Positions 1 through 64,000 of a stretch of 64,000 nt of DNA are shown here, piece by piece. The number at the start of each line of letters is the position of its first letter. Within the stretch, counting starts at the first letter, position 1. Both the position numbers and the translations under genes were made by a program. Source of the stretch: Sneathiella sp. HT1-7 (GTDB lineage Bacteria > Pseudomonadota > Alphaproteobacteria > Sneathiellales > Sneathiellaceae); the NCBI RefSeq assembly GCF_020731145.1, contig NZ_JAJFZN010000001.1, positions 124,001 through 188,000 of the forward strand, written 5' to 3'. The notes under the pieces are model-generated. The model was given only the letters and a program-made list of their open reading frames with translations, had not been told where the DNA came from and ran no database searches.

Positions 1-490
1 TAAACTGCTTCGCAACGAGGAAAACGAAAACCATCGCACCAACCATGACAACATCTGCCTCCAGCGCGACAAACGCATCCAGACCAAACCGCAACAGGAC
101 CGCTGCCAGCAAAGCTGAAGCGAGCGATTGCGGCACAAAAGCCATTATCTTCTGAAAAAGCCCAGTAACCCCGCAAAGCGTGAGCAGGACGGAACTGAAA
201 AGAAACGCACCAATGGCGTCCCCCATCGGTATGCCGGGCAAACTGGTCGCAAGGAGTGCCGCGCCGGGCGTTGACCAGGCAATCAGGATTGGCTGGCGAT
301 AAAAGAGGGTGAGTCCGATACTGCTGACGCCCATGCCAATCCCGACCGCCCAGAGCCAAGAACTGATCTGATCCGGTGTCGCGCCTGCCGCATTTGCCGC
401 CTGAAAGACAATCGCCCCCGCACCGGCATAGCCGACCAGTACGGCGACAAAGCCTGCGGAAATGTAGCTCGGAGAGAAATAGCGGAGCAT
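1..490 (-). CDS. BenE/YdcO family transporter (partial, 3' end outside window)
   Basis: Reading leftward from an ATG at 490 gives 163 residues of a very hydrophobic protein beginning MLRYFSPSYISAGF, with repeated membrane segments and the stretch PILIAWSTPGAALLATSLPG typical of the BenE/YdcO (benzoate/H+ symporter) family. The frame is open to base 1, so the C-terminal half lies outside the window. It is divergent from an XRE-cupin regulator, and the 98-bp gap holds two matching palindromes. The same kind of pair (ydcO next to sutR/ydcN) exists in E. coli, which supports the family call. The substrate is not shown; benzoate is only the family name. The inner-membrane location is inferred from hydrophobicity. 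Confidence 0.85.
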   Translation of the reverse strand, partial: MLRYFSPSYISAGFVAVLVGYAGAGAIVFQAANAAGATPDQISSWLWAVGIGMGVSSIGLTLFYRQPILIAWSTPGAALLATSLPGIPMGDAIGAFLFSSVLLTLCGVTGLFQKIMAFVPQSLASALLAAVLLRFGLDAFVALEADVVMVGAMVFVFLVAKQF

Positions 491-516
491 TTTGATCTAT
501 ACCTTCCAACATAGTA

Positions 517-530
517 TGCGTTATAACGCA
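517..530. promoter_or_regulatory. Perfect 14-bp palindrome, candidate operator 1 of the BenE/XRE divergon
   Basis: TGCGTTATAACGCA is a perfect palindrome 26 bp upstream of the BenE-like start codon. A 13/14 copy follows at 555-568. It probably binds the adjacent XRE-cupin protein, since such regulators usually act on their own divergent promoter. The binding partner is inferred. Confidence 0.6.
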
Positions 531-554
531 CAAGCAACGCCAAACTAACAGATG

Positions 555-568
555 TGCGTTATAACGCT
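555..568. promoter_or_regulatory. Second copy of the palindrome, candidate operator 2
   Basis: TGCGTTATAACGCT differs from the 517-530 palindrome only in the last base. The two starts are 38 bp apart. This copy lies 20 bp upstream of the regulator's ATG, so occupancy would be expected to repress the regulator itself. Confidence 0.6.
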
Positions 569-588
569 CAAGAAAAAATGGACGCATT

Positions 589-1155
589 ATGCAGGAACTG
601 AAAAATCACCTTTCAACAACCCTCAAGCATCTTCGCAAAAATCGCGGCTGGAGCCTGGATGCTACCGCCGCGGCTACTGGCGTGAGCAAAGCCATGTTGG
701 GACAAATCGAACGAGGCGAATCGAGCCCGACAACCGCCGTCCTATGGAAGCTGGCGACGGGATTTCAGGTTTCCATCTCTTCCCTGATGGAACCGCTACC
801 CGAAATCTCGGCGGATACTGTTATTCGAGACGCTGAAGAAATCCGCAATATTCCCGGCGATAAGGGCATGGCCGTTGCCCCGCTTTTCCCGTTTGAACCG
901 CGCTTCGGCTTTGACCTGATGGAGCTTACCTTCCTTCCCGGATATGAGCGCGTATCAGAGCCGCATGAACCGGGCGTTATCGAACATATTACTGTCATGT
1001 CCGGAAAAATGGAGATTCTGACCGACGATATCTGGCAGAAACTTGAAAAAGGGCAGACAATACGCTTTCGTGGGGACAAGCCTCATGGGTATCGGAATCG
1101 GAACGATGAAAAGGCCGTTACGCTTTCAGTGATCCACTATCCGCATCGTACCTGA
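589..1155 (+). CDS. XRE-family transcriptional regulator with C-terminal cupin domain (SutR/YdcN-like)
   Basis: A 188-residue DNA-binding protein. Residues about 8-65 form an XRE helix-turn-helix (LRKNRGWSL, then ATGVSKAMLGQIERGESSPT, the classic recognition-helix pattern). Residues about 105-185 form a cupin barrel (EPHEPGVIEHITVMSGKMEI, KPHGYRN) that may sense a small ligand. This two-domain layout is that of E. coli SutR (YdcN), whose gene also neighbours a BenE-type transporter gene. It probably controls the divergent transporter at 1-490 and itself through the two TGCGTTATAACGC palindromes in the shared promoter region. The inducer is unknown. Confidence 0.88.
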   Translation: MQELKNHLSTTLKHLRKNRGWSLDATAAATGVSKAMLGQIERGESSPTTAVLWKLATGFQVSISSLMEPLPEISADTVIRDAEEIRNIPGDKGMAVAPLFPFEPRFGFDLMELTFLPGYERVSEPHEPGVIEHITVMSGKMEILTDDIWQKLEKGQTIRFRGDKPHGYRNRNDEKAVTLSVIHYPHRT

Positions 1156-1175
1156 AATATGCGGAAATCTGCCCC

Positions 1176-1204
1176 TTGCGAAGCCTTTACTTTTCCCCTA
1201 GTTT
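1176..1204 (+). promoter_or_regulatory. Possible sigma-70 promoter of argG
   Basis: TTGCGA (1176-1181), a 17-bp spacer and TAGTTT (1199-1204) lie about 52 bp upstream of the argG ATG. The hexamers match the consensus only moderately, so this is a weak call. Confidence 0.3.
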
Positions 1205-1255
1205 GCGCGCTGCAAAGTTGCCTGAATAACAGATTCCCTATTGAGGTCCCCAGTT

Positions 1256-2464
1256 ATGTCCCAAGAAATCAAAAAAGTCGTTCTCGCCTATTCCGGCGGT
1301 CTTGATACTTCCGTCATTCTGAAATGGCTTCAGACGACCTACAATTGCGAAGTTGTCACTTTTACGGCTGACTTAGGTCAGGGCGAGGAACTGGAACCGG
1401 CCCGCGCCAAAGCAGAGATGATGGGTATCAAGGAAATCTATGTGGATGATCTGCGCGAAGAATTCGTGCGTGATTTTGTCTTTCCTATGTTCCGCGCAAA
1501 TGCGGTGTATGAAGGTCAGTATCTCCTTGGTACTTCCATCGCACGGCCGCTGATTTCAAAACGGCAGATCGAGATTGCGAAAGAGGTCGGCGCCGATGCC
1601 GTTGCCCATGGCGCAACCGGTAAAGGGAACGACCAGGTCCGGTTCGAGCTTGGCTATTACGCGCTTGATCCCGATATCAAGGTTATTTCCCCCTGGCGGG
1701 AATGGGACCTTAACTCCCGCACCAAACTGATTGACTTCGCCGAAAAGAACCAGATCCCCATCCCGAAGGACAAGCGCGGCGAAGCTCCATTCTCGGTCGA
1801 TGCGAACCTCCTCCATATCTCGGCGGAAGGCAAGGCATTGGAAGACCCATGGGAAGAAGCCGGGGAGTATGTCTATTCGCGCACAGTAGCGCCGGAAGAT
1901 GCGCCGGACATCCCAACCTATATCGAGGTTGAGTATGAAAAAGGCGATCCGGTTGCCGTTGACGGCAAACGGATGAGCCCGGCGGAATTATTAACCGCAC
2001 TGAACAAACTCGCCGGCGACAACGGCATCGGGCGGCTTGATTTGGTGGAAGGCCGATTTGTTGGCATGAAGTCACGCGGCATCTATGAGACGCCAGGTGG
2101 GACGATTATGTTAGAAGCCCATCGCGGGATCGAGCAGATCACCCTTGATCGCGGCGCCATGCACCTGAAAGACGACATCATGCCCCGCTATGCAGAACTG
2201 ATTTACAACGGCCTCTGGTTCTCCCCAGAGCGGGAAATGCTGCAGGCTCTGATCGACAAGAGCCAGGAAAAGGTGACTGGTACCGTCCGGCTCAAGCTCT
2301 TTAAAGGACGGGTAAGCGTTGTCGGGCGCAAGAGCCCCTACTCCCTCTATTCGATGGAGCATGTGACGTTCGAGGAAGACACGGTTTATGACCAACGTGA
2401 TGCCGAAGGCTTTATTAAGTTGAACGCGCTTCGTCTGCGACTTCTGCATCGGCAGAAAGGCTAA
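1256..2464 (+). CDS. argG: Argininosuccinate synthase
   Basis: A cytoplasmic enzyme that joins citrulline and aspartate with ATP to form argininosuccinate, the penultimate step of arginine synthesis. The 402-residue length is normal for the family. The N-terminal PP-loop ATP-binding motif AYSGGLDTS is at residues 11-19, followed by the family blocks [21 protein letters not shown] and [14 protein letters not shown]. The frame is open back to a TTG at 1241, but the ATG at 1256 is preferred because GAGG (1243-1246) sits nine bases upstream and the protein then begins [15 protein letters not shown] as in homologues. Its stop lies five bases from that of the convergent gene. argH is not nearby. 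Confidence 0.97.
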
Positions 2465-2469
2465 AGCTC

Positions 2470-2784
2470 TTAATGAAGACGATGATCCGACCCCGGATCG
2501 TCGTCATCGCCCTCGAAATCAGGGACTTCCTCCACATAGGGGACGTAGCGGTCCTTGATAAAAAGCGCGGCTGCAAACGCCGCTCCTGCAATTGCCCCGA
2601 TCGCCATAATCTGCGGCATCGACGGGACCCATGGCAGTGTCCAGCCAATATCAAATGCGCTTAGGATAAACAGAACGCCCGCCATCGGCAGCGCGATAAC
2701 AAGAATGCTGAAGACAATTCCCACCAACGCGCCAACGGCGACAAATTTAAAAAAACGTCCGATAAGCGGGCGGGAATATCGCAC
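2470..2784 (-). CDS. Small membrane protein of unknown function
   Basis: A 104-residue protein with two or three predicted membrane segments (about residues 12-42 and 58-76) and a strongly acidic C-terminal tail containing four consecutive aspartates. I do not recognise a family. It starts only nine bases after the folD stop and reads in the same direction, so it is probably the last gene of the yggT-DUF167-folD transcript. The acidic tail presumably faces the cytoplasm or periplasm as a short soluble extension. The stop lies five bases from argG's stop on the other strand. Confidence 0.6.
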   Translation of the reverse strand: MRYSRPLIGRFFKFVAVGALVGIVFSILVIALPMAGVLFILSAFDIGWTLPWVPSMPQIMAIGAIAGAAFAAALFIKDRYVPYVEEVPDFEGDDDDPGSDHRLH

Positions 2785-2793
2785 AGGAAGAAT

Positions 2794-3678
2794 TTACACC
2801 TTTGGTTCGGGAACACCGGCCTGACGGCAGGCGGCCGTTATCGTGTTGGCCAGCAGGCAGGCAATTGTCATTGGACCAACGCCGCCCGGAACCGGCGTAA
2901 TCGCCCCCGCCACCTCAACTGCCTCGGTAAAGCAAACATCACCAACAAGCCTGGTTTTACCGTCATCCTTGGGAATACGATTGATCCCGACATCTATCAC
3001 GGTTGCGCCGGGCTTGACCCAATCGCCCCGAACCATCTCAGGACGGCCCACCGCAGCAACCAGAATATCCGCCCCCCGACAGACATCGGGCAAGTCGCGG
3101 GTGCGGGAATGCGCAATGGTAACTGTACAATTCTCCGATAGAAGCAAGCTCGCCATCGGTTTGCCAACAATATTCGACCGACCGACAATAACAGCGTTCA
3201 TACCGGAAAGATCGCCAAGCGTATCCTTCAGCATCATCAGGCAGCCAAGCGGCGTACAGGGCACCATCGCCGGAAGACCAACCGCCTGCCGACCGGTATT
3301 GATCACATGGAAACCATCAACATCTTTCATCGGATCAATGGCATCCAGCACTGCCATCTCGTCAACCTGTTTCGGCAGCGGCAATTGCACAAGAATACCG
3401 TGAATTGTAGGGTCTGCATTAAGGCGGTGTACGACTTCCAGCACTTCTTCCTGACTGGCAGTCATCTCCAGACGGATTTCTTCAGATTTCATGCCGGCTT
3501 CCGTTGTCGCCTTGCCCTTGTTGCGGACATAAACTTGGCTCGCCGGATCTTCTCCGACCAACACTACGGCAAGCCCTGGCGTCAGATTATGAGTTTCTTT
3601 CAGGATAGCAACCTGCTTGCCAGCCTTTTCCCGCACACGGACCGCGAAGGCCTTGCCATCGATAATTGTCGCTGTCAT
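2794..3678 (-). CDS. folD: Bifunctional methylenetetrahydrofolate dehydrogenase/cyclohydrolase
   Basis: A cytoplasmic one-carbon enzyme that interconverts 5,10-methylene-, methenyl- and 10-formyl-tetrahydrofolate using NADP. Its 294 residues match the family length. The catalytic region YVRNKGKA has Tyr50 and Lys54 in the positions known from E. coli FolD. The Rossmann motif [18 protein letters not shown] and the C-terminal signature [12 protein letters not shown] (from about residue 264) are intact. It lies downstream of DUF167 and YggT genes in one leftward cluster, an arrangement common in alphaproteobacteria. Confidence 0.97.
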
Positions 3679-3709
3679 TATTCCATCCCCTCACCGCGAT
3701 ATCGCCTGA

Positions 3710-4027
3710 TCATAAATTATCTAACCAGACCTTTATCCGATCTTCTGTCTCCGATGGATCACCTAATATCAGCAAGGTCTTGTTTCGATCAAGCTTGCCT
3801 GAGACAATCTCAAAATTTCCTCGGGCATACTTTATTGATTTCGACAGAAGTTTGACCAAGGCGCCATTGGCTTTCCCTTTTTCAGCGATCGCCGTCACTT
3901 TGATTTTAAGTCTAGAGCACCCTTCACCATCGACAAATATATCTTCAATCCGGTTTTGTGCAGCGTTCGGCGTGAGACGGATATCGAGCAGTAATCCGTC
4001 CTCACTTCGTCTAAACGGCAGTGTCAC
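3710..4027 (-). CDS. DUF167 (YggU-like) protein
   Basis: A 105-residue small basic protein with the family features: RLTPNAAQNRIEDIFVDGEG near residue 17, KIKVTAIAEKGKANGALVKLLSK in the middle and the GxxxRxK-like end (SGKLDRNKTLLILGD). No biochemical role is established for this family. Its ATG overlaps the end of the yggT-like gene by four bases (4024-4027), which implies translational coupling, and folD follows 31 bases downstream. Confidence 0.88.
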   Translation of the reverse strand: MTLPFRRSEDGLLLDIRLTPNAAQNRIEDIFVDGEGCSRLKIKVTAIAEKGKANGALVKLLSKSIKYARGNFEIVSGKLDRNKTLLILGDPSETEDRIKVWLDNL

Positions 4028-4311
4028 ATCATCATCGGGGCATATTCAAACAAGAGATTACGAAGGAAAATCAGCAATAGAATGAGAACAACGGGCGAAA
4101 TGTCGAGTCCGCCCATCGTCGGTATGATTTTTCTGATCGGGCGCAGCGGAGGTTCCGTGATCTTGTACAGAAAATTGCCCACCGACGCGACAAACTGATT
4201 GTTTGTATTGACGACATTAAACGCAACGAGCCAGCTCAAAATCGCATTTGCAATCAAAAGCCAGATAAAAATACTGATAATCGTACTAATCAGATAGAGT
4301 AAGGAAGTCAT
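4024..4311 (-). CDS. YggT family membrane protein
   Basis: A 95-residue integral membrane protein with two hydrophobic segments (about residues 3-28 and 68-88). The intervening loop holds the YggT signature (FLYKITEPPLRPIRKIIP), and GLDISPVVLIL follows it. YggT proteins are linked to cell-envelope or osmotic functions in other bacteria, but no activity is shown here. It is the first gene of the leftward yggT-DUF167-folD operon and overlaps DUF167 by four bases. Confidence 0.9.
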   Translation of the reverse strand: MTSLLYLISTIISIFIWLLIANAILSWLVAFNVVNTNNQFVASVGNFLYKITEPPLRPIRKIIPTMGGLDISPVVLILLLIFLRNLLFEYAPMMM

Positions 4312-4412
4312 GTATATACCTGCGCGATTTAATCCATCCTACATTTAGGCGCTAAGCCTGCAAAACGCAACCATTCTGCAGATTTCCTTATAACGAATAC
4401 AGCTTTATTAAT

Positions 4413-4547
4413 TCAAGGGTGCAAAGCCGATGTTGTTGCCAGATTAGAGCTTGTGGCGCTGGTTTCAATATTAACCGCCGGATTGGCAGACTGCAGCGAC
4501 AATAAGAACAACAAACCGCCCTGAACAAGAATTGATGTGAGCTTCAT
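4413..4547 (-). CDS. Small exported peptide, 44 residues, unknown function
   Basis: Reading leftward from ATG at 4547 gives MKLTSILVQGGLLFLLSLQS and then a short Ser/Thr/Ala-rich tail ending in ALHP. It resembles an N-terminal signal or anchor followed by about 24 residues. The frame is open further upstream to 4628, but the ATG at 4547 has a strong GGAGG ten bases before it, so the shorter form is preferred. That GGAGG lies at the base of a perfect 13-bp hairpin (4556-4591). I recognise no family. It could be a spurious short frame, but the start signal and hydrophobic N-terminus argue for a real gene. Confidence 0.45.
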   Translation of the reverse strand: MKLTSILVQGGLLFLLSLQSANPAVNIETSATSSNLATTSALHP

Positions 4548-4555
4548 AAGACTAC

Positions 4556-4591
4556 CTCCGGTTCTTGCTGAATGACACGCAAGAACCGGAG
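4556..4591 (-). promoter_or_regulatory. Perfect 13-bp stem hairpin covering the Shine-Dalgarno of the small peptide
   Basis: CTCCGGTTCTTGC (4556-4568) and GCAAGAACCGGAG (4579-4591) are exact reverse complements with a 10-base loop. On the minus strand the 3' arm carries most of the GGAGG ribosome-binding site of the 44-residue peptide, so folding should block translation. On the plus strand the stem is followed by ATAATTTTT, so it could alternatively act as an intrinsic terminator for rightward transcription, although no rightward gene ends here. Confidence 0.65.
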
Positions 4592-4659
4592 ATAATTTTT
4601 GGGCGTTTTGACTAAATTTTTTATACACCTATAAAATGTATTCACATAATTCAGTATGC

Positions 4660-5520
4660 TTATTTAAATTCAGGTTCCTCCCACCAGGGGTAATAGTCGG
4701 GCATATCGGTCGACGGGCGCATAGTGAATTTTGCTGGCCGCTTTTCCAGAAAAGACGTAATCCCTTCGGCAACATCAGGGCTTTTGCCCATCACCTGAAT
4801 GCCGCGGCTATCGATCTTATGGGCTTCCATCGGATGATCTGCACCCATCATGCGCCACATCATCTGGCGGCAAAGGGCAACCGAGACAGGCGCCGAATCT
4901 GCAATAAGTTCCTTAGCGAGTTTGCGAGCCGCTGGCAAAAGTTCATCAGGCTGATAAACCTCCTTTACGAGGCCGCCAGACTTCGCTTCATCCGCCGGAA
5001 AGATACGCCCAGAATAGACCCATTCCGCCGCCTGCGAGATACCAACCAGGCGGGGCAAGAACCAGCTGCTACAGGCTTCCATAACAATGCCACGGCGTGA
5101 AAAGACAAAACCGATACGGGCTTTCTCGGACGCCAGGCGGATGTCCATGGGCAAGGTCATTGTCGCCCCGATGCCAACCGCCGGACCATTGATGGCCCCA
5201 ATTATCGGCTTCTTAGATTGATACATCCGCAGTGTTACCCGCCCACCGCCATCACGGTGCACCTCGCCGTCGTTTACCTCGCCACGCGCTTTGTAATCGA
5301 AGGTTTCTGTCCCTTTTCCAAGATCGGCCCCCGCGCAGAATGCCCGCCCCGCGCCCGTGATGATAATTGCGCGAACATCATCGTCATTATCTGCCTTGTC
5401 AAAGGCGTCAATCAATTCATCGCGCATAATCTTGGTAAAGGCATTCAGATTATCCGGCCGATTTAAAGTAATGGTCAGGATCTGATCTTCGACATCATAA
5501 AGAATATGCTCATAGGCCAC
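4660..5520 (-). CDS. Enoyl-CoA hydratase/isomerase (crotonase) family protein
   Basis: A 286-residue crotonase-fold enzyme acting on an acyl-CoA thioester. The oxyanion-hole segments GAGRAFCAGADLGKG (about residues 55-69) and INGPAVGIGATMTLPMD (about residues 109-125) are present. The segment RRGIVMEACSSWFLPRLVG supplies a glutamate in the expected catalytic region, consistent with hydratase activity. The start is GTG at 5520 with an excellent GGAGGAAAA seven to ten bases upstream. The C-terminus (PDYYPWWEEP) is aromatic and unusual to my eye. The substrate is unknown; no dedicated beta-oxidation operon surrounds it. Confidence 0.9.
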   Translation of the reverse strand: MAYEHILYDVEDQILTITLNRPDNLNAFTKIMRDELIDAFDKADNDDDVRAIIITGAGRAFCAGADLGKGTETFDYKARGEVNDGEVHRDGGGRVTLRMYQSKKPIIGAINGPAVGIGATMTLPMDIRLASEKARIGFVFSRRGIVMEACSSWFLPRLVGISQAAEWVYSGRIFPADEAKSGGLVKEVYQPDELLPAARKLAKELIADSAPVSVALCRQMMWRMMGADHPMEAHKIDSRGIQVMGKSPDVAEGITSFLEKRPAKFTMRPSTDMPDYYPWWEEPEFK

Positions 5521-5646
5521 GGGTTTTCCTCCGATTTATATGTTTTTATAGCGTCTGCCTTGTCCCGCCATGACAAAGCAACGTGGAGTACCTATGTTAA
5601 CAAGTATCGGCTCTTTAAGGCCAGTGAATTTTCGAAGGAAAATTTT

Positions 5647-5997
5647 ATGTCTCACGACTTGAACCAGCGAGTAATCGGATACCACGCCCATATCTACTAT
5701 CGCCCGGAAACAAAAGCCGCCGCGGCCAGCGTCCGTGAGCAGTTAGGCGCTCAGTTTGACGTCACCTTGGGCCGCTGGCATGACAGACCTGTTGGACCTC
5801 ACCCGATATCCATGTATCAGGTGGCGTTCACAATCGAAGAGTTCGAGAAAATTGTTCCCTGGCTTATGCTTAACCGTCAGGGCCTTGATATTTTAGTCCA
5901 CCCGGAAACCGGCCATGACCTTGAAGATCATCGCGATCATGCGCTTTGGCTTGGCGAAAAGCTGAAACTTAATCTGGGAATGTTTGAAGCGGCCTGA
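5647..5997 (+). CDS. DOPA 4,5-dioxygenase family protein
   Basis: A 116-residue protein with the family layout: GYHAHIYYRP at the N-terminus (His-x-His), then LGRWHDRPVGPHPISMYQV and DILVHPETGHDLEDHRDHALWLG. These histidines resemble the metal ligands of extradiol-type DOPA dioxygenases (PF08883). The frame extends upstream to 5506 but would overlap the divergent crotonase start; ATG 5647 has GAAGGA upstream and is the likely start. In bacteria the natural substrate of this family is usually unknown. It ends five bases from the convergent gcrA. Confidence 0.85.
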   Translation: MSHDLNQRVIGYHAHIYYRPETKAAAASVREQLGAQFDVTLGRWHDRPVGPHPISMYQVAFTIEEFEKIVPWLMLNRQGLDILVHPETGHDLEDHRDHALWLGEKLKLNLGMFEAA

Positions 5998-6002
5998 AAA
6001 GC

Positions 6003-6326
6003 CTAGTTATTGTCTTTGTTTTGATAGGCCATGTTGCAATGCTTCAGGCAATAAGGCTTGCTCGGCACTGCTTCATCGCCACAAAAATGGAAATTATCCT
6101 CACCCGGATGGCCAATGGGCCATTGGCAAGCGCGATGCGCCGGAATGACTTTCTTCTTCGGCTTGGCCGCCGCAGGTGTTGATTTGGATGACAAGCCAAG
6201 ACGGTTCGCCTTCCCAATAACGGCATTGCGTGTGACATCGCCCAGCTCCTCGGCAATTTCCGCGGCTGTTTTGCCGGAGCCCCAGAGCTTTTTCAGCGTC
6301 TCAATACGTTCTTCAGTCCAACTCAT
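6003..6326 (-). CDS. gcrA: GcrA cell-cycle regulator
   Basis: A 107-residue transcription factor with the N-terminal MSWTEERIETLKKLW and TRNAVIGKANRLGL segments that define GcrA. It ends with the conserved CQWPIGHPGEDNFHFCGDEA plus the Cys/His cluster KPYCLKHCNMAY. In Caulobacter, GcrA works with sigma-70 RNA polymerase at promoters carrying CcrM-methylated GANTC sites. This copy is markedly shorter than the Caulobacter protein (about 170 residues) because the linker between the HTH and C-terminal blocks is short. Both conserved ends are intact, so it is probably functional. It is a strong alphaproteobacterial marker. Confidence 0.95.
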   Translation of the reverse strand: MSWTEERIETLKKLWGSGKTAAEIAEELGDVTRNAVIGKANRLGLSSKSTPAAAKPKKKVIPAHRACQWPIGHPGEDNFHFCGDEAVPSKPYCLKHCNMAYQNKDNN

Positions 6327-6458
6327 TCCACGATCTCTTGTTGCGGTTGCCCTAAATCAACAGCGGCCGCAATCCATATAATTGTCGCGCCGCCGCCAAA
6401 GCCTCACTGATATATCCCTGACAGCGCAGAGAGTCTATAATAATTCCGTTTTGGCGTA

Positions 6459-7715
6459 TTATGGTGTATAGGAAATACGCCATACCGTTTGACTAACGGC
6501 ATCGGCCACCAGGAGGGAGCCATCAGCCGCCACCGTGAGGCCCACCGGTCGGCCCCAGACTTTTGCAGCACCAGGATCTTCAACTTCGATACGAAATCCA
6601 GTAGCGAAATTCTGATAGGACCCCGTTGGTTTGCCCCCGTCAAATGGCACCCTGACAATTTTATATCCCGTCGGTACGGATGCATTCCATGACCCCTGAA
6701 AGGCAACGAACGCATCATTTTTATATTCTGCCGGGAACTGATCGCCATGATAGAATGTCAGGCCAAGTGGCGCGGAATGGGACTGGAACAAGGCATCAGG
6801 CAGGATTGATTTTGCGACCATCTCTGGAGCCCGATCAGCATAGTCCGGATCGGGAATAGTGCCGGAGTAGGCATAAGGCCAACCGTAAAACCCGCCCTGC
6901 TTCACTTCCGTCAGATAATCCGGCACCAAACCGTCGCCATAGCCATCACGCTCATTCACCACCGTATAAAGCGCGCCGGTAACGGGGTTAAAATCCATAC
7001 CAACGGGGTTTCTAAGGCCCGTCGCCACTGTTTCCATCCGGTTGTCGTCAAGATAGAGTTTTTGAATACTGGCACGCGGGAGCGGTTCTATGGCGATATT
7101 CGACGCGCTTCCGACGGAAATATAGAGGGCATTATCTTTCGCGTCATACAGCAGAATTCGCGTCCAATGCCCATGCCCATCACCCAGCGATCCAGGCTCC
7201 GTAACGTCCTCAACCGGTCCAGTGACGTCGAGATCCCCAACGTCGAAGGGAACGCGACGGACCTGTGTTTCTTCTCCAATATAAAGCCAGTCGCCGATGA
7301 TCGCCATGCCATGCGGTGTCTCCAAGCCATCAACCAGTGTTTTCTCGATTTCCGCCCGGCCATCCTCATCCGCATCACGCAAAATAGTAATCTTGCCGCC
7401 GCGGGGCTCCGCCAGCAAGACATCCCCATTTTCCAGCGCGTAAAGCCATCTCGCATGCGTCAACCCCCTGCGAAAGGGGTTTACAATAAAGCCAGGGGGT
7501 AGATTTAGTTCACCTTTTATATTTGAACTGACGCGCCGCGGACTGAGTGCCTCAACAGGTGTTGCATATGGTTCGGGAAGATCCTCGGCACGGATAGTGA
7601 TAATCGCCCCAACTTCATCCGTGTCCTCTGCATATGCCACAGGCACTGGAATTGCGGCTGCTGATAGACCGACTAAAATCGCCAGATATTTTAACGATAT
7701 CATTGTACTTGCCAT
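6459..7715 (-). CDS. Secreted PQQ-dependent sugar (sorbosone) dehydrogenase-like beta-propeller protein
   Basis: About 418 residues with a signal peptide (hydrophobic stretch ending PVAYAED) and then a soluble glucose/sorbosone dehydrogenase-type six-bladed propeller. Supporting segments are LPPGFIVNPF, ARWLYALENGDVLLAEPRGGKITILRD, DGLETPHGMAI, GLRNPVGMDFNPVTGALYTVVNERDG and FQGSWNAS. Such proteins oxidise sugars with PQQ in the periplasm; the cofactor and substrate are inferred from family. The ATG at 7715 has GAGGGG very close to it, and the ATG at 7703 gives a better-spaced start, so either may be used. No PQQ synthesis genes are in the window. Confidence 0.85.
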   Translation of the reverse strand: MASTMISLKYLAILVGLSAAAIPVPVAYAEDTDEVGAIITIRAEDLPEPYATPVEALSPRRVSSNIKGELNLPPGFIVNPFRRGLTHARWLYALENGDVLLAEPRGGKITILRDADEDGRAEIEKTLVDGLETPHGMAIIGDWLYIGEETQVRRVPFDVGDLDVTGPVEDVTEPGSLGDGHGHWTRILLYDAKDNALYISVGSASNIAIEPLPRASIQKLYLDDNRMETVATGLRNPVGMDFNPVTGALYTVVNERDGYGDGLVPDYLTEVKQGGFYGWPYAYSGTIPDPDYADRAPEMVAKSILPDALFQSHSAPLGLTFYHGDQFPAEYKNDAFVAFQGSWNASVPTGYKIVRVPFDGGKPTGSYQNFATGFRIEVEDPGAAKVWGRPVGLTVAADGSLLVADAVSQTVWRISYTP

Positions 7716-7845
7716 TTCCCCTCGCCGGTAATCAATTGCCAATCATTTTAATATAATAATGGGATATGGTCTTGTATCGGACTAAAGGAAAGCTAAACTA
7801 AGGCGCAGGCCGATTTTTCGTTTAAGCGAGGATTTTGTTCCAATA

Positions 7846-8565
7846 ATGTCGCAAAAAGTTCTTCTTGTTCTCCATCAGGCAACGTCTGATCCTGGCCATG
7901 TCGGCGAAGCCATTCGCACCCGAGGATTTGAACTCGATATGCGCATTCCAGCGATTGGGCAACCATTGCCAAAAACGATGGAAGAACATGCCGCCGCTGT
8001 CATTTTTGGTGGCCCAATGAGTGCCAATGATGATCATGAGGAATTCATCCGTGAAGAAACCAAGCTGATCGATGTCCTTCTAAAAAGCGAAACTCCGTAT
8101 CTCGGGATTTGTCTTGGCGCCCAGATAATGGCCCGCGCCTTGGGTGCCCGCGTCGCGGAGCATGAAGATGGATTGCGGGAGGTTGGATACTACCAGCTTA
8201 CTCCTGCTGTCGACGATTGCCATCTCTTCAAGAAACCGATGATGGCCTATCAATGGCACCGCGAAGGATTTGATGTCCCGGAAGGGGCCACTTTGCTCGC
8301 CCGCGGCGACTTCTTTCCAAATCAAGCCTTTCAAGTAGGGAAAAATGCTTACGGTATCCAGTTCCACCCAGAAGTAACAGAGGCCATGAACCGCCGCTGG
8401 ACAATTAAAGCATCGCATATGCTAAGCGATCCCGGTGCACAGTCACGGGATGCGCAGCTTGAAGGCCGGCGTAAATATGACGCCGACATGCGCGATTGGC
8501 TCGATCTTTTTCTGGATCATTGGCTGCCGCCGCTTGCGCAGCGGCAGGCCGCAGTCGGCAGCTAA
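7846..8565 (+). CDS. Class I glutamine amidotransferase
   Basis: A 239-residue stand-alone GATase1 domain related to the GMP-synthase glutaminase family. The nucleophile Cys is in the elbow GICLGAQ (about residue 88), and the catalytic His-Glu pair is in GIQFHPEVT (about residues 173-176). FGGPMSAND and YQWHRE also match. It probably releases ammonia from glutamine for an unidentified acceptor; some relatives act on gamma-glutamyl compounds. There is no synthetase domain and no partner gene next to it. The stop overlaps that of the convergent CaiB-family gene by four bases. Confidence 0.9.
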   Translation: MSQKVLLVLHQATSDPGHVGEAIRTRGFELDMRIPAIGQPLPKTMEEHAAAVIFGGPMSANDDHEEFIREETKLIDVLLKSETPYLGICLGAQIMARALGARVAEHEDGLREVGYYQLTPAVDDCHLFKKPMMAYQWHREGFDVPEGATLLARGDFFPNQAFQVGKNAYGIQFHPEVTEAMNRRWTIKASHMLSDPGAQSRDAQLEGRRKYDADMRDWLDLFLDHWLPPLAQRQAAVGS

Positions 8566-9752
8566 ATTACACGCTTGGACCTTAAGTCCGCGATCTCCTC
8601 AGCCGAATAACCGAGGCTTTGCATGGTTTCGTCCGTATGCTCACCCAGTGTCGGCGCCCTGCTTTTAAGCTTTGTGTCGGTTTTCGACATCTTGATAGGT
8701 AATTCGGTAACGGGGATCTTCTTGTCAAACCCCGGATACTCGACTTCTTTTAGCAAACCCATTGCCGCAAGATGAGGATCATCCAGTACCTCCTGAGGGG
8801 TCATGACGGGTCCGCAAGGAAGACGAACGGCGTCCATCTCAGCAATTGCCTCCTTCGTCGTTCTTTCCGCACACCATTTCGCCATGCGCTCAGAGATGAT
8901 TTCGTTATTGTCACCACGACTCTGGTCTGTCTTGAAGCGCGGATCACTGAGCCAATGATCCTCCCCAATCAGTTTTGTCCAACGTTCGAACAACGGCCAA
9001 CCGAGTGATTGCACCAGAACCCAACCATCTTTTGTCTTGAATGTATCGCCAGGCCCGGCACCCTGTGCGCGGTTTGCTGTTCCGACCCGATTTAACTGAA
9101 GCATCGCCTGCTCCATTAGCGTCACACTGGAAATAAGTACGGAAGAACCAAACAGCGACGTGTTGATCACCTGACCTTCACCTGTCATATCCCGGTGACG
9201 GAGCGCGGCCATTGTCCCGATAGCTCCCATCAGAGCCGTCGTAAAATCAACATATGGGCCATATAGCTTGCGGGGCTCACCCTCGCTGCCGGACATATGC
9301 ATAACACCAGACATTGCCTGACCGAGACCATCAAATCCGACGCGGTTTTTGTAAGGCCCTTCATCACCAAAGGCGGAGCCATGAGTCAGAATAATATCTT
9401 CCTTGACGGCTTTCAGGCTTTCATAATCAAGCCCCATGGCCTCCAGTGTTTCAATCGGAAGATTGGCAACAACTACATCAGCGGTTTTCACCAAGCGCTT
9501 GACCACCTCACGCCCTTCGGGCTTCATTGGATTGAGGGTAATGCCTTTTTTATTCTGCGCCATTTGCATAAAGAGGCCGCCGTCACCCGTCTGCTCTTCT
9601 GTGAGAGGCGTGACATAGCGATCTTCGCTACCTGCCAGCTTTTCAATACGGATAACCTCTGCACCAAAGTCGGACAATACTGTTGCGCAATAGGGGCCCG
9701 CGATATAGCGACCGAAATCCAGCACCCGAATTCCCGATAGAATATTTGACAT
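8562..9752 (-). CDS. CaiB/BaiF family (class III) CoA-transferase
   Basis: A 396-residue cytoplasmic enzyme that moves CoA between carboxylic acids. The N-terminus GIRVLDFGRYIAGPYCATVLSDFGAEVIRIEK is the family hallmark. The expected catalytic Asp lies in YVDFTTALMGAIG at about residue 168, and LPCGPVMTPQEVLDDPHLAAMG marks the C-terminal lobe. RBS AGGAGTGAT precedes the ATG. The acyl substrate is unknown. The gene stands alone, convergent with the amidotransferase gene. Confidence 0.93.
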   Translation of the reverse strand: MSNILSGIRVLDFGRYIAGPYCATVLSDFGAEVIRIEKLAGSEDRYVTPLTEEQTGDGGLFMQMAQNKKGITLNPMKPEGREVVKRLVKTADVVVANLPIETLEAMGLDYESLKAVKEDIILTHGSAFGDEGPYKNRVGFDGLGQAMSGVMHMSGSEGEPRKLYGPYVDFTTALMGAIGTMAALRHRDMTGEGQVINTSLFGSSVLISSVTLMEQAMLQLNRVGTANRAQGAGPGDTFKTKDGWVLVQSLGWPLFERWTKLIGEDHWLSDPRFKTDQSRGDNNEIISERMAKWCAERTTKEAIAEMDAVRLPCGPVMTPQEVLDDPHLAAMGLLKEVEYPGFDKKIPVTELPIKMSKTDTKLKSRAPTLGEHTDETMQSLGYSAEEIADLRSKRVI

Positions 9753-9904
9753 ATCACTCCTTCCTGATCGTTCTTGTTATTATTACACAGGTTTATCGCC
9801 TACGATTTTGCGGGCAAGAGTGCACTTAATTGCTACATTTGGCAATTGTTTTAAAACCGAAACATGGCAACTTTTTCTGTGCCGAGAGAAGAATTCTTCA
9901 GAAT

Positions 9905-10438
9905 TTATGCGGCATGGGTTCCGCGAATGGGGTAATCATTTTCCCGGATGAATTTCACACCCCGGAGAATTGCCCCAAGTTCCGGCCGCGCAAACGGAGC
10001 ATTCGAAATATCAATGATTTGAATGACATTATCTGGCCGAATAACAAAAAGCCCCGGCTCCGGGAATGGCTGATCCGTCTCCTTGGGAGAGCGTGGATCA
10101 GAAATATAAAGCCCGAGTTTCTTCATTTGATCAATAGACAGGTCATATCCAACAGGAAAGCTGAGCGCATTGTCCTTCGTGACAGCATCCGCCTTCTCTT
10201 GCCCATCCCCGGAGATGGCAACAACGTCCAAACCGGCTTCTTCAAATTCCCCTTTCAGGCTTTCAAGCTGCGTTAAATAACGCATGCATATAGGGCAATG
10301 CTTTCCGCGATAGATAATTACAAGTCGCCATTTTTTGGTATCTGCCGTTCCATTGCCAATTGCTAGCTTACCGCCGGACACAAGAGGAACTTCAATTTTT
10401 GGGAATGCCTGCCCTGCCGTAAGTTTATTACTTGTCAT
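9905..10438 (-). CDS. Peroxiredoxin-like (AhpC/TSA, thioredoxin-fold) protein
   Basis: A 177-residue thioredoxin-fold protein. The active-site region is YRGKHCPICMRYL at about residues 44-56, giving a CPIC motif instead of the usual single peroxidatic Cys context. It continues with DVVAISGDGQEKA, FPVGYDLS and PGLFVIRPDN, all typical of the AhpC/TSA group of peroxiredoxin-like proteins. It may reduce peroxides or act as a disulfide reductase in the cytoplasm, as no signal peptide is seen. A palindrome (10486-10501) lies about 50 bp upstream and may be an operator. Confidence 0.85.
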   Translation of the reverse strand: MTSNKLTAGQAFPKIEVPLVSGGKLAIGNGTADTKKWRLVIIYRGKHCPICMRYLTQLESLKGEFEEAGLDVVAISGDGQEKADAVTKDNALSFPVGYDLSIDQMKKLGLYISDPRSPKETDQPFPEPGLFVIRPDNVIQIIDISNAPFARPELGAILRGVKFIRENDYPIRGTHAA

Positions 10439-10485
10439 TTTGTCTATCCCTTTGCAGTGTTATAGGCCATTATTTCCAGCCAATA

Positions 10486-10501
10486 TGGAACAATCGTTCC
10501 A
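10486..10501. promoter_or_regulatory. Inverted repeat TGGAAC-N4-GTTCCA, candidate operator of the peroxiredoxin gene
   Basis: TGGAAC (10486-10491), spacer AATC, GTTCCA (10496-10501). It lies 48 bp upstream of the minus-strand peroxiredoxin start, where a repressor would act. The core GAAC-N4-GTTC resembles the Gram-positive LexA box, but alphaproteobacterial LexA normally uses GTTC-N7-GTTC, so the binding protein is unknown. Confidence 0.45.
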
Positions 10502-10658
10502 GTAATGTAGAAACTTTGTATCTGTTAAACAAGGTCAATTATGCAGACCGGCTTTCTTGCTAATTTATGTCGGTCCATGGATTGAATTAAATCCGATCTT
10601 CCCTAAAATGACGCTGATCTTCAACTCCCTCCTGTAAATGCATAGGTTCTGATAAATT

Positions 10659-11675
10659 ATGGCCTCGTCTCTTAGCGAATTCCGCAAGGAACTCTCCAAC
10701 CTTACCACAATAAGCCGATCTTCCACTGAGGCTGCTGTCACCCGCGATGCCGTGCTAACGAAGCCAGCGGGGTCGCTTGGTGAACTCGAAATGCTCGCTT
10801 TTTGGCTTTCCGGTTGGCAGGGCAAGCATCCGCCAAGCTGCGACCATCCGCAGGTAATTATTTTCGCAGGGAATCACGGGGTTTGCGATCAAGGTGTTTC
10901 TGCTTTTCCGCAGGAGGTAACCGTTCAAATGGTCGCAAATTTCGACCGAGGAGGCGCGGCCGTTAACCAGCTTGCCCTCGCTTTTGGCGCGAGTTTTTCG
11001 GTAAATGCCCTGGAGCTCGATAACCCGACCGCTGATTTTACAAAAGCCCCGGCAATGGATGAGGCGGAATGTGCAAACGCACTTTCTGAGGGGTGGGATT
11101 CCGTCGACAGCAAAACCGATATCCTTATCGTCGGGGAAATGGGGATCGGAAATACCACCGTGGCAGCGGCTCTTTCGGCCGCCCTTCTGGGCGGCGACGG
11201 CGCGGACTGGGCCGGCCCCGGTACTGGCGTTACAGAAGAAGGCATACGACGGAAGGCAGCGGCAATCAATGCCGGGCTAACCCGCCATCGCGACATACTT
11301 GATGACCCACTGAAAATACTCCAATGTCTTGGCGGGCGTGAAATCGCCGCCATGACCGGTGCCATTCTGTCGGCACGGCAGAAACATACCCCTGTTCTGC
11401 TCGACGGATTTGTTGCCACGGCGGCCGCAACCGTCCTTTTCAAGGCAAATCCAAAGGCTCTTGATCATTGCGTAGCGGGGCATGTCTCTGCTGAACCCGG
11501 CCATAAGAAGCTGCTCAAAGCAATCAACAAGGAGCCATTACTCTCGCTTGGCATGCGCCTCGGCGAAGGTTCCGGCGCAGCCTTGGCCCTTGCTATTATC
11601 AAGGGCGCCGTCGCCACACACAATGGCATGGCGAGCTTTGCTGATGCCGGAGTAAGCGAAGAGAAAACCGATTAG
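10659..11675 (+). CDS. cobT: Nicotinate-nucleotide--dimethylbenzimidazole phosphoribosyltransferase
   Basis: A 338-residue cytoplasmic enzyme of cobalamin lower-ligand assembly. It transfers ribose phosphate from nicotinate mononucleotide to dimethylbenzimidazole, giving alpha-ribazole phosphate. Family blocks are KPAGSLGELEMLA, FAGNHGVCDQGVSAFPQEVT, VGEMGIGNTTVAAAL, LDGFVATAAA and the C-terminal LGEGSGAALAL, whose Glu is the expected catalytic base. Its stop is two bases from that of a convergent histidine phosphatase, the likely next enzyme. No B12-box riboswitch was seen in the 220 bp upstream, and cobS is not in the window. Confidence 0.95.
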   Translation: MASSLSEFRKELSNLTTISRSSTEAAVTRDAVLTKPAGSLGELEMLAFWLSGWQGKHPPSCDHPQVIIFAGNHGVCDQGVSAFPQEVTVQMVANFDRGGAAVNQLALAFGASFSVNALELDNPTADFTKAPAMDEAECANALSEGWDSVDSKTDILIVGEMGIGNTTVAAALSAALLGGDGADWAGPGTGVTEEGIRRKAAAINAGLTRHRDILDDPLKILQCLGGREIAAMTGAILSARQKHTPVLLDGFVATAAATVLFKANPKALDHCVAGHVSAEPGHKKLLKAINKEPLLSLGMRLGEGSGAALALAIIKGAVATHNGMASFADAGVSEEKTD

Positions 11676-11677
11676 CG

Positions 11678-12313
11678 TTAGGAATATTGAGTTCGGTTCA
11701 GATCATTTACAAAGTTCACACGCCAATTCGTGCTCCCATCGCTCTGAAAGGACGTTAAATGGGTGAGTGAGAGGGGATCTACCGCTAGGGAGAGCATCTT
11801 TTCGGGTATCATACTTAGGGCCAGCCCCACAATCGCCCGGATCACACCCGCATGTGTCACGAGAACAAAATTTCGTGTCTCCCCGGACTGCTTAAGAATG
11901 TCAATTTCTCCTTGCACACGATTGAGAAGGTCCTGAAAACTTTCCCCCGCCTCTGGTCTAAAGGTTGCGGGGTGGTCGAAGAAATCACGATAATGCTCCC
12001 CCTCCGCCGCGGCCACCTCCTGATAGGTTTTTCTTTCCCACTGACCAAAACTCTGCTCGCGCAACGTTGAACGTTCCAGTACGGGCATATCTGCGCATCC
12101 TTGCCGGTCAAGAATATGCCGCGCAGTGTCACGGCACCGCGCCAGATCACTTGTGACAACGACACTCTTTTTGGGAAGTAATTGCGCGAGAGTATCCAAC
12201 CTGCCTGTGTCAGAAAAATCGCCATCTAAATCGAGATGGCCATAGATCATGTCAGCATTAACAGGCGCGTGGCGGATCAACCACCATTCCTGTGTTACAT
12301 AATCCCCCGTCAT
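11678..12313 (-). CDS. Histidine phosphatase family protein, probable alpha-ribazole phosphatase (CobC-like)
   Basis: A 211-residue phosphoglycerate-mutase-fold phosphatase. The catalytic His is in LIRHAPV near residue 14, where many relatives have RHG or RHT. The second active-site His is in LVTHAGVIRAIVGLAL, and LREQSFGQWERKTYQEV contains the substrate-loop Glu. The convergent neighbour cobT makes alpha-ribazole phosphate, so dephosphorylation to alpha-ribazole is a reasonable role, but this rests on context. Other members of the family hydrolyse sugar phosphates. Confidence 0.8.
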   Translation of the reverse strand: MTGDYVTQEWWLIRHAPVNADMIYGHLDLDGDFSDTGRLDTLAQLLPKKSVVVTSDLARCRDTARHILDRQGCADMPVLERSTLREQSFGQWERKTYQEVAAAEGEHYRDFFDHPATFRPEAGESFQDLLNRVQGEIDILKQSGETRNFVLVTHAGVIRAIVGLALSMIPEKMLSLAVDPLSLTHLTSFQSDGSTNWRVNFVNDLNRTQYS

Positions 12314-12344
12314 ATCATCAGACGATCGATGAGCGGTGACCCGT

Positions 12345-12866
12345 TTATTCCACTGCTAATTTCGTGAGCTGCCAGATCGACCTGCCATAATATTTTTCCT
12401 GGGCAAGTTCCTTATTCGTATCATAGGGATAAATGATCCAAAATGGTGCGTAGACGCCATCTTCCAGCCACTCTCCGTCCATCTTATAGGCAATAATAAC
12501 CTCGAAGTCCTCAGCGTCGGAAATAGGGATTTCAACTGTATACCCATCAACCGCCGTGGCTTTGAGGACTGTGCCTGCGGCTTCCACTTTATCCAGAATA
12601 TCCCGCAAGAGAACCCCGCGAAAGCGAGTCTTTCCTGTTGTCCAGGGGCTGCGTGTGATGACTTCAACCGGCGTCGAAGCCGCCATATCGCCCGGGCTGA
12701 AATATATCGAACCATGAATGGAAGTGATTTTACCTGTAATTGTTAATTGCTGATCTTCCGCACGCGCCACTGAAGCACCGAAGACAAGAATCGCGATCAT
12801 CACGACTAAAAAAGCCAAATTTCCGTATCTGTATGACCTGTCACTCTTTGCTAAAGAATCTGCCAA
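12345..12866 (-). CDS. Periplasmic SUOX-fold (molybdopterin-binding-like) protein of unknown function
   Basis: About 173 residues: an N-terminal hydrophobic signal segment ending FGASVARAED, then a domain resembling the sulfite-oxidase molybdopterin fold (LTITGKI, RFRGVLLRDILDKV, VEIPISD, ILAYKMDGEWL-like segment, PFWIIYPYD). No cysteine that could ligate molybdenum is visible in the mature part, so it may bind something else or nothing. TTG at 12866 is preferred because GGGAG lies eight bases before it; the frame continues to a TTG at 12884. It follows the histidine phosphatase gene in the upstream direction and reads the same way, with no other obvious partner. Confidence 0.65.
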   Translation of the reverse strand: MADSLAKSDRSYRYGNLAFLVVMIAILVFGASVARAEDQQLTITGKITSIHGSIYFSPGDMAASTPVEVITRSPWTTGKTRFRGVLLRDILDKVEAAGTVLKATAVDGYTVEIPISDAEDFEVIIAYKMDGEWLEDGVYAPFWIIYPYDTNKELAQEKYYGRSIWQLTKLAVE

Positions 12867-13028
12867 TGCTTCACTCCCAATCAATTTTGTTTGCCCGCGT
12901 CCACCGCGGCGACCTATAAAATCTGTTTCAGCCCCTCCCCCTCAGCTATTCAGGCCTGATAATGATGGAGGTAGCGACAATAATCGTATATGTACCCGAT
13001 ACTAAAGATTACGTTCAAAGGTTTTTTT

Positions 13029-14000
13029 ATGAAGAGGACTTTATTCGTCGCCTCGAACCGGTTGGGAGATGCCGTCCTGACAACGGGCGTGCTGCATTAT
13101 CTCCTTGAGACAGAGCCGGATATAGCTGTCACAGTGATATGCGGCAATATTCCCAAAAGCATATTTGAATCCATTCCCGGCGTGGAGCGCGTCATCGGCA
13201 TTAACAAGCGGCGATTTAGCCTGCACTGGCCGGAAGTTGCATTAAAGCTTGGCCCCGTTTTCTGGCACCGCATCGTCGATTTCCGTGGTTCTCTACTTGG
13301 GTTTCTTCCCGGTCGCCACAGACATATCTGGCGAGGTGGCCAGGACGACATTCACAAAGCCGTTGCAAATGCGAAGCTGATCGGTCTGGATACTCCCTTA
13401 CCACCAAGAATTATGCCAAGCGAAGAGCAACTCATTGCCACACAAAAATGGCTCGGCCCAAAAGAAGTGCAAGGGCCGATATTGGCTCTCGCTCCGACAG
13501 CAAATTTTTACCAAAAGCAGTGGCATTATGAAAATTATCTCAAACTCGCTAAAGAACTGACGGCGAAAGGCTGCATTCTTGAAGGTGCCCGCATTGCCGT
13601 TTTTGGTGCTCCGGGAGAGGAGGCGCAAGCCATGCCTGTCGTAGAGGCGCTTCCCGAGGCTCAGGTTATCAATCTGGTTGGCAAAACCACACCGATGGAG
13701 GCCGCCGCTGTCCTGTCACAATGCGCACTGTTTGTCGGCAATGATTCCGGTCTCATGCATACGGCGGTTGCTGTTCAAATACCAACAGTGGCTTTGTTTG
13801 GCATTGGAAAGCCAGCTGTCTACGGACCATGGGGTGAAAAGTCCTTATGCCTGAAAAGCACTCCGCATGGCACCCCCATCACCAGATCGAACAACCCCAA
13901 AGACGCAGATAAAGAAGAACCGCTTCCTTTTGACTATGTGCGAAGAGAAATAGAAGCATTTTATCGCAGGATTAGCGAAGAGCCCCTGTCGGAAATTTAG
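13029..14000 (+). CDS. Glycosyltransferase family 9 (heptosyltransferase-like) protein
   Basis: A 323-residue GT-B enzyme. The N-terminus LFVASNRLGDAVLTTGVLHYL and the C-terminal nucleotide-sugar site FVGNDSGLMHTAVAVQIPTVALFG are the GT9 signatures. Members add heptose or related sugars to lipopolysaccharide core at the cytoplasmic face of the inner membrane. The frame is open from 12990, but ATG 13029 follows an AAAGG and begins exactly at the conserved fold. It is convergent with, and overlaps by four bases, an MsbA-like lipid exporter gene, so both may concern lipopolysaccharide. Confidence 0.88.
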   Translation: MKRTLFVASNRLGDAVLTTGVLHYLLETEPDIAVTVICGNIPKSIFESIPGVERVIGINKRRFSLHWPEVALKLGPVFWHRIVDFRGSLLGFLPGRHRHIWRGGQDDIHKAVANAKLIGLDTPLPPRIMPSEEQLIATQKWLGPKEVQGPILALAPTANFYQKQWHYENYLKLAKELTAKGCILEGARIAVFGAPGEEAQAMPVVEALPEAQVINLVGKTTPMEAAAVLSQCALFVGNDSGLMHTAVAVQIPTVALFGIGKPAVYGPWGEKSLCLKSTPHGTPITRSNNPKDADKEEPLPFDYVRREIEAFYRRISEEPLSEI

Positions 14001-15799
14001 GACTTCACCTCACGGAAAGGTGTAACGCCGCCGTCGAGAGAAAATTGGTGGTTATAGAGATCCGCATAGACCCCCTCTTTCTTCAAGAGTTGATCATGAG
14101 CGCCGCTTTCCACTATCTCACCTTCCACGACGACATTTATCATATCTGCATCGAGTATAGTCGACAGCCTATGCGCAATCACAAGGGAGGTTCGCCCCTT
14201 CATCAGATGTTTAAGTGCCCTCTGTATTTTACGTTCTGACTCAGTATCAAGAGCCGAGGTTGCCTCATCGAGAAGCAGGATCGGCGCATCTTTCAACATT
14301 GCACGCGCAATAGAAATACGTTGTTTCTGGCCACCGGAAAGGCGGACGCCATGGCTACCGACAAGTGTTTCATACCCCTTCGGTAAAGCCGAAACGAAGT
14401 CATGAACCGCTGCGGCTTTAGCTGCCTCTACAATCTCCTCGTCGGTCGCATCGTCGCGGCCATATGCAATATTCGCCTTAATCGTATCATCAAACAGGAA
14501 CACATCCTGACTCACCAGAGCAATTTTCTGACGAAGCGAAGCCAAGGTAACATCTCGAACATTTTGCCCATCGACCAGAATTTCTCCGTCGTTCACATCG
14601 TAAAATCGCGGGATAAGGTTCAGTATGGTTGATTTACCTCCGCCTGAGGGTCCGACCAGCGCAACCCGTTTCCCGGCCTCAAGCTTCAACGAAATGTCGT
14701 TCAGGACGATTTCATCATTTTGATAGGCGAATTTAACATGTCGGAACTCGACATCTCCCCGGTGGAATTCAAGCATGGCGGCCATTGGGCTATCCACAAC
14801 CTTATGATCAATATCCAAGAGAGCAAAAATTCGTTGCGCCGCTGCGAGGCCGGTTTGCATTCTTGGAAAAAGCTTCGCCACACTTTTGATAGGTTGATAC
14901 GCCAACATAATTGCAGTGATAAAAGCAAAGAATGTGCCCGGCGTGGTCTGTCCTTCGATCACGCTACTCGCGCCATAGAAAATCACACCGGCAATCAGAA
15001 ACCCCGCCAATGTCTCAACAATCGGTCCGCTTGACGCCTCGATCCTCAACGCCTTGAACTGCATTTTGAAGCGATCTTCAATCACTTCGTCGCCCTGCTG
15101 CACGGCCTGATTTTCACGATCATAGGCCTTCACCACACGAATCCCCTGAAAGTTCTCCTCCAGGAAGGAACTGAAATCCGCTGTTTGCTCGAGCACCTTG
15201 TTCGATGCCTTGCGGGAACGCTTGCCAAGTTGACGGATTGCCAACGCACCGGGAGGCAAGGCGATCAGGATAAACAGAGCCATTTTCCAGTCATAATAAA
15301 ACAGCGACGCGATTAGGAATATTGCTGTAAGGGTGTCCTTGGTCATAACCACCAAAGTCTGGGTGGCGACCGTTTTCAGGTAATTTGTATCAAAGACAAA
15401 ACGGGAAATCAGATTGCCCGAGGCGTTTTCATGAAACCAGGCCAGATCCGCAAAAACGAGTTTTTTAAATAGATTTTTCTGGATATCAGAGACAATACGC
15501 GTACCAATCCAGTCCATGACGATTGTTTGTCCGTATGTCGCAAATCCACGGGCCGCGAAAATACCGATCACAGCAAGAGTGGTGTAAATCACGAACTCCG
15601 GATTTTTATCGAAGAATACCTCATCAATGATTGGCTTCATGATAAAAGCTGTCGCTGTGGCAGTCAGGGCGCTCACGATCATAAAGAAAATGGCAAGAAA
15701 CAGTCGGCCTTTATAATGGGAGACATAATCCCGCAACAATCGACCATACAGAACCACTGTCGCTGAATTATTTGGAATATCGGGAGTTGTTTTGCTCAA
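13997..15799 (-). CDS. ABC exporter, MsbA-like lipid A/lipid flippase
   Basis: About 600 residues: an N-terminal six-helix exporter domain (helices from FLAIFFMIVSALTATATAFIM to about residue 290) and a C-terminal ATPase with Walker A GPSGGGKST, signature LSGGQKQR, Walker B ILLLDEATSALD and H-loop IAHRLST. This fused half-transporter acts as a homodimer; MsbA relatives flip lipid A core to the outer leaflet. No ATG is available near the expected N-terminus. TTG at 15799 gives the usual length, while the open frame runs to 15946 and the extra 49 residues look non-coding. The neighbouring GT9 gene supports an envelope role. Confidence 0.88.
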   Translation of the reverse strand: MSKTTPDIPNNSATVVLYGRLLRDYVSHYKGRLFLAIFFMIVSALTATATAFIMKPIIDEVFFDKNPEFVIYTTLAVIGIFAARGFATYGQTIVMDWIGTRIVSDIQKNLFKKLVFADLAWFHENASGNLISRFVFDTNYLKTVATQTLVVMTKDTLTAIFLIASLFYYDWKMALFILIALPPGALAIRQLGKRSRKASNKVLEQTADFSSFLEENFQGIRVVKAYDRENQAVQQGDEVIEDRFKMQFKALRIEASSGPIVETLAGFLIAGVIFYGASSVIEGQTTPGTFFAFITAIMLAYQPIKSVAKLFPRMQTGLAAAQRIFALLDIDHKVVDSPMAAMLEFHRGDVEFRHVKFAYQNDEIVLNDISLKLEAGKRVALVGPSGGGKSTILNLIPRFYDVNDGEILVDGQNVRDVTLASLRQKIALVSQDVFLFDDTIKANIAYGRDDATDEEIVEAAKAAAVHDFVSALPKGYETLVGSHGVRLSGGQKQRISIARAMLKDAPILLLDEATSALDTESERKIQRALKHLMKGRTSLVIAHRLSTILDADMINVVVEGEIVESGAHDQLLKKEGVYADLYNHQFSLDGGVTPFREVKS

Positions 15800-15973
15800 T
15801 CTGTTATCCGGCTTTATCTTGTATAAACTGGCCCACAGGTAGCACAGGGGCCTTTTCCTGAATAGCGTAAACGCCCTTTTAGTGTCTTTGCGCGCATCAT
15901 AGACGACCGAGATACAACAGTATTGGGGCGACCGCCAGAAATCCAAACTATAGCACCCATTTTGTCAAGATTT

Positions 15974-16021
15974 TAGTTGCGAATGATTTGCATTTTTATT
16001 ATTAGTCATAGTTGCGAATGA
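15974..16021 (+). promoter_or_regulatory. Candidate Fur-controlled promoter with two repeated boxes
   Basis: TAGTTGCGAATGA occurs twice, at 15974-15986 and 16009-16021. The first copy extends to TGCGAATGATTTGCA (15978-15992), a 7-1-7 inverted repeat with one mismatched pair, the architecture of Fur-type boxes. TTGCGA (15977-15982), a 17-bp gap and TATTAG (16000-16005) could be the -35 and -10, so one box covers the -35 and the other follows the -10. The downstream genes are iron-associated types, which supports Fur, but the regulator is inferred. Confidence 0.55.
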
Positions 16022-16053
16022 AAATCAAACCTAGAATCTGAAAGAACATCTCC

Positions 16054-17136
16054 ATGTTAATTTACCGTTCGGGGCCAGCGGGATACCTGCTTGCGCTTAC
16101 CGCCGCCTTTCCGATATCACTTGTTGCTGTCTCCGCATCCGCCGAAGAGACAAGCTATCCGCAAATAACCGGAGAGCTTTCCGTCGAGATTGAGAATGAC
16201 TGGACATACCAATCGGATGATCCCACAGCAGAGATTAACGACCTCTATCCCACGGTTGTTCTTGGTACAAATGTCGCCTTTACAGAAGCCTTTTCCCTTA
16301 ACTTCGAAGCCACGCTCGAGCCCGTCGAAGACGCAACAAGTGATCGGGCGTTTGAAGACTTGGGAGGATATCTGAATATTATCACCGCTAACTATGACGG
16401 TGAGACAGTTTCCGCTTATGCCGGTAAGTTCACCCCGAACTTCGGCATTGCCTGGGATATCGCGCCGGGAATTTTCGGCACCAACCTGAATGAAGACTAT
16501 GAGTTGGCAGAGATGGTCGGATTTGGTGGCGGATTTCATTTTGAAGCCGCGGGTGTCCATACAATATCAGCTAGCACCTTTTTCCAGGATACAAGTTTCT
16601 TAAGCAATTCTGTTGGAACAAAACGAGGGCCGTTGGAACTTTCAGACGGCGGTGCTGGCAATACGGAAGACTTCTCTTCATTTGCTGTCGCATTTGATGG
16701 TGAATTTCAACATGTTGCCGGATTTCGGTATCATCTTGGCTTTTCCTCTCTCGGGGCTGGCGAGGGTGGCAATGACCGACAGCTTGGCTATGCCATTGGC
16801 GTCGAATACGCCTTTAACATCGGCGAGAACCTGACCATTTCTCCCATGGCTGAATATGTCTATTTCGATAATTATGGCGGCATGGGCAATGACACTGCGA
16901 AATATTTCACTGGTGGACTGGCGCTCAATCATGAGAACTGGGTTGCCTCGACCACCTATCAGTTGCGCGATACGGAAGTTTCCGGCGTCACTACCGATGA
17001 CTATGTCGTCGACTTTACCGTGGGTTATGTCTTTGACATGGGCCTCGGGGTAGCTGCCGCATGGCGTGGCGCCGAAGAAGACAACGTCGATTCAGAGGGC
17101 CTTGGCCTTCTCCTTTCATACGCAATTGAATTCTAA
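16054..17136 (+). CDS. Outer-membrane beta-barrel (porin-like) protein
   Basis: A 360-residue protein with a signal peptide ending about ASAEE. It is rich in alternating hydrophobic/polar strands and acidic turns (for example LNIITANYDGETVSAYAGKF, YAIGVEYAFNIGENLTISPM) and ends with FSYAIEF-type C-terminal aromatic residues (LLLSYAIEF), as expected for BAM-dependent barrels. It is the first gene of a three-gene operon with an imelysin and a di-haem protein, two bases or so before the imelysin frame. A channel or receptor for iron or haem is possible but not shown. The ribosome-binding site is weak. Confidence 0.75.
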   Translation: MLIYRSGPAGYLLALTAAFPISLVAVSASAEETSYPQITGELSVEIENDWTYQSDDPTAEINDLYPTVVLGTNVAFTEAFSLNFEATLEPVEDATSDRAFEDLGGYLNIITANYDGETVSAYAGKFTPNFGIAWDIAPGIFGTNLNEDYELAEMVGFGGGFHFEAAGVHTISASTFFQDTSFLSNSVGTKRGPLELSDGGAGNTEDFSSFAVAFDGEFQHVAGFRYHLGFSSLGAGEGGNDRQLGYAIGVEYAFNIGENLTISPMAEYVYFDNYGGMGNDTAKYFTGGLALNHENWVASTTYQLRDTEVSGVTTDDYVVDFTVGYVFDMGLGVAAAWRGAEEDNVDSEGLGLLLSYAIEF

Positions 17137-17150
17137 GCATGAGGAACCCA

Positions 17151-18380
17151 ATGAGAAAAATTAGCTTATATGCAGGCATCTCCTGCATCGCACTGGCACT
17201 CGCTTCCGTGTCCTATGCTTCACAAACCGATCCTATCCGGAATATCTCAAGCTATGCCCTTGATAAGGATGCCGCCGGATATGTTCCGAAGTATGACGCT
17301 TATCCGGTCATCGCAAATTATGCCGCATTGGTCGCGGAAAATTACAGTCAGTCACTGCTGGATGCAAAAGACCTGCAAACTGCCATCGGCGCGCTGCTGG
17401 AAAATCCATCCCAGGAAACGCTTAACGCAGCTCGAAACGCTTGGCTGAATGCCCGCACGAGCTATTTACAGACGGAGGCATTTCGCTTTTATGAAGGACC
17501 TATCGATTTCGTAGACGAAAAAACCGGCGAAGAAGGACCGGAAGGCCGGCTCAATGCTTGGCCGATGAATGAAGGCTTTATTGACTATGTTGAAGGAAAC
17601 CCGAAAGCTGGAATCATCAATAATACGTCTATCGAGATCACCGCAGCCTCCATTCGTGAAAATGACCAAGTGGAAGACGAGGCAGATGTCACGACCGGCT
17701 ATCATGCCATTGAATTCCTGCTCTGGGGACAGGACATGAACCCCACCTCCCCTGGCGAACGTCCTTATACAGACTTCATCGTCGGGAAGGATAACAACGA
17801 CAGACGGCGGCTCTATCTTAAAACGATCACTGAGATGCTGGTTGCCGATTTGGAATGGCTGGTGACAGCCTGGAATACCAGCGATCCAGACAGCTACGCC
17901 GCAACATTCAAAGCATATTCGGATCGCGAAGCACTTGGCCGAATTCTAACCTCGCTCGCAACACTGAGCGAGTTTGAACTGGCCCTGGAACGCATTGCAA
18001 CCGGGTTAGACAGTGGCGATCAGGAGGACGAGCAGTCTTGTTTCTCCGACAATACACTTAATGACGTCATTTTTGATCAGCGCGGGATACGGAATGTCTA
18101 TTTCGGCAGCTACGGCAGCGTGAATGGCCCCGGCTTCAGCGACCTTGTCGGCGACCTCGCACCAGATCTAAACAAGCGTATGATCACCGCGCTTAACCAG
18201 ACCGACGCAGCGATTTCATCACTCAATTATCCGTTCGACTCTATTCTGGCATCGGCGCCAAAAAGTCAGGCCCGCGCAGAGGCAGAGGCCGTGATTACTG
18301 CCTTGCAAGCTCAATCAGATGTCATTAAGGACATTGGCAAACTCCTCGGAGTTAAAGTCATCGTCCCTACCGGCGGTTAA
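17151..18380 (+). CDS. Imelysin (IrpA/ICMP-like) family protein
   Basis: About 409 residues with a signal peptide (MRKISLYAGISCIALALASV, cleavage near YAS). The imelysin motif GxHxxE is present as GYHAIEFLLWGQD near residue 183, followed by GERPYTDF. Such periplasmic or surface proteins are iron-regulated in several bacteria and proposed to bind iron or act as metallopeptidases; the activity is unsettled. ATG 17151 is preferred because GAGGA lies five bases before it, though the frame starts at 17139. It is operonic with the upstream barrel and the downstream di-haem protein. Confidence 0.92.
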   Translation: MRKISLYAGISCIALALASVSYASQTDPIRNISSYALDKDAAGYVPKYDAYPVIANYAALVAENYSQSLLDAKDLQTAIGALLENPSQETLNAARNAWLNARTSYLQTEAFRFYEGPIDFVDEKTGEEGPEGRLNAWPMNEGFIDYVEGNPKAGIINNTSIEITAASIRENDQVEDEADVTTGYHAIEFLLWGQDMNPTSPGERPYTDFIVGKDNNDRRRLYLKTITEMLVADLEWLVTAWNTSDPDSYAATFKAYSDREALGRILTSLATLSEFELALERIATGLDSGDQEDEQSCFSDNTLNDVIFDQRGIRNVYFGSYGSVNGPGFSDLVGDLAPDLNKRMITALNQTDAAISSLNYPFDSILASAPKSQARAEAEAVITALQAQSDVIKDIGKLLGVKVIVPTGG

Positions 18381-18397
18381 AAGGAACCACAATAAAA

Positions 18398-19795
18398 ATG
18401 CAACGGACGCTTTGGGTCACAGTAGCCCTGATACTGCCACTTATCCTGTCGGCAACTATCGTTAAGGCCGGCTACGACATCAAAGCGCCCATATCTGCTT
18501 CTCCGGGTGGGGAGACAACGCAACCGACCCGGGGGAAAAATTCTTTTTCACTGCCTGCCGCGAATATAAACCGCGATCAACTTCGTATTTTTTTCTTTGG
18601 CAACAAGCTCTTCAATACAAACTGGGTAATCGCGCCCGCGTCGGTCAAAACACTCGATGGCCTCGGTCCGACCTTTAACCGCGTCTCCTGCTCGGGTTGT
18701 CACTTACGAGACGGGCGCGGCCAGCCACCCACGAAAAAGGGCGGGGAATTTCTTTCCATGCTTGTCCGGCTAAGTGTCCCTGGCGCGGCTGAGCATGGCG
18801 GCCCAAACCCTCATCCTATCTATGGCGATCAGTTAAATGACCGGTCAATTCCCTCTGTTCCGGCGGAGGGCAAGGTCATGATCGAAACTACCGAAATTTC
18901 CGGCCAGTTTGCAGATGGCACGCCCTATTCCCTTCTCCGGCCGGAATATCATTTCTCCGACCTTGCATTCGGTCCATTGGGACCGGATATTATGATTTCA
19001 CCCCGGGTGGCTCCGGCCGTCATAGGCCTTGGGTTGCTCGAAGCGATTTCTGAAGAGGATTTAAAGGCAATTGCGGACCCGAAAGATGTCGATGATGACG
19101 GCATTTCCGGCCGGCTCAACCATGTGTGGGATCAAGGCAAAAAAGCAATGCGCATTGGCCGGTTCGGCTGGAAGTCAAACGCGGCGTCACTTCTTCATCA
19201 GAACGCTGCCGCCGCTTTTGGCGATATCGGCCTTACTTCAAATTTGTTTCCTGAGCAGAATTGCCCGGAAGGGCAAGACGCCTGCCGCAATGCACCGATT
19301 GGGAATGCGCCCGAGCTTAGTGATGAGTTTCTGGACAAGATGACACTCTATACCCAGACGCTTGCAGTCCCGATCCGGCGGCATGTTGATGAGCCGGATG
19401 TCGTTGCAGGGGAGTCATTGTTCCGCGATATCGGCTGTGCCTCTTGCCATATCCCGACATTTGTAACAGGAAAACATCCGGCGCTACCGATACTCTCCAA
19501 CCAGACGATCCACCCTTTCACGGACCTTTTGCTCCATGACATGGGCGATGACCTCGCCGATGGCCGGACGGATTTTGTGGCGACTGGCAAAGAATGGCGC
19601 ACCGCACCGCTCTGGGGTATTGGTTTAGTTGAGGCGGTCAACAAACATTCAAGGTTCCTCCATGATGGCCGCGCCCGCTCAATCGAGGAAGCTATCCTCT
19701 GGCACGGCGGAGAGGCGAAAAATGCAAAGGACTCATACCGCAGCCTGGATGCCTTGGAACGCGGGCAACTTCTGGCTTTCCTGAATTCTCTTTAA
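18398..19795 (+). CDS. Di-haem DUF1111 (thiol oxidoreductase-like, peroxidase-related) protein
   Basis: A 465-residue exported protein with an N-terminal signal (LILPLILSATIVKAGYD). Two c-type haem motifs are visible: CSGCHLRDGRG near residue 98 and CASCHIP near residue 347. Conserved C-terminal blocks are APLWGIGLVEAV and FLHDGRARSIEEAILWHGGEA, which are also typical of MauG/cytochrome c peroxidase-like proteins. DUF1111 genes commonly neighbour imelysins in iron-uptake loci. Here it follows the imelysin by 17 bases in one transcript. It may oxidise or reduce iron or a ligand in the periplasm; this is inference. It ends two bases from the convergent MFS gene. Confidence 0.92.
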   Translation: MQRTLWVTVALILPLILSATIVKAGYDIKAPISASPGGETTQPTRGKNSFSLPAANINRDQLRIFFFGNKLFNTNWVIAPASVKTLDGLGPTFNRVSCSGCHLRDGRGQPPTKKGGEFLSMLVRLSVPGAAEHGGPNPHPIYGDQLNDRSIPSVPAEGKVMIETTEISGQFADGTPYSLLRPEYHFSDLAFGPLGPDIMISPRVAPAVIGLGLLEAISEEDLKAIADPKDVDDDGISGRLNHVWDQGKKAMRIGRFGWKSNAASLLHQNAAAAFGDIGLTSNLFPEQNCPEGQDACRNAPIGNAPELSDEFLDKMTLYTQTLAVPIRRHVDEPDVVAGESLFRDIGCASCHIPTFVTGKHPALPILSNQTIHPFTDLLLHDMGDDLADGRTDFVATGKEWRTAPLWGIGLVEAVNKHSRFLHDGRARSIEEAILWHGGEAKNAKDSYRSLDALERGQLLAFLNSL

Positions 19796-19797
19796 AT

Positions 19798-20973
19798 TTA
19801 CTGCGCCGTATGCAATCGGTCATAACGCTTTACCTGCCGCAAGAGGATCAGAGCCAACAACAGCCCGATTGCGGAAAGTAGTGACATAAACAGGAAATTA
19901 TAGGAGCCATCCTGCTGATGCAGCCACCCGGCCGCAATGGTGAAAATGCCGAAGAATACCCCCATGGCGAGGCTGTCATAGAGGCCTTGAGCGGACGCCG
20001 AAATTGCCGGCGGCACGCGTTTTCCGATATACGCAATGAATGACATATAGAGAAGCGCGAACGTCAAGGCGTGAAGAGTCTGGGCGAAACCGATGAGGAT
20101 CGGTGAAGCCGCGACGGCAAGCAGAAGCCAGCGCACCACGCCTCCAAGTGCCGCGACGGCAATCATCGGCGTCGCACCAAAGCGGGCGATCAGACGGCCT
20201 GAGACTGCGAACATCCCGATCTCTGCCACAACCCCGATCACCCAAAACAGCGTAATTTCAGCATTTGTATAGCCTAGATTAGCCCAGTGAATAGCACTAA
20301 AGCCATACAGTCCAGCATGGGTGGAAAGGAGCAAGGAAACGGTTACTACAAAGAGCGGAAAATTGGGCAGTGTGAGTGGCCTGAAGAATGGCGCTTTTCC
20401 TTTTTCGGGCTTCGTCTGGATTCCCGGAAGCAAAAGAGAGACGAAAAGCAGAAATACCGCCGCCAACACCATCGACACATAGATTGTGTCAATGCCATAC
20501 TGATCGGCTGCAGCCCCCACGAGAAGCGAAACAGCAATAAAGCTCAATGATCCCCAGAGGCGGGCTTTGCCGAAATCGATACCGACTGTCTGCTGCGCGC
20601 GAAGTGTCAGTCCGTCGGAAAGCGGTACTGCAGAGGAAAGAGCCGCCCCCGCCGCACCCCAGATCAACGCATAAAGAAGCCACCCCTCCGTGTAGGGGAG
20701 CAAAATCAGGGCCGCAATAACGAACAGGGCCAAGGCGATCAGAATGCTTTTGCGATTTCCCGTCATATCCGCGATCCATGACGTCAGGGGCACAAAGATC
20801 AACTTGGCCCAATAGGCCGCGCCCATCACAATGCCGACATACTCCACCGAGATATAATGTTCGAGCCATCGCGGCCAAATAGGAATAGCGATCCCATAGA
20901 CCGAGAAAAAGGCGACGTAATAGAGCGACATCCGAAGATGTGCGGATCGCTTTGAATAGTCAGGCTCTGCCAT
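19798..20973 (-). CDS. MFS transporter (phenylpropionate permease/LacY-like group)
   Basis: About 391 residues with twelve predicted helices. The N-terminal region (YYVAFFSVYGIAIPIWPRWL) and SWIADMTGNRKSILIALALF loop match the PPP/nucleoside:H+ MFS_1-like subgroup exemplified by HcaT. DGLTLRAQQTVGIDFGKARLWGSLSFI contains the characteristic FGKxRLWGS motif. The ATG at 20973 is preferred over a GTG at 20985, although neither has a strong ribosome-binding site. The substrate cannot be told. Convergent with the di-haem gene, two bases away. Confidence 0.85.
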   Translation of the reverse strand: MAEPDYSKRSAHLRMSLYYVAFFSVYGIAIPIWPRWLEHYISVEYVGIVMGAAYWAKLIFVPLTSWIADMTGNRKSILIALALFVIAALILLPYTEGWLLYALIWGAAGAALSSAVPLSDGLTLRAQQTVGIDFGKARLWGSLSFIAVSLLVGAAADQYGIDTIYVSMVLAAVFLLFVSLLLPGIQTKPEKGKAPFFRPLTLPNFPLFVVTVSLLLSTHAGLYGFSAIHWANLGYTNAEITLFWVIGVVAEIGMFAVSGRLIARFGATPMIAVAALGGVVRWLLLAVAASPILIGFAQTLHALTFALLYMSFIAYIGKRVPPAISASAQGLYDSLAMGVFFGIFTIAAGWLHQQDGSYNFLFMSLLSAIGLLLALILLRQVKRYDRLHTAQ

Positions 20974-21082
20974 CAGGAAAAACACTCGCCAATTAGCGGA
21001 GGTTCTTCATAGCTCAATAAGTACTCACAACAAACTGAAGAATTGTCAGGCTCTGCCCGGCCCCCGCATTTCCATTAAATAA

Positions 21083-21128
21083 TGTGACATAGATCACTTG
21101 AATTCCATGGAATTTACTTTATTCTAAT
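21083..21128 (+). promoter_or_regulatory. Promoter with CRP/FNR-type site and 14-bp palindrome for the Tat-nitroreductase/marR operon
   Basis: TGTGA-CATAGA-TCACT (21083-21098) matches the CRP consensus TGTGA-N6-TCACA at nine of ten positions. Immediately after it, AATTCCATGGAATT (21101-21114) is a perfect palindrome. TTGAAT (21099-21104) with TATTCT or TCTAAT (21120-21128) could be -35 and -10. The CRP-like site would then centre near -42 to -44 (activator position), and the palindrome would sit between the promoter elements (repressor position), a natural site for the MarR protein encoded in the operon. Confidence 0.5.
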
Positions 21129-21158
21129 ACTCATACAACGATGAATGGAGGAATTGTG

Positions 21159-22313
21159 ATGGATCGGCGCAAATTTATTAGGACAATTGGCGGAAGTGGA
21201 TTAGTGATCGCGGCTTCCGGGTTCTCTTTGTCCAGATGCGATCAAATGCCGGAAAGCGCAATTTCCCCTTGGAGCGGGCCGGCTCCGGACCTTCCCGATC
21301 GGGAGTGGCTGTTAAGTTATGCCATCCTCGCTCCCAACCCCCATAACAGGCAGCCTTGGCTCGCGGATCTATCCAAAGATGATGAGATTACCCTGTTTGC
21401 AGATCCAGAAAGATTGCTTCCTCATACAGATCCTTTCGGGCGACAGGTCCTGATCGGCCATGGCACATTTCTCGAACTTCTCGGCATTGCAGCACGGGAA
21501 AAAGGCTACCGCACGAAGATTACACTGTTCCCGAACGGGGAGCCAGCAGGTGACAGCCTCGAAATCGGAACCATGCCAGTGGCACGCATCCAGCTTGAAA
21601 AGGACGTGTCCATATCTACCGATCCCCTTTTCGGTGATATTCTCAACCGCCGTTCCAACAAAGAAGGATATGAGAAGGCTTATCTCAACGCGACAGATGA
21701 GCAGATCATAGAAAGCCTGCCATTGCTTGACGGGCAAAGAACCGGTATTGCAACAAATGAAGCGGATGTCTCTCCCCTTAGGGAGTTTGCTCGCCTCTCG
21801 GTTCTCAAGGAAATTGAAACGCCCCGCACTCTCCTTGAAAGTGTTGAACTAACCAGAATAGGTGCCACGGAAATTGCCGCAAACCCTGACGGGATCGACT
21901 TGAACGGCCCTCTATTCTGGTGGCTCAAAAGGTTTAATTTAATGAGCAAGGAAAAGGCAATGACGCCTGGCACATTGGCCCATCAAGGCGGTATCGATTA
22001 CGCCATGGGGTGGGTAGAGGGTACTTACAATATGGGTTGGCTATCAACCGCTGATAATTCAAGAAGCGCGCAAGTAAATGCCGGCCGGAGCTACGTTCGC
22101 CTGAACCTAATGGCAACCAATGCAGGAATTGCCATACATCCGGTTAGCCAGGTTTTGCAGGAATATCCCGAAATGCAAGAGATTCAATCCGACTTTTTAG
22201 ATCATTTAGGGATAGAAGCACCCGAAACCGTGCAAATGTTCTACCGATTAGGCTATCAAACTAACGTTTCCCCTTCCCCACGCCGTAAAATGCCTGATAT
22301 AGTAATCGCATGA
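21159..22313 (+). CDS. Tat-exported nitroreductase-like (Acg-type) protein
   Basis: 384 residues beginning MDRRKFIRTIGGSGLVIAAS, a twin-arginine signal. The body has the nitroreductase-fold hint LLSYAILAPNPHNRQPWLADL, as in the Acg/Rv2032 group of FMN-binding-like proteins. Further matching segments are FGRQVLIGHGTFLELLGIAAREKGY, DILNRRSNKEGY and NLMATNAGIAIHPVSQVLQEYPEM. A folded, cofactor-loaded protein would explain Tat export. ATG 21159 follows GGAGGAATTG; the frame opens at 21141. The four-base overlap with the marR gene shows co-translation. Catalytic activity is not established for this group. Confidence 0.78.
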   Translation: MDRRKFIRTIGGSGLVIAASGFSLSRCDQMPESAISPWSGPAPDLPDREWLLSYAILAPNPHNRQPWLADLSKDDEITLFADPERLLPHTDPFGRQVLIGHGTFLELLGIAAREKGYRTKITLFPNGEPAGDSLEIGTMPVARIQLEKDVSISTDPLFGDILNRRSNKEGYEKAYLNATDEQIIESLPLLDGQRTGIATNEADVSPLREFARLSVLKEIETPRTLLESVELTRIGATEIAANPDGIDLNGPLFWWLKRFNLMSKEKAMTPGTLAHQGGIDYAMGWVEGTYNMGWLSTADNSRSAQVNAGRSYVRLNLMATNAGIAIHPVSQVLQEYPEMQEIQSDFLDHLGIEAPETVQMFYRLGYQTNVSPSPRRKMPDIVIA

Positions 22314-22792
22314 GCGCAAACAGAGAAAACGAGAAGTATGACCGGAAGGAAGAGCTTCCGTCTTCGGATTTTCGCATCATCAACTGGATTGGGATTATCA
22401 GCCAGCTGACGGATACGAAGATGCGGCAGCTTCTCGACGGAACAGATGTTCCTCCTCCACAGTTCATCCTTCTCAACCATTTTATGCATCAGCCTGAAGA
22501 GGGCAAGACAGTCTCCGGGATCGCTTGGGCCATGCAGCAGCCGCAGCCGGGCATAACCAAGACAATTGCGAAGATGCTCAAAAAAGACTTTCTGCGCGCG
22601 GAAGACAATCCAGCGGATGGACGCTCAAAAATCCTTTATCTGACCAAAGCTGGTAAGAAGGCCCATGCAAAGGCGCAGGAGCGATTGGAAGCTGCACTCG
22701 CCGATACCTTCGATGGCTGGCGTGAGTGGGAGAAAAAGGACTTTTTCAGCTTCCTCGACAAGCTGAAGGTCTATCTGGACGAGAACCGCTAA
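22310..22792 (+). CDS. MarR family transcriptional regulator
   Basis: A 160-residue winged-helix regulator: LLNHFMHQPEEGKTVSGIAWAMQQPQPGITKTIAKMLKKDFL covers the recognition helix, and the wing is RAEDNPADGRSKILYLTKAGKKAH, the standard MarR pattern. Its ATG overlaps the nitroreductase-like gene by four bases, so it probably autoregulates that operon, plausibly through AATTCCATGGAATT at 21101-21114. Its stop overlaps the convergent EamA gene by four bases. Confidence 0.92.
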   Translation: MSANRENEKYDRKEELPSSDFRIINWIGIISQLTDTKMRQLLDGTDVPPPQFILLNHFMHQPEEGKTVSGIAWAMQQPQPGITKTIAKMLKKDFLRAEDNPADGRSKILYLTKAGKKAHAKAQERLEAALADTFDGWREWEKKDFFSFLDKLKVYLDENR

Positions 22793-23673
22793 ACTTCGGG
22801 TTCGTTGGCAAGTTCGGGAGTTTTCTTTGCCGTTCGAAGATTGATTATCGCGACACCGGCAAGAGTCACTATTCCTCCAAGAACAAAGCGCAATGTAATA
22901 GGCTCGGAGAAGAGCACGACACCGAAGGCAACGCCAAATATCGGGGCCAACAACCCAAAGGGCGTCAATGCGGCGATCGGATAACGCTGAATAAGATAGT
23001 ACCAGCCGCCATGGGCAAAAATCGTAGTGACGACAACAACAAAAGCAAGGGCACCGACCGCTTCCCATCCCATCGACATTACTGAATCAACCTGACCCGT
23101 TTCCAGAATAAATGAAAGCAACATCAATGGCAGAACAGAGATCGCACCGATCCAAGCTTGCATCGACATGGTACCAACATTCTGGATTTGCCGCATCATA
23201 ATCAGGCCAACGGACATAAAAAGTGCCGCGATGGCAACCAGGGTAACGCCCTCAAGCTGATCAAAAATCACTGGATCAAACCCCAGAATCATGACCCCAC
23301 CAAACGCCATGATGATTCCCAATATACGCCGCCAGCCGATTGTTTCCTTTAACAGGATCACCGCCATAATCACCGAGAATGGCGCAATAAGTTGGCTTGT
23401 GATGGCAACCGCCGTAACACCGCCCGCGGCAAAAATTCCAAGATAAAGAAAAGTGAAATGGAAAACCCCAACAGTTATGGCAATCCAGAAAATCGCCTTC
23501 ATCCGTCCTTTGATGATTCTCAAGAAGGGCGACAGCAAAATTGCCACCAGCAAGAATCGCAGCGCCGTAAAGAAAAGGGGCGGAAAATGATCAAGGCCAA
23601 CCTTCGACGCAACAAATGAAAATCCCCATATCGCACTGATAACAAGGGCCATCGCAATATGAGGAAGAGACAT
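22789..23673 (-). CDS. EamA/DMT superfamily exporter
   Basis: 294 residues with ten predicted helices in two EamA repeats. Repeat one starts at ALVISAIWGFSFVASKVGLDHFPPLFFTALRFLLV. Repeat two contains MSMQAWIGAISVLPLMLL, and LTPFGLLAPIFGVAFGVVLFSEPIT is the typical motif before the last helices. Members export amino acids or other metabolites. ATG 23673 has GGAAAG eight bases upstream; the frame opens at 23718. The stop overlaps that of the convergent marR, but it is transcribed away from it, so control by that MarR is uncertain. Confidence 0.9.
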   Translation of the reverse strand: MSLPHIAMALVISAIWGFSFVASKVGLDHFPPLFFTALRFLLVAILLSPFLRIIKGRMKAIFWIAITVGVFHFTFLYLGIFAAGGVTAVAITSQLIAPFSVIMAVILLKETIGWRRILGIIMAFGGVMILGFDPVIFDQLEGVTLVAIAALFMSVGLIMMRQIQNVGTMSMQAWIGAISVLPLMLLSFILETGQVDSVMSMGWEAVGALAFVVVVTTIFAHGGWYYLIQRYPIAALTPFGLLAPIFGVAFGVVLFSEPITLRFVLGGIVTLAGVAIINLRTAKKTPELANEPEV

Positions 23674-23881
23674 AGAAGAGCTTTCCAGGCTGTTATTTTG
23701 GCCATTTCGGGACTGCAATGGATATTAAAAGCAGTCGCGAGCACATGATTAATGACCTACACATAGCGTAACGTCGTATATATATGCATCATTTATCTCA
23801 GGTTAGATGCTAGAAAATAGTTCTGAAGGTGAAAACACCGGCAGACTTGGTAAATAATCTGCACTCGGATACAGGGATAGA

Positions 23882-24886
23882 ATGGATTCAGTTACGCAGT
23901 TTGTATTAGGTGCCAGCATTTCCGGTGCGTTGTTAGGCCCACGCATTGGGCCAAAAGCCCTGTTGATAGGCGGCATTGTCGCGACCTTACCCGATCTTGA
24001 CAGTTTTGTTCCTCTTGATGATGCCATCGATAACATGACTTATCATCGGGGCTTCAGCCACTCCGTTATTGTTCAAACGGTCCTCTCTCCGCTGATCGCA
24101 CTCGCGATAGGCAAGATCGCCCCGTCAAGCTGGCAACATAAGAAAATACTCTTTCTAACGGTTTGGCTCGCTTTGATTACCCACAGCCTGCTGGATTCGC
24201 TAACAACTTATGGTACGCAGATTTTCTGGCCACTGAACGTTGGACCGCCTGTCGCCTTGCCTGCTGTTTTCATAATTGATCCAATTTATACGCTGCTTCT
24301 GCTGATCGGAATTGCGACAATATTTCTGGCGAGGAACAAACCGGGCGGCGGTTTTCGTATAAACCGGATTATGCTGGCACTCAGTTGCGCCTATCTAGCC
24401 ATCGGGCTTACAGGAAATACGATTATTTCCAGTCGTGCCAGCGCTGACCCGCTCCTTCGAGATATGCGCATACATGTTCAACCCACGGCCTTTAATCTTC
24501 TGGTATGGCAAGTTACGGCCATTTCTGAGGAAAAGATTTCGACCGGATTGACCAGTCTTATCAATGACTGCGGCATTCGTAATCTTGTAACGGTTCCGCG
24601 ACAGCAAATTCCGCATGGTATCAAGGATATCCCACCATCTGTGAAAAGACTGGAATGGTTTACAGACGGATTTTATTCCTATGGGGAAAGGGATGGCGCC
24701 CAGACCATTACGGACTTACGCATGGGCTTTTACCCGAACTATGTTTTTTCTTTCAAGTTCGCAGAAAATTCGTCCGACAACATAGTTATCATTCCACCTG
24801 AGCGTATTAGCCTCAGCTATGAAGAGCGTGCTGGTGAAATCTTCTCACTCGTATCGGAAACATTGAAGGGATGCGATGAAAGTTAG
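23882..24886 (+). CDS. Membrane-bound metal-dependent hydrolase (YdjM/DUF457 family)
   Basis: A 334-residue inner-membrane protein. Conserved metal-ligand candidates are LPDLDSF (about residue 40), YHRGFSHSVIVQ (about residue 55) and THSLLDSLTTYGTQIFWPL (about residue 100), the pattern of PF04307. Hydrophobic segments run through residues 60-190, and the last 140 residues are a soluble domain. Family members are called hydrolases from these motifs; the substrate is unknown. It stands alone between divergent EamA and a Ni/Co-type transporter gene. Confidence 0.88.
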   Translation: MDSVTQFVLGASISGALLGPRIGPKALLIGGIVATLPDLDSFVPLDDAIDNMTYHRGFSHSVIVQTVLSPLIALAIGKIAPSSWQHKKILFLTVWLALITHSLLDSLTTYGTQIFWPLNVGPPVALPAVFIIDPIYTLLLLIGIATIFLARNKPGGGFRINRIMLALSCAYLAIGLTGNTIISSRASADPLLRDMRIHVQPTAFNLLVWQVTAISEEKISTGLTSLINDCGIRNLVTVPRQQIPHGIKDIPPSVKRLEWFTDGFYSYGERDGAQTITDLRMGFYPNYVFSFKFAENSSDNIVIIPPERISLSYEERAGEIFSLVSETLKGCDES

Positions 24887-24942
24887 CCATGATGGCAATC
24901 TCGCTTGCTGTCAGCTGATTTTTTCCGCCTGTCCCCATCCAT

Positions 24943-25033
24943 GTAAATTAACGCTGGCGCAGCTTTGTGCCCGAAGGTACTCTTGGCGGTCTGTCCTCCC
25001 CGACGGGTCAAGCGTGCCTTAAATGTAATTTAC
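24943..25033 (+). promoter_or_regulatory. Possible structured 5' leader upstream of the Ni/Co transporter-like gene
   Basis: GTAAATTAACGCT (24943-24955) can pair with AGCGT (25011-25015) and TAATTTAC (25026-25033), closing about 90 nucleotides with a 10-nt bulge. Inside are GGCGCA-GCTT-TGTGCC (24956-24971, one G-U pair) and CCC-CGAC-GGG (24998-25007). The arrangement resembles a multi-hairpin riboswitch-like leader ending 18 nt before the start codon. No B12 box or other known class was recognised. Confidence 0.35.
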
Positions 25034-25051
25034 TGCCTTACGGATATCAGA

Positions 25052-25753
25052 ATGCTTTCGATACTTACTCTCGGCTTTTTAATTGGTATGCGCCACGCGT
25101 TGGAGGCAGATCATGTCGCTGCGGTCGCCAGCCTTGCATCGGGCAGCAAGAATATCCGGGAAACGGTATTCCATGGCGCAGTCTGGGGTCTCGGCCATAC
25201 GATCGCCCTGATGGTTTTTGGCTCAGTCGTTATTATGATGAACAGTACGGTGCCGGAAACACTCGCCCATTGGTTGGAATTTACTGTTGGAATTATGCTG
25301 GCGCTGCTTGGGGCCGATGTGATCCGGCGGATGATCCGGGACCGGGTACATTTTCATTTTCATAAACATAAAGCCAACGACCACTCTCATTTGCACGCGC
25401 ATTCCCACCGCGGTGAGGGCGAACATGCGGCCTCGGCTCATGAGCATACGCATAATAAGGGCCTGACGGCGCGCGTCCTCGCCGTCGGAATAATGCATGG
25501 AATGGCGGGATCCGCGGCTTTGGTTCTGCTCGTTGCCGGAACAATTACAAGTACGACGACAGCCATTCTTTATATTGTCCTCTTTGGCTTCGGATCTATT
25601 GTCGGTATGGCCGCGCTTTCCGCCGTTATTGCCGTTCCACTGCGCTATTCGGCTGCATCCATGACATGGGCGTATAACAGCATGCAGGTGATTGTCGGCA
25701 TCGGCACAATGTCGCTCGGCGTTTATACGATGTACAGCCTTGGCCTCGCCTGA
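25052..25753 (+). CDS. Nickel/cobalt transporter-like (NicO/UreH group) membrane protein
   Basis: 233 residues, about six helices. The first helix holds GMRHALEADHVAAVASLASG, which contains the HxxxxDH signature of Ni/Co transporters. A cytoplasmic or periplasmic loop (about residues 97-135) is extremely His-rich (HFHFHKHK, DHSHLHAHSH, HEHTH), a typical metal-binding loop. GIMHGMAGSAALVLLVAG matches the second half. Transport of Ni or Co, in or out, is inferred; direction is unknown. ATG 25052 begins at the conserved MLSILTLGFLIG; the frame opens at 24965, but that extension is not hydrophobic. The downstream EamA gene overlaps or abuts. Confidence 0.85.
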   Translation: MLSILTLGFLIGMRHALEADHVAAVASLASGSKNIRETVFHGAVWGLGHTIALMVFGSVVIMMNSTVPETLAHWLEFTVGIMLALLGADVIRRMIRDRVHFHFHKHKANDHSHLHAHSHRGEGEHAASAHEHTHNKGLTARVLAVGIMHGMAGSAALVLLVAGTITSTTTAILYIVLFGFGSIVGMAALSAVIAVPLRYSAASMTWAYNSMQVIVGIGTMSLGVYTMYSLGLA

Positions 25754-26669
25754 AAACAATCGGAAGCATAGAGAGGCAATCTCGCCCCTCGCTACCCTGC
25801 TCCCACATGGGGCTTTATTGCTTGCTGTAATGCTTCTTGGTCTGTCTTTTGTCGGCATACGGGCCATTATGACGGATCAGGAGGCTGCCGCATCCCTCGG
25901 ATTCCTTCGCTATGGGCTCGCGACGCTGATCCTTCTGCCATTGCTATGGCGGCGCAGGATAGTTATGCCTCCGCTGAAAGTGTTCACTATTGTAGCCCTT
26001 CTCGGCGTACTCCAGTTTGGCCTTTTCCATCTTTTCGTAAACACAGCCCTGAAGGATATTCCTGCTTCCCGCGGCGCAGTGATCTTCGCCCTTATTCCAA
26101 TCATGACCATGTTAATCGCGGCTATGGCGGGGCGCGACACACTCAATGGCATCAAGCTGTTTGCGGCGGTCTTATCCATTGTTGGCGTAACGCTTGCCAT
26201 TGGCGAAAAAGCCTTCGCCCCCAACGCCACGTCAAGTAGCTGGACAGGAGAGATACTCTTCTTTTTGGCAGTTAGCTGCGGCGCAACATATAACGCTTTT
26301 TCTGGCCGCCTAATGCAAAATCGCTCTGTCCTGCTACTCACGATTATCGGGATGAGCGCGGGAACCATGGTGATTTTTCCCGTCGCCTATAGCGAAGGAA
26401 TCGGAACCGTCATCGCCGGATATGACACGCAAGATTGGCTGTGGATACTGTATCTCGCGGGGCCCGCCGCAGCCTTCAGCCTTTTTATATTTAACTGGGG
26501 CCTAAAACAGCTCACTCCCTCCCAAGCGGCGATTTATGTACCCATAGCGCCTATCATGGCGGCGGCCTTCGGTGCCCTAATATTGAACGAGCATCTCTCC
26601 AATCTCTTCCTTGTAGGATTGGCCTGCGCCGTGGCGGGCCCAATTATTGTGAATTGGCGACGCAGTTAG
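25692..26669 (+). CDS. EamA/DMT superfamily transporter (start uncertain)
   Basis: A ten-helix EamA transporter whose real homology begins near GALLLAVMLLGLSFVGIRAIM, at about 25809. The coordinates give the longest frame from TTG 25692, which overlaps the upstream gene by 62 bases. Its first 30 residues look unlike a transporter N-terminus. No ATG or GTG sits at the expected position; the first in-frame ATG (25830) would cut into helix one. AGAGAGG at about 25769-25775 precedes an in-frame ATC at 25779, which could be a rare start. LTPSQAAIYVPIAPIMAAAFGALILNE is the usual second-repeat motif. Confidence 0.85.
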   Translation: MSASAQCRSAFIRCTALASPENNRKHREAISPLATLLPHGALLLAVMLLGLSFVGIRAIMTDQEAAASLGFLRYGLATLILLPLLWRRRIVMPPLKVFTIVALLGVLQFGLFHLFVNTALKDIPASRGAVIFALIPIMTMLIAAMAGRDTLNGIKLFAAVLSIVGVTLAIGEKAFAPNATSSSWTGEILFFLAVSCGATYNAFSGRLMQNRSVLLLTIIGMSAGTMVIFPVAYSEGIGTVIAGYDTQDWLWILYLAGPAAAFSLFIFNWGLKQLTPSQAAIYVPIAPIMAAAFGALILNEHLSNLFLVGLACAVAGPIIVNWRRS

Positions 26670-26683
26670 CGCGGAACAAGTTC

Positions 26684-26694
26684 CTGTCATAAAA
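26684..26694 (+). promoter_or_regulatory. Pho-box half-site upstream of the GDPD gene
   Basis: CTGTCATAAAA matches the conserved 11-bp unit of PhoB boxes and lies 66 bp before the start codon of a phosphodiesterase that would be useful under phosphate starvation. The expected second unit 11 bp on (TTGAATA) is a poor match, so this is tentative. Confidence 0.25.
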
Positions 26695-26759
26695 TTGAAT
26701 ACACTGCCTTAGTAAAAAGGCTAAAGTTCTATATTGGCGATATCTAAGAGAGAGATTTC

Positions 26760-28004
26760 ATGAAAGCTACCAGATTATTTATATCTTCGTTATTGGCCCT
26801 GTTTTTCATGACCTTACAACATGGTGAATCGACCGCTCAGCCGGCAGAAACTGTCTCCTACGGGCCGCGGCCTCTCTTCCTCGTGGATGAAATGGAAACC
26901 GGGGAGCTGAAAGAAAAGCTCCTGCAATGTCGGTCGCAACCAGCCAGAACAACAGATTTCTCTATTGGACATCGTGGCGCCTCCCTTCAGTTTCCCGAGC
27001 ATACAAAAGAAAGCTATCTTGCTGCTGCGCGCATGGGCGCGGGCATCATTGAATGCGACGTAACCTTCACCAAGGACAAGGCACTTGTCTGTCGGCACTC
27101 TCAATGTGATCTTCACCAGACGACAGATATTCTTGAACGCCCTGAGCTGGCGGCAAAATGCTCCGTTCCCTTTTCCCCGGCCAGTGAGAATGGTGGTAAG
27201 GCGTCTATGAAATGCTGTGCCTCTGATCTGACGCTTGCCGAGTTCAAATCCTTGAAGGGCAAGATGGATGGTGGAAACAAAAAGGCAGAAACCATTACTG
27301 AATACCTGAGAGGAACACCCAGTTGGCGTACGGATCTTTATGCCTCGAACGGCACTTTGATGACGCATCAGGAAAGTATCGCGCTGATTGACGGACTAGG
27401 ACTAAAATTCACACCAGAGCTTAAATCCGCCGATGTTCCAATGCCCTACGCAGGAAATTACAATCAGCAAGACTACGCCAAAGCAATGATCGCAGAGTAT
27501 AAAGCGGCGGGGATCGATCCGGCGCGTGTCTTTCCGCAATCCTTTAATCTCGACGATGTGTTTTATTGGATCGAAAGTGAGCCAGAGCTTGGTATGCAAG
27601 CCGTATTTCTTGATGGACGATATCGCGGCAATAGTCTGAACCCGGCTAATCCGGATACATTCTCACCAAGCATGCAAGAACTCGCCAATAAAGGCTTGCG
27701 CTATATTGCACCACCGATCTGGATGCTTCTTGCGTTGGATGAAAACGGCAAGATCGTCCCCTCATCCTATGCGAAGGAGGCCAAAAAGGCAGACCTTAAA
27801 ATCATTACCTGGACGTTGGAACGCTCCGGCTCCCTCACCACCGGCGGTGGCTGGTATTATAGAACAATCTCGAATGCTATAGACAACGAGGGCGACATGA
27901 TGACCGTTCTCGACGTTCTGGCGAAAGACGTGGGTGTTGTTGGTGTCTTCTCTGACTGGCCCGCGACAACCACTTATTATGCAAACTGCATGGGGCTTGA
28001 TTAA
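26760..28004 (+). CDS. Secreted glycerophosphodiester phosphodiesterase
   Basis: A 414-residue protein with an N-terminal signal peptide ending near ESTAQPA. The GDPD barrel starts at [33 protein letters not shown], which contains the catalytic His-Arg and the Glu/Asp metal ligands. The second catalytic His is in VCRHSQCDL. It would cleave glycerophosphodiesters to glycerol-3-phosphate and an alcohol in the periplasm. There is an insertion with several cysteines (residues about 125-160), as in the larger, exported members. A possible PhoB half-site lies upstream. The stop overlaps that of convergent putA by four bases. Confidence 0.93.
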
Positions 28005-31000
28005 GCCTCATTCGCCGCAAGAAGCTTGGTATTGCCGCCCGAAGCAGTCGTATCGACACAAAGCGCCCGTTCCGCAACGTAATATTCCCAATCCTCACTG
28101 CCGGTGATCAGCGGGACGATTGATCCGTCGCGAGTTGCAATTGCCTGTCGGTAGGCACGAAGATCATACTCCCCACCCGTGAGGGCAACTCCGGCCAATG
28201 ACGGCAACGCCGCGACTAATCCCGGTGTCAGTTCCTCCTCAAGGCGGATGATAAGTCCTTTTAGCCCTTTTACCGCGTCAAACGCTTTGATTACTTCTTC
28301 GTTTCCTTCCGGCGCATTCGCAAGAATAACGCTGTTTCCGGTGAGCAATGCCGTCAACGCCATTCTGATTGCGTCTGATCCCGCGCACAGAATTATCCCC
28401 CGCCCGTGAAGGCCTAGACGATTACTTTCCCCGGTCGGTCCCGCCAGATCGACAGAACCAGGACTATAATCCAGTGCCTGATCCAGAGTTTCCCTGATTG
28501 TCTTCTGCAGGGTTACCCGCAGTTTAGAGGAAGAGTTTTCCAACATTGCTCTGCGATCTTCGCTCTGATCCCATCGCGATTGCGCCTGTCGCAACCCTCG
28601 GATTACTGCATATAGATTGTCGGATATAGTTACCCTCGGCCATGTGCTGGCAGCCTGCCCAGAAGAGAGCTTTACATGACCTTTCTTCTTCATAAAACGA
28701 TGAAGATAGAGCGGTCCACCTGCCTTCGGGCCGGTCCCCGACAGCCCCTCCCCACCAAATGGCTGAACGCCAACGACAGCACCAATCTGGTTGCGATTAA
28801 CATAGAGATTACCAACATGTGCCCGATCACAAACATCCTGAACACGGGTATCGACACGGGTATGCAGACCGAGTGTCAACCCATAACCTGTGGCATTGAT
28901 CTTCTCGACGACCTTGTTCACGTCCTCTGCCTTGAATGTTGCAACGTGCAAAACTGGACCAAATATCTCTTTCTCTAGTTCCTCAATCCCGTCGATTCGA
29001 TAAGCCGCCGGACTTACAAAACAATCCGCCTTTGCCTGCGGCGGTAGCGGCAATTTCTTGATCAAACGGCCGGCGTCTTCCATCTTTTTACAGTGCGCTT
29101 CAATCATGGACTTCGCATCAAGGTCGATGACTGGCCCCACATCGACAGCAATATCCCAGGGATTGCCAATCTTGAGTTCTGCCATCGCGCCTTCAAGCAT
29201 TTCAGTAACCTTGTCAGCCACATCCTCCTGTACATAGAGGACGCGGAGCGCAGAGCATCTCTGGCCCGCAGACTGGAACGCCGATGCGACGATATCCCGG
29301 ATCGCCTGCTCCGGTAGTGCGCTTGAATCAACAATCATGGCATTGAGACCGCCCGTTTCCGCAATGAGCGGCGCCCTCGGGTCTGCATTCTCGGCCATTG
29401 ATCGCGCAATGCGCTGCGCGGTTACCGTCGATCCAGTGAAGCAAACACCCTGTATATCGGGATGCGAGACCAACGCCGCCCCAACGACCGCACCATCGCC
29501 CGGCAGAAGTTGCAGAACATCGCCCGGAATTCCTGCGGCGCGCATCAATTCAACGGCCCTGTTGGCAATTAATGGTGTTTGTTCCGCTGGTTTCGCGATC
29601 ACGGTGTTGCCTGCGACCAATGCGGCGACAATCTGCCCCGTAAATATGGCAAGCGGAAAATTCCAGGGGGAGATACAGATAAAAAGACCGCGCCCCTCTA
29701 AATCTCCCTTTTTTGCATCCTCCCGCGCCCGCAAAGCATAATATCGACAGAAGTCGGCTGCCTCCCGTACTTCGGAAATTCCGTCCATGATCGATTTGCC
29801 TGCCTCCCGCGCCAGCAAAGCCATCAGTTCCACCCGGTTTTCCTCGTAAAGATCGGCAAGACGCTCTAATACTTCTGCACGATCATTAATCGGCGTTTGC
29901 CGCCAGTCCGTCACCCCGGCAACAGCAATGGAAACTGCCGCACTTATATCATCCGGTGTCGCCTCTATTACTCTACCAACGATATCTGATCGCTGGGAAG
30001 GGTTACAGACATCACGTCCCTTACCGGCCACCCGTTTTCCCTCAATCATCGGAGCAGCCTGCCATGTCGTGGCCTTGAAGGCATCGCGACTATCCTCAAA
30101 CGCCGCCAGTACCGACGGGTTCGGGAAATTAATACCTGCTGAGTTACGCCGCCACTCTCCATATATTGCCAACGGCAAGGGAATTTTGTCATTTTCTATT
30201 GTCGAGTAAGATAAAATTGTATCCACCGGATCGCGCACAACTTGCTGCGGTGGAACTTTTTCATCGAGAACCTGATTGACGAAAGAACTGTTCGCCCCGT
30301 TTTCAAGCAGCCGGCGGACAAGATACGCGAGAAGGTCTTCATGAACCCCGACCGGCGCATAAATGCGGCATCGATTTTTGTTGTGCGCCATGACAAGGTC
30401 ATGCAATCCTTCCCCCATGCCATGGAGCCGCTGAAACTCAAAGTTATCGACTTCGTCTGCCATATCCAGAATGCCCGCAATTGAATGCGCATTATGCGTC
30501 GCAAACTGCGGGTAAATATGATCTGTCATGGAAAGTAACTTCTTTGCACAGGCTAGATAACTGACATCCGTTGCTGCCTTTCGGGTGAACACAGGATACC
30601 CTTCATATCCCATGACCTGCGCGAGCTTGATCTCAGTATCCCAATAGGCGCCTTTGACCAGCCGAACCATAATCTTCCGGTTCAGCTTTTTGGACAGCGC
30701 ATATAGCCAGTCGAGCACGTAGGCGGCGCGCGGCCCATAAGCCTGCACCACGACCCCAAACCCGTCCCATCCTTTCAGGTCCGGGCTTGCCAACACAGTT
30801 TCGATTACATCGAGAGAGAGATCGAGGCGATCGGCCTCTTCCGCATCGATATTGAAGCCCATATTAGCGTTCTTCGCCTGAAACACGAGGGACGACAGGC
30901 GCGGCACCAACTCATCAATGACCCGCTTTTTCTGTGCATATTCGTAACGCGGATGAAGCGCCGAAAGCTTCACGGATATACCCGGATTATTACGACTATC

Positions 31001-31702
31001 CGCATGCCGGCTGTGTTCAGAAATACTGGATATTGCCTTGGCGTAGGCCATGAAATAACGCTGCGCGTCTTCTGCTGTTCGCGCCGCCTCACCCAGCATG
31101 TCATAGGAATATGTATATCCCTTTTTCTCCATTCCTCGGGCGCGGCTCATCGCTTCCTGAATATCGCGGCCAAGCACGAATTGATGACCGAGAACTTTCA
31201 TGGATTGACTGACGGCGGTGCGGATAACCGGCTCCCCTACCCGCTTCATAAGCTTTCGAAGCTGCCCGACGACGTCAAGTGAACCATCACCAAGTGGATG
31301 AACAACCTTTCCCGTCAGCATCAGCCCCCATGTGGAGGCATTCACCAACGGAGAGGAAGAATGACCTAGATGCTTGCTCCAGTCCGCAGGGGCGATCTTA
31401 TCGCTTATCAGCGCGTCCATGGTTATTTCGTCCGGCACACGCAAGAGAGCCTCAGCCAGGCACATCAGGGCGACCCCTTCCTCAGTTGTAAGGCCATATT
31501 CACCGAGGAAGGTTTCCATAACGCCGGGGTTGTCAGCACGGCGGAGTTCTTTCACTAAAACCACAGCCTGATCAACGATCCGGTTTCGGGCGTCTTCCGA
31601 GAGGTCCAGATCGTCAATCAGTTTATGAACTGCCGCTGCCTCATTTGTGAGATAGTTGTCGCGGATATCGGAGCGAAGTTGCAGCAATTTCTTCTGAGCC
31701 AT
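28001..31702 (-). CDS. putA: Bifunctional proline dehydrogenase/L-glutamate gamma-semialdehyde dehydrogenase
   Basis: 1233 residues. The protein oxidises proline to pyrroline-5-carboxylate (FAD barrel, about residues 130-480; [16 protein letters not shown] near 345). It then makes glutamate (NAD-dependent aldehyde dehydrogenase, about residues 560-1000; [11 protein letters not shown] and [13 protein letters not shown] with the nucleophilic Cys near 812). A further 200-residue ALDH-like C-terminal region is present, as in long PutA. The N-terminus lacks the ribbon-helix-helix domain of E. coli PutA, so it is not its own repressor. ATG 31702 follows GACGAGG; the frame opens at 31792. Confidence 0.96.
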
Positions 31703-31885
31703 GACCAGCCTCGTCTTTGAGTTATTAGTAAGCGTGAAATTACCACAAATATTACTCTCAAATCGGAAGGCCTTGTGACCAAAGTGCACCAAAATTACGC
31801 TGTAAAGTCAGAGCGCCTTCATATCCAGGCATCTAATTTCCTAAAAACCCCCGCCATTATAGGCAAAACGACTATACCAACGCAC

Positions 31886-33433
31886 TTATGGCCGCACCTT
31901 GAAGGTCGAAACGCCTGTCTCCCTCAGCGGTGCCGCCATTTCCGCAAAATCACAGAGAAGCTTCCGGGTATCACGCGGATCAACAATTTCTTCGATCATG
32001 AAGCGCTCTGCTGTCCGGAAAGGAGACCGCAAGCGATTCAGCCGTTCCTCTATCTCCTCTAGCTTCGCCTTGGGATCATCCGATGCTTCCAGCTCGGATT
32101 TATAAGCAGCTTCCAGCCCCCCTGCGATGGGCAACGACCCCCAGTCACCCGATGGCCAGGCATACCTGAGATTGAACCGTCCTGAATTCATATGTGCAGC
32201 CCCCGCAACCCCATAGGCTTTGCGTAGAATAATCGCACACCAGGGCACACTCGCCTGTGCAATTGCCGCCATCGCCCGCACACCATGACGGATCGTTGCT
32301 TGTTCTTCCGCTTGCCGGCCGACAAGAAAGCCCGGAATATCAACCAGATGAGCAACCGGCAGATGGAATGTCTGCGCAAGGTCAACAAAACGAAGGACTT
32401 TATCCGAGGCATCTGATGTCCATGCTCCCGCATAATGATAAGGATCGCTGGCCATAATGGCGACCGGCCAGCCATCCATTCGGGCAAAACCCGTAATAAC
32501 TGAGCGTCCCCATTTCTTGCCAATTTCAAAGAAACTGCCCTTATCAACGACCGCCTCAATGATTTTTCGCATTTTATAGACCTTGCGCGAATCCCGAGGG
32601 ATCGCATCGATCAGCCAGTCTTCGCGTCGGTTTGGATCGTCATCGCTTTCGACGCGTTCTGGTAATTCAAAGACAGAAGGCGGCAGGTAAGAAAGAAACC
32701 GCCGTGCACGTTCAAATGCTTCTTCCTCTGAATTTGCTTCATCATCCACGGCTCCGTTGCGCGTGTGAATATCAGAACCGCCTAATTCATTCTTGGTCAG
32801 AACCTCCCCGGTTCTGGCGACCACAGGCGGGCCCGCGACAAACATCTGGGACGTTTCCTTGACCATTACCGAATAATGACTTGCGGCAACTCGCGCCGCG
32901 CCCAACCCGGCCGTTGAACCGAGAGCGAGTGCAACAACCGGTACTTTCGAGAGATTCTCGATCACCGTATCCCATCCACGAACTTCGGGGACATAGGTGC
33001 GGCCTTCGGTTTCGATAGTCTTGACCGAGCCACCGCCGCCAGTCCCGTCAACGAGGCGGATCAGCGGCAGACGCATCGTGCCCGCCATATTTTCGACATG
33101 GATCAGTTTCTCGCGTATACCTGCATCGTTCGCTCCGCCGCGTACCGTAAAGTCGTCACCTGCGACAACCACGCGACGGCCATTTACACGCCCTCGCCCA
33201 GTAATCAAATTTGCTGGCTGCATATCTACAAGATTGCCGTCTGCGTCATATTCCGCCTTCCCCGTGACAGACCCGACTTCTTCAAAGGAGCCTTCATCGA
33301 CCATTTTGGCGATCCGGTCACGAACAGTCAGCTTTCCGGCATTTACATGACGCGCGACCTTCTCCTCTCCCCCCATTTTTTTGGCAAGAGCCTGACGGGC
33401 CTTTAGTTCTTCAATCTCTTTTTCCCAACTCAT
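31886..33433 (-). CDS. Acyl-CoA carboxylase carboxyltransferase (beta) subunit
   Basis: A 515-residue biotin-dependent carboxyltransferase of the propionyl/methylcrotonyl-CoA type with two crotonase-like halves. The N half contains KLTVRDRIAKMVDEGSFEEVG, GRGRVNGRRVVVAGDDFTVRGG and ALALGSTAGLGAA. The C half contains KIIEAVVDKGSFFEIGKKWGRSVITGFARMDGWPVAIMASDP and HLVDIPGFLVGRQAE, followed by RKAYGVAGAAH. It needs a biotin carboxylase/BCCP partner, and none is in the window. The substrate cannot be read from sequence. A perfect 12-bp palindrome lies 52 bp upstream. Confidence 0.92.
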   Translation of the reverse strand: MSWEKEIEELKARQALAKKMGGEEKVARHVNAGKLTVRDRIAKMVDEGSFEEVGSVTGKAEYDADGNLVDMQPANLITGRGRVNGRRVVVAGDDFTVRGGANDAGIREKLIHVENMAGTMRLPLIRLVDGTGGGGSVKTIETEGRTYVPEVRGWDTVIENLSKVPVVALALGSTAGLGAARVAASHYSVMVKETSQMFVAGPPVVARTGEVLTKNELGGSDIHTRNGAVDDEANSEEEAFERARRFLSYLPPSVFELPERVESDDDPNRREDWLIDAIPRDSRKVYKMRKIIEAVVDKGSFFEIGKKWGRSVITGFARMDGWPVAIMASDPYHYAGAWTSDASDKVLRFVDLAQTFHLPVAHLVDIPGFLVGRQAEEQATIRHGVRAMAAIAQASVPWCAIILRKAYGVAGAAHMNSGRFNLRYAWPSGDWGSLPIAGGLEAAYKSELEASDDPKAKLEEIEERLNRLRSPFRTAERFMIEEIVDPRDTRKLLCDFAEMAAPLRETGVSTFKVRP

Positions 33434-33484
33434 TTATCTGTCCCTTTTTATTGTTTTTCTTTGGACGCGGGCTGCACTGATTAT

Positions 33485-33496
33485 GACGCATGCGTC
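33485..33496. promoter_or_regulatory. 12-bp perfect palindrome upstream of the carboxyltransferase
   Basis: GACGCATGCGTC lies 51 bases before the minus-strand ATG at 33433, in a 143-bp intergenic region. Its position suits an operator. No matching second copy was noticed, and no regulator is adjacent. Confidence 0.3.
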
Positions 33497-33576
33497 GGCT
33501 TAGTCTTGTCGATAAAATATCAAACCCGTCAAAGGCATCGCTGTCAACTGCTTCAACGCATGAATAACCTCTGGTA

Positions 33577-34449
33577 TCATTCCGGAAGGAGAACAAACGA
33601 GGTCTCACCCGGAACCCTATCGAAGCGCTGACCTCGCCAATCTTCTTTCGCGCGCTCTATTCTTTCTTTGCGGGTCGAGACGAAATTCCAATACATAAAC
33701 CGCGGCTCTGGCAGCGCGTCACCGCCCAAAACGACAAAGGTCGCTTCCTGCCGGGAGGTCAGTAAGACATTTGGTTTCTTTTCAAGCACCGCAAGAGTGC
33801 CTGCCCCAACGATCGCGCCATCAATATCAAGCTCCCCGTCAACAACATAAACAGCTGCCTCGTCATAATCGGGAGCAAACGGGATAGAAACACCGGCTTC
33901 AAGTCGTAAATCAACAAAGAAATACCTGTTCATTGTTTCGACGGGCGACGTTTTGCCAAACAGGCTACCCACAACAAGGCGGCCATGCCATCCCTCTCCC
34001 TTTAAGTCCGGCAATGCTGATTTCGGGGTATGGGAGAAGACTGGCCGTATCTCTTCATGCTCTTTGGGAAGGGCCACCCACATCTGCAAGCCGTGAACAT
34101 CGCGATCCTTCGACCGGGTTTCTTCGCTGCTACGCTCTGAATGGACAATCCCGCGCCCCGCAGTCATCAGATTAACATCGCCAGGAAAAATCTCCTGCAC
34201 CGTTCCCAGGCTGTCGCGATGAAGGATCGCCCCCTCAAACAGATAGGTTACCGTGGCGAGCCCGATATGTGGATGTGGCAGCACATCAATCCCCTCCCCG
34301 GCCTTTAGGGTTGTAGGCCCCATATGGTCGAGAAAAACAAAAGCACCAACTGAACGGCATCGCGCGACAGGCAAAAGACGCCGCACCTCAAACCCGCCGA
34401 TATCCTTGGGCTTTCCGGTGATGCTAAGGGCTATGCTATCCGCAGACAT
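33577..34449 (-). CDS. Pirin family protein
   Basis: A 290-residue bicupin. The N-terminal metal-binding cupin has HPHIGLATVTYLFEG (His59 and His61) and NLMTAGRGIVHSERS (His and Glu near 101-103), matching the four metal ligands of pirin. The C-terminal half contains FAPDYDEAAVYVVDGELDIDG. Bacterial pirins are metal-binding proteins, some with quercetinase-like activity or partners in pyruvate metabolism; the role here is unknown. It sits 16 bases downstream of 3-hydroxybutyrate dehydrogenase and reads the same way, so the two are probably co-transcribed. Confidence 0.92.
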   Translation of the reverse strand: MSADSIALSITGKPKDIGGFEVRRLLPVARCRSVGAFVFLDHMGPTTLKAGEGIDVLPHPHIGLATVTYLFEGAILHRDSLGTVQEIFPGDVNLMTAGRGIVHSERSSEETRSKDRDVHGLQMWVALPKEHEEIRPVFSHTPKSALPDLKGEGWHGRLVVGSLFGKTSPVETMNRYFFVDLRLEAGVSIPFAPDYDEAAVYVVDGELDIDGAIVGAGTLAVLEKKPNVLLTSRQEATFVVLGGDALPEPRFMYWNFVSTRKERIERAKEDWRGQRFDRVPGETSFVLLPE

Positions 34450-34465
34450 CTAATTTCAACCTCCC

Positions 34466-35248
34466 CTATTGCGCCGTCCAGCCTCCGTCGATGGATTGCA
34501 GACTGCCCGTGATATTTTCAGCAGTGTCACTGCAAAGGAACAGGGCAAGAGCCGCTACCTGCTCTATAGTCGTGAATTTTTTCGTTGCCGCAGCCGCGAG
34601 CAGCACGTCATTGATCACTTCGTCTTCGGTTATACCGCGCGTGCGCGCTGTATCCGGTATCTGCTTTTCCACCAGTGGCGTCCAGACATAGCCCGGACAG
34701 ATCGCATTGACCGTAATATTGTCCCGCGCAACTTCCAGCGCTGCGGTTTTGGTCAGCCCGGCAATACCATGCTTTGCGGCGACGTATGCACTTTTATTGG
34801 GTGAAGCAACCAAAGCATGGGCCGACGCCATGTTAATGATCCGCCCCCATCCCCGCTTTGTCATAAGCGGAATTGCATGGTGCATGGTGTGAAATGCCGA
34901 CGATAGATTGATGGCGATAATTGCATCCCATTTCTCCGTGGGGAATTCGGCGATCGGCGAGACATATTGAATACCCGCATTATTGATCAGTATATCGACA
35001 CCACCGAACTCTTTGTCCACCATTTCGAACAGGGTCGCAATTTCATCGGGTTTGGTCATATCGGCCGCATTGTACAGACATTTGACGCCATATTCACTTC
35101 CGATTGAGCTGCGCAGAGCCTCTATTTCCGCCGCATCACCAAAGCCGTTGAGGATAATGTGGCAGCCCTCTTTCGCAAGCGCTCTGGCGCATCCCTCACC
35201 TATTCCGGAAGTTGATCCCGTGATTACCGCGACCTTGTCTTTTAGCAT
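34466..35248 (-). CDS. D-3-hydroxybutyrate dehydrogenase (SDR)
   Basis: A 260-residue short-chain dehydrogenase converting 3-hydroxybutyrate and acetoacetate with NAD. The cofactor site is TGSTSGIGEGCARALA, and NNAGIQYVSPIAEFP is the typical bacterial BDH loop. The catalytic Ser-Tyr-Lys set lies in NMASAHALVASPNKSAYVAAKHG, and CPGYVWTPLVEKQI is the substrate-binding loop of this subfamily. This suggests polyhydroxybutyrate or ketone-body metabolism. ATG 35248 has AAGGA seven bases before it and is preferred over the GTG at 35254. Pirin follows in the same direction. Confidence 0.92.
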   Translation of the reverse strand: MLKDKVAVITGSTSGIGEGCARALAKEGCHIILNGFGDAAEIEALRSSIGSEYGVKCLYNAADMTKPDEIATLFEMVDKEFGGVDILINNAGIQYVSPIAEFPTEKWDAIIAINLSSAFHTMHHAIPLMTKRGWGRIINMASAHALVASPNKSAYVAAKHGIAGLTKTAALEVARDNITVNAICPGYVWTPLVEKQIPDTARTRGITEDEVINDVLLAAAATKKFTTIEQVAALALFLCSDTAENITGSLQSIDGGWTAQ

Positions 35249-35308
35249 GTCCACATCCTTTTAAAATGCGCCGTGAATAAAAAGTTCAGTTTTGAATACC
35301 AACCGCGC

Positions 35309-37084
35309 TCAGAGCGGCCAGAAAAACAGGATTGCGGGGATAGCGACTGAAATCACAAGTATTTCGAGAGGCAACCCCATCCGCCAATAATCACCAAATT
35401 TATAACCGCCGGGCCCCATGATCAACGTGTTATTCTTATGACCAATTGGGGTTAGAAAGGCGCAGGACGCGGCCACCGCCACCACCATCAGAAAGGGGTC
35501 GGGATTGGCATTCAGCCGGTTAGCGATATCAACGGCAATCGGCGCACCGATCACCGCCGTCGCGGTATTATTCAACACATCCGAAAGAGTCATGATAACC
35601 ACCATCAGGACAGTCAGAACGACAACAACGTGAAGCCCCTCTGTCAAATCCACAATACCGCCCGCAATCAAAGCGGTCCCACCTGATTCTTCAAGCGCCG
35701 CCCCAAGTGGTATCATCGATCCGAGCAAGACAATAACCGGCCACTCAATATGCTGATAAACCTCCTGAATAGGCACGATATCAAGCGCAACATAGGCAGC
35801 GACAACAATCGCCAGCGCCACCGCCAGGTAAAGCCAGCCAAAGCTGGCCACGATAATTGCAGCTGCAAAAATGCCCGCAGCAAGCCCGGCACGGCGATAT
35901 TGTGTGACGGATAAGCCCCGTTCCGCGAGCGGTAGCACGCCCATCCATTGCGCCACTTCGGGCACCTGATCGACCGGACCGAGCAGAAGCAAAATGTCGC
36001 CCGCCTCAATATCTAATTTGCGCACCCTATCCCGAAACTTCTTACCCTGACGCGAGACGCCTAGCAGCGTCACCCCATGCCGGACAAGAAGGCGGAGGGA
36101 CATGGCAGACCGCCCTTCGATGCGTGAGTATTTCGGCACCACAAACTCCATCAGGACCATCCCGCCGGAAGCAGCCTTTTCGTGCCGTTTCTCTCCGTCA
36201 AATTCCAGCTTCATGGCCCCGCGGAACTGATCGATGCTCTTCGCCACCGCATCCACAACCAGAATGTCACCTTCCCGGATTTCCACATTCCGCGCCTGAC
36301 CCGCAAGCCGCTTGTTGTTGCGGACCAGACCGACTACCGCCGCGTCATTGTCATCGGCGACGCTGTCCAAATCACGGACCAGCATACCAACCGCAGGAGA
36401 TTCCTTTGGCACCTGCAATTCCGCGAGATATCCTTCCTGATCGAGCAAATCGACAGTCGGCGCCTTGCTATCTCGGGAGCCTGGAATAAAGCGCCAGCCA
36501 ATGATCATAATAAAGACAATGCCCACAATGGCGCAGGACAGGCCAACCGGGGCAAAATCAAACATCGAGAACGGCTCCCCTAGAGCATTCTCCCGATAGG
36601 ACGCGATGATGATATTCGGCGGCGTGCCAATCAAAGTGATCAACCCGCCCAATATTGTTGCAAAAGCAAGCGGCATCAGCGTAATGCGCGGTGCCCGTTT
36701 CGCCTTGGCGGCCGCCTGCAAATCGACCGGCATCAACATCGCGAGTGCCGCAACATTATTCATGAATGCCGAGAATATTGCGCCTAACCCGCCCATCGCT
36801 GCTATGTGGCTGGAAAGTTTCAAATCCAGTGAGGTCAGCCGTCGCGTAATCAGATCAACCGCACCGGAATTTACGAGCCCCCGCGAGACAACAAGTACTA
36901 GCGCAATGATAATCGTCGCCGGATGACCAAAGCCTGAAAAGGCTAGCTCCGTTGGCACTAACCCTAGTACGAGCGCGATAACAAGCGCCACAAAAGCAAT
37001 CAGATCATATCGCCAGCGGCCCCAGATAAGCAATGCAAAGACAACGCCGAAAAGCGAGAAAAGCAGAATTTGGTCCGTTGTCAT
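35309..37084 (-). CDS. SLC13/DASS-type permease with two TrkA-C (RCK_C) domains
   Basis: 591 residues: N-terminal membrane helices (LIAFVALVIALVLGLVP, FGHPATIIIALVLVVSRGLVNSG) and a central soluble segment (about residues 200-380) with two RCK_C-like repeats (REGDILVVDAV and EAGDILLLLGPVDQ). More helices follow, with the TLSDVLNNTATAVIGAPIAVDIA and GHKNNTLIMGPGGYKFGDYWRMGLPL signatures. Related proteins carry sulfate, carboxylates or unknown anions with Na+. ATG 37084 has GGAA eight bases upstream. The upstream SnoaL-like and MscS genes read the same way and may share its transcript. Confidence 0.88.
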   Translation of the reverse strand: MTTDQILLFSLFGVVFALLIWGRWRYDLIAFVALVIALVLGLVPTELAFSGFGHPATIIIALVLVVSRGLVNSGAVDLITRRLTSLDLKLSSHIAAMGGLGAIFSAFMNNVAALAMLMPVDLQAAAKAKRAPRITLMPLAFATILGGLITLIGTPPNIIIASYRENALGEPFSMFDFAPVGLSCAIVGIVFIMIIGWRFIPGSRDSKAPTVDLLDQEGYLAELQVPKESPAVGMLVRDLDSVADDNDAAVVGLVRNNKRLAGQARNVEIREGDILVVDAVAKSIDQFRGAMKLEFDGEKRHEKAASGGMVLMEFVVPKYSRIEGRSAMSLRLLVRHGVTLLGVSRQGKKFRDRVRKLDIEAGDILLLLGPVDQVPEVAQWMGVLPLAERGLSVTQYRRAGLAAGIFAAAIIVASFGWLYLAVALAIVVAAYVALDIVPIQEVYQHIEWPVIVLLGSMIPLGAALEESGGTALIAGGIVDLTEGLHVVVVLTVLMVVIMTLSDVLNNTATAVIGAPIAVDIANRLNANPDPFLMVVAVAASCAFLTPIGHKNNTLIMGPGGYKFGDYWRMGLPLEILVISVAIPAILFFWPL

Positions 37085-37125
37085 GGTCATATTTCCGGAA
37101 AGTTACAAAGTTGAATTTTCACATT

Positions 37126-37515
37126 TTACGCGGAGCGGACTAACATTTCCGCCATCTTCTGATGGACAAGATTGATCGCTTTCAAGGGACGGATCATAAC
37201 TTTAAAATCAACAATTCTACCGTCATCGCCCCACTGTATGAGATCAACCCCGTTGATAACAATACCGTCTATGGTTGTTGTGAATTCCAGAACCGCATCC
37301 TTCGGACCGACAATCTCGCGGACATATTCAAAATCATCGCCATTCAAAACCTGAAACGCCGCCATCAGATATTTGCCGGTAATACTTTTGCCATGCTGCG
37401 GCGTATGAACAACAGGACTGTGGAAGGTTGCGTCCTCATGCAAAAGAGCGTCAAGTTTTTGCGGGTCACTTTCCTTGATGCAGTCATGCCATGCTGCGAC
37501 AGTGTTCTCTATCAT
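37126..37515 (-). CDS. SnoaL-like/NTF2-fold protein
   Basis: A 129-residue single-domain protein with the NTF2-like pattern: AAWHDCIKESDPQKLDALLHEDATFHSPVV at the N-terminus, ITGKYLMAAFQVL, EFTTTIDGIVINGVDLIQWGDDGRIVDFKVMIRP. This fold serves as small-molecule enzyme or binding domain, and the role here is unknown. Its ATG overlaps the mscS-like stop by four bases (ATGA), indicating translational coupling, and the SLC13 gene follows 41 bases downstream. Confidence 0.8.
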   Translation of the reverse strand: MIENTVAAWHDCIKESDPQKLDALLHEDATFHSPVVHTPQHGKSITGKYLMAAFQVLNGDDFEYVREIVGPKDAVLEFTTTIDGIVINGVDLIQWGDDGRIVDFKVMIRPLKAINLVHQKMAEMLVRSA

Positions 37516-38825
37516 GCCTCATCCTCATTTGCCGACAATACCGGTGATCCGGGCGGGACCATTTCAACACGAATATCGCGCTGTGGAAAGGGCACATTGA
37601 TCCCCTCTTTCTTGAAAAGTTTCCAGACGCTCACCAGAACCTCACTCGTCACGTTGCGGCACCCATCTTCCGGGTCCGCAATCCAGAACCTGAGTTCAAG
37701 ATCAATCGCACTATCGCCAAAACCGCGCATCAGACATTTCGGAGCCGGGTTGCTCAGCACGCGCGGCACTTCTGCTGCCGCACCTACGATCAGCTCGAGG
37801 GCTTTCGGAATATCTGTGTCATATGAAACCCCGATTGGCGCGCGCAGCCTTACATTCTTTGAGCTATAGGACCAGTTAATGACCTGCTGTGTGATCAGGT
37901 CTTCGTTGGGGATAAGAAATTCCATAGCATCGCGAGTTATGACGGAGGCATATCGAGCCCCCATCGTATTCACGCGACCATAAGTCTGCCCCACCTCAAT
38001 CACATCGCCCGGCTTGATGCTCCGGTCAAGGAGTAAGATAATTCCACTAATCAGATTGGAAACGATTTTCTGCAGGCCGAACCCGATGCCGACACCAAGC
38101 GCGCCACTGAAGACGGCAAAAGCCGTAATATTAATGCCAGAGTTGGACAGGATGATCAAAACTGCCGCGGAGATGAGACCAACCCGTACCAATTTCGCTG
38201 TCAGAACCTGAACGGAAGGTGTAAGTGCAGTCGATTTATGGATCCGTGCCTCCAAAAACCGGGAGAGGCCGAAAGTGACCCAGAAAACGATGATCCCCGC
38301 CACTAACGCCTTGGCAACGCCGAGCATGGAAATGCGTGTTTCTCCGAGATTGAAGGCAAGATCTTCCAGAAATACCAATGTCGGGGTCAGGAGCCCCAGA
38401 ATATTGAGCGCGGCGATCGTCCAGGCACAAAAGGCGACAAGACGGGCCCAGATTTTATTCTCGGCAAGGCTTGTGACCACATTTATAACGATCCATGCCA
38501 CCAGCAGGGAACAAATCGCACTTATGATATGGGACGGCGGCCCGACCCCTTGAAAAATAGCAAGAATGGCGAACTCAATTGCCAGCCAAATCAACGGCAA
38601 GGAAAGAGTTGCCAGAATCTCGAATATTTTAGTGAGTGGAGATCCATCCGGGAATCGGCCGCGAAGGCCTAGAAAACCCAACTGTAAGCGGCGGCGTGTA
38701 AAGTAAGCAAAGACAAGGCCGCCAACAACCGCGAGAAGCTGTGACAGGATATTCACGTCCGAGGCAAGAGCCGTTAAATGCGCCAAGCTCTGCTCAAAAA
38801 ATTCGCGTATTTTTTCTGTGTCCAT
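37512..38825 (-). CDS. MscS family mechanosensitive channel
   Basis: 437 residues with four or five N-terminal helices before the pore-lining segment, which is followed by the MscS hallmark GALGVGIGFGLQKIVSNLISGIILLLDRSIKPGD near residue 245. Then come GDVIEVGQTYGRVNTMGARYASV and NEDLITQQVINWSY of the beta domain. It probably opens under membrane tension and protects from osmotic downshock. The extra helices place it among the larger MscS paralogues. The first gene of a leftward set with SnoaL-like and SLC13 genes. Confidence 0.93.
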   Translation of the reverse strand: MDTEKIREFFEQSLAHLTALASDVNILSQLLAVVGGLVFAYFTRRRLQLGFLGLRGRFPDGSPLTKIFEILATLSLPLIWLAIEFAILAIFQGVGPPSHIISAICSLLVAWIVINVVTSLAENKIWARLVAFCAWTIAALNILGLLTPTLVFLEDLAFNLGETRISMLGVAKALVAGIIVFWVTFGLSRFLEARIHKSTALTPSVQVLTAKLVRVGLISAAVLIILSNSGINITAFAVFSGALGVGIGFGLQKIVSNLISGIILLLDRSIKPGDVIEVGQTYGRVNTMGARYASVITRDAMEFLIPNEDLITQQVINWSYSSKNVRLRAPIGVSYDTDIPKALELIVGAAAEVPRVLSNPAPKCLMRGFGDSAIDLELRFWIADPEDGCRNVTSEVLVSVWKLFKKEGINVPFPQRDIRVEMVPPGSPVLSANEDEA

Positions 38826-38995
38826 TATGAGTTAGCTTACTCTCTCGCAGACAGGAAGAAAACAACTATCCGATGGAGGAATTTACTGCAGAATATCATT
38901 CGATCAAAAGAGGTGCGGGAATTCCACTCCCTATGCTAGGGTGATCCCGAAGAAGAAAATCAATAAACTCTCATTGGCGGGAAAGGGCGCATCAC

Positions 38996-40243
38996 TTGTC
39001 CTTTTTGAATTCACAACATAGCTCTGACGCACCGTATCTCGACAGCGGATACTCTTGGCTTCGTCTCTGCGTGTCGGTTCTGATCTCACTGGTCGGAAGC
39101 GCGGGTATGTGGGCGGTCGTCGTAGTTTTACCGGCAGTTCAGGATGAGTTCGGCATTGACCGCTCTGAAGCCTCAATCCCCTACACCACCACGATGATCG
39201 GTTTTGCTGTTGGCAATTTCATTTTTGGCCGATTGATCGACCGGTTTGGCATTGTGTTGCCAATGATTGCAGCATCTTTAATGCTCGGCGCAGGATTCAC
39301 ACTTGGGGCCATGGCGACTAACGTCTGGACCTTTGCCATTATTCAGGGCGTCTTTATCGGGATTGGTTCCGCGATCACTTTCGGGCCGCTGATTGCCGAT
39401 ATTTCCCACTGGTTTGAGCGGAACCGCGGTATTGCGGTCGCCGCCGCCGCGAGCGGAAATTATCTCGCCGGAACATTTTGGCCGCTTGTTCTAAAAGATA
39501 TAATCGCTACGGATAGTTGGCGTGATGCCTATATGCTGGTCGCTATTGCCTCTCTCGCTGTGATGATACCCTTGGCCTTGTTGCTTCGCCGTCGCCTCCC
39601 TGCGCAAACAGTCGAGCTTTCATCTGCAAATATTACGCCGTCGACCAATAAATTCCGGACCGACATTTCTCCGCGAACCTTGCAAATCCTGCTATGCATT
39701 GCCGGCATAAGCTGCTGCGTTGCCATGTCCATGCCGCAGGTTCATATTGTCGCCTATTGCGCCGATCTTGGCTTTGGTGTGTCGGCAGGTGCGGAAATGC
39801 TCGCAATCATGCTCGCAGGTGGTATTGTCAGCCGACTGCTTTCCGGCTTTCTCGCGGATCACATCGGGGGGGTCAGGACCGTCCTCCTCGGTTCCTTCCT
39901 GCAATGTCTCGCGCTGTTTCTTTACATACCCTTTAACGGCCTCGTCTCACTTTACGTCGTTTCACTGATTTTCGGGCTGTCGCAAGGCGGCATTGTTCCA
40001 AGCTATGCCATCATTGTGCGCGAGTATTTACCCGCAAGGGAGGCCGGCGAGCGGGTCGGATTAGTGATTATGATGACGGTTGTGGGCATGGCGCTCGGCG
40101 GCTGGATCTCGGGCGTTATCTATGACCTGACAGGCTCCTACCAAGCAGCATTTATTAACGGCATTGCCTGGAATATGCTAAATATGGGGATCATGGGGCT
40201 GCTGCTTTGGCGAACACGTCAGGCCAAAGCAGCGCGCGCCTGA
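38996..40243 (+). CDS. MFS transporter
   Basis: 415 residues with twelve predicted helices. FGRLIDRFGIVLPMIAASLMLGAGF is the conserved loop 2-3 motif, ISHWFERNRGIAVAAAASGNYLAGTFWP is typical of the monocarboxylate/OFA-like branch, and LSGFLADHIGGVRTVLLGSFLQ repeats the motif in the C half. A carboxylate substrate is plausible but not proven. It starts with TTG at 38996 preceded by AAAGGG, as no ATG fits. A small cupin gene follows in the same direction. Confidence 0.88.
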   Translation: MSFLNSQHSSDAPYLDSGYSWLRLCVSVLISLVGSAGMWAVVVVLPAVQDEFGIDRSEASIPYTTTMIGFAVGNFIFGRLIDRFGIVLPMIAASLMLGAGFTLGAMATNVWTFAIIQGVFIGIGSAITFGPLIADISHWFERNRGIAVAAAASGNYLAGTFWPLVLKDIIATDSWRDAYMLVAIASLAVMIPLALLLRRRLPAQTVELSSANITPSTNKFRTDISPRTLQILLCIAGISCCVAMSMPQVHIVAYCADLGFGVSAGAEMLAIMLAGGIVSRLLSGFLADHIGGVRTVLLGSFLQCLALFLYIPFNGLVSLYVVSLIFGLSQGGIVPSYAIIVREYLPAREAGERVGLVIMMTVVGMALGGWISGVIYDLTGSYQAAFINGIAWNMLNMGIMGLLLWRTRQAKAARA

Positions 40244-40269
40244 AAGGGACAACTGACAAGGGTGGGAAA

Positions 40270-40641
40270 ATGAAACTATCTGTAAGCCATGCGGAGGATG
40301 CAGAATTTTCCAGTGGCCTTCGCGGTTTTTTCGAATATCGCGACCTCGGAATTAAAGAGTCAACAGATGGCAAGGTCGGTGCGCATGTCATCCGCGCCGT
40401 ACCGGGCGAACATGCCGAAGGGGACAAACATACCCATAAACTTGAATTTCAGATGGTCTATATTTTGAAAGGATGGGTAAAATTTTGGTATGAAGGAACA
40501 GGTGAAGTAATTTTAAAGGCAGGCTCCTGCGTCCATCAACCGCCTGGAATAAAGCATCAGGAATTAGCACATTCGGACGATCTGGAATTAATTGAGATCA
40601 TTCTCCCGGCTGATTTTGAAACCGTTGAGGTTGAGGAATGA
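40270..40641 (+). CDS. Small cupin-domain protein
   Basis: 123 residues forming a single cupin: motif one is GDKHTHKLEFQMVYILKGWVKFWYEG (His-x-His and Glu), motif two is GSCVHQPPGIKHQELAHSDDLELIEI. These are candidate metal ligands for an isomerase, dioxygenase or sensor. ATG 40270 is chosen because GGGTGGGAAA precedes it directly; the frame opens at 40207 inside the MFS gene. It probably shares the MFS transcript, 26 bases downstream of it. Function unknown. Confidence 0.85.
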   Translation: MKLSVSHAEDAEFSSGLRGFFEYRDLGIKESTDGKVGAHVIRAVPGEHAEGDKHTHKLEFQMVYILKGWVKFWYEGTGEVILKAGSCVHQPPGIKHQELAHSDDLELIEIILPADFETVEVEE

Positions 40642-40703
40642 ATACTCCGCAAATTCCCAACCAAAGTCGTTGCTAACACCCCTTTGCCCCAGGACCAATC
40701 GCT

Positions 40704-40732
40704 TTGACATGGTTGAATTGAACCGCTATGTT
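40704..40732 (+). promoter_or_regulatory. Near-consensus sigma-70 promoter of the tripartite efflux operon, with internal inverted repeat
   Basis: TTGACA (40704-40709), exactly 17 bp, then TATGTT (40727-40732), 40 bp before the TolC-type gene. The spacer contains GGTTGAATTGAACC (40711-40724), an inverted repeat GGTT-N6-AACC with only the G/G pair mismatched, a good position for a repressor. No TetR, MarR or two-component gene is adjacent. Confidence 0.65.
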
Positions 40733-40771
40733 TTTTCAACTGCTAATTAATGCTCATTGGAAAATGTTGCT

Positions 40772-42109
40772 ATGTTGAAACCTCTCTCTGCATTTTCAGC
40801 GGTTTTACTAGGCGGCCTCCTGATAGCATCACCGGCACTGGCGGAAGAAGACCCGCTTTTAACTCTCGAAGACGCCCTTCATCTTGCCAAAACGCAGAAT
40901 TTTCAGCTCAAGAATGCGGACCTGCAAATTAACGTCGTTGAGGAGCAAAAGAAAGCCGTTCAGTCCAAGCAGTTTCCACAGCTAAGTGCCCATGTGCGCG
41001 GTCTCCAGAATTTTGTCGATAATGAGTATACCTTCGAAGAAGGCTCCCTCGGTACGGTAGGCGGCAGTCCTGTCCCGTCCAGCAATGTCGCTATCGATAC
41101 AACGAACGGCTTTACCACCCATTATTCACTAACGGCGACGCAACCGCTCGTCGGCCTTTATGAAATCGGTCTCAATGTCGACAAGCTCAAAACGCAGCAG
41201 GAAATTGCGCGACAGCAGTCTCGCCAGACGGAGCAATCCATTGCCCTTCAAGTCAAGCAAGTTTATTACCAGATCTTGAGCGAAGAGAGCGAGATTGAGG
41301 CAACTCAGTCCTCCGTCACCTTCAATGAGGAACTAGTTAAAATTCTGAAGGACAACGTTGCGCAGAAGACAGAGCTTGAATATCAACTCCTGAACGGAGA
41401 GGCGCAACTTGCCTCTTCTCGCCACGATCTCCTCACCCAGCAGAACGACCTTCTCACGAGCAAGCAACAGCTCAACACTTTGTTGGGCCGAGATATCTCC
41501 ATACCGTTCCGTGTCACCCCAGCCAATGCAAACCCTTCCTTTTCCTACGATCCGGATCAAGCGGAAGAGCAGGCGCTGTCGCAGAGGCCGGAAACGCGGG
41601 AGGCGCGCCTTCAAGTCGAGGCGGCCGAGACAGAGCTTGAAATTCAGAAGAGCGGGTATCTGCCGGAAGTCAATCTTGTCGCAAGCTACGGTCGGGCGGA
41701 AAATACAACACTTCTGCCGGATGAAAGTCTCTATGTCGGGCTGCTCGCGAAATGGGATTTCTTCACATGGGGCGGAAACCAGAGCAATGTCGCTGGATCA
41801 CGGTACGCCCTGCAGCAGGCGTTGAACTCTCTCCGTGATAATGAGGATCAGATACGCGCACAAGTCAACGCAAGCATTCGTAATCTTGAAGTGGCGAGAT
41901 TGTTGGTTCCTGTTACCGAAATGGCTAAGAAGGCGGCGGAAGAAAAGCTCCGCGTAAGCCTCAATCAATATAAAGAGAAGACAATCTTACTAAGTGATTT
42001 GCTAGACGCCCAATCGCAACTGGAACAGGCAAATGACGATTATCATCAGGCGTTGCTAGGCGTTTGGAATGCCAGCGCCGAGCTGGAGCAGGCGTTGGGG
42101 GAAGAATAA
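40772..42109 (+). CDS. TolC family outer-membrane efflux protein
   Basis: 445 residues with a signal peptide (LLGGLLIASPALAEED) and two outer-membrane-efflux repeats, each starting LTLEDALHLAKTQNFQLKNADLQI and PDQAEEQALSQRPETREARLQVEAAETEL. Long coiled-coil helices match the periplasmic tunnel (KQVYYQILSEESEIEATQSSV). It is the outer-membrane exit duct of the tripartite pump encoded by the next two genes. ATG 40772 follows GGAAAATG; the frame opens at a TTG at 40757. The stop is immediately followed by the adaptor's ATG. Confidence 0.93.
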   Translation: MLKPLSAFSAVLLGGLLIASPALAEEDPLLTLEDALHLAKTQNFQLKNADLQINVVEEQKKAVQSKQFPQLSAHVRGLQNFVDNEYTFEEGSLGTVGGSPVPSSNVAIDTTNGFTTHYSLTATQPLVGLYEIGLNVDKLKTQQEIARQQSRQTEQSIALQVKQVYYQILSEESEIEATQSSVTFNEELVKILKDNVAQKTELEYQLLNGEAQLASSRHDLLTQQNDLLTSKQQLNTLLGRDISIPFRVTPANANPSFSYDPDQAEEQALSQRPETREARLQVEAAETELEIQKSGYLPEVNLVASYGRAENTTLLPDESLYVGLLAKWDFFTWGGNQSNVAGSRYALQQALNSLRDNEDQIRAQVNASIRNLEVARLLVPVTEMAKKAAEEKLRVSLNQYKEKTILLSDLLDAQSQLEQANDDYHQALLGVWNASAELEQALGEE

Positions 42110-43240
42110 ATGTCACCAAGATTTTTCATCCTCTTCAGCTTGATGTTAGGCCTATCCGTCCTGACGGCTTGCGATTCAGAGGAAGCGTCAAAACCAGCCC
42201 CGCTACAGCCTGTTCGGGCGGAGACACTGTCACAGGACACTCGGCAGACCGATGTCCGCTACAGCGCCAACATAGAGGCGAATACCCAAGTCAACGTCGC
42301 CTTCAAGGTCACCGGCTATGTCACTGAATTGATGCAGGTAAAAGATAACACCGGCAAGGATCGCGCGATTCAGGCAGGCGATGTGGTGGAAAAGGGCGAT
42401 ATCCTCGCAACCGTAGATTCAAAAGATATTCGCGACAGCCTGACCCAGGCAAATAGTCAGGTCTCCGCCGCGCAATCGAACCTCAACAAAGGCAAGCAGG
42501 ATTATGGCCGCGCAACAACGTTGTTTAAATCCGGCAGCATGACCGCCCCCGACTACGACAGCGCGAAACAGGAATATGAAAATGCTGTCGCGCAGTTGGA
42601 AAATGCCAAAGCCGCTCAGAAAATTGCCCGCAACAATGTGAATGATTTTGATCTAGCCGCGCCGCTGGATGGGGTGGTCCTACAACGCAACCTCGATATC
42701 GGATCGCTCGCCAACCCGCAAACGGTCGCCTTTGTTATAGCCGACACCAAAACGGTCAAAGCAGTTTTCGGAGTACCGGACAATACGGTCCAGTCACTCA
42801 AAATTGGGGATACACAGAATCTGGTCACCCAATCTTTCCCCGATAAAGTATTCACTGGCAATATTTCCGAGATTGCCCCGTCCGCCGATACCAATAGCCG
42901 GGTATTCAATGTCAAGATCGATATCGATAACAAGGACAACCTTCTCAAGGTTGGCATGATTGCGTCACTTAGTCTGCCAAAGGAAACCGCAAATGAGCAT
43001 CAGGGACCGCTGCTTCCCCTTTCTGCGGTTGTGCGTTCCAAAACAAATGCTGACGGATATGCTGTTTTCGTCCTTAAATCTGAAGGCAACAAATTTACAG
43101 CCCAGCTGACAGACGTCGACCTCGGCGACGTGCACGGCAACAAAATTATCGTCTTGGGCGGGCTTGAGGCCGATGCACAAGTGGTTGTCAGTGGTGCGTC
43201 CTTCCTTCGTGATGGCCAGCAAGTGGCCGTTATTCCGTGA
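42110..43240 (+). CDS. RND efflux periplasmic adaptor (membrane fusion protein), lipoprotein
   Basis: 376 residues. The N-terminus SLMLGLSVLTACDSEE has a lipobox with Cys21, so it is probably lipid-anchored to the inner membrane. The lipoyl/barrel and coiled-coil hairpin domains follow (FKVTGYVTELMQVKDN, DSLTQANSQVSAAQSNLNKG, NARKIARNNV-like helix, DLAAPLDGVVLQRNLDIGSL). It bridges the RND permease and the TolC-type duct. It begins at the base after the TolC-type stop, and the permease follows 34 bases downstream. Confidence 0.93.
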   Translation: MSPRFFILFSLMLGLSVLTACDSEEASKPAPLQPVRAETLSQDTRQTDVRYSANIEANTQVNVAFKVTGYVTELMQVKDNTGKDRAIQAGDVVEKGDILATVDSKDIRDSLTQANSQVSAAQSNLNKGKQDYGRATTLFKSGSMTAPDYDSAKQEYENAVAQLENAKAAQKIARNNVNDFDLAAPLDGVVLQRNLDIGSLANPQTVAFVIADTKTVKAVFGVPDNTVQSLKIGDTQNLVTQSFPDKVFTGNISEIAPSADTNSRVFNVKIDIDNKDNLLKVGMIASLSLPKETANEHQGPLLPLSAVVRSKTNADGYAVFVLKSEGNKFTAQLTDVDLGDVHGNKIIVLGGLEADAQVVVSGASFLRDGQQVAVIP

Positions 43241-43274
43241 TTGCATTTGTTGAAGATATGGGGGAACGTCGCCG

Positions 43275-46200
43275 GTGAAAGATATTACGGAAACCCATAA
43301 CACCGCACGTTATTTCACCGAGAACCGGCATATCTCCTGGGTCCTGCTCCTTGCTGTGTTCATGTGGGGAATATATGGCTATCTCTCCATGCCAAAAGCG
43401 AAGGATCCTGCCATTCAGGTGCGCGTTGCCTCTGTTATTACGAGTTGGCCTGGCGCGGATGCAACAAAGATTGAACAGCTCGTCACCCGACCAATTGAAC
43501 AACAGATCGCCCTCAGTTCAACGCTACATCCGGTCGGCCCGACGAAATTTGCCGTTAAATCTCTAACTTTACCAAATCTATCCATCGTTCAGATCCAGCT
43601 GGAGGAGACGCTGGACGATACAAAATCTGCTTTCAATGAAATTGATCTCAACCTGAAGGCCCTTGGTTTGCCGGACGGGGCTGGCCCCATACAGTTTAAC
43701 GACGGGTTTGGGGACACGGCGGCGATCCTGATGACGATTGCCAGCCCGACTGAAAATCCGGTGGAAATCTCTCTCCGCGCAAGGGACATTGAGGCCGCGA
43801 TCAAAACAGCCCGATCGAACGCTGCGGGTGATGGATCAAAGCGCCGATCCTTGATTGTCGTAATGCCACGGGATATTGCCCTGACGACACCCGGCAGAAA
43901 TATGGATCTGTTCAAGGACTATCTTGTTAAGGACGGCGTCGCCTCGGCCATCATTTCCATGGAAGGTGCTGGGTTTATCGGCCTTGATCTTTCAACAAGC
44001 CTTTCAGATGCTGACCTGAAAAAAGAACTCAGAGATTTCCTTCACACCAAACTCGCGCAGGTTAGTTTTCATGAGGACGCCTGGCCAGCCATTGTTATCG
44101 ATGATCCGGCAAAAACAAACGACATCTTACAGGCTTCTCCCGGCGGAAAATACAGCTATCGGGAACTCGATGATTTTTCCAACCTGATCATTCGCAATCT
44201 GCAGACCATCCCGCTCGTGACCGTCGTCAATACGTCCGGAGTCGTGGATGAGAGGATATTTCTTGAGTATTCGCAAGATCTTCTCGCGTCCTACGGGCTG
44301 ACGCCGGGAGATGTGTCGGGGGCGATCAGCGCGCGCAACAGCGATATTTCCGGCGGGGAGTTTTACGCCAGCGGCTCCAGCGTACTTGTAGAACCGGTTG
44401 GAAAATATACCAGCCCGGATCAAATCGGCGGCACCGCGTTCACGACCTCCCCATCGGGGGCGCCCGTATATCTTCGGGATATAGGAGACGTCGTGCCCGG
44501 ATATCAATCCCCCCCAGAATTCCTCAATTACTACAACTGGCGAGATGAGAACGGCAGATGGAAACGCGGCAAGGCCATCTCCCTTGCCATTCAGATGCGT
44601 GATGGCGGCCAGATCGGCAAGTTTGGTGAGGCCGTGGACACCATCCTGAAAGAAGTACGGCCGCATCTTCCAGACGATCTGGTGGTTGAACGTATTTCGA
44701 ACCAGCCGTCCCAAGTCGCGGAAAATATAGATTTGTTCATGACTGCCTTGATAGAGGCGATTGTCCTTGTCGTGGTCATATCCTTAGTTGGTTTTTGGGA
44801 ATGGCGGTCGGCCCTTTTGATGATGATATCAATCCCGATCACGCTGGCCATGACATTCGGGATTATCGATACGCTGGGTATCCAGCTCCAACAAGTCTCA
44901 ATCGCGACTTTGATTATTGCTCTTGGCCTTCTGGTAGATGACCCGGTAGTTGCTGGCGATGCAATAAAACGCGGACTTGCTGCGGGGCAACCCAGAACCC
45001 TCGCCGCCTGGCTTGGACCAACAAAGCTGGCTCATGCGATTATGTTCGCCACCATCACCAATGTGGTCGCCTATCTTCCTTTTTTGCTGCTCTCTGGGAA
45101 TACCGGCGAATTTCTGTACAGCTTACCGATTGTGATGACGACCGCGCTTGTATGCTCCCGGTTGGTTTCGATGAGTTTTCTTCCCTTCCTAGGATACTAT
45201 CTTCTCAGGGCCCAAAACAAACCCGAATTAACAATAGAGGAGCGGCGGGAGCGTGGGTTCAGCGGGCTTTATTTCCGTGTAGGCAGCTTCCTGATCAATC
45301 ACCGTAAAAAAGCCCTTCTCGTTTCCTTTGCCTTTATTGCCCTGATCATCCCTTTGAGCAAAACACTGAAAACATCCTTCTTTCCGGATGATGTCCAATA
45401 TCTATTCTATGCCGATGTCACCCTTCGCAATAATGCGAATATCCACGAAACACAAAAGGTTGTTGAAAACGCCGTGCAGATCATCAAGGGCGTTGCAACT
45501 CAGTTCGGCGCGAGCCTCGGACCGGAGGGTGGCGGCGACCCTCTGGAATCCATCGCAAGCTTTATCGGTGGCGGTGCGCCACGTTTCTGGTTTTCCGTCA
45601 CACCTCAACTGCATCAACGCAATTACGCCCAACTTGTCATGAGGGTGAACAACAAGGACCTGACAGCAGAACTTATTCCGTATTTGCAGCATGCCTTAAG
45701 CGCAAAAATACCAGAAGCCATCATTGACGTACGACAGTTACAGACGAACCCTGTTCCTTATCCGATAGAAATCCGGTTGGCCGCTAAATCCGCGGTCCAA
45801 TCGGATGGCCCTGAGTCAGAAGCTGAGATTGCCACCCTACGAGAGCTTGCAGGCGGTGTTCTCGAGATTCTCGCGAAGGCACCAAACGCGGCACGGCCCC
45901 GTGAAGACTGGGGCGGGGAGTCCTTAAGGCTTCGCATCGAAATAGATCCCGATCGCGCCTTTCTTGCTGGCGTCACAAACCAGAATATTGCGGCATCCTC
46001 TTCCGCCGGTCTAAACGGCAATCAAGTAACTACGCTGCAACAGGGAGACAAGAATATTCCCGTTGTCTCAATACTAAAACCGTCTGAGCGGGCACAGCTT
46101 TCAGACCTTGAAAACCTTTATGTATTTGCCACCACGAGTAACAATAAAATCCCACTTGGCCAGATCGCGTCAGTTGAGTATCAGCTTCATACTGAGCGCA

Positions 46201-46898
46201 TCCGCCGCGAAGAGCATTTCCGTACGGTAAACGTTCGCACTTTCCCATTGGCCGGCGTGCTACCCTCCGAAGTGATGACGGTAATCAAGGATGATCTTGC
46301 CGCGTTCAAAGAAAAACTTCCGCCCGGATTCACTATGGAGATTACGGGAGAGCAGGCAAATGCACAGCACGGCTTCCAGCAACTCGCCAAAGTCATGGCA
46401 ATATCCATCGGCCTCATTTTTGTGGCTCTTGTCTTCCAGTTTAAAAATGCCGTCAAGCCGCTGGTGGTTTTGGCGGCTGTGCCTTATGGCATCATTGGCG
46501 CGCTCATCGCTCTCGCTGTAACCAACAGTCCATTCGGATTCATGGCCTTTCTTGGTATCGTCGCCCTTATCGGCGTGATCGTCAGCCATATCATCGTGCT
46601 ATTCGATTTTATCGAAGAAATGCACGAGAAGGATGAGCCTTTGCGATTAGCTTTGCTCGATGCGGGGATAGTCCGTCTCCGCCCTGTTCTTATTACCGTC
46701 GGCGCCACCGTCTTCGGACTTGGTCCTCTCGCGCTCCATGGCGGGCCCCTCTGGCAGCCGCTTTGCTACGCACAGATCGGCGGACTAACCATTGCAACCT
46801 TCACAACACTGCTGCTGGTGCCTGTGATTTATTCCATTTTTGTCCTCGATCTGAAGGCCATCAAATGGGAAGAACGCGCCGAGCCTGCGATCGCCTAA
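43275..46898 (+). CDS. RND efflux permease, unusually long (1207 residues)
   Basis: An inner-membrane proton-driven pump. TM4 carries the Asp pair in LGLLVDDPVVAGDAI near residue 553. The lysine that AcrB has in TM10 is absent (ALIGVIVSHIIVLFDFI near residue 1103), as in other non-AcrB-like RND branches. TM2 starts near residue 490 rather than near 340 because the first periplasmic loop holds about 140 extra residues, between GFGDTAAILMTIASP (about 155) and YSYRELDDFSN (about 292). The start is GTG 43275 with GGGGAA upstream. Substrate unknown. Confidence 0.93.
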   Translation: MKDITETHNTARYFTENRHISWVLLLAVFMWGIYGYLSMPKAKDPAIQVRVASVITSWPGADATKIEQLVTRPIEQQIALSSTLHPVGPTKFAVKSLTLPNLSIVQIQLEETLDDTKSAFNEIDLNLKALGLPDGAGPIQFNDGFGDTAAILMTIASPTENPVEISLRARDIEAAIKTARSNAAGDGSKRRSLIVVMPRDIALTTPGRNMDLFKDYLVKDGVASAIISMEGAGFIGLDLSTSLSDADLKKELRDFLHTKLAQVSFHEDAWPAIVIDDPAKTNDILQASPGGKYSYRELDDFSNLIIRNLQTIPLVTVVNTSGVVDERIFLEYSQDLLASYGLTPGDVSGAISARNSDISGGEFYASGSSVLVEPVGKYTSPDQIGGTAFTTSPSGAPVYLRDIGDVVPGYQSPPEFLNYYNWRDENGRWKRGKAISLAIQMRDGGQIGKFGEAVDTILKEVRPHLPDDLVVERISNQPSQVAENIDLFMTALIEAIVLVVVISLVGFWEWRSALLMMISIPITLAMTFGIIDTLGIQLQQVSIATLIIALGLLVDDPVVAGDAIKRGLAAGQPRTLAAWLGPTKLAHAIMFATITNVVAYLPFLLLSGNTGEFLYSLPIVMTTALVCSRLVSMSFLPFLGYYLLRAQNKPELTIEERRERGFSGLYFRVGSFLINHRKKALLVSFAFIALIIPLSKTLKTSFFPDDVQYLFYADVTLRNNANIHETQKVVENAVQIIKGVATQFGASLGPEGGGDPLESIASFIGGGAPRFWFSVTPQLHQRNYAQLVMRVNNKDLTAELIPYLQHALSAKIPEAIIDVRQLQTNPVPYPIEIRLAAKSAVQSDGPESEAEIATLRELAGGVLEILAKAPNAARPREDWGGESLRLRIEIDPDRAFLAGVTNQNIAASSSAGLNGNQVTTLQQGDKNIPVVSILKPSERAQLSDLENLYVFATTSNNKIPLGQIASVEYQLHTERIRREEHFRTVNVRTFPLAGVLPSEVMTVIKDDLAAFKEKLPPGFTMEITGEQANAQHGFQQLAKVMAISIGLIFVALVFQFKNAVKPLVVLAAVPYGIIGALIALAVTNSPFGFMAFLGIVALIGVIVSHIIVLFDFIEEMHEKDEPLRLALLDAGIVRLRPVLITVGATVFGLGPLALHGGPLWQPLCYAQIGGLTIATFTTLLLVPVIYSIFVLDLKAIKWEERAEPAIA

Positions 46899-47010
46899 AG
46901 CAAAAGCATGACAAATCAGGTCTTCTCAGATTATAGTCTGCGACAAAAAGAGCGGAGAGCATTTTCCCGCCCCCCAAAAAAGATGCTCATAGTTTAAGGA
47001 ACGAGTTAAG

Positions 47011-48000
47011 TTGAATAGTTTTTTTGGCGCCATTGTCAGCCTGGTTTTGATGATATCCTTCACCAGCACCCTGCAGGCGGCAGAGATCATGCGCTGCAGT
47101 CATCCGCTTCCGCCGAATAACCATATTGCCAAAGTCATCGACCAATGGGCAGCGGAAATTGAAACCTTGTCAGAAAATGACATCGATGTGCAGATCAATG
47201 GCGCGAACAGTCTTGTAAAGGCGACACGAAATGCTGCTGCTGTCCGTGCCGGAGAGTTGGAATGCGCCTTTTCTGGCAATAGCCAATGGAGAGAGAGCCT
47301 TCCGTTGATGGATATAACGCTTGAGCCTTTTGCCCTGCGTAATATGGATATTCTGAAAAAATGGAGAGGCTCTCCCGCTGCTAATTTGCTGGAACAGAAT
47401 ATAGCAGACACAGGCTTGACCAACGTAACCTGGCTTTTCACAACATGGCGTACCGCAATCACTTCTAAGGGACGGCATATCATCACGCCATCGGACTTTA
47501 AAGACCTCAGAATTCAGGGTTTGGGCCCGATCTCAAACGCGGCGTTCGAGGCATTGGGCGCGCGCCCTGTCGACATGTCTGACAAACAGACGTATGACGC
47601 CCTAAAAAGCAGCAATCTGGATGCCGGACTAACAAACGTATCATCGGCTCTGTCTTCACGCTATTACGAGGTTCAAGATCACGTAACCATCCTGCCGCTA
47701 TTCACCCTTTTCTATAACGGTTATGTTAACACCACATGGTACAACGCCTTGCCGGAGAAGAATAAACAAGCAATAAAGGACGCCAGCGCGAAAGCGGCGA
47801 TCTGGGCAATCGAGGCGAGCGAAATTTCAGCAGCCGCAGCACCAAAGCTGCTGGAAGATGAGGACATGCAAGTTTATATTGCAACTGAGCCAGAAATCGA
47901 GACGTTGAAAAACATCATGCGCCCCGCGTTTAACAAGAAATACCGGGATGTAACGGGTAAGTCAGGTTCTGAACTGATAACTTTCGTCAATGAGATGTAA
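47011..48000 (+). CDS. TRAP transporter solute-binding protein (DctP-type), orphan
   Basis: 329 residues with a signal peptide ending near TLQAAE. The DctP fold is shown by MRCSHPLPPNNHIAKVIDQWAAEIE, ITPSDFKDLRIQGLGPISNAAFEALGARPVDMS, and ALKSSNLDAGLTNVSSALSSRYYEV. It should bind an organic acid or similar solute in the periplasm. No DctQ or DctM membrane subunits are in the window, so it must work with distant permease genes. The start is TTG 47011 with AAGGAAC upstream. It stands alone between the efflux operon and pgi. Confidence 0.88.
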   Translation: MNSFFGAIVSLVLMISFTSTLQAAEIMRCSHPLPPNNHIAKVIDQWAAEIETLSENDIDVQINGANSLVKATRNAAAVRAGELECAFSGNSQWRESLPLMDITLEPFALRNMDILKKWRGSPAANLLEQNIADTGLTNVTWLFTTWRTAITSKGRHIITPSDFKDLRIQGLGPISNAAFEALGARPVDMSDKQTYDALKSSNLDAGLTNVSSALSSRYYEVQDHVTILPLFTLFYNGYVNTTWYNALPEKNKQAIKDASAKAAIWAIEASEISAAAAPKLLEDEDMQVYIATEPEIETLKNIMRPAFNKKYRDVTGKSGSELITFVNEM

Positions 48001-48129
48001 ATACTACCAGTAAATGATCCAGTTTATATAAAATTTACCGTATTTTGAGAAATCCTTAACGAACCACCGAGTAATTTATCGTTAGATTACAAATCGACAT
48101 CATAGAGTAAGCGGATCGGGAGAGACAGG

Positions 48130-49755
48130 ATGAGCGAAGATATTTGGTCGCGCCTGACTGAATATTATGAGAGGGTGAAGAAAACCTCCCTCGTCGAGCG
48201 CTTCGACCAGGAGCCCGCGCGCTTTCAAAATTTCTCAATTTCCCTCGACGATATGCTGCTCGATTACTCGAAGACGAGCCTCGATGAGACCGCCCGGGAA
48301 TTGGTGCTGGAACTGGCCCGAATACAAGGCTTGGAAAACAAGCGCGACGCCATGTTCAAGGGAGAGTGCGTCAACCTTACGGAAAACCGTGCGGCTCTCC
48401 ATACGGCCCTTCGAAACCGAAGCGATGAGTCGATCTTCGTTGAAAATGTGGATGTAATGCCGGGCGTCAATGCAACGCTGAAAAAGATGGCGGAATTCGC
48501 GGATGGTATCCGCACTGGAGCTATCTCGGCGCATGACGGCGCAGCTTTTACGGATGTTGTCAACATTGGCATTGGCGGATCAGACCTTGGCCCAACGATG
48601 GCGACCCGTGCACTTTCTCCCTACCACGACGGCCCCAGGATGCATTTCATATCAAACGTCGATGGTGCCGAGATCTCGGATTTACTCGCTCTCCTTGATC
48701 CAAAACGCACGTTATTCATCATTGCGTCGAAAACCTTCACCACAATAGAGACAATGACGAATGCGGCGACTGCCAAAAAATGGCTGTCGGATGCAATAGG
48801 TGAAAACACAGCAGAGCATTTCGCGGCGGTTTCAACTGCACTCAAAAAGACTACCGACTTTTGTGTTCCTACCGATCGAGTCTTTGGTTTTGAAGATTGG
48901 GTAGGCGGACGCTACTCGGTTTGGGGCCCTATCGGGCTCCCCCTGATGATTGCAATCGGCCCAGAGAAGTTCGTCGAATTTCTGGAAGGTGGGCATGAGA
49001 TGGACCTGCATTTTCGGACCGTACCACTGGATAAAAATATGCCCGTCATGCTGGGCCTTATTGGTATCTGGCACAATAACGTCTGCGGTTATGAAAGCCG
49101 TGCGGTCCTTCCCTATGATCAGCGGCTCGAACGCCTGCCTGCTTATTTGCAACAGCTGGATATGGAGAGCAATGGCAAAGCTATAGCGCTTGATGGAGAG
49201 GTTGTCGACGGACATACCGGACCTATCGTTTGGGGTGAGCCCGGAACGAACGGACAGCATGCCTTTTATCAACTCCTTCATCAGGGAAGCCGGGTAATTC
49301 CATGCGAATTTCTGGTGGCGGCGCAATCTCACGAAGAAAATTTACAACAGCATCACCAGCTTTTGCTCGCCAGTTGCCTTGCGCAGTCGGAAGCTCTCAT
49401 GCGCGGGCGCACCGTTAACGAAGTCACAGAAAAACTCATCGTTAGGGGACCATCCGGGGAAGAGCTGGATTTAACCGCGCATAAGGCCTTCCCAGGAAAC
49501 CGGCCGTCCACTACCCTGATCTACCGGAAGCTGACACCCCGCACTTTGGGCAAAATAATTGCTCTATATGAGCATCGCGTTTTTGTGGAAGGGGTCGTCT
49601 GGGGTATCAACAGCTTCGATCAATGGGGTGTTGAACTCGGCAAGGAACTAGCAGCCTGCCTTCTTCCGCATATTGGCTCGGACGTCGAATGCGGGGAGAA
49701 AGACGGCTCCACAATAGGTCTTCTTAAAACCATTGCGCGGCTACGCCAAGAATAG
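48130..49755 (+). CDS. pgi: Glucose-6-phosphate isomerase
   Basis: 541 residues interconverting glucose-6-phosphate and fructose-6-phosphate in the cytoplasm. The signature VFGFEDWVGGRYSVWGPIGL is exact for the family, IGIGGSDLGPTMATRAL binds the phosphate, and GVVWGINSFDQWGVELGKELA is the second signature. ESNGKAIALDGE and GTNGQHAFYQLLHQG are also intact. GGGAGAGAC precedes the ATG. It stands alone; its stop is three bases from that of the convergent ABC ATPase. Confidence 0.97.
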   Translation: MSEDIWSRLTEYYERVKKTSLVERFDQEPARFQNFSISLDDMLLDYSKTSLDETARELVLELARIQGLENKRDAMFKGECVNLTENRAALHTALRNRSDESIFVENVDVMPGVNATLKKMAEFADGIRTGAISAHDGAAFTDVVNIGIGGSDLGPTMATRALSPYHDGPRMHFISNVDGAEISDLLALLDPKRTLFIIASKTFTTIETMTNAATAKKWLSDAIGENTAEHFAAVSTALKKTTDFCVPTDRVFGFEDWVGGRYSVWGPIGLPLMIAIGPEKFVEFLEGGHEMDLHFRTVPLDKNMPVMLGLIGIWHNNVCGYESRAVLPYDQRLERLPAYLQQLDMESNGKAIALDGEVVDGHTGPIVWGEPGTNGQHAFYQLLHQGSRVIPCEFLVAAQSHEENLQQHHQLLLASCLAQSEALMRGRTVNEVTEKLIVRGPSGEELDLTAHKAFPGNRPSTTLIYRKLTPRTLGKIIALYEHRVFVEGVVWGINSFDQWGVELGKELAACLLPHIGSDVECGEKDGSTIGLLKTIARLRQE

Positions 49756-49758
49756 CTC

Positions 49759-50727
49759 CTAATCCAAAAGATGGCATGACGCCATATGACCATCGCCCTG
49801 GTCTTTCAATTCCGGCGCAACGCTATGGCATTTCTCGATCGCAACCGGGCAACGCCCTGCAAAACGACACCCGGTCGGTAAATTAATCGGGCTCGGCGGG
49901 TCACCCGTCAAGGGCACCCGTTTTTCACTGCCGTCGCGCGGGCGCGCTTTTGGCACGGCGGCGAGGAGCGACTTGGTATAAGGATGCTGCGGATTGGAGA
50001 AGAGCGAGATACGATCCGCTTGCTCAACGATCTGACCGAGATACATCACCGCGACATGATCACATAGATGCTGAACCACGCCGAGATCATGGCTGATAAA
50101 CAGATAAGTCAGGCCCAGATCTTCCTGCAACTTCCGCATCAAGTTCAGGATCTGCGCTTGCACCGCCACATCGAGGGCAGACACTGGTTCATCGCAGACA
50201 ATCAGCTCCGGCTTTGTGGCAAGTGCCCGGGCAAGGCCAACTCGCTGCCGCTGTCCACCTGAAAACTGATGAGGGAAAAGCCGCACCAGTTCTGGGCGCA
50301 GCCCAACCTGAACAAAGAGATCATGAACCATCTGATCCCGATCCTCTTCCGCGCCAATATCCATAAGATCGAGCGGTTCACGGACAATGTCTCCAACCCG
50401 TCGGCGCGGATCGAGCGACGAATATGGGTCTTGAAACACCATTTGCACCTTCCGCCGTGCCTCGCGAAGGCCCTCTTTTTCAAGCGAGCTAATCTCGACA
50501 TCGCCAATTCTGACCGTGCCAGCAGTGATTGGAACGAGCCGCAACACGGCGAGCGCCGTTGTGGTTTTCCCTGATCCACTTTCCCCTACGATACCGAGAG
50601 TTTGCCCCTTCGGAACGGAAAAACTAACGCCATCAACAGCATGGACGATCTGCGCCTTGCGAAATAGCTTCTTGCCGCCGAAATGAACTTTCAGGTCCTG
50701 TACTTCCAGGAGAGGGCTATCACTCAT
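49759..50727 (-). CDS. Dipeptide/oligopeptide-type ABC importer, ATP-binding protein (OppF/DppF-like)
   Basis: 322 residues with Walker A GESGSGKTTTALAV, Q-loop MVFQDPYSSLDPRRRVGD, signature FSGGQRQRVGLARAL, Walker B LIVCDEPVSALD and H-loop ISHDLGVVQH. The C-terminal oligopeptide extension has FAGRCPVAIEKCHSVAPEL, a cysteine-containing segment of this subfamily that can hold an iron-sulfur cluster in some members. It is the last gene of a leftward set: binding protein, two permeases, two ATPases. Its ATG overlaps the previous ATPase by four bases. Confidence 0.95.
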   Translation of the reverse strand: MSDSPLLEVQDLKVHFGGKKLFRKAQIVHAVDGVSFSVPKGQTLGIVGESGSGKTTTALAVLRLVPITAGTVRIGDVEISSLEKEGLREARRKVQMVFQDPYSSLDPRRRVGDIVREPLDLMDIGAEEDRDQMVHDLFVQVGLRPELVRLFPHQFSGGQRQRVGLARALATKPELIVCDEPVSALDVAVQAQILNLMRKLQEDLGLTYLFISHDLGVVQHLCDHVAVMYLGQIVEQADRISLFSNPQHPYTKSLLAAVPKARPRDGSEKRVPLTGDPPSPINLPTGCRFAGRCPVAIEKCHSVAPELKDQGDGHMASCHLLD

Positions 50728-51716
50728 ACTGCCACCACATATTTCACATTATAGCAGGCAACAGAATGTGTCTTATCGACGGCTTCAATGTGCGGGCGCT
50801 CCTCCTCACAGATTGGTGTTTTATATGGACAGCGCGGCGCAAAGGCACATCCCTTGCCCAACTCGGTGAGAGAAGGAACAACGCCCTTAATCTCACTCAA
50901 GTATGGCCGGTCCTTAGTCGGATTCTCCTCCAGATGAGGGACGCAGGCAATCAGGCCGCGGGTATAGGGGTGCTGCGGATTTGCGAGAATATCCTCTGTC
51001 TTGCCGGTCTCGATTATATGCCCGGCATACATGACCGCAACGCGATCGGCTAGTTCGGCAATTGCACCCATATCATGGGTAATCATGATAATAGCAGTAC
51101 CTGTTTCACGCTGCAGATCTTTCAAGAGATCAAATATCTGCGCCTGCACTGTCACATCCAGCGCCGTCGTCGGCTCATCCGCGATTAGAATGCGGGGCCG
51201 GCAGGAAAGCGCCATGGCAATCATCACCCGTTGCCGCATGCCGCCCGAGAGCTCATGCGGATAGGACTTCGCCCTGATTTCCGGCTCCGGAATGCCGACC
51301 TTTGTCAGCATCTCAACAGCACGCGCCCATGCATCAGCCTTCGAAATATCCTCATGCAAGAGAACGCATTCCGCAATCTGGTCACCGACACGGAATACCG
51401 GGTTGAGGGAGGTCATCGGTTCCTGGAAAATCATTGAGATGATACCACCGCGCACCTGCCGCATCCGCGCGGTTGATGCCTGCACCAAATCTTCCCCGTC
51501 CAGCGATATAGAGCCGTTTGTAATCTTCCCGGGCGGACTCGGGACAAGCCCCATGATGGAAAGCGCCGTCATGCTTTTCCCGCAACCAGATTCACCGACG
51601 ATGCCGAGGATTTCCCCGCTTTCCAGCTCTAGGGATATTTCGTTGAGGACCCGCGCATTGCCAGCGCGGGTTTTAAAGTCAACGACCAGATCTTTAATCG
51701 AGAGAATAGCAGACAT
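50724..51716 (-). CDS. Dipeptide/oligopeptide-type ABC importer, ATP-binding protein (OppD/DppD-like)
   Basis: 330 residues with Walker A GESGCGKSMTALSIMG, Q-loop MIFQEPMTSLNPVFRVGDQ, signature LSGGMRQRVMIAMAL, Walker B ILIADEPTTALDVTVQ and H-loop ITHDMGAIAE. The C-terminal domain has CAFAPRCPYKTPICEEERP. It pairs with the OppF-type ATPase below. ATG 51716 shares one base with the permease stop (TGATG) and has GGGAG upstream, so translation is coupled. A TTG at 51719 is the alternative. Confidence 0.95.
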   Translation of the reverse strand: MSAILSIKDLVVDFKTRAGNARVLNEISLELESGEILGIVGESGCGKSMTALSIMGLVPSPPGKITNGSISLDGEDLVQASTARMRQVRGGIISMIFQEPMTSLNPVFRVGDQIAECVLLHEDISKADAWARAVEMLTKVGIPEPEIRAKSYPHELSGGMRQRVMIAMALSCRPRILIADEPTTALDVTVQAQIFDLLKDLQRETGTAIIMITHDMGAIAELADRVAVMYAGHIIETGKTEDILANPQHPYTRGLIACVPHLEENPTKDRPYLSEIKGVVPSLTELGKGCAFAPRCPYKTPICEEERPHIEAVDKTHSVACYNVKYVVAV

Positions 51717-52597
51717 CAACGCTCCCTCAACTTTGGATTAAAGGCATCATTGAGACCATCGCCAACAAGGCTAAACCCAAGCACCGTCAAAAAAATCATA
51801 AAACCTGGGAAAGTCACAACCCACCACCCGTCGAGTATATATTCGCGGCCAGACCCGATCATCAGACCCCAACTGAAGACATTCGGATCACCAAGCCCTA
51901 GAAAGCTAAGTCCCGCCTCAAACAGAATTGCAATACCTACTGTCAAGGTTGCCGCCACGATCAGCGGTGCCAATGCGTTAGGCAGAATAACACGCCAGAT
52001 TATCCGTCTGTTCCGCGCGCCGATGGATCGGGCCGCATTGACATATTCCAGGTTGCGAATGCGTAAAAACTCCGCACGTGTCAGGCGAGCTGTCGTTGGC
52101 CAACTGACTATACCGATCGCGAGAGAGACAACATAGATTGTCGGCGTGAAGAGAGTGACCAGCACCATCGCAAAAAGCAAGGCCGGCAATACCTGAAAAA
52201 ATTCTGTGACCCGCATCAGAAATTCATCCACGATACCCCGGTAAAATCCGGCAAAGGCGCCAACAAGAATGCCAATCGTGATCGTGATAATACCGGCGAC
52301 TAGCCCAACGAATAACGTTGCTGGGCCCCCATTGATCAACCCGGCCAGAATATCCCGACCCAAATAGTCGGTTCCCAAGGGTGCCCGCTCGGACTCGCCC
52401 GGCGGCGTAAGCGGTGCCCATACAATCTCGAACGGATCAACCGGGTAGAATAAGGGTCCGGCAAATGTGAATAGAATCACGGCAATCAGAATAATAATCC
52501 CGAGCATACCTGCCCAGCTTTGGCGAAAAGCGCGAATTGCTTCCCGCCAAGGGCTTTGGCTTTGAATGATATCCTGACTGTTTTCAACTGTTGTCAT
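51716..52597 (-). CDS. Dipeptide/oligopeptide-type ABC permease (DppC-like)
   Basis: 293 residues, six helices. After the short N-terminus, SWAGMLGIIILIAVILFTFAGPLF is helix one, LGTDYLGRDILAGLINGG is the subfamily signature, and the EAA loop is RSIGARNRRIIWRVILPNALAPLIV. It forms the membrane channel with the DppB-type protein. ATG 52597 has GGTGGG four bases upstream and begins two bases after the end of the upstream permease gene, and is preferred to the frame opening at 52642. Confidence 0.94.
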   Translation of the reverse strand: MTTVENSQDIIQSQSPWREAIRAFRQSWAGMLGIIILIAVILFTFAGPLFYPVDPFEIVWAPLTPPGESERAPLGTDYLGRDILAGLINGGPATLFVGLVAGIITITIGILVGAFAGFYRGIVDEFLMRVTEFFQVLPALLFAMVLVTLFTPTIYVVSLAIGIVSWPTTARLTRAEFLRIRNLEYVNAARSIGARNRRIIWRVILPNALAPLIVAATLTVGIAILFEAGLSFLGLGDPNVFSWGLMIGSGREYILDGWWVVTFPGFMIFLTVLGFSLVGDGLNDAFNPKLRER

Positions 52598-52598
52598 A

Positions 52599-53576
52599 TT
52601 ACCCACCCGTCCTAATGCGGGGATCGACAAGCCGATAGACAAAATCTGTTATCAGATTTGCAACGATCACCAAAAGGGAAGAGAAAAACAATATGCCGAG
52701 AATGGTCGGGTAGTCACGGGCAAGAATTGAATCGAATGCGAGCGTGCCCAGCCCTGGCCAACTGAAAACTGTCTCCACCAGAACCGCGCCGGAAATAATG
52801 CTGCCAAACTGGAGCCCTGCGATCGTGACCACCGGCAACACTGCATTGCGAAGGGCGTGATGGCCATAGACCTTGACTTCCGCAACCCCCTTGGCCCGTG
52901 CTGTGCGGATATAGTCCGACCCTAAAATCTCCAGCATACTAGCCCGGGTCAGGCGCGCATATTGTGCGAGGTATACGATCCCAAGCGCAAGCGATGGCAA
53001 GACGAGGTGATAGAGAATATCGACGACCCGCCCGAAAAAACCGCCACTCTTGGTGATGTCATACATATTGGCGATAGGAAATATCGGATAAATCCAGGCG
53101 AACAGAATGACCAACATCATACCGGTCCAGAAAATCGGCGCAGAATAGCCGATCACGGAGACAAGCGTGACCAGACCACTCACAATTCCCTTGGGTTTAT
53201 GGGAAGCGAGCACGCCAAGGAAAGTTCCTACGAATATTGCAAATAACAAAGCAGTCGCCACGAGAAGAATGGTCGGTCCTGCACGACTTACAACGAGATC
53301 AAGCACCGGGGCATTGTAAAAAAAGGACTGCCCTAAATCGCCCTGCAACGCCCGGGACAAATAAACGCCGAGCTGAACATAGACCGGTTTATCAAGGCCA
53401 TATGTCTTTCGGATGTCGGCCAACATTTCTTCAGTGGCACCGCCCATCTCCCCGGCGATAACATCCGCAGGGTCCCCCGGCGCCATATGGATCAGGAGGA
53501 AATTCAGAACCAGCACCGCCAGAATGAGCAAAAAGGCATGCAACAAGCGGCGGGCGACCAAAAGCGTCATAGTCAT
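52599..53576 (-). CDS. Dipeptide/oligopeptide-type ABC permease (DppB-like)
   Basis: 325 residues. The N-terminus ARRLLHAFLLILAVLVLNFLLIHMAPGDPADVIAG is characteristic of DppB. The EAA loop is RTARAKGVAEVKVYGHHALRNAVLPVVTI, and SGAVLVETVFSWPGLGTLAFDSILARDYP completes the family pattern. It is the first permease, 45 bases after the binding-protein gene. A second in-frame ATG (53570) is six bases downstream; GGGAGAC supports either. Confidence 0.95.
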   Translation of the reverse strand: MTMTLLVARRLLHAFLLILAVLVLNFLLIHMAPGDPADVIAGEMGGATEEMLADIRKTYGLDKPVYVQLGVYLSRALQGDLGQSFFYNAPVLDLVVSRAGPTILLVATALLFAIFVGTFLGVLASHKPKGIVSGLVTLVSVIGYSAPIFWTGMMLVILFAWIYPIFPIANMYDITKSGGFFGRVVDILYHLVLPSLALGIVYLAQYARLTRASMLEILGSDYIRTARAKGVAEVKVYGHHALRNAVLPVVTIAGLQFGSIISGAVLVETVFSWPGLGTLAFDSILARDYPTILGILFFSSLLVIVANLITDFVYRLVDPRIRTGG

Positions 53577-53621
53577 GACCGGTAGGTCTCCCGCCGTATA
53601 TCGATAATCTGACGCAGCATA

Positions 53622-55202
53622 TTACTTGATGTAAACCTCATCGAGTGGTGACATTGCGCCCCAAATCGTTATCGGCGGATTGCCGATTTCTTTGCTATAG
53701 GCTGTATGATACGGCAGTACATTTATGAAAGCGAGAGGTGCATCGTCTACAATAATTTCCTGCGCCTTCTTATAAAGTGCAATACGCTTCGCCTGATCAA
53801 GCTCCGACCCTGCTTCATTCAGGAGCTTGTCGACTTCCTCGTTACAATAGCTCTGTGTATTGGACCAGATCACGCCCTTCTTGATGTTATCGCAAAGGTA
53901 AGTACGGTGAACCCCGATGACCGGATCAGCCCAGTTGAAGACGATATCCATGCTCATATCAAAATCGTGGCCGCCGACACGCTTCGCCCATGTCGGAAAA
54001 TCAGGTGACGCCCGAAGTTCCACGTCGATACCGACTTTCTTAAGCTGAGACTTCAAATATTCCGCCACATTTTTCTGCAACTCAGCCGAGCCGGGAATGT
54101 AGTCAATCGTCAGCTTGAAACGCATATCGCCGTCGCCACGCGAGAAGCCTGCCTCATCAAGCATGGCGTTAGCCTTATCAAGGTCAAGGTCATACTTATT
54201 CACGCCAGCCGCATAGAATGGACTACCTGGCACGACCGGTCCAGTTGCCGCCTTGGATTGCCCACCGAGCAGCGCATTGATGATAAAATCACGATCCATC
54301 GCGTAGGCAATTGCCTGACGGACCCGCTTATCTTTTAAATACTGATTGTTGAAATTGAAAGCGAGCCAGTTCATTGGGCCAACAGCCTCATATCCCTTGT
54401 CGGTGACAACCAGACCATCATTCTTTTTCAACCGCGCGATATCTTTGGTTGGCGCAAGGAAAGGGTACATATTGATTTCACCCTTATCAATGGCCAGCGC
54501 AAGACTGGTTAAGTCTTTATAATTCTTAATAATAATCTTATCGAGATATGGCCGCCCCTCGATAAAATAATCGGGATTCTTTTCAAGAATGATATATTCG
54601 CCGGGCTTAAATTCGACGAATTTAAACGGACCCGATCCGACAGGCGCATTGTTCGCCGGATGGCTCTTGGCATCTTGCCCGTCACCGTAAATATGTTTTG
54701 GAATGATCGGCAGCAGCGCGCTCGACATCGCGAGAAGTGCAGCCGGATGCGGTTTTTCGAAGTTGATCACCGCGGTTAAAGGATCTGGCGTATCCACACC
54801 CGTCACCGGGGCAAACATTGATTTAAAGGGATGATTGTCCTTAACCGTCTGCAGCGAGAAGGCCACATCCTCAGAAGTGATTGGTTTACCGTCATGGAAT
54901 TTTGCATTCGCGCGGAGCTTCAAAGTAATGCTCTTTCCATCATCGGAAATGCTCCAGCTTTCAGCCAGATAGGGTTGCGGCTCCCAATTTTCATCGAAAC
55001 GCAGCGGTGTTGCAAAAATCTGCGTGCCTGGGACCGCCGTCGCGATACCCGATTGGACCGCAGGATTGAGATGGCGCGCCTTCTGCGTTGTTCCCAGAAC
55101 CAACGTTCCGCCACTTTTAGGCTCATCCGCTTGGGTAAATGATGCGGCGCCGACGGTCATAAGCATCGCCGTTGCAGCCGCAATAATTCCTGTTTTCCTC
55201 AT
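53622..55202 (-). CDS. ABC importer solute-binding protein, family 5
   Basis: 526 residues with a signal peptide (IAAATAMLMTVGAASFTQADEP). Family-5 blocks are SGGTLVLGTTQKARHLNPAV, YLAESWSISDDGKSITLKLRANAKFHDGKPITSEDVAFSLQTV, GSGPFKFVEFKPGEYIILEKNPDYF and RQAIAYAMDRDFIINALLGG. It captures the solute in the periplasm for the downstream permease and ATPases. The strong AGGAGG precedes the ATG. Members bind peptides but also nickel, opines and other solutes; the divergent amidohydrolase hints at an amide or lactam-like substrate, which is inference. Confidence 0.94.
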   Translation of the reverse strand: MRKTGIIAAATAMLMTVGAASFTQADEPKSGGTLVLGTTQKARHLNPAVQSGIATAVPGTQIFATPLRFDENWEPQPYLAESWSISDDGKSITLKLRANAKFHDGKPITSEDVAFSLQTVKDNHPFKSMFAPVTGVDTPDPLTAVINFEKPHPAALLAMSSALLPIIPKHIYGDGQDAKSHPANNAPVGSGPFKFVEFKPGEYIILEKNPDYFIEGRPYLDKIIIKNYKDLTSLALAIDKGEINMYPFLAPTKDIARLKKNDGLVVTDKGYEAVGPMNWLAFNFNNQYLKDKRVRQAIAYAMDRDFIINALLGGQSKAATGPVVPGSPFYAAGVNKYDLDLDKANAMLDEAGFSRGDGDMRFKLTIDYIPGSAELQKNVAEYLKSQLKKVGIDVELRASPDFPTWAKRVGGHDFDMSMDIVFNWADPVIGVHRTYLCDNIKKGVIWSNTQSYCNEEVDKLLNEAGSELDQAKRIALYKKAQEIIVDDAPLAFINVLPYHTAYSKEIGNPPITIWGAMSPLDEVYIK

Positions 55203-55287
55203 CCTGCCTCCTGTGATTTATGAGATTTTCTCAGCTTTTTCACTATAATCAGGCTAGTTCAGCGACTTTCTTTCGTAAAATATATTT

Positions 55288-56259
55288 TTATGCTGGTATT
55301 AGTACATTTTTCCGATGATCTTTTCCTGCTCGCCCCTCAGGCAAGACGGCCCTGTTGAAGGCGCCGCTATCCCGCAATCTGATACATGTATCAATGACGA
55401 CTTGATCGACTTTGCTTAAATGCGCATCAACGCGATGAATGATACCATATTCTACGCTGCGATATCCCGGCGCGAGAGGGATTCGCACCAGATCACCAAC
55501 CGTATATTGTTGTTTCTGCAAAGGCCTGAGGTTGAATATTGAGTAACCAAGGCCAGCCGCCACCATACTTCTCACCATTTCCGATGATTGTGACGAATAG
55601 GCGACATGCGGTGTCAGGTTATTCTGACCAAAGAGGCCAAACATATAGTCCCGCGTTTCATCCAGATCGAGAAGCACCATTGGCTCACCGCAAATATCCT
55701 CCAGCGAAAGTTGCCGCCGCCGGGAGAGTGGGTGGCTATGAGGAAGGACAATATGTGGTGGGGCAACGAACATTGGCACAAAATTGATACTGGACGGCAG
55801 ATTCGCACTTACTCCGATTGCCAGGTCAATCTTACTATCAACAACATGGCGCATATTCCGGGAAATATCCCCTTCCGTAAAATGGATCGAGATACCCGGA
55901 TGATTATCAGCCACGGATTTTGTAATCAATGGAAGGATAATGGGAGCGGCGGGAGTGAAACACCCCATACGTACCGCGCCGTTTATTGCATTCGCCTGCT
56001 CATCTATTGCTTCTTCGAAGGAACGATGCGCCTTGAGCAACTGGCGCGCATTGGAGAGGAACACATGGCCGAATTGTGTGGCACTTATTCCTTTTGAAGG
56101 AAGCCTGGTAAACAATTTTTTGTCGGTCTGGATTTCGATAGCATCAATTGCGGAGGAAATGGACGAGGCAGATATATTCAACGCCTTTGCCGCCCCGGTA
56201 ATCGACCGGTGCTGTGCCGCAATATCTATATAGTTTAGCTGCTTTAAGGTATAACGCAT
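55288..56259 (-). CDS. LysR family transcriptional regulator
   Basis: 323 residues. The N-terminal winged helix-turn-helix reads MRYTLKQLNYIDIAAQHRSI, then ALNISASSISSAIDAIEIQTDKKLFTRLPSKG. The effector domain follows with GAVRMGCFTPAAPIILPLITKSV and LPHSHPLSRRRQLSLEDI. It lies upstream of the ABC operon (same strand, 85 bp before the binding protein gene) and divergent from the amidohydrolase gene across 109 bp. That is the usual position for an LysR controlling the divergent gene and possibly the ABC operon in response to the shared substrate. Confidence 0.94.
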   Translation of the reverse strand: MRYTLKQLNYIDIAAQHRSITGAAKALNISASSISSAIDAIEIQTDKKLFTRLPSKGISATQFGHVFLSNARQLLKAHRSFEEAIDEQANAINGAVRMGCFTPAAPIILPLITKSVADNHPGISIHFTEGDISRNMRHVVDSKIDLAIGVSANLPSSINFVPMFVAPPHIVLPHSHPLSRRRQLSLEDICGEPMVLLDLDETRDYMFGLFGQNNLTPHVAYSSQSSEMVRSMVAAGLGYSIFNLRPLQKQQYTVGDLVRIPLAPGYRSVEYGIIHRVDAHLSKVDQVVIDTCIRLRDSGAFNRAVLPEGRAGKDHRKNVLIPA

Positions 56260-56368
56260 CCATTCCTCAGATTTTTATAATAATACCCGCGAAATAAACT
56301 ATTTTTCAGAGGTTAAAGAGCGGCTTACAATCTGTCTACAAAAAAGCGAAAAAGAGAGGACCCTGATC

Positions 56369-58000
56369 TTGTCGGCAATCACAGTATTCAGCGCGAAGAA
56401 AATTATCACCATGAACCCCGCCCGCCCAAATGCCACTCATGTCGCGGTACGCGATGGGCGCGTGCTGGCAACCGGAACGATTGACGAGATTGCTGGCTGG
56501 GGCGACTACACGCTTGATGACAGCTTTGCTAACAAAGTGATTATGCCGGGCTTTGTCGAAGGCCACTGCCATTTAATGGCCGGCGGAATCTGGCGCTACA
56601 CTTATGTTGGTTATCAGGATCGCGTTGATCCCGACGGTAAACTTTGGCCAGGTGTCAAAACACTAGAAGAAGTCCTTACGCGGCTGAAGGAAGCCGAGAT
56701 GGAGCTCGGCCCGGATGATGCCCTCGTCGCCTGGGGGTTCGATCCTATTTTCCTGATGGACCGACGGCTCGACAAGAACGACCTTGATAACGTCAGCCCC
56801 TCCCGCCCGATCGCGGTTGTCCATTCGAACTTTCATCTTTTAACTGTGAATTCCGCATCGCTCAGCCTTGCTAATTATGTCGCCGATATGGATGTTGATG
56901 GAATTGCCCTTGGCCCCGACGGGTCACCTAATGGAGAACTGCAGGAAATGGCCGCAATGTTTCCCATTATGAGGCGCCTAGGCATTGATTTGCGAGAGTT
57001 GGGGCGCACAGAAAGAAGTCTTGTCGATTTTGGCAAGGTCTGTAATCGCGTAGGCGTCACCACTGCCGCCGACCTCATCAACGACCTTCCTGACGAAGAT
57101 GTCGCACAGATGAAAACTATTACGGATGGGTCCGATTATCCGATCCGCTTGATGTCCCTGCTAAACGGTATTTCCCAACCCGCCGACGAGACACGAGAAC
57201 GAGCGCTTGAGTTAAAAGGAAAAAGCACCGAAAAGCTTCGCCTCGGTGCCGTGAAAATCATTACTGATGGATCAATCCAGGGATTTACAGCGCGGCTGCG
57301 CTGGCCCTATCACTATAACGGTGCGCCAAACGGCATCTGGAATATCGCCCCGGAACAGCTGAATGTCCTTGTCAGTGTCCTCAATGAAGCCGGCGTCCAG
57401 ATGCATATTCACACCAACGGCGACGAAGCAATCGAAGTCGCGCTGGACGCGTTGGAGCAGGCAAAGATCAAGAAAAACCGCCCTGATCTCCTCCATGTTC
57501 TGCAGCATTGCCAGATGGCGGACCGAGCACAATTTCGCAAGATGAAGCGCTTGGGCGTGGCCGCCAATCTATTCTCAAATCACATATATTATTTCGGCGA
57601 CAAACATTACGAATTGACCATCGGGCCGGACAGGGCGCTCCGCATGGACGCTTGTCAGTCGGCAATCGATTTTGGTGTCCCTTTCGCCATCCACTCTGAT
57701 GCACCAGTAACTCCTATGGCCCCGTTATTTACCGCATGGTGCGCCGTTAACCGGTTAACAGAAAGCGGAAAGCTTCTCGGTGAGTATGAGCGAATTAGTG
57801 TTGATGAAGCATTGCAGGCGATCACCCTTGGTGCGGCAGCCACGCTTCATATGGACCATGAGGTCGGCTCCATTGAGACGGGCAAATGGGCGGACTTTGC
57901 CATTCTCGAAAATGACCCTGAAACCATCGGTGCGGAAAATCTGAAGGATGTCGGCATATGGGGTACTGTCCTCGCGGGAGAAAAGCATAAAATCCCATGA
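56369..58000 (+). CDS. Amidohydrolase family protein (YtcJ-like)
   Basis: 543 residues of a TIM-barrel metal-dependent hydrolase. MPGFVEGHCHLMAGG gives the His-x-His metal pair (near residue 68). VKIITDGSIQGF has the position of the bridging lysine, and MHIHTNGDEAIEVALDAL and HVLQHCQMAD add the other metal histidines. AIHSDAPVTPMAPLFTAW supplies the catalytic Asp. The N-terminal and C-terminal beta sandwich segments are ITVFSAKKIITMNP and DHEVGSIETGKWADFAILENDP. No secretion signal. The start is TTG 56369 with AGAGAGGA upstream. It overlaps a CobW-type gene by four bases; the substrate is unknown. Confidence 0.92.
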   Translation: MSAITVFSAKKIITMNPARPNATHVAVRDGRVLATGTIDEIAGWGDYTLDDSFANKVIMPGFVEGHCHLMAGGIWRYTYVGYQDRVDPDGKLWPGVKTLEEVLTRLKEAEMELGPDDALVAWGFDPIFLMDRRLDKNDLDNVSPSRPIAVVHSNFHLLTVNSASLSLANYVADMDVDGIALGPDGSPNGELQEMAAMFPIMRRLGIDLRELGRTERSLVDFGKVCNRVGVTTAADLINDLPDEDVAQMKTITDGSDYPIRLMSLLNGISQPADETRERALELKGKSTEKLRLGAVKIITDGSIQGFTARLRWPYHYNGAPNGIWNIAPEQLNVLVSVLNEAGVQMHIHTNGDEAIEVALDALEQAKIKKNRPDLLHVLQHCQMADRAQFRKMKRLGVAANLFSNHIYYFGDKHYELTIGPDRALRMDACQSAIDFGVPFAIHSDAPVTPMAPLFTAWCAVNRLTESGKLLGEYERISVDEALQAITLGAAATLHMDHEVGSIETGKWADFAILENDPETIGAENLKDVGIWGTVLAGEKHKIP

Positions 58001-58938
58001 AGATACGGAGAGAACCGCTGCCCATGACTGTTCTCGCAGGATTTTTGGGATCGGGGAAAACAACTTTGGTCAACCATCTTCTGCGACAAGCGGATGGGCC
58101 GCGCATCATGGTACTTGTCAATGATTTTGGCGACCTCCCTATTGATGAGGATTTGATAGCCGCAAAGGATGGGGACACCCTCACCCTCGCCAATGGCTGC
58201 GCCTGCTGTTCCATGGGTGCTGGTCTCTATAAAGCTTTTTCAACCGCTCTCGATTATGAGCCTACGCCAGATCATCTCCTGATCGAAGCGAGCGGCGTGG
58301 CAGAGCCAAAACGGATCGCCAATTTCGCAAGGGCGGAGCCAGACCTCACGCTGAACGGGATTGTAACGATGGTTGACGCGCTGAATTTTCAGACAACGCG
58401 TGAAGATCAGAGACTTTCAGAAATAGTTGAGGCACAAATCAGCAGTGCCCATATACTACTGCTTAATAAATGCGACCTCGCCCAACAGCAAAATATAGAC
58501 ATATGTGCAGAGATCTTGCGCCACGTCAATGAGACCGCACCGATTATCAAAATTACGCATGGTGCCTTGTCAGGTGATATTTTCTTCGGCGAAGGAAGGA
58601 GCATCGACCGACTTTCCGAGACTTCCAACGACTCGCATTCTCACACCCATGAGACGGACTTTTCAAGATGGTCCGTCGCCACAGATTCGGAAATCAACAA
58701 GGCCACCCTGAAAGAGGTACTCAATCATCTTCCCCCCTCTATTCTGCGCGTCAAAGGTATATTTCGCGCTACGGGAGAAAGTGACCTGTGGGTCGCTCAC
58801 AAAGCTGGCACACATATAGATATTTCCCCGCTGTCCATGGACTCATCATTCTCCGGGAGAACCGGATTCGTTGCAATTGGCACCAAAAGCCCGGACTTCT
58901 CCAATATTCTGGATGCAGCGTTTCATTCCTTAAAGTAA
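57997..58938 (+). CDS. CobW/COG0523-family GTPase, candidate metal chaperone
   Basis: 313 residues. Walker A is LAGFLGSGKTTLVNHLL near residue 14, the metal-binding CxCC motif is in LANGCACCSMGAG near residue 66, EASGVAEP is the Walker B-type segment and LLNKCDLA the G4 motif. A short HSHTHETDF histidine cluster precedes the C-terminal CobW_C domain. The family delivers zinc, cobalt or iron to client enzymes. The ATG overlaps the amidohydrolase stop by four bases; a second start at 58024 has GGAGAG upstream. The coupling suggests that the amidohydrolase is its client. Confidence 0.92.
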   Translation: MKIRREPLPMTVLAGFLGSGKTTLVNHLLRQADGPRIMVLVNDFGDLPIDEDLIAAKDGDTLTLANGCACCSMGAGLYKAFSTALDYEPTPDHLLIEASGVAEPKRIANFARAEPDLTLNGIVTMVDALNFQTTREDQRLSEIVEAQISSAHILLLNKCDLAQQQNIDICAEILRHVNETAPIIKITHGALSGDIFFGEGRSIDRLSETSNDSHSHTHETDFSRWSVATDSEINKATLKEVLNHLPPSILRVKGIFRATGESDLWVAHKAGTHIDISPLSMDSSFSGRTGFVAIGTKSPDFSNILDAAFHSLK

Positions 58939-59069
58939 TGCTGCAAAACAGCAAATCTGGTAATTCCATCACAAGGGTAACAATCTTTTTTACCGATATG
59001 TTTACGAATTGCTCCGCGAATGAAACAATGACGCCCTAGTAATTGCCTTAAAATCTGCGAGGGGGCTCA

Positions 59070-60200
59070 ATGCGGCGACTATCTGGTACTCTTCTATTAG
59101 CCTTTATGGCGACAATTCTAATACTAATCATGACGTCCATGAGCTTTGCACAATCGGCCTCGGGCGGGGAACCGCCCGCGCCTGCAGTGCTGGTGGCAAA
59201 GGTCGAGGAGAAGAATATTGCCGATCAATTTGTCTTCTATGGCCGGGTTGAGGCAACAGCACGCGTTCAGATTAATGCGCGCATAGAGGGCTACCTTGCC
59301 GAAGTTGCCTTTGTAGAAGGGAGTACAGTCAAGGAAGGTCAGCTTCTTTTCAAGATTGAAAAGAGCATCTATGAAGCGAATGTCGCGCAGGCCCGAGCCA
59401 ATTTGGCAAGCGCCGTCGCCGCTTCTAAACTTGCGAAACTGGACTATGAAAGATCCAAGGAGTTGGTCGCCCGCAAGACGGTCTCCCAGGCACAGCTTGA
59501 TAAGGATTTGGCACAATATGAGGAAGCTCAAGCAAATGTCGCCGCGCAAAAGGCTCAGCTTTCCCTTGCCGAAATCGATTTGGGATATACGGAAATCCGG
59601 GCCCCGATTGATGGACGGATTGGCAAGGCGAACGAAACCAAAGGATCTCTTGTCGGACCATCGGGCACGTCTTTAGCACTTCTAGTCGCGCAAGATCCCA
59701 TCCATGTGGCCTGGCCGGTCCCGGATCGGCTATTTCTGGAAGTCAGCAAGAGCCAGCGCAACAGATCGGATGTAAACGTCAAACTGAAACTCGCGGATGG
59801 AACAATTTACGATCAAACAGGAAGGATTATTTATGCCGATCCCAGTGCCAACGAAACGACGAATACAATTACAGTCCGCGCCGAGTTTTCAAATCCAAAG
59901 ATGCTCCTTGTAGATCAACAGCTAGTTAGCGTCATTATTGAGAACAAGGAGACGCAAAAGCATCTCGTCATCCCGCAGGACGCCCTTCTTCTTGACCAGC
60001 AGGGTCCTTATGTTTTTGTCGTGAGCTCTGATAACAAAGTCGAGGTACAGCGTATCACTACCGGCGCCCAACAAGGCCTTTCCCTTATTGTGACAAAGGG
60101 CCTCAAACTGGGAGATCGTGTCATAGTCGCTGGTCAACAAAAGGTCCGAAGTGGCATCACCGTTACCCCTAAACTCGCCGACCAAAGCGAGGGTAACTGA
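59070..60200 (+). CDS. RND efflux periplasmic adaptor (HlyD/AcrA-like)
   Basis: 376 residues with a signal or anchor helix (LLLAFMATILILIMTSMSFA) and no lipobox cysteine. The coiled-coil hairpin is ARANLASAVAASKLAKLDYERSK... with lipoyl segments VQINARIEGYLAEVAFVEGSTVKEGQLLFKIE and DLGYTEIRAPIDGRIGKANETKGSL. It pairs with the next gene's permease, whose ATG overlaps its stop by one base. No outer-membrane duct gene is in this cluster, so the pump must borrow a TolC-type protein, possibly the one at 40772. GAGGGGG precedes the ATG. Confidence 0.93.
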   Translation: MRRLSGTLLLAFMATILILIMTSMSFAQSASGGEPPAPAVLVAKVEEKNIADQFVFYGRVEATARVQINARIEGYLAEVAFVEGSTVKEGQLLFKIEKSIYEANVAQARANLASAVAASKLAKLDYERSKELVARKTVSQAQLDKDLAQYEEAQANVAAQKAQLSLAEIDLGYTEIRAPIDGRIGKANETKGSLVGPSGTSLALLVAQDPIHVAWPVPDRLFLEVSKSQRNRSDVNVKLKLADGTIYDQTGRIIYADPSANETTNTITVRAEFSNPKMLLVDQQLVSVIIENKETQKHLVIPQDALLLDQQGPYVFVVSSDNKVEVQRITTGAQQGLSLIVTKGLKLGDRVIVAGQQKVRSGITVTPKLADQSEGN

Positions 60201-63200
60201 TGATCTTCGACTTTTTTATTCGCCGCCCAAAATTCGCGATGGTGATTTCAACCGTGCTTGTGCTCGCGGGAATCCTCTCGATGTTTGTCATCCCGGTATC
60301 CCAATACCCGGATATCACTCCGCCAACGGTTCAGGTTACCACCACCTATTCCGGTGCCAGTTCCCGGGTGGTAGCAGACTCAGTTGCTCAGCCGATTGAA
60401 AGCGCCGTTAATGGCGTCGACAACATGATTTATATGTCGTCGGGATCCAACTCTGATGGCAGCTACGCGCTAACCGTCTCGTTTGATGTGGGCACGAACC
60501 CCGACCTTGCCACAGTGAACACACAAACCCGCGTGAGCCAGGCACTGTCATCCCTCCCCGACACTGTGCAGCAAAATGGCGTGACGGTGCAGAAGCGATC
60601 CAATTCAATCTTGCAAATTTTTGGCTTCTATTCCGACGATACCAGCCTGGATCAGCTGTTTATCAGCAACTACCTGACCATTAATGTTCTGGATCAATTA
60701 AAGCGCCTGCCGGGGGTTGGCGATGCACAAATTCTTGGCGCCTCTTCATATGCGATGAGAATATGGATAGACAATCCTACATTGATGTCCAATCTGAAGC
60801 TCACAAATCAGGATATTATCTCGGCGATCCAGAACCAGAATATCCAGGCCCCCGCCGGACGGATCGGTGCGCCCCCAATATCAGATGAACAGAGCTTACA
60901 ACTGACCGTCAACACCAAAGGGCGGCTTTCCAGTGTGGAAGAGTTTGAGAATATTATCCTGCGCGCCCAAGATGATGGATCGATTATCCGCATCAAGGAT
61001 GTCGCCCGCGTAGAACTGGGTGCCCAGAATGCTCAGCAACAGCTGAAACTTAACGGCTCCCCGGCTGCAGGTGTTGCAATCTATCTTTCTCCCGGAGCCA
61101 ATGCCGTGATCACGGCCAATTCGATAGAAGAGAAAATTGCCGAACTTGCCGAGAGATTTCCTGCCAGCATGGAGTATCATAAGTTTGTCGACAGTGCCGA
61201 GTTTGTCGATGATATGATCTATAAGGTCGTTGAGACCCTGATCGAGGCCTTTGTCCTCGTCGCCATCGTGGTGTTTGTCTTTCTCGGCCGTTTTCGAGCG
61301 ACTCTTATTCCGCTTTTTGCCGTACCTGTTGCCATTATTGGTGCCATTGCTGTCATCTATGCAATGGGCTACACAGCAAATATTATCTCCCTCCTCGCCC
61401 TGGTTCTTGCAATTGGTATTGTCGTTGATGACGCCATCATTGTTGTTGAGAATGTCGAACGAGTGATGGAGGAAGAGCCAAACCTCTCCCCTGCCAAGGC
61501 AGCGCATAAGGCGATGACGGAAATCGCCGGGTCCATTATCGCCATTACGTTTGTACTATTGGCCGTATTTATTCCGATCGCTGTGCTCCCCGGTTCTTCA
61601 GGTGTTTTGTTCCGGCAATTTGCCATTGCGATTTCCGCTGCGATGGTTATTTCTGCCATTAATGCGCTAACTTTATCACCCGCTCTATGCGCATTATTCC
61701 TGCGCCCGGGCAAGCCGGTCGTCTTTATGCGCCCGATTACGTCCTTGATTAATCGTATTGGCGACGGTTACGCCGGCCTGATCAAGAAGCTCGTTCGAGT
61801 TGCCGCGCTCAGTATTGCCGCCGCAATCGGTATTGGGCTCCTCACGGGTTATGGCATCACCAACACGCCGGCAGGATTCGTTCCGGAAGAAGACAAGGGC
61901 TACGTTATGATCGTCTTCCAGCTTCCAGCAGGCGCCTCCTTCAATCGCACCGTGAAAGTAGCGGATAGAACAGTAGAAGCCCTAAAAGGCGACCCCGCCG
62001 TTCGAATGATTGGCCAAGTAGCTGGCCTAGATCTTTTGAGCAACAGCAATGCCTCCAATGCCGGGGTTGTCTTTCTCAATCTCAAACCCTATTCAGAGCG
62101 TAAATCACCGAATCTGAGCGCGACGGCCGTATTACAGCGCGCCTTGCCAAAGCTGGCCGGCATTGCTGAAGCCGCGTTTATCCCGCTTAATCCTCCCGCC
62201 ATTGATGGCCTCGGAAATGCCGGTGGTTTTCAGTATATGCTCCAGGCTCTGCAAGGACAAAAGCCGTCTGAAATGGGTGCTGTCCTTCGCAATGTTTTGG
62301 TTGAAGCCAATCAGGATTCCAATATCGCCAGCGCCTTTTCAACATTCGAGGCAAACACTCCGCAAGTCTCCCTTGATATTGATCGGGACAAAGCGAAAAC
62401 GCTTGGGGTCGAAATTTCCGATGTATTCAACGCCTTGCAAAGCCAGCTAGGCGGATACTATGTCAACGATTTCAATCTGTTTGGCAGAACTTGGACAGTA
62501 TATGTACAGGGCAGCGAAGAATTCCGCGCAAAGATTGAGGATATTTACGACATACAAGTTCGTAATTCGTCGGGAGAGATGGTGCCCATTTCCAGCTTCG
62601 CAGAAGCAAGCCTCGATAGCGGTCCGCGCCAAATCACCCGGTATAATAATTATGAAACGGCTGCAGTATTCGGGAATCCGGCGCCCGGCGCAGGGATCGG
62701 TGTCGCCATGGCGGATATGGATAAAATCTCGACAAATGAATTACCGAGCGGTTATGCCTATGAATGGACCGGCCTCGCCCTGCAGCAGGTGGAAGCCGCA
62801 GGTAAAACTCCGCTCGTTATTGGTCTCGCCTTCGTTTTTGCCTATCTTTTTCTTGTCGCGCTGTACGAAAGCTGGAGTATTCCACTGGCCATTCTGTCTT
62901 CCGTCGTCGTTGCCGTCTTTGGCGCGATTGCTGGCATTCGGATTGCAGGTCTCTCCTTCGACCTATATGCGCAAATCGGAATTGTTGTCTTAATCGCTCT
63001 GGCAGCAAAGAACGCCATTCTGATCAATACCTTTGCGCTCGAGCAACGAAATATTGGCAAGCCTCTCGCGGAGTCCGCAGCTGATGGCGCACGGTTGCGG
63101 TTCCGTCCGGTCATGATGACAAGCTTTGCCTTTATCATGGGGCTGGTGCCACTGGTCATTGCCTCCGGTGCCGGTGCCGGGGCGATGGTGGCACTTGGCG

Positions 63201-63322
63201 TTCCAGTATTTTCGGGAATGCTCGCCGCGGCGACACTTGGTATGTTACTAATCCCTATGCTATATGTCGCCTTCCAGTGGATGCGCGAGAAAGCAGGCTG
63301 GAGACCCGTCGTCGAAAGATAG
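60200..63322 (+). CDS. RND efflux permease, AcrB/HAE1-type
   Basis: 1040 residues, the usual length. TM4 has IGIVVDDAIIVVENVER (Asp pair near residue 409), and TM10 keeps the lysine in ALAAKNAILINTFALEQ (near residue 937), so the full AcrB proton relay is present. The N-terminus MIFDFFIRRPKFAMVISTVLVLAGI and VSQYPDITPPTVQVTTTYSGAS are classic HAE1. It should export hydrophobic or amphiphilic drugs. It overlaps the adaptor stop and is followed nine bases on by a copper-type ATPase, which suggests one transcript. Confidence 0.95.
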   Translation: MIFDFFIRRPKFAMVISTVLVLAGILSMFVIPVSQYPDITPPTVQVTTTYSGASSRVVADSVAQPIESAVNGVDNMIYMSSGSNSDGSYALTVSFDVGTNPDLATVNTQTRVSQALSSLPDTVQQNGVTVQKRSNSILQIFGFYSDDTSLDQLFISNYLTINVLDQLKRLPGVGDAQILGASSYAMRIWIDNPTLMSNLKLTNQDIISAIQNQNIQAPAGRIGAPPISDEQSLQLTVNTKGRLSSVEEFENIILRAQDDGSIIRIKDVARVELGAQNAQQQLKLNGSPAAGVAIYLSPGANAVITANSIEEKIAELAERFPASMEYHKFVDSAEFVDDMIYKVVETLIEAFVLVAIVVFVFLGRFRATLIPLFAVPVAIIGAIAVIYAMGYTANIISLLALVLAIGIVVDDAIIVVENVERVMEEEPNLSPAKAAHKAMTEIAGSIIAITFVLLAVFIPIAVLPGSSGVLFRQFAIAISAAMVISAINALTLSPALCALFLRPGKPVVFMRPITSLINRIGDGYAGLIKKLVRVAALSIAAAIGIGLLTGYGITNTPAGFVPEEDKGYVMIVFQLPAGASFNRTVKVADRTVEALKGDPAVRMIGQVAGLDLLSNSNASNAGVVFLNLKPYSERKSPNLSATAVLQRALPKLAGIAEAAFIPLNPPAIDGLGNAGGFQYMLQALQGQKPSEMGAVLRNVLVEANQDSNIASAFSTFEANTPQVSLDIDRDKAKTLGVEISDVFNALQSQLGGYYVNDFNLFGRTWTVYVQGSEEFRAKIEDIYDIQVRNSSGEMVPISSFAEASLDSGPRQITRYNNYETAAVFGNPAPGAGIGVAMADMDKISTNELPSGYAYEWTGLALQQVEAAGKTPLVIGLAFVFAYLFLVALYESWSIPLAILSSVVVAVFGAIAGIRIAGLSFDLYAQIGIVVLIALAAKNAILINTFALEQRNIGKPLAESAADGARLRFRPVMMTSFAFIMGLVPLVIASGAGAGAMVALGVPVFSGMLAAATLGMLLIPMLYVAFQWMREKAGWRPVVER

Positions 63323-63331
63323 GAAAACCCA

Positions 63332-64000
63332 TTGACCGCCGAAAAATCCGACACAGCAACTGATCCTGTATGCGGTATGAAAGTCGCGCCCGGCACAGGC
63401 AAGCCGAGCCATCTCTACAATACCGAGATCTATCATTTCTGCTCGCAAAAATGCCACGATAAGTTCGTGGTAGATCCCTATTTCTATATAAACGGCAGTC
63501 ATAAGACGCAGCAGAAAGCAGCAACGAAAGCAACAGAATATACTTGCCCGATGCACCCGGAAATCATTCAGGACCACCCCGGAGACTGTCCGAAGTGCGG
63601 TATGGCGCTTGAACCTATGGGCGCCCCTAGCGCGGATGAAAGCCCGAACGAGGAATTGATTGATTTCACGCGTCGCTTCTGGGTAAGCGTAGCACTTGCC
63701 CTGCCACTTCTTGTCCTGACAATGGGAGAGATGGTCGGACTTCCCTTTGAAAGATGGATCGGGGCAAAACTCTCAACCTGGCTCCAACTGGCACTGGCAA
63801 CGCCCGTTGTCCTGTGGGCCGCGATCCCCTTCTTCAAGCGTGGATGGTCATCAATCGTCAATCGCAGCCCCAATATGTGGACACTGATTATGCTTGGCGT
63901 GACGGCCGCCTATGGCTTTAGCGTCATCGCAACATTGTTCCCCAGCAATTTCCCCCCCTCCTTTCAAACGGACGGTGGCGTTGTTCCGGTGTACTTTGAA
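63332..64000 (+). CDS. Heavy-metal (copper-type) P-type ATPase, partial at the window edge
   Basis: 223 residues are present and the frame runs off the right end. An N-terminal YHS domain (TDPVCGMKV, YHFCSQKCHDKFVVDPYFYI) is followed by a heavy-metal-binding segment YTCPMHPEIIQDHPGDCPKCGM, then the first helices (FWVSVALALPLLVLTMGEMVGLP) and FFKRGWSSIVNRSPNMWTLIMLG, typical of CopA/CopB. The P-domain and CPx motif lie beyond base 64000. The start is TTG 63332 with AGGAAA upstream. Nine bases after the RND permease, so probably the same transcript. Confidence 0.9.
   Translation, partial: MTAEKSDTATDPVCGMKVAPGTGKPSHLYNTEIYHFCSQKCHDKFVVDPYFYINGSHKTQQKAATKATEYTCPMHPEIIQDHPGDCPKCGMALEPMGAPSADESPNEELIDFTRRFWVSVALALPLLVLTMGEMVGLPFERWIGAKLSTWLQLALATPVVLWAAIPFFKRGWSSIVNRSPNMWTLIMLGVTAAYGFSVIATLFPSNFPPSFQTDGGVVPVYFE

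Follow-up and report, generated by a model that had tools for sequence, protein, structure and literature searches.

In a 64,000-nucleotide stretch of the Sneathiella sp. HT1-7 genome (hereafter the window), positions 16054-19795 hold a tight operon with gaps of only 2 and 17 bp, encoding an outer-membrane barrel, an imelysin and a di-haem protein of the DHOR/DUF1111 family, in that order. We favour, with a probability of roughly 60%, the reading that this operon is an iron-starvation unit whose acidic porin admits iron to the periplasm, where the imelysin and DHOR are located, and that zinc paralogues of the porin act alike under Zur. One of several points against this reading is that a porin alone does not concentrate iron.

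The three encoded proteins

The original prediction of three iron-associated reading frames was borne out; they are real and closely spaced, and two of them are assigned by Pfam. The imelysin (17139..18380, + strand) has a signal-peptide-like start, belongs to Peptidase_M75 (PF09375, E 9.2e-72, 242.4 bits against a cut-off of 23.5) and carries the GxHxxE motif as GYHAIE at residue 187. Its closest solved relative by sequence is 7xrx, named insulin-cleaving metalloproteinase. The DHOR (18398..19795, + strand) matches PF06537 (E 2.5e-99, 333.5 bits, cut-off 22) and has two CxxCH motifs, CSGCH at 98 and CASCH at 347; a search of solved structures with it gave no match at E up to 0.01. The gene 3' of the operon encodes a convergent MFS protein. 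The imelysin is the only one in the whole genome. In the imelysin tree, which is of a quick kind, it is a deeply divergent type that branches separately from the one usual in alphaproteobacteria; this different type, together with the lack of a second imelysin in the genome, is what is unusual here.

The leading gene (16054..17136, + strand), known from the ORF list, family scans and an AlphaFold model, encodes a protein with a signal-peptide-like start that matches no Pfam family, Porin_1 and Porin_4 included, and no NCBIfam model. The model (pLDDT 92) is OmpF-like with 16 strands, a count that takes the short 254-256 element together with 243-252. Strands 5 and 6 are joined by a long stretch of ordered structure, residues 127-153, which may correspond to the loop 3 that folds into the pore in OmpF-type porins. 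Its fold neighbours are OmpF/OmpC/PhoE-like with Z about 25 (for 5o78_A, Z 25.2, rmsd 2.6, 287 aligned), so that a porin fold is well supported by the model. A sequence search of solved structures with the porin profile returned one chain, named PhoE (E 0.016). TonB-dependent receptors have a plug domain and a 22-strand barrel. A receptor of this kind was rejected: the protein has 360 aa, 16 strands, no separate plug domain and no TonB-receptor family match. The mature part is very acidic (53 D/E versus 9 K/R), and acidity is common across the family, members without metal neighbours included. Conserved charged residues are E89, R98, K125, E153, D179 and E267.

Relatives of the porin were found in 43/385 alphaproteobacterial genomes, and a phylum-wide search found them in 4/398 genomes, its own included; the other three were entered in the porin tree, in which the long-branch rows are unsure. 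Among 49 family members compared with Pfam at E up to 0.01, 13 matched Porin_4 and one matched Porin_1; in an NCBIfam scan of 49 members the sole matches were to the AcfA family, in 8 of them.

The candidate operator region

A sequence search of the window found TAGTTGCGAATGA twice, at 15974-15986 and 16009-16021. As originally proposed, one copy, the first, extends to a 7-1-7 inverted repeat, TGCGAAT-G-ATTTGCA (TGCGAATGATTTGCA, 15978..15992, no strand assigned), which is symmetric at 6/7 positions and has this single exact match in the whole window. A second, degenerate 7-1-7 site (TGCGAATGAAAATCA, 16013..16027, no strand assigned) lies 35 bp 3' of the first and has, by hand count, 2 mismatches to TGNNAATNATTNNCA. 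A genome-wide count gives 4 occurrences of TGNNAATNATTNNCA versus one of the reversed control. The looser TGCRAATNATTYGCA with <=2 mismatches gives 55 versus 10, a count that overstates because 13/25 inspected sites fall within ORFs. Of the other three TGNNAATNATTNNCA sites, one lies 349 bp upstream of the ORF start of a haem receptor (TIGR01785), and the remaining two have no obvious iron gene alongside.

Absence of the repeats upstream of orthologous operons, which would speak against Fur-type control, was looked for. Loci L035-L038, from four sister genomes, likewise have the box 61-62 bp ahead of the start codon, and the second copy is largely kept in them. Because box and spacing recur in this way, the box at 15978-15992 is more than chance. 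Judged by sequence, the conserved box is well supported, the operon carries the conserved upstream 7-1-7 operator expected of a Fur regulon member, and the proposed Fur-type control gains support; repression at 15978-15992 would then be exerted by Fur itself. The DHOR reading frame of one sister locus, L035, spans just 415 aa.

The claim that a plausible -35/-10 pair lies between the repeats fared poorly. A consensus promoter scan found no promoter there, although an A+T-rich, core-promoter-like stretch between both sites (15994..16003, + strand) reads TTTYAYTATT in 5/5 aligned sequences; it is no consensus sigma-70 match. Promoter and terminator scans of the region gave nothing useful, and an Rfam scan of the window gave 0 matches.

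Proposed iron and zinc branches of the porin family

Linkage of the porin to an imelysin, scored where a sequence search picked up an imelysin in its vicinity, recurs outside Sneathiella. It changes about 9 times on the porin tree, where a shuffle test shows clustering only, and two very different imelysin types occur among the porin-linked loci. The porin is present in 22/78 genomes with an imelysin versus 21/307 without (a hand count that ignores kinship). It adjoins the imelysin in only 10/78 imelysin-bearing sampled genomes, and it is missing from all of another 60 imelysin stretches; the porin is therefore not obligatory for imelysin. In one genome (G124), porin and imelysin are on different short contigs. 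At L046, a siderophore-interacting protein is encoded by the second ORF 3' of the porin.

The original prediction had the barrel standing in place of a second imelysin or DUF1513 gene, and proposed comparing barrel genes beside imelysins in other alphaproteobacteria. That comparison confirmed the linkage and refuted the substitution: outside the window's clade, by our own count, 10/13 porin-imelysin loci have all five of porin, imelysin, DHOR, imelysin-2 and DUF1513. The count leaves out L051, a contig of 5.9 kb whose imelysin match is uncertain and which was treated as imelysin-linked in the tree and as 'other' in the box count below. On a Phaeobacter plasmid, the gene row is hemP-peptidase-porin-[2Fe-2S]-bacterioferritin-c-type cytochrome-imelysin-DUF1513.

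Fur-type boxes with <=1 mismatch precede the porin in 13/18 imelysin-linked loci, 0/11 zinc-set entries (L073, in two fragments, is counted twice) and 7/28 others, many of which have no recognised iron or zinc neighbour. For these counts the DNA upstream of the porin is too short in L056 and L071; L071, although imelysin-linked, is outside the 18; in L044 and L048-L050 the imelysin comes first and a box ahead of the porin is therefore not expected. We count about six lineages with boxes (the Sneathiella clade, L041, L055/L059, L061, L062/L063 and L067). It should be noted that the p values for boxes come from simple Markov shuffles and that sister genomes are not independent.

Some sister porins instead adjoin ZnuA, ABC-3 or CobW genes. 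The zinc set was drawn up from such neighbours, recognised by Pfam in L065, L070, L073, L084, L085 and L091 and by similarity cluster only in L080 and L081, and from DUF1826 and/or a Zur box (L083, L086, whose Zur boxes are thus partly there by definition). Zur boxes precede porin paralogues in L080 and L083-L086, and a near-exact one is absent in the other five zinc-set loci (L065, L070, L073, L081, L091). In the window's own genome the exact Zur pattern occurs only twice: one copy precedes a porin paralogue, G000:C1:676442-677584, and the other separates znuA from zur. Zur boxes, more histidines and no Fur-type box mark a clade of five porins centred on Sneathiella. The median histidine number is 15.5 in eight zinc-set porins (L073 and L091 absent, L081 with only 4) versus 4, phylogeny being ignored. 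The split between iron and zinc has exceptions: in L060 and L090 a Fur-like site and a Zur-like one occur together, and Roseovarius L050 and L051 have a Zur-like box ahead of the porin, in L050 within an iron locus.

Mechanism, alternatives and significance

On the reading of an iron-starvation unit, scarcity of iron would lift repression at the Fur-type site 15978-15992, assisted by the weaker downstream site, and one mRNA would yield three exported proteins. Iron ions or small iron complexes would diffuse into the periplasm through the acidic channel of the plug-less 16-stranded porin; the imelysin and di-haem DHOR may capture that iron and/or alter its redox state, and hand it on to an inner-membrane importer encoded elsewhere. 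FTR1 (PF03239), FeoB_C and NRAMP have no match in the genome, and a FutA/FbpA-type ferric-binding protein, found by SBP_bac_6 search, was the only match among the importer families searched. Paralogues of the zinc branch, under Zur boxes or by zinc-uptake genes, would do the analogous job for zinc. Of the proposed role of the barrel as the outer-membrane component of an iron or haem acquisition machine, the idea of an outer-membrane partner for imelysin-DHOR is supported, the barrel being a 16-strand porin; haem is not specifically indicated, because this porin channel lacks the plug of a TonB receptor.

Four alternatives are taken in descending order of probability. The barrel could be an ordinary non-selective porin, iron-regulated and raising outer-membrane permeability in starvation with no special role in iron uptake. 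The OmpF/OmpC/PhoE-like fold and the many relatives outside recognised metal loci fit this; however, linkage to imelysin/DHOR recurs in several lineages and a Zur/zinc branch richer in histidines runs in parallel; both argue for metal relevance, which leaves the idea a serious but unlikely contender. We also think it improbable that control is exerted by Irr or some other member of the FUR family instead of Fur, in which case the operon would follow haem/iron status differently. The genome encodes three FUR-family proteins, the two further ones read as Irr-like and Zur-like, and several boxes have an AATNATT core that resembles Irr boxes, but the TGC...GCA half-sites are unlike the Irr consensus, and the haem receptor downstream of another of the four genome sites is a usual Fur target. 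Less probable still, the porin may serve a small siderophore/iron complex, processed by imelysin and DHOR, and not free iron. LbtU is reportedly a TonB-independent barrel for such a complex, and the porin is co-located with iron genes, including the siderophore-interacting protein gene at L046; yet the operon has no siderophore biosynthesis or receptor gene, and the NCBIfam matches of the family are to AcfA alone. Finally, that imelysin-DHOR is mainly a peroxide-defence pair with the porin as an iron-sparing accessory, as the peroxide-induced, RirA-dependent DUF1111 protein of Dinoroseobacter shibae might suggest (PMC8007024), is very unlikely given the Fur-type box here and the nearby iron genes, hemP and bacterioferritin, of related loci.

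To our knowledge, no outer-membrane partner of imelysin/DUF1111 systems has been described. The Fur-regulated imelysin operon PA4370-PA4373 of Pseudomonas aeruginosa (PMC3143127) similarly has an ICMP-type imelysin beside a DUF1111 protein under Fur-type control; here, in contrast, a porin leads, a second imelysin and DUF1513 are missing, and the imelysin is on a separate branch. The alphaproteobacterial porin-imelysin-DHOR-imelysin2-DUF1513 loci (for example on the Phaeobacter sp. G2 plasmid, L188) line up a porin, an imelysin and a DHOR homologous to those here, but with five core genes, to which L188 adds hemP, [2Fe-2S] and bacterioferritin, whereas the present operon has three and another imelysin type; in the Rhodobacterales five-gene loci, unlike here, the imelysin is ahead of the porin. 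The iron-uptake system EfeUOB likewise pairs a haem enzyme with a domain of the imelysin type, but a system of that kind was rejected for want of an FTR1 permease.

Among metal-responsive porins, MnoP is an outer-membrane manganese channel made when the metal is scarce, OmpW is a small 8-strand barrel and OprD belongs to another porin family; we know of no pairing of OmpW or OprD with an imelysin. Likeness to MnoP of Bradyrhizobium japonicum, named in PMC6011978, is one of concept: an outer-membrane divalent-metal channel, here with iron/zinc linkage. RopAe of Rhizobium etli, a copper porin induced by copper scarcity (PMC6011978), is also an alphaproteobacterial porin tied to one metal's scarcity, but is a Porin_2 protein (PF02530), a family that 0/49 of our members match at E up to 0.01. 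OmpW of Acinetobacter, iron-regulated according to PMC10483418, and OprD, placed in Zur regulons in PMC6103462, are likewise porins linked to metal regulation. The passages retrieved from the open-licence PMC literature mention neither such a porin under iron or zinc control nor an imelysin paired with a porin.

Little is known of the route by which non-siderophore iron crosses the outer membrane in marine bacteria; for SAR11, PMC4771312 suggests that transport is 'probably' passive. We tentatively suggest that this unnamed alphaproteobacterial porin family may comprise metal-dedicated channels. Its iron branch, acidic and under Fur control, would have been linked repeatedly to imelysin-DHOR modules of two very different types, and its zinc branch, under Zur control and richer in histidines, to ZnuABC/CobW/DUF1826. 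Inorganic iron could thereby enter marine alphaproteobacteria independently of TonB, and imelysin systems would have their missing outer-membrane partner. With its Fur/iron and Zur/zinc branches running in parallel within a single genome, such a porin family would make metal-specific diffusion through dedicated porins directly testable.

The operon and its porin

The window corresponds to G000:C1:124001-188000 of a 3.83 Mb genome. The operon occupies window positions 16054-19795 and is flanked by a divergent ABC transporter on one side and a convergent MFS gene on the other. A porin gene (16054-17136, +) is followed after 2 bp by an imelysin gene (17139-18380, +; strong Pfam match, GYHAIE motif) and, after a further 17 bp, by a gene for a DUF1111 di-haem protein (DHOR; 18398-19795, +; strong Pfam match, two CxxCH motifs). 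In a sequence search against solved structures, the imelysin was closest to 7xrx (E 1.5e-61). The porin itself has no Pfam or NCBIfam match at E up to 0.1. Its AlphaFold model (mean pLDDT 92) comprises 16 strands; residues 127-153 (between strands 5 and 6) and 179-208 (between strands 7 and 8) make up long ordered segments. In structural comparison the model most resembles OmpF/OmpC/PhoE-type porins (Z about 25, 287 residues). The mature protein carries 53 acidic and 9 basic residues; acidity is shared by most family members and so is no mark of the iron branch. The closest named relatives of the porin are from Sneathiella, with 92-77% identity for loci L035-L039. In the Sneathiella bin L035 (8345-9589), the DHOR open frame spans only 415 aa, against 465 in the window.

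A Fur-type box upstream of the porin

The inverted repeat TGCGAATGATTTGCA (15978-15992) matches the pattern TGNNAATNATTNNCA exactly. This pattern occurs four times in the whole genome and its reversed control once. One further site is found 349 bp upstream of the start of an ORF for a TonB-dependent haem receptor (match to TIGR01785 exceeding the cut-off), and a TonB-like ORF follows the receptor; no obvious iron gene adjoins the remaining two sites. A looser version of the pattern is less telling, with 13 of 25 inspected sites falling within ORFs. In the sister genomes (L035-L038), the box is found 61-62 bp from the porin start codon with 0-1 mismatches, and a second, degenerate site downstream of it is largely kept; L039 has an exact box at 96 bp. 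Allowing one mismatch, the box precedes the porin in 13/18 imelysin-linked loci, 0/11 entries of the zinc set, chosen by zinc-type neighbours and/or a Zur box, and 7/28 other relatives. The five misses among the imelysin-linked loci are L044 and L048-L050, where imelysin comes first, and L058, with two mismatches. Imelysin loci lacking the porin have the box in 22/60 cases, counted with a looser window.

Elsewhere in the genome, G000:C1:344638-344705 (L093:4639-4706) holds two Fur-type sites, of which one fits TGCAAATCATTTGCA exactly; within 400 bp of them, no ORF of >=60 aa begins and reads away. The pair perhaps marks an iron-regulated small RNA or very small protein.

A probable zinc branch of the same family

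The genome encodes a second porin of the family (G000:C1:676553-677584, 34% identity). The exact Zur-type pattern TGTTATNNNATAACA has just two occurrences in the genome, one 25 bp upstream of the paralogue (L086, 676402-677584) and the other between a ZnuA gene and a zur-znuC pair; one mismatch gives 10 sites versus 4 for the control. The Zur-type box agrees with the GTTA-N5-TAAC motif, which Zur sites share across many proteobacteria (PMC4176598). A one-mismatch Zur-like word, TGTTAGCACATAACA, also flanks the paralogue on both sides (G000:C1:676101-676115 and 677793-677807).

The relatives L080 and L083-L086 carry an exact or one-mismatch Zur box 20-64 bp upstream of the porin and form one clade on the porin tree (support 100/100). 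ZnuA is among the porin neighbours in L085, L073, L070 and L091, while other relatives without imelysin adjoin an ABC-3 permease (L084), CobW (L065), DUF1826 (L083) or DUF1007 (L080). No near-exact Zur box was found before the porins of L065, L070, L073, L081 and L091; L060, L050 and L051 have one without recognised zinc neighbours. In the Roseovarius loci L050 and L051, the Zur-like box TGTGATGTTATAACA directly precedes the porin at a distance of 57-58 bp; the L050 porin belongs to an imelysin-porin-DHOR locus. Dual iron/zinc control of these porins is possible. Beyond the N-terminus, the median number of histidines is 15.5 for porins of the zinc set (8 rows) and 4 for those of the iron set (18 rows; Mann-Whitney p 0.0004, without correction for phylogeny). 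A CbtA cobalt-transporter gene beside one other relative (L066:4641-5399) and a siderophore-interacting protein near another (L046:7403-8332) hint at further metals.

Metal-linked porins are already known individually: RopAe is linked to copper and MnoP to manganese (PMC6011978), OmpW to iron (PMC10483418), and OprD is listed among Zur-regulated genes (PMC6103462). In the open-licence PMC literature, we found no described porin family combining Fur/iron and Zur/zinc branches with repeated imelysin-DHOR pairing.

Repeated linkage of porin and imelysin-DHOR

Porin relatives were detected in 43/385 alphaproteobacterial genomes by single-sequence search, and in 4/398 phylum-wide genomes, the window's own counted, by profile search. 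Of the 385 alphaproteobacterial genomes, 78 have an imelysin; by hand count and ignoring kinship, the porin is present in 22/78 imelysin genomes versus 21/307 lacking imelysin. The two genes are adjacent in 10 genomes (G000, G342, G311, G225, G121, G009, G197, G290, G133, G064) and in 10/17 named porin loci (L035-L039, L041, L044, L048-L050).

All five genes, namely porin, imelysin, DHOR, a second imelysin and DUF1513, are found in 10/13 porin-imelysin loci outside the window clade (L041, L044, L048-L050, L055, L058, L061-L063). Three-gene forms comprise the window clade (window, L035-L039), L067, L059 and L071. Among 60 further imelysin stretches, each from a different one of the 68 remaining imelysin genomes (60 of them covered), a profile search found no porin, and 41 show the order imelysin-DHOR-imelysin2-DUF1513 (hand count, some with intervening ORFs). 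Annotated plasmid loci read hemP-peptidase-porin-[2Fe-2S]-bacterioferritin-c-type cytochrome-imelysin-DUF1513 in Phaeobacter and imelysin-hypothetical protein-di-haem-imelysin-DUF1513 in Sulfitobacter. L048:3859-4658 and similar Rhodobacterales loci encode hemP and an unassigned ~180-aa protein ending in TTLH upstream of imelysin; this ending, or one like it, recurs ahead of imelysin in the porin-less L128, L133 and L179.

The porin tree requires nine changes of imelysin linkage, and well-supported branches force at least eight. In the imelysin tree, a deep branch unites the window clade with L067 and loci that lack the porin; the four-gene type of three same-genus genomes (L142, L143, L168) and S. 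glossodoripedis (L041) is placed apart from it. In L040 and L052, the ABC/MFS synteny around the porin matches that of the window but imelysin is missing from the locus, and in L052 a metallophosphatase gene intervenes. These data are read most simply as a porin locus that was resident first and to which imelysin-DHOR modules of different types became attached. That such attachment recurred is the strongest evidence that the porin and the imelysin-DHOR pair are functionally linked.

Under iron shortage, Fur-type derepression would supply a channel together with two periplasmic iron-handling proteins; iron would pass through the porin and then be handed over between the proteins. A family search of the genome found none of the inner-membrane importers FTR1, FeoB_C and NRAMP. 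A protein of the FutA/FbpA type is encoded, with similarity to ferric-binding proteins of solved structure (E 3e-106 to 2pt1); it is the likely point of iron entry at the inner membrane.
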